DNA of 14,730 nt from Anaerolineales bacterium (GTDB lineage Bacteria > Chloroflexota > Anaerolineae > Anaerolineales > Villigracilaceae): assembly GCA_025056515.1 (NCBI GenBank), contig JANWWB010000177.1, forward strand, positions 1 through 14,730, given 5' to 3'. This document shows, one piece after another, positions 1-14,730 of the stretch (the first letter of the stretch is position 1; each line of letters begins with the position of its first letter). Both the position numbers and the translations under genes were made by a program. The notes under the pieces were generated by a model. That model was not told where the DNA came from, did not search any database, and was given only the letters and a program-made list of their open reading frames with translations.

Positions 1-2812
<2,812 letters not shown>

Positions 2813-2819
2813 ATGAGAG

Positions 2820-2825
2820 ATTCTA
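2820..2825 (-). promoter_or_regulatory. putative -10 box of a leaderless membrane protein-gyrB transcript
   Basis: Minus-strand TAGAAT (5/6 match to TATAAT) at 2825-2820 ends 7 nt before the GTG at 2812. Transcription would start at or next to the start codon. No good -35 is visible at 16-18 nt: the 17-nt position reads CTGAGT. A TTGACT at 2835-2830 is too close to pair with this -10. The call rests mainly on the spacing pattern shared with radA and the PucC gene. Confidence 0.4.
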
Positions 2826-3048
2826 CCACAGTCAATAGATAGACTCAGAGAAGCAGCGCAAGAACCCTTAAGCAAAACACCGCCACAAGAGTCTCGGACG
2901 GAAATCTAAGCAAAGTCGTTGCCGGTTCGCAACACGCAAGAAAAAGAATACAGCTTTTTGGGGACCTAGATGGTCCATCAGCCGAAAAAGTAGCTCGATT
3001 CTTTGAGGTTGCCGGATGCAGTGTTCTATTTGGCTTACCGCTTGCTTT

Positions 3049-3077
3049 TTCGCAGAATCTATCCCCTGTCGTATAAT
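3049..3077 (+). promoter_or_regulatory. putative radA promoter, leaderless type
   Basis: TTCGCA (3049-3054, 4/6 match to TTGACA), a 17-nt spacer, then a perfect TATAAT (3072-3077). Only 6 nt separate the -10 from the radA ATG at 3084, so the transcript would begin at or very near the start codon. There is no room for a Shine-Dalgarno sequence. Confidence 0.65.
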
Positions 3078-3083
3078 AAGCCT

Positions 3084-4493
3084 ATGACCAAGATACACAC
3101 CCGTTACGTCTGCCAACAGTGTGGGCGCGTCTCTGCGGCCTACATGGGCAAGTGTCCGCAATGTGGTTCGTTCAACTCAATGGTCGAGGAAGTCGTCTCG
3201 GAAGAACCCCTTGTCCGTTCTCCTCGTCGCGGCTTAGGCAGACGCTCGGCGCCGAAGCGCATCGGCGAGGTCAGCGGCGAGGCAGAGGAGCGCCTGTCCG
3301 TCCCCATTGGCGAGTTCGCCCGCGTCTTGGGCGGCGGCATCGTCCCCGGCTCCATCGTCCTAGTTGGCGGCGACCCGGGCATCGGCAAGTCCACCCTGCT
3401 GCTACAACTGGCGATGACCCTGGCAGGCCGGCTTAAGGTGCTCTACGTTTCAGGCGAGGAATCCGAGCAGCAAGTGCGGATGCGCGCTGCCCGTCTCGAT
3501 CCGAACTATGCCGCGCTGACCAACCTCTATCTCGTCACTGAGACCGACCTGGAGGCCATCTTCGAGCATATCCGCGCTCTCAAGCCTGACTTGCTGATTG
3601 TTGACTCCATCCAGACCGTTTACCTCCCTGACCTGGACTCGGCAGCCGGTTCCGTTTCGCAGGTGCGTGAGTGTGCCAATCGGTTACGCGAACTAGCCAA
3701 GTCGGCCGGACCGGCAATCTTCGTCATCGGGCATGTCACCAAAGAAGGGACAATCGCCGGGCCGCGCGTCCTTGAGCATATCGTGGACACAGTCCTATAC
3801 CTGGAGGGTGACCGTTTCCAGGCCTATCGGCTGTTGCGCTCGGTCAAAAACCGCTTCGGCGCAACCGCCGAGGTGGGCGTCTTCGAGATGGCTGAGCATG
3901 GGCTGGTGGAAGTGCGCAATCCCTCAGAGGCCTTCCTGGCCGAGCGGATGGTCAACGTCCCTGGCTCGGCCATTGCTGTGACAATGGAAGGGACGCGCCC
4001 GCTGTTGGTGGAAGTGCAGGGGCTGACCAGCCCGGCGCAGTTTGGCAACGCTCGACGCACACCCAACGGTGTGGACTACAATCGCCTGCAGATGATCACC
4101 GCCGTATTGACGCGTCGCGTCGGGCTGAAATTGGCAGAGGCGGATATTTTTGTCAACGTGGTCGGTGGGTTACAAATCGAGGAGCCTGCCGCTGACCTGG
4201 CGATCGCTGCTGCCATTGCTTCCTCAATGCGCGACCTGCCCATCCGTGCCGACGCCGTGCTGATCGGTGAGGTGGGTTTAGCCGGAGAATTGCGCCTGCC
4301 CGGACAGATGCCCACCCGCCTGCGCGAGGCGGCCAAACTGGGCTTCAAGACTGCCATCGTGCCGAAACGCCTGCGCAAGGGCGAAAGCTGGCCGAGAGAG
4401 ATTCAAGTGCTGGAAGCGCGCTCACTCTACCAGGCGCTTGACCTGGCTTTTGGCATCCAGCGTGAACTGCCGCAGGGGAGGATGGTCGCATAG
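3084..4493 (+). CDS. radA: DNA repair protein RadA (Sms)
   Basis: RecA-like, DnaB-related ATPase that promotes branch migration and D-loop extension during recombination. The 469-residue product has the usual RadA plan. An N-terminal C4 zinc finger has C10, C13, C24 and C27. The ATPase core has Walker A GGDPGIGKST at 95-104, Walker B LLIVDS around 170-175 and the RadA-specific KNRFG motif at 255-259. A C-terminal Lon-like domain covers about 290-455. A longer frame from 3003 exists, but ATG 3084 places the zinc finger at the normal distance from the N-terminus and sits just behind the TATAAT box at 3072-3077. Length matches the family (about 450-460). It is followed by an 87-nt gap that holds the next gene's putative -10. 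Confidence 0.97.
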   Translation: MTKIHTRYVCQQCGRVSAAYMGKCPQCGSFNSMVEEVVSEEPLVRSPRRGLGRRSAPKRIGEVSGEAEERLSVPIGEFARVLGGGIVPGSIVLVGGDPGIGKSTLLLQLAMTLAGRLKVLYVSGEESEQQVRMRAARLDPNYAALTNLYLVTETDLEAIFEHIRALKPDLLIVDSIQTVYLPDLDSAAGSVSQVRECANRLRELAKSAGPAIFVIGHVTKEGTIAGPRVLEHIVDTVLYLEGDRFQAYRLLRSVKNRFGATAEVGVFEMAEHGLVEVRNPSEAFLAERMVNVPGSAIAVTMEGTRPLLVEVQGLTSPAQFGNARRTPNGVDYNRLQMITAVLTRRVGLKLAEADIFVNVVGGLQIEEPAADLAIAAAIASSMRDLPIRADAVLIGEVGLAGELRLPGQMPTRLREAAKLGFKTAIVPKRLRKGESWPREIQVLEARSLYQALDLAFGIQRELPQGRMVA

Positions 4494-4567
4494 ATGACCG
4501 GGCGCAGCGTAGTCCATCTTTTGTGAAATTCGCCGCAGAGATTCATCTTTTCTTTAATTGAGTTGAG

Positions 4568-4573
4568 TAAAAT
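4568..4573 (+). promoter_or_regulatory. putative -10 box of a leaderless PucC-family transcript
   Basis: TAAAAT (5/6 match to TATAAT) ends 7 nt before the ATG at 4581. No convincing -35 is present at 16-18 nt. The sequence upstream is AT-rich (4541-4560), unlike the preceding coding DNA. The spacing matches those of radA and the membrane-protein gene. Confidence 0.4.
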
Positions 4574-4580
4574 GTAGGGC

Positions 4581-5891
4581 ATGAAGTCACTTATGCTTAA
4601 ACGTTTCCAACTCGGTTTAATTCATGTCGCTGTTGCGATGACGCTGGTGCCTATCAACAGCACCCTCAATCGCGTCATGATTCATGAACTGGCCATCTCG
4701 GCAGCGCTCGTCGCCTTCTTGGCCTCCTTACCTTACTTGTTCTCCCCACTCCAAATGATCATCGGGTCGTTCTCGGACCGACATCCGCTCTTCGGATTAC
4801 GCCGCACGCCCTATATTCTTTTGGGTTTGTTGCTGTGTGTAGGTGGCGTAGTTGTTTCTCCCTGGGCGGCGTATCGGTTGGCCGGAGGCGGGTTGGACGG
4901 AGTCTTAGCCGGCTGGTTGCCTTTCCTGGCCTGGGGCATGGGCTACAATCTGGCGAGCGTTTCCTATCTGGCGCTGGCCTCCGAACTAACCGGCGAACAA
5001 GGACGCGGGCGGACGATTGCCGTTATGTGGTTTATGATGATTACGAGCATCATCTTTACGGCAATTGCCATCAGCCGTATGGTGGATCCGTATACTCCCC
5101 AAGCGCTCAGGAACGCTTTTTCGGCCGTAGGTGCGATGGCGCTTTTGCTCGGAGTCCTGGGGCTTCTTGGCCTGGAGAACCGTGCCACAGCAACGATGGC
5201 TACCGTAAAACGCGAACCAAGCTTCTCTGAAATTGTCGTGGCAATTTCGAAAAACGACGTAGCTATCCGTTTCTTCATCTACCTTCTGCTCCTCTTAGCC
5301 GCTATTCTCGGACAAGATGTGTTACTAGAACCGTTCGCAGCCGAAGCCTTCGGTTGGACTGTGGCCGAGACCACGCGTCTGACCTCCTTGTGGGGAGGTT
5401 TTGTTCTCTTGGCCATCATTCTTGCAGTGGGGTTGGAACGGCGCTTCTCTCGGCGCTTTGTCGCCCAGCTGGGCAATCTGACCGCTTTCACCGGGTTCTT
5501 ACTCATCCTGATAGGTGGTGGCCTGCGTCAGAGCGGTGTCTTCTACCTAGGAGTCATCGCCTTGGGAAGCGGCACCGGCCTTTCCACGGTTTCGAATTTG
5601 GCGCTGATGTTTGACATGACTCTGCCTGGCCAAGTTGGTCTCTTTATCGGGGCTTGGGGCGTCTCGAACGCACTTTCGCGCCTGCTTGGCTCGCTCTTGG
5701 GTGGCGCTGTGCGAGATATAGTCAAAGACCTGAGCGACAACTCGATTCTTGGATATGTCACGGTCTTTGCTCTAGAGGCCGGGATGTTGCTGATTGCGGT
5801 GTTTCTCTTGACCAGGATTGATGTGACCGCTTTCCAAAAGCGTGCGCGTGATCTCTCTCCGGTTGAGCGCGCAGCTTTGGCAGTAGAGTAG
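4581..5891 (+). CDS. PucC-family (BCH) MFS membrane protein
   Basis: Twelve-helix major-facilitator-type protein of 436 residues. The N-terminal third is the best evidence: NSTLNRVMIHELAI (26-39), then PYLFSPLQMIIGSFSDRHPLFGLRRTPYI (51-79). This is the pattern of the PucC/LhaA/BCH2 family, whose studied members help assemble or deliver (bacterio)chlorophyll to light-harvesting complexes. The usual MFS motif A is replaced by the family's SDRHPLFGLRRTPYI version. No bch, puf, puc or reaction-centre gene is in the window, so the substrate is unknown and light-harvesting assembly should not be assumed. Its stop is 8 nt before obg, suggesting co-transcription. Start ATG 4581 fits the -10 at 4568-4573; ATG 4593 is an alternative. 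Confidence 0.82.
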   Translation: MKSLMLKRFQLGLIHVAVAMTLVPINSTLNRVMIHELAISAALVAFLASLPYLFSPLQMIIGSFSDRHPLFGLRRTPYILLGLLLCVGGVVVSPWAAYRLAGGGLDGVLAGWLPFLAWGMGYNLASVSYLALASELTGEQGRGRTIAVMWFMMITSIIFTAIAISRMVDPYTPQALRNAFSAVGAMALLLGVLGLLGLENRATATMATVKREPSFSEIVVAISKNDVAIRFFIYLLLLLAAILGQDVLLEPFAAEAFGWTVAETTRLTSLWGGFVLLAIILAVGLERRFSRRFVAQLGNLTAFTGFLLILIGGGLRQSGVFYLGVIALGSGTGLSTVSNLALMFDMTLPGQVGLFIGAWGVSNALSRLLGSLLGGAVRDIVKDLSDNSILGYVTVFALEAGMLLIAVFLLTRIDVTAFQKRARDLSPVERAALAVE

Positions 5892-5899
5892 GATGGGGA

Positions 5900-7162
5900 A
5901 TGTTCATTGACGAGGCCGAAATCGAGGTCAAGTCGGGTAAGGGTGGCGATGGTATGGTGCATTTCCGCCGTGAAAAGTTTGTCCCGCGCGGCGGGCCTGA
6001 TGGCGGTGATGGCGGTCGGGGTGGCGATGTCATCTTGGAAGTCAGTCCAACCCTGAATACCTTGGTCTCGTTTCGCCATGTCACTCGCTATGTCGCTGAA
6101 GATGGCAAAGACGGAGGCCCGCAGAATCGCACCGGTCGCAGCGCTGAGCCGCTGATTGTCTATGTTCCACCTGGTACAGTCGTTTACGATGCAGAAACCG
6201 GCGCCCTGCTTGGCGATCTGACCGAGCCGGGGCAGCGTTTGGTCGTCTGCCGTGGTGGCCGCGGCGGACGTGGCAACACCCACTTCAAGAGCTCGGTCAA
6301 CCAAGTTCCGCGCACCGCCGAACGCGGCGAGCCAGGAGAGGGAAAACGCCTGCGCTTGGAACTGAAATTGATTGCCGACATTGGCATTATCGGCGTGCCC
6401 AATGCAGGTAAATCCACCTTGCTGGCGGCCCTGACCAATGCCCGCCCGAAAATCGCTGACTATCCGTTCACAACCCTAGAGCCAAACTTGGGCGTAGCGA
6501 CCGTCGACGCTGAGACCACGGTTGTGTTGGCCGACATCCCTGGTCTTATCGAAGGAGCTTCGCGTGGCGTCGGGTTAGGATTTCAGTTCTTGCGTCATAT
6601 TCAGCGCACGCGTGTCCTGATTCACCTGCTGGATGGCCTTTCGCCTGACCCACTAGCTGATTATGCCCAGATCAACGCCGAAATGGCGCTTTTTGATCCC
6701 AATCTGGCGCGTAAGCCGCAAATTGTTGCCCTGAATAAAGCAGATCAGCCGGAAGTGCAGGAGCGCTGGGAAACGATCAAAGCAAAATTTAAAAAACAAA
6801 AAGTGGAGCTAAGGCTAATTTCGGCGCTGGCGCGTACGGGTGTGCGAGACCTGCTCCTCGAGGCGGTCCACCTTTTGAAGAAAGCGCCTCCACCACAACC
6901 GCTTGGCGACCAGACGCCTATCTATCGTCCTGAAGAAGATCCGAGCCAGTTCAAAATCGTGCGCGAAGGGGAAGGCTGGCGCATTCTCAGCAAGGCAATT
7001 GAGCGCGCAGCAGCCATGACTCCCTGGGACCAACCCGGGGCCGTGCGCCGTTTCCAGAAACTGATGGAACGTTTAGGCGTTGATGACGCTCTGCGAGAAG
7101 CCGGTGCACAAGACGGCGACAGTGTTTTCATCGGCGACTATGAATTAGAATATCAGGAATGA
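5900..7162 (+). CDS. obg: GTPase Obg/CgtA
   Basis: Ribosome-associated GTPase needed for late 50S assembly and linked to stress and growth control. The 420 residues show the three classic domains. The glycine-rich Obg fold is at 1-158 (GKGGDGMVHFRREKFVPRGGPDGGDGGRGG and GGRGGRGNTHF). The G domain has P-loop GVPNAGKS (165-172), the DYPFTTLEPNLG switch I region, DIPGLIEGAS (212-221), NKAD (279-282) and SAL (308-310). The C-terminal OCT domain is at about 340-420, after a proline-rich linker. Length and motifs are complete. It starts 8 nt after the PucC-family gene; no strong Shine-Dalgarno is seen, so translation may be coupled to that gene. Confidence 0.97.
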   Translation: MFIDEAEIEVKSGKGGDGMVHFRREKFVPRGGPDGGDGGRGGDVILEVSPTLNTLVSFRHVTRYVAEDGKDGGPQNRTGRSAEPLIVYVPPGTVVYDAETGALLGDLTEPGQRLVVCRGGRGGRGNTHFKSSVNQVPRTAERGEPGEGKRLRLELKLIADIGIIGVPNAGKSTLLAALTNARPKIADYPFTTLEPNLGVATVDAETTVVLADIPGLIEGASRGVGLGFQFLRHIQRTRVLIHLLDGLSPDPLADYAQINAEMALFDPNLARKPQIVALNKADQPEVQERWETIKAKFKKQKVELRLISALARTGVRDLLLEAVHLLKKAPPPQPLGDQTPIYRPEEDPSQFKIVREGEGWRILSKAIERAAAMTPWDQPGAVRRFQKLMERLGVDDALREAGAQDGDSVFIGDYELEYQE

Positions 7163-7168
7163 ACAGGA

Positions 7169-7912
7169 ATGGGAGTGTACTTCGCCGGCGATTACCCCGG
7201 ACCACCCTTTGAGTTTCTTGGCGTTGCACATTTGGCGGCAATTGGCTTTTTGATCGCTTTCAATCTTTGGCTCATCTCTTTCAAGAAAGCCGGTGAACGG
7301 GTCAAAAGGTGTATTCGTTGGGGGATGGCAATCGTCCTGTGGGGAAACGAAATCGCCTGGCATGTTTGGAACGCCTCAGTTGGCCGCTGGACAATTCAGA
7401 CCATGCTTCCACTCCACTTATGCAGTTTGCTAGTTTGGTTAAGCGGCTGGATGTTGGTGACAAAAAGTTATCGGATTTATGAGTTTTCCTATTTCCTAGG
7501 CATCGGCGGGGCAATTCAGGCGGTCTTGACCCCTGATTTGGGGATCTATGGCTTTCCGCACTTCCGTTTCTTTCAAACCTTTATTTCGCACGGTCTGATC
7601 ATCACCACAGCGATTTATATGACTGTCGTGGAAGGCTTTCGTCCCACTTGGAAATCTCTGGGACGCGTGTTGGTGGGCATTCATATCTATATGGTGCCGG
7701 TCTTTTTCCTGAATCGAGCGATTGGCTCAAATTACCTGATGATTAACGGAAAACCTGCCACTCCTAGCTTGCTCGATTTCTTTCCGGATTGGCCGGTGTA
7801 TATCCTTTACATGGAGGGGATTGGCCTGCTCACCAGCCTTTTGCTCTACCTTCCCTTTCTCCTTCAGGACTATCGTTCTCGACGACGAATTTCGACGCAA
7901 ATCTCACCGTGA
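7169..7912 (+). CDS. YwaF/TMEM164-like integral membrane protein (TIGR02206 type)
   Basis: A 247-residue protein with about seven hydrophobic segments. It matches my recollection of the TIGR02206/YwaF family, which includes eukaryotic TMEM164. Landmarks are the in-membrane LPLHLCSL motif (80-87, with H83 and C85), the glycine-rich GIGGAIQAVLTPD (111-123), FFQTFISHGLI (134-144, with H141) and the NRAIGSNYLMINGKPATPSLLDFFPDWPVYIL block (182-213). TMEM164 has been reported to be a cysteine-dependent acyltransferase acting on phospholipids. Whether C85 corresponds to that cysteine is inference, and bacterial members are largely uncharacterised. It starts 6 nt after the obg stop, so it is probably the last gene of the radA/pucC-like/obg run. 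It faces the convergent carH-like gene across 333 nt. Confidence 0.8.
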   Translation: MGVYFAGDYPGPPFEFLGVAHLAAIGFLIAFNLWLISFKKAGERVKRCIRWGMAIVLWGNEIAWHVWNASVGRWTIQTMLPLHLCSLLVWLSGWMLVTKSYRIYEFSYFLGIGGAIQAVLTPDLGIYGFPHFRFFQTFISHGLIITTAIYMTVVEGFRPTWKSLGRVLVGIHIYMVPVFFLNRAIGSNYLMINGKPATPSLLDFFPDWPVYILYMEGIGLLTSLLLYLPFLLQDYRSRRRISTQISP

Positions 7913-8245
7913 GTGTTTTATCTTGTCAACCAAAATCGGCTTGACTGGTGTGGGCGTCGCATCGATCAGCTTGCGATGTCTGAAGACCATGCGTTCATAT
8001 CGCTTGCGCTTTTCCCCTCTGTTCCAAGCAACTCGCGAGGGATTGTGGTGATTTCGGGTTCTTCGTCGTTCTGTGCGCCTTGATGAGTGGCATGGCCTTT
8101 CTGTTTGAGATGGTATTTTCATCGGGGGCTTCCGTGCATGAAACAGAGGTTCATGGGCACGTTGTTTCAAGAAAAGACAACTATATGGCTGTGATGCCTG
8201 GGTAGTCAGGGATGTTCTTCTTCTGTGGAAGGCTAAGCTGTGTGC
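7913..8245. other. 333-nt convergent intergenic region without supported gene
   Basis: This region lies between the ends of two converging genes. I find no convincing terminator: short stems exist (CCTG/CAGG around 8196-8210 and GTTGT/ACAAC around 8161-8181) but none has a U-tract. All frames are short. One plus-strand frame from ATG 8083 to TAG 8205 would give 40 residues with a hydrophobic start, but it has no ribosome binding site or recognisable similarity. Transcription termination may be factor-dependent here, or the region may hold a decayed gene. Confidence 0.6.
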
Positions 8246-9181
8246 TCAAGCCTGTGACAGGAGATTTTCTAAACGATTCATCGCTTCCTGAATAGTATTC
8301 CCCAGATACAAGCCAGCGACCAGCGCTTGCAAAGCTGGATTGACGACAAACGCACGTCCGCCAAAAGCAACGATCGGTTTTCCTCCTGCCTGAACAATCC
8401 ACCGCGGCCATTCCGATAAATGGCGTGCTGTTTCTTCTCGAATGGCTACCAGGATAACCAGGGGCGGATGAATTTGGCGCACGAAATCGGCTAAATCAGG
8501 AAAAGGAACATTCTGGCCCAGATAAGCCACCGGCCAACCCTTGCGCCGTAGCAACACCCCTAACATAAGCAGACTGCCCTCGTGCCATTCTTCCGGCGCG
8601 CAGGCGAGTACGATCGGATTGACCGGCTTCGGCGGCGGCCCGGTCACCATCCACATCAGCAGGCGGTGGCGCAGGTAGTTCGAGGCCAGATGTTCGGTGG
8701 CGACGGTAATGCGCCGCTCTTCCCACAGTCGGCCGATTTCAGCTAACGCCGGGCCGATGATCTCGGTGGTCAGAGCTTCAGGGGAGTAGAAGGCTAGCAT
8801 GTCGCCCATCATATGGTCGGCGCGTGATAGGTCGTGGCTGATGAGCGCTTCGACCAAGGCGTCGCGCAGGGAGTGCGAGGAGGTGGTCTCCGGGACAGGA
8901 CGTGCAGCAACCTCCGGCGCAGCAGGTAGGAACAAACGTCCTTCGCTCTCAAGAGCGCGCACTGCCGCAATTGCCCGACTGACGGTCATCCCCGAATCCA
9001 CCTGGGCTTTCACCCAGCGCAGACGGGCGATGTCCTTCTCCGAGTAGAGCCGATGTCCGCCGGACGTACGCGCCGACTGCGGGAATCCATAACGACGCTC
9101 CCAGGCGTGCAGGGTGGCGACCGGCACACCGGTCAGGCGGGTCACGACGCCAATGTTATAAAGAGGTTCGTCAGTCATCAT
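8246..9181 (-). CDS. carH: CarH/LitR-type MerR regulator with B12-binding photosensory domain
   Basis: Predicted light-responsive repressor. In CarH proteins adenosylcobalamin promotes a DNA-binding tetramer in the dark, and light cleaves the Co-C bond and releases DNA. The 311-residue product has an N-terminal MerR winged helix (about 8-75; YNIGVVTRLTGVPVATLHAWERRYGFP and GGHRLYSEKDIARL). A helical cap follows (about 105-180) with the conserved LWEERRITVATEHL segment (W153, E163, H164). A Rossmann-like cobalamin domain (about 188-300) carries EEWHEGSLL, with H200 at the place of the lower axial ligand. Longer upstream frames run through the predicted promoter, so I start at ATG 9181; the adjacent ATG 9178 is equally possible. 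It diverges from crtIB, the classic arrangement for light-controlled carotenogenesis. The symbol is assigned by domain and context; a B12-independent CarA-like or another B12-MerR role is possible. Confidence 0.88.
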   Translation of the reverse strand: MMTDEPLYNIGVVTRLTGVPVATLHAWERRYGFPQSARTSGGHRLYSEKDIARLRWVKAQVDSGMTVSRAIAAVRALESEGRLFLPAAPEVAARPVPETTSSHSLRDALVEALISHDLSRADHMMGDMLAFYSPEALTTEIIGPALAEIGRLWEERRITVATEHLASNYLRHRLLMWMVTGPPPKPVNPIVLACAPEEWHEGSLLMLGVLLRRKGWPVAYLGQNVPFPDLADFVRQIHPPLVILVAIREETARHLSEWPRWIVQAGGKPIVAFGGRAFVVNPALQALVAGLYLGNTIQEAMNRLENLLSQA

Positions 9182-9188
9182 CAACAAT

Positions 9189-9221
9189 TTGTCAGACGTT
9201 TCTTTGTTGTCAGACGTTTCT
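9189..9221. repeat. 18-bp-period direct repeat in the carH leader
   Basis: Two perfect 15-bp copies on the plus strand (TTGTCAGACGTTTCT at 9189-9203 and 9207-9221), separated by 3 nt. On the transcribed (minus) strand each contains CGTCTGACAA, which resembles the CCTTGACAAAA unit at the promoters. The repeat lies between the predicted carH transcription start and the carH start codon. It could be an extra operator or a leader element; a chance duplication is also possible. Confidence 0.7.
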
Positions 9222-9242
9222 CTGCGATGGCGGGCGAGTACT

Positions 9243-9271
9243 AGTGTACACGTTTGTTTGTATTTTGTCAA
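9243..9271 (-). promoter_or_regulatory. putative carH promoter
   Basis: On the minus strand: a perfect TTGACA -35 (9271-9266), a 17-nt spacer and TACACT as -10 (9248-9243, 4/6). It predicts a start near 9236 and a leader of about 55 nt containing the 18-bp-period repeat. The -35 lies in one arm of a 15-bp inverted repeat whose other arm carries the crt -35, so the two promoters are mirror images. On this strand ACA trinucleotides start at 9268, 9257 and 9247 (periods 11 and 10), suggesting autoregulation by CarH. Confidence 0.65.
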
Positions 9272-9310
9272 GGTTTACAAACAAAAACCAATACAAAACC
9301 TTGACAAAAT
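9262..9310. repeat. 15-bp perfect inverted repeat joining the two -35 boxes
   Basis: The sequence AAACCTTGACAAAAT at 9296-9310 is exactly repeated in inverse orientation at 9262-9276, with 19 nt between the arms. Each arm contains the TTGACA hexamer of one divergent promoter. A second inverted repeat overlaps it: TTTGTTTGTA (9253-9262) and TACAAACAAA (9276-9285). The two -35 hexamers are 29 nt apart, so polymerases on the two promoters would probably interfere. Confidence 0.9.
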
Positions 9311-9320
9311 CGTTACACAA
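9276..9320 (+). promoter_or_regulatory. putative CarH operator: ACA-centred repeats, 11-bp period
   Basis: Three contiguous 11-mers are visible: CCAATACAAAA (9288-9298), CCTTGACAAAA (9299-9309) and TCGTTACACAA (9310-9320). A related unit, TACAAACAAAA, lies at 9276-9286 and is offset by one base. The ACA cores start at 9281, 9293, 9304 and 9315. The middle unit supplies the crt -35 hexamer. Thermus CarH is known to bind direct repeats of this length overlapping a -35 element. Assigning this array to the adjacent CarH-like protein is inference from position and pattern. Confidence 0.7.
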
Positions 9321-9329
9321 ATCTATAAT
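9301..9329 (+). promoter_or_regulatory. crtIB promoter, consensus sigma-70 type
   Basis: Perfect TTGACA (9301-9306), a 17-nt spacer and perfect TATAAT (9324-9329), with a predicted start near 9336. This is the strongest promoter-like sequence in the window. Its -35 is covered by the 11-bp repeats, so the natural reading is a strong promoter kept off by a repressor. The leader is about 40 nt and ends with a GGAG Shine-Dalgarno (9362-9365) before ATG 9375. Confidence 0.85.
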
Positions 9330-9374
9330 GCTTGCATACCATCTAACCTCTGAGCTGATTTGGAGCAAAACCTT

Positions 9375-11975
9375 ATGAACATTGCCATTGTCGGTGCCGG
9401 AATCGGTGGCATTGCTACAGCAGGACGCTTGGCTAAGGCCGGTCATCGTGTGATCGTGTTCGAGAAAAACGAAAAACCCGGTGGACGCGCAGCCGTCATC
9501 GAGCGCGACGGCTTCCGCTTTGATACCGGTCCGACCCTTTTTTTAATGCCGGACGTTTGGCGGGAGACTTTTTCTGCCCTCGGCGAGCGCATGGAAGATC
9601 ACTTGGAATTGATTCATCTCGACCCAACCTACCGGGTCCACTTCCATGATGGCACGCGCCTTGACTTGAGTTATCGCTTGCCGTTCATGCGCGAGCAACT
9701 TGACGCGATTGAACCTGGCTCTTTCGAGCGCTTTTTGAACTTTATGGCAGAAGGGTACAAGCACTATCAACTCTCGCTCGAAAAATTCGTCGGGCGCAAC
9801 TTTTACTCGCTGCTTGATTACTTTGCCCCGCAAAACTTACCGCTCCTCTTCCAACTCAAAGCGCTGACCAAACACGCCGCCAACACCCGCCGCTACTTCC
9901 GCGACCCGCGCCTCCTGGCGGCTTTCTCGTTCCAAAACATGTACCTCGGCCTCAGCCCCTACGACGCCCCGGCCACCTTTTCCCTGCTCCAGTACACCGA
10001 ACTCGGCGACGGCGTCTGGTTCCCGAAGGGCGGCCTCTACCGTCCCATCGAGACGCTGGCGGCGATTGCCGAGGGCCTCGGCGTCCGCTTCGAGTACGGG
10101 ACGCCGGTGCGCCGCATCCAGGTGAACGGTCGCCGCGCCGAAGGCGTCGTTCTCGAAGACGGGACGCTGGTCAAGGCCGATGTGGTCGTCGCCAACGCCG
10201 ACCTGCCCTACGTTTACGCCAACCTCCTGCCCGAGGACGGCTCGGCAGCCAAACTGATGCGAAAGAAATTCACCTCCTCGGCGCTGATGTTCTACTGGGG
10301 CGTGAAAGGCGAAAAATCGCCCGAAATTCTCCACCACAACGTCTTCCTCGCCGATAACGAGTACAAGCCGTCCTTCGACAAGATTTTCGAGGAATTGACT
10401 TTGCCGGAGACGCCCTCATTTTACGTCAATGCTCCCTCCCGCACCGACTCCTCCTTCGCTCCCGCCGATGGCGATGGGCTGATGATTCTCGTGCCGGTCG
10501 GCCACCTGGACGAAAACAAACCGCAGGACTGGGCCGCCCTGCGTGACCGCGCCCGCCGCTTCGTTATCGAGCGCCTGGAAAGCATTGGCGTCAAAGACCT
10601 GGGCCGCCGCATCCTCTTCGAGGAGACGATGGGACCGCCCGAATATCTTCGCACCCTCAACTTGGCAAAAGGCTCGGCTTTTGGCCTCAGCCACAACTTT
10701 ATGCAGGTCGGCTACCTGCGTCCGCACAACCGCCACGCCCGCTACGGCAACCTGTACTTCGCCGGGGCCAGCACCCATCCCGGCACCGGCCTGCCGATTG
10801 TCCTTCTCTCGGCTAAACTCACTACCGAACGAATCTTGAAGGAGCAAGTCTGGGACAGCTGCTATCGGTTGTCTTACCGGTATGGTAACTGCAGTGGTTG
10901 TCCTACCGACAAAGTTATGAGGCTACGCCGTGTTTTCCGTCGTCTGTTTCTCACCTTGTTTGCAGCGTTTCTCTCACCCCTCGATCGTTTTTGGAGGTAT
11001 CCGATGATTGCGCCAACGACCTTGCCCTGGGAGTCCCGCTTGCTGAGCTTGGCCCATGAAGGCGTTGAACAACTCACTCTGCCCCCGATTGCGACGCTTG
11101 ATTCGCATCTCTTAGAGCGTGCCTACCAAGCTTGTGAACAAATTACCCGCCAGCATAGCCGGACCTTTTATCTGGCTTCTGGTTTATTGCCAAAAGAGAA
11201 ACGTCAAGCGGCGCGCGCCCTCTACGCCTTCTGCCGAGTCAGCGACGACATCGTGGACCGCAGCCTGCACGGCGGGCGGCTGGATGAACTCAACGCCTGG
11301 CGCGCTCGGGCGCTCTCAGCGCATCCTTCTGATGCGGACCTGGTCGCTTTAGCCTGGGCCGATACGCGTGCTCGTTTTAGCATTCCAACCCGATACGCCG
11401 AACAACTTCTGGACGGTGTTGCCTCTGACTTGACCAAATCTCGCTATCAGACTTTTGATGAACTGGCGGCCTATGCTTATGGTGTTGCTTCAACCGTTGG
11501 CCTGATGGCGATGCACATCATCGGTTTTCGTGGCTCCGAGGCCGTTCCGTATGCCATTAAGCTGGGCGTGGCACTACAATTGACCAATATCCTGCGCGAC
11601 GTGGGTGAAGACTGGCGTAACGGCCGCCTCTACCTACCGCAAGAAGACTTGCAGCTCTTCGGCCTGTCCGAGGCCGATATCGCCGCCGGCAAGGTGACTC
11701 CTGCCTGGCGCAAGTTTATGCGTTTCCAGATTGACCGGGTGCGCCGTCTCTATGCCGAGTCCTGGCCGGGGATTGCCCTGCTCGACCCGGACGGCCGTTT
11801 TGCCATCGCTGCTGCCGCCGACCTCTACGAGGCCATCCTCGAAGACATCGAGGCGCACGATTACGATGTCTTCACCCGCCGCGCCCATCTGAGCGCTTGG
11901 GGCAAACTCCGCCGCCTCCCTGGCATCTGGCTCAAGACCCAGGCGCTGGAGGATGTCACCGTCTGGTACGAATAA
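9375..11975 (+). CDS. crtIB: fused phytoene desaturase-phytoene synthase (CrtI-CrtB)
   Basis: One uninterrupted 866-residue frame encodes two carotenoid enzymes. Residues 1-490 are a CrtI-type phytoene desaturase: FAD-binding [21 protein letters not shown] near the N-terminus, [22 protein letters not shown], and the C-terminal [21 protein letters not shown] block. Residues about 575-866 are a CrtB-type phytoene synthase. Its two Asp-rich motifs are [10 protein letters not shown] (D624, D628) and [20 protein letters not shown] (D742, D746), for head-to-head condensation of two GGPP. The linker (491-574) holds C496, CSGC and a basic/hydrophobic stretch ([19 protein letters not shown]) that could bind membrane. 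ATG 9375 is chosen over TTG 9360 because GGAG lies 9 nt before it and the Rossmann fold starts directly. An internal GGAGG-ATG at 10993-11006 could give separate CrtB. The number of desaturation steps cannot be read from the sequence. Confidence 0.93.
10993..11006 (+). promoter_or_regulatory. internal Shine-Dalgarno and in-frame ATG before the CrtB part
   Basis: GGAGG (10993-10997), 6 nt, then ATG (11004-11006), which is in frame as residue 544 of the fused protein. Initiation here would give a free phytoene synthase of 323 residues, close to the usual length of CrtB. The signal is as good as any ribosome binding site in the window, so it may be a working start or a relic of a formerly separate crtB. 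Confidence 0.65.
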
Positions 11976-12017
11976 TTCATCTATCCGTGCAAGTGGCTGT
12001 CATCTGTGGCTCACCTC

Positions 12018-13262
12018 ATGAGAAACTCCAAACTCTTCCCCCTCTTCATCGTCGTCTTCGTTGACCTGCTCGGCTTCAGCCTCATCCTGCCGCTCCTGCC
12101 CTACTACGCCGAAGAATACGGCGCGACGCCCTTCGTCACCGGCCTGCTGGTGGCCTCCTACGCCGCTGCCTCGCTCATCGGCGCGCCCATCCTCGGCCGT
12201 CTATCCGACCGGTATGGCCGCCGTCCGATTCTCTTGCTGAGCGTCTTCGGCACGCTGCTCGGCTTCCTGCTGCTCGGTTTTGCTGCCCCGCTCGGGCAGG
12301 GACTGGCGCGCCTGATCGCCCCTTCCGCGTCCAACGCTTTCGTGCTGGGCGTCCTGTTCCTCGCCCGCATCCTCGACGGGGTGACGGCAGGCAACATCAC
12401 CGTTGCCCAGGCCTACATCTCGGACGTGACCGACGAGACGAACCGGGCGCGCGGCCTGGGTCTCATCGGGGCGGCCTTCGGGCTGGGCTTCATCATCGGA
12501 CCCGCCGCCGGCGGTCTGTTGAGCAAAGCCGGTTACAGCGTCCCGGCTTTCGTCGCCGCGGGCGTGGCGATGCTCAATTTGCTGAACATCTACTTCTTCC
12601 TCCCCGAATCGCTCACCCTGGCGCGCCGCGAGGCCATCGCGCAGGTGAAACGCCCGCCCTTCACCCTGCGCGCCCTGCTGGAAGCTCTGCGCCGCCCGGG
12701 CGTCGGTCCGCTCCTGCATCTGCGCTTCTTCTACGGGATGGCCTTCGCCCTCTTCCAGAGCATCTTCTCGCTCTTCGCCCAGGCCATCCGCCTGACGCCC
12801 GACACGACCGGTTACATCCTGGCCTACGTCGGCCTGCTGTCGGTCATCGTCCAGGGCGGGCTGATGGGATGGCTGACCAAGCGCTTCCGCGAAAACAGCC
12901 TCATCATCACCGGCCTGTGGGTGATGGGACTCTCCTTCATCGGCTGGGCGCTGACCCGCGACCTGGTTACCCTGCTCATTGTCCTGCTGCCGCTGGCGGT
13001 TTCGGGCGGCGTGCTGAACACCGTCATCCAGTCGGCGCTGACCAAGTCGGTCTCGCGTGACGAACTAGGCGGCACGCTCGGACTGGCCGGGGCGCTCGAA
13101 TCCATCACTCGCGTCATCGCCCCGACAGTGGGTGGTTTCCTGCTCGACTCGCTGGGCGTCTGGGCGCCGGGCGTCTTCTCGGCGCTCCTGCTCGGCTGGT
13201 CGGTCTGGTTTGCCTATCGGCGGATTGTGCGCGTTCCGTCTCAGAGTCTTGCAGTCCCATGA
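12018..13262 (+). CDS. MFS drug/metabolite exporter, TetA-like
   Basis: Proton-driven transporter of the major facilitator superfamily, 414 residues from ATG 12018 (GTG 12006 would add four). The first helix carries VDLLGFSLILPLLPYYAEEYGA, typical of the DHA1/TetA-type group. Motif A is GRLSDRYGRRP (60-70) in the loop between helices 2 and 3, and the second half repeats the fold. ARILDGVTAGNITVAQAYISDVTDETNRARGLGLIGAAFGLGFIIGPAAGG is the usual helix 4-5 region with motif C. It begins 43 nt after crtIB with no visible promoter or terminator between, so it is probably co-transcribed. The substrate cannot be told; tetracycline resistance should not be inferred from family membership. The coding DNA is clearly GC-rich. 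Confidence 0.88.
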   Translation: MRNSKLFPLFIVVFVDLLGFSLILPLLPYYAEEYGATPFVTGLLVASYAAASLIGAPILGRLSDRYGRRPILLLSVFGTLLGFLLLGFAAPLGQGLARLIAPSASNAFVLGVLFLARILDGVTAGNITVAQAYISDVTDETNRARGLGLIGAAFGLGFIIGPAAGGLLSKAGYSVPAFVAAGVAMLNLLNIYFFLPESLTLARREAIAQVKRPPFTLRALLEALRRPGVGPLLHLRFFYGMAFALFQSIFSLFAQAIRLTPDTTGYILAYVGLLSVIVQGGLMGWLTKRFRENSLIITGLWVMGLSFIGWALTRDLVTLLIVLLPLAVSGGVLNTVIQSALTKSVSRDELGGTLGLAGALESITRVIAPTVGGFLLDSLGVWAPGVFSALLLGWSVWFAYRRIVRVPSQSLAVP

Positions 13263-13305
13263 TCACGCAGGCTAATCCGACCTACAGGCCAAGGAATCTT
13301 GTCTT

Positions 13306-14055
13306 ATGAAAAATAAAAAACCGTCCCGCTTCTTCCGCTTCCTGCTCGCCGTCCTCGGCTTGCTGGGACTTGCGGTTCTTGCTTTCATCGTCTGGGGTTC
13401 GACCCCGGCCCGGCCGATGCCGGAGGTCTTCGAGCGCGTGCCGGGGCTGAACGACCTCGGCGCAAACGAACGCTGGCTGACCTTCGTCCCGGACGGCGGC
13501 GCCCCGACCGTCGGCCTGATTCTCTACCCCGGCGGGCGCGTCGACTTCCGCGCCTATGCGCCGGCCGCGCAGGCCATCGCCGACCGGGGCTACTTCGTCG
13601 CCATGGTGCGTATGCCGCTCAATCTGGCCGTCTTCGACCCGGACGCGGCGGCGGAGGTCATCGCCGCCCATCCCGAAATCGAGCGCTGGGCGGTGGGCGG
13701 ACACTCCCTCGGCGGGGCGATGGCGGCCAATTTTGCCGCGGCCAATCCGGGGTCCGTGCAGGGACTCGTTCTGTGGGCCGCCTACCCGGCCGCGTCCGAT
13801 GACCTCAGCCGGTCAGGCCTGCGCGTCGTCTCGATTTCGGCCTCCCTGGACGGTCTGGCGACGCCCGATAAAATCGCCGCCTCGCGTCCGTTTTTGCCGC
13901 CCGATACCGTCTGGGTCGTCATCGAGGGCGGCAATCATGCGCAATTCGGTTGGTATGGTATACAAAAAGGTGACAATTTTGCTACAATTTCGAGAGAAAT
14001 GCAGCAGGTGCAAGTCATCGAGGCTACCGTCGCTCTGCTGGAAAGTCTGAAATAA
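13306..14055 (+). CDS. membrane-anchored alpha/beta hydrolase
   Basis: A 249-residue serine hydrolase of the alpha/beta fold. One N-terminal membrane segment (about 10-30) follows basic residues (KNKK, RFFR), with no lipobox, so it is probably a signal anchor with the catalytic domain outside. The nucleophile elbow is GGHSLGG (S134), the likely acid is D182 in SLDGLATPD, and the histidine is H211 in EGGNHAQFGWYG. This order and the NHAQFGxYG motif fit the Abhydrolase_5-type group. The substrate is unknown. An AAGGA about 10 nt upstream of ATG 13306 supports the start. It lies 43 nt after the MFS gene, same strand. The last ~100 nt are AT-rich compared with the rest and contain promoter-like and repeat sequences. 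Confidence 0.87.
   Translation: MKNKKPSRFFRFLLAVLGLLGLAVLAFIVWGSTPARPMPEVFERVPGLNDLGANERWLTFVPDGGAPTVGLILYPGGRVDFRAYAPAAQAIADRGYFVAMVRMPLNLAVFDPDAAAEVIAAHPEIERWAVGGHSLGGAMAANFAAANPGSVQGLVLWAAYPAASDDLSRSGLRVVSISASLDGLATPDKIAASRPFLPPDTVWVVIEGGNHAQFGWYGIQKGDNFATISREMQQVQVIEATVALLESLK
13957..13990 (+). promoter_or_regulatory. possible promoter/operator inside the hydrolase 3' end
   Basis: An AT-rich patch with ACA trinucleotides starting at 13962, 13973 and 13984, an exact 11-bp period like that at the crt promoter. TGC-TACAAT (13981-13988 with the preceding T) looks like an extended -10. TATACA (13959-13964) is a 4/6 -35 at 18 nt. It could drive the Rieske gene at 14092. It is also protein-coding, in a conserved part of the hydrolase, so chance is not excluded. 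Confidence 0.35.
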
Positions 14056-14091
14056 GGGAAGCCAGTCAGTCAATTCCAAAAGGAGAACCCT

Positions 14092-14460
14092 ATGTCCAAG
14101 CGTATCTTTCTGGTCAAGCTTTCTGATTTCCCTGCTAACAACCGTGCCGTTTTTAACGTCGAGGGTCATTCCATCCTGGTCATCCGTGTCCCGGACGGTT
14201 TCCGCGCCGTTGCCAACCGATGTCCGCATCTCGGTTTGCCGCTGGCAGGCGGCAAGGTAGAAGGTGATACCATCACATGTCCGTTCCATAACAGCCAGTT
14301 TCGCCTAAGCACAGGTGAAAATCTCGATTGGGTGAGAGGTCTGGCGGGGATCCCTTTGCCGAACTGGTCGCGCCGCTTGCTCCTCATGGGCAAACGCCCT
14401 GCTCCCTTAGCAACGTATCCGGTTGTGGTCGAAGACGACAATCTCTATGTGGAAATATAG
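14092..14460 (+). CDS. small Rieske [2Fe-2S] protein
   Basis: A 122-residue soluble Rieske-type ferredoxin that would carry one electron through a 2Fe-2S cluster held by two Cys and two His. Both ligand boxes are present: C44-P-H46-L-G-L and C63-P-F-H66. The second box is followed by NSQFRLSTGE, as in oxygenase-type Rieske ferredoxins and small NirD-like proteins. There is no membrane segment or catalytic domain. A good Shine-Dalgarno (AAGGAG ending at 14085) precedes ATG 14092. The gene is 36 nt after the hydrolase. The redox partner is unknown; no oxygenase terminal component is in the window. Confidence 0.92.
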   Translation: MSKRIFLVKLSDFPANNRAVFNVEGHSILVIRVPDGFRAVANRCPHLGLPLAGGKVEGDTITCPFHNSQFRLSTGENLDWVRGLAGIPLPNWSRRLLLMGKRPAPLATYPVVVEDDNLYVEI

Positions 14461-14610
14461 GCTTCTGTGCGATGGTGCAGCCGATGTCTTTGGATGCGGC
14501 AAACCGGCCGATGTCTCGCTGATGAGATTTTTACCTATCTCTGAAGCATTGCTAACATTCGGTTGCTACAATCGGATTGAATTTGTCTAGATTACTCTGG
14601 GAGGGTTCCT
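14461..14610. promoter_or_regulatory. 150-nt intergenic region with possible promoter and tandem repeats
   Basis: This lies between the Rieske gene and the next plus-strand gene. It holds two neighbouring imperfect repeats, TTGCTAACATTCGG (14549-14562) and TTGCTACAATCGG (14563-14575). The second includes an extended -10-like TGCTACAAT whose 10-mer TTGCTACAAT also occurs at 13979-13988. A 10-bp direct repeat GCCGATGTCT lies at 14480-14489 and 14507-14516. No good -35 hexamer and no terminator are seen. Confidence 0.4.
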
Positions 14611-14730
14611 ATGAAATGGTCATGGAAAATTGGCCGTTTTGCCGGTATTGACGTGTATGTCCATACCACCTTCTTGCTCCTAATAGCCTTTTTTGGCTTG
14701 AGTTACTGGGTGCAGACCCGCACGCTGATG
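14611..14730 (+). CDS. putative site-2 protease-like M50 membrane metalloprotease (5' end only)
   Basis: The first 40 codons of a gene that runs off the window. The start is firm: GGGAGGG (14599-14605) lies 5 nt before ATG 14611. The peptide begins MKWSWKIGRFAGIDVYVHTT and continues into a hydrophobic helix (FLLLIAFFGLSYWV). The pattern IGRFAGIDVYVHTTFLLL is typical of the N-terminus of M50/SpoIVFB-type intramembrane proteases. The HExxH motif would lie beyond the window, so catalytic residues cannot be confirmed. Confidence 0.7.
   Translation, partial: MKWSWKIGRFAGIDVYVHTTFLLLIAFFGLSYWVQTRTLM

Follow-up and report, generated by a model that had tools for sequence, protein, structure and literature searches.

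A crtI-crtB operon of an Anaerolineales bacterium in which the crtI stop codon has probably been lost recently

Carotenoid enzymes that are fused into a single polypeptide have been described in several groups. The fungal CrtB-cyclase fusions (PMC2889829) join carotenoid enzymes but carry a lycopene cyclase domain and are eukaryotic. The thraustochytrid CrtIBY (PMC10016063) has CrtI before CrtB, as in the locus reported here, and it also differs by its lycopene cyclase domain and its eukaryotic origin. One of the closest described systems is bacterial. A natural crtIB fusion has been reported in Verrucomicrobiota (PMC10284914, ISME J 2023), in a paper that calls it the first report. There, crtI and crtB form one gene in PR-1 proteorhodopsin operons (Ca. 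Pelagisphaera phototrophica), and the fusion is distinctive of an operon group in which it lies beside a rhodopsin gene. This paper was the only account of a natural bacterial CrtIB found in the open-access literature searched, and an older mention is possible in the supplementary table of carotenoid fusion proteins belonging to PMC2889829.

The window analysed in this work is the whole 14,730-nucleotide contig JANWWB010000177.1 of an uncultured Anaerolineales bacterium (Chloroflexota), from a metagenome bin of 442 contigs that is 83.75% complete. Positions 9375-11975 of the forward strand translate as one open frame of 866 amino acids with its sole stop at the end and a predicted mass of 98.1 kDa. 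The features of the locus are as follows.

8246..9271, minus strand: divergent CarH-like regulator with MerR DNA-binding and B12-binding domains, its real start probably near 9181
9262..9310, no strand: perfect 15-nt inverted repeat (arms 9262-9276 and 9296-9310), a probable operator, overlying the -35 hexamers of two divergent promoter-like sites
9301..9329, plus strand: sigma-70 promoter-like site before crtI, TTGACA-17-TATAAT, a consensus match at 12 of 12 positions
9375..10847, plus strand: CrtI (phytoene desaturase) part, residues 1-491, ending in ...TERILKEQ, where the two nearest relatives have a stop
10848..10916, plus strand: stop-free linker of 23 codons, most likely a former intergenic spacer according to its alignment with these relatives and its codon score
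10917..11003, plus strand: CrtB N-terminal extension of 29 residues with a possible start at ATG 10917, conserved in both relatives and in the database protein P0232
10993..10997, plus strand: GGAGG, probable ribosome-binding site of free CrtB, six bases before ATG 11004 and kept in relatives
11004..11975, plus strand: CrtB (phytoene synthase), 323 amino acids from ATG 11004, identified by its Pfam match
12006..13262, plus strand: MFS transporter, 30 nt after crtB, which also adjoins crtB in the nearest relative (L029)

The family models identify a complete CrtI followed by a complete CrtB in this uninterrupted frame, which is therefore a CrtI-CrtB fusion gene as sequenced. Residues 10-488 match Pfam Amino_oxidase far over the cut-off, residues 4-491 match NCBIfam TIGR02734 crtI_fam (465 bits against a cut-off of 238.1), and residues 592-842 match SQS_PSY (PF00494; 262.4 bits against 26). 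The CrtB half scores below the NCBIfam equivalog cut-offs for 15-cis-phytoene synthase (NF045686: 253.6 bits against 550), so we base the name CrtB on PF00494, the neighbouring crtI and the names of database relatives. The translation also exhibits what we take to be the FAD-binding N-terminus, the C-terminal signature of CrtI and the Asp-rich CrtB motifs SDDIVD and RDVGED. Two family-matching domains sharing one frame are not a product of chance. In the AlphaFold model of the fusion, both domains are mostly above pLDDT 85 and residues 504-549 are below 50. The single frame through both enzymes, and the GGAGG six bases before an in-frame ATG at 11004, had been described in the original prediction made from these letters, and both were confirmed.

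The original prediction also held that known fusions of this sort come from eukaryotes or differ in their composition. This is not supported, given the Verrucomicrobiota gene (PMC10284914) and the protein database searches, in which the best 120 matches of each search (from the 7,996, 8,000 and 7,998 candidates with the most shared words) gave 349 proteins. A CrtI match precedes a CrtB match in at least 27 of these, and both matches are substantial (CrtI of at least 180 bits, CrtB of at least 75 bits) in at least 23. The retrieved fusions are bacterial or from an unnamed environmental source, and two (P0185/P0195) are Acidobacteriota by source name. Fusions such as P0071, P0129, P0185/P0195, P0197 and P0207 have the same domain order as the window and lengths of 766-860 amino acids, except P0049 (658 amino acids, N-terminus absent). 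They differ from the window in sequence, being 31-45% identical in CrtI and 29-50% in CrtB, and have about 0-50 residues between the two matches. This kind of fusion is thus already known. The window differs from the Verrucomicrobiota operon group (PMC10284914) in being a single genome, in its CarH-like regulator and in its 52-residue linker that includes the conserved CrtB extension, and no rhodopsin gene was found among the genes of the window. The searches also returned P0002, P0003 and P0004, in which a CrtB-like domain 59-61% identical to that of the window is joined to a PF05834 domain. We take PF05834 to be a lycopene-cyclase-type domain, in which case these proteins are another carotenoid fusion.

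The nearest relatives found are L029 in genome G088 (CrtI 94% and CrtB 91% identical) and L030 in genome G089 (CrtI 92%, CrtB 83%). Both have orthologous genes with the same type of regulator, operator repeat, CrtB extension and ribosome-binding site as the window, but they keep a stop between crtI and crtB. The codon directly after ...KEQ is TAA in L029 and TAG in L030. In both, 33 nt separate the stop from an in-frame ATG, after which come the 29-residue extension, a TGGAGG block and the CrtB start. In L030 the spacer contains another in-frame stop, TGA, and, at the crtI stop, a perfect 10-bp inverted repeat (GGCCAACTGC/GCAGTTGGCC; L030 7425-7446). Two genes with a stop at this place in close relatives were what the original prediction had named as evidence against itself, and L029 and L030 both exhibit this arrangement. 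Other relatives have further arrangements. In L033 of the same-genus genome G009, the two genes lie in different frames and share an ATGA overlap. In L022 of genome G001, an in-frame TGA directly precedes the TGGAGG block, and the contig reaches only 66 nt further upstream.

The wider survey covered 118 loci (121 less three copies of the window). A locus counted as adjacent crtI and crtB if its CrtI match extended beyond residue 440 and a CrtB match began no more than 1 kb further along the same strand. This rule gave 41 rows, or 34 distinct loci after the removal of seven repeats of the same places, and none of the 34 is fused. The desaturase is at least 60% identical to the CrtI of the window in 12 of the 34 loci, and 31-35% identical in the other 22, which are possibly of another desaturase type. 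A CrtB match at E <=1e-30 was present in 63 of the 152 genomes of the family, and only in the genome of the window (G000) is the CrtB frame open into CrtI. The 893-amino-acid frames of G088 and G089 arise only across stops, one (TAA) and two (TGA and TAG), respectively. Next in length among the frames with a CrtB match is one of 453 amino acids, interrupted by a TAA; the longest uninterrupted one has 381. Neither the 34 loci nor the 63 genomes thus reveal a fusion common to a group of genomes. No second sequence of the same species was found among the protein-database matches listed, where the highest CrtB identity is 87% among the 120 listed.

The linker aligns with the 36-nt spacer (stop included) of L029 and L030. 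In the window the stop is absent, and two additions, of 3 and 30 nucleotides, leave the frame intact. With -0.324 per codon, the linker has a lower codon score than any of the 188 in-frame segments of 23 codons taken from the window's genes, and its score is equalled or exceeded by 35% of 376 out-of-frame segments. Among 5,000 mononucleotide shuffles of the linker, 33% have no stop, so the absence of a stop in 23 spacer codons is unremarkable. Given a one-in-three chance for the frame, random replacement of such a spacer would be expected to produce a fused frame about one time in nine. The non-coding codon usage, the open shuffles and the stop in relatives together suggest that the linker is a former spacer through which translation now continues. 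We rejected an origin as a mobile or repeated element. Within its own genome, 10845-11003 matches nothing but itself at E <=0.001; an 86-nt query spanning the linker found, besides itself, only matches of 15-31 nt (E >=0.03) in 27 of the 151 other family genomes; and the repeat finder returned nothing there. Two near-identical 13-mers, GGTTGTC(T/C)TACCG, were seen by eye at 10867-10879 and 10896-10908, 29 nt apart. They are shorter than the repeat finder detects and are perhaps a trace of how the extra bases of the linker arose. The RNA fold of 10840-11010 is ordinary (z = 0.06).

The 29-residue extension and ATG 10917 were absent from the original prediction. The extension shares 22 of its 29 residues with L029, 18 with L030 and 18 with P0232. 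Read in the CrtB frame, the three pairs for which DNA is available give dN/dS values of 0.19, 0.21 and 0.33. In the other frames the values are 0.77-1.48 for the two pairs that include the window, and 0.33 and 3.11 for L029-L030, so the CrtB-frame signal is clear only for the two window pairs. The extension has a weak codon score (-0.056; as low in 2% of coding segments and as high in 4% of out-of-frame segments). Its net charge of +6 and its hydrophobic core of 13 residues make a membrane-associating N-terminus possible. Translation from ATG 10917 would give a 352-residue CrtB of 40.1 kDa, and translation from ATG 11004 a CrtB of 36.4 kDa.

A TGGAGGT(A/T)T block is kept in four of the six relatives compared (L029, L030, L058 and L022). 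L058 and L022 have the block without the extension, which argues for a ribosome-binding site rather than merely Trp-Arg codons. L031 and L033 have other sequences before the CrtB start and no TGGAGG block, so this start site is not universal. Eight of the ten best-scoring database CrtB proteins are 323-325 amino acids long, and P0232 and P0240 have 352 and 338; these start positions are choices of the gene caller. From these comparisons, the internal CrtB start at GGAGG/ATG 11004 is probably real and ancestral. The free CrtB start of the original prediction is upheld to this extent, and the products themselves are predicted.

The regulator upstream of crtI combines MerR and B12-binding domains as in the CarH type, with PF13411, PF00376 and PF02607 over the cut-off and PF02310 just under it. 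The operator-like inverted repeat is also present in L029 (17 nt, 100%) and L030 (15 nt, 93%). The regulator and the inverted repeat suggest CarH-like light control of crtI. No promoter-like site was found between crtI and crtB, so crtB probably relies on the crtI transcript. According to PMC8156234, known CarH proteins with bound AdoCbl block the promoter in the dark. CarH of Thermus is reported to use direct repeats. The likeness to CarH is partial in this respect, and the inverted arrangement of the operator here may be of interest.

The remaining genes of the contig bear on its integrity. L029 has counterparts of the CarH, crtI, crtB, MFS, hydrolase and Rieske genes in an identical order, and obgE shares a contig with the crt genes in G089 and G009. 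A chimaeric contig is not supported by these comparisons: the left and the right flank agree with a single relative and its gene order, so the contig is no coarse chimaera. Genus g35 (G088 and G089) has the closest relatives of the crt genes and of obgE, whereas the bin is filed in genus g1 and its gyrB is nearest to the g1 genome G007. This discord may reflect gene transfer, misbinning or a loose genus boundary. The control, a gene on a different contig, had matches in none of 16 genomes and is uninformative on this point. A PUCC-family transporter (4581-5891, plus strand; PF03209, 272 bits) was also observed between radA and obgE, and the name of its family presumably recalls photosystem assembly. 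The names gyrB, radA and obgE are those we take these genes to have from their sequences.

We consider the locus, with a probability of roughly 0.6, to be an ordinary crtI-crtB operon of Anaerolineales-like Chloroflexota, probably regulated by light and B12, in which the crtI stop was lost recently and in this lineage only. The crtI transcript would extend through crtB and perhaps into the MFS gene. Provided that the sequence is right, ribosomes must pass from crtI into crtB because no stop intervenes, and those translating crtI would continue through the former spacer and the CrtB extension into CrtB and give one 98-kDa polypeptide. The old GGAGG/ATG 11004 site would still yield free CrtB, and ATG 10917 may yield a longer form. 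We infer a correct sequence, production of both proteins, activity of both halves and a CarH-like action of the regulator. The fragmented state of the bin, and the failure to find the species a second time among the protein-database matches listed, count against this reading. What the original prediction had made of the locus stands in part. The one frame, the complete domains and the probable CrtB start are retained, the view that known fusions of this sort are of another kind is not, and the close relatives have separate genes with a stop. The fusion is a minor variant or possibly a sequence error.

Under an assembly or base-calling error, the organism would have two separate genes, with the crtI stop masked by an indel or a miscalled base in 10848-10916; an error within this 69-nt linker would do away with the fusion. 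The fusion occurs in no other examined locus, and the linker is the stretch that aligns poorly with L029 and L030. The next frame of the linker reaches a TGA at 10918-10920 that overlaps ATG 10917 as ATGA, like the overlap in the same-genus G009. That other frame, however, is not coding-like (-0.165; 1% of coding segments are as low and 13% of out-of-frame segments as high). Elsewhere in the window the long genes run without a break, which suggests a low rate of indels, and it would be unlikely for an error to fall precisely here. An error is held to be an unlikely explanation, although one to be taken seriously.

Two further explanations accept the sequence. A selected bifunctional enzyme would channel phytoene, use the basic-hydrophobic segment as a membrane hinge and tune the CrtB:CrtI ratio through the internal start. 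Fusions of the same order recur in other organisms, the hinge segment is conserved as the CrtB N-terminus in close relatives, and length changes that keep the frame relative to L029 and L030 would fit selection as well. We regard this explanation as very doubtful, since the fusion is in a single genome, its linker is non-coding-like and both nearest relatives found have the stop. No sign of selection for the fusion was found in the codon usage of the linker, which is non-coding, or among the other examined loci, where none is fused. A related and similarly doubtful proposal is that three products are made: a 98-kDa fusion with a conserved basic-hydrophobic membrane-binding hinge, a 40-kDa membrane-tethered CrtB started at ATG 10917 and a 36-kDa soluble CrtB started at ATG 11004. 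The close relatives would then have inherited the dual CrtB start from their ancestor, and through the stop loss the anchor would have become the hinge of a two-enzyme membrane complex. Slightly less probable again is a stop loss that is real but neutral or slightly harmful, with the fusion cleaved or poorly active and the pigment made by free CrtB and cleaved CrtI. The modelled pLDDT below 50 is as in disordered stretches, which are perhaps accessible to proteases, but CrtI-CrtB fusions in other organisms are presumed to be active.

The conserved CrtB extension with its two starts offers a minor lead in its own right, as long and short CrtB may both be made. If the linker carries an error, the locus is a warning against reading fusions in single bins as biology. 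If the sequence is right, as the recent loss of the crtI stop requires, this is a CrtI-CrtB fusion caught at or near its birth, with the separated state kept in species more than 90% identical in CrtI. The window and its relatives would then be a clean natural pair for the effect of fusion on pigment output.
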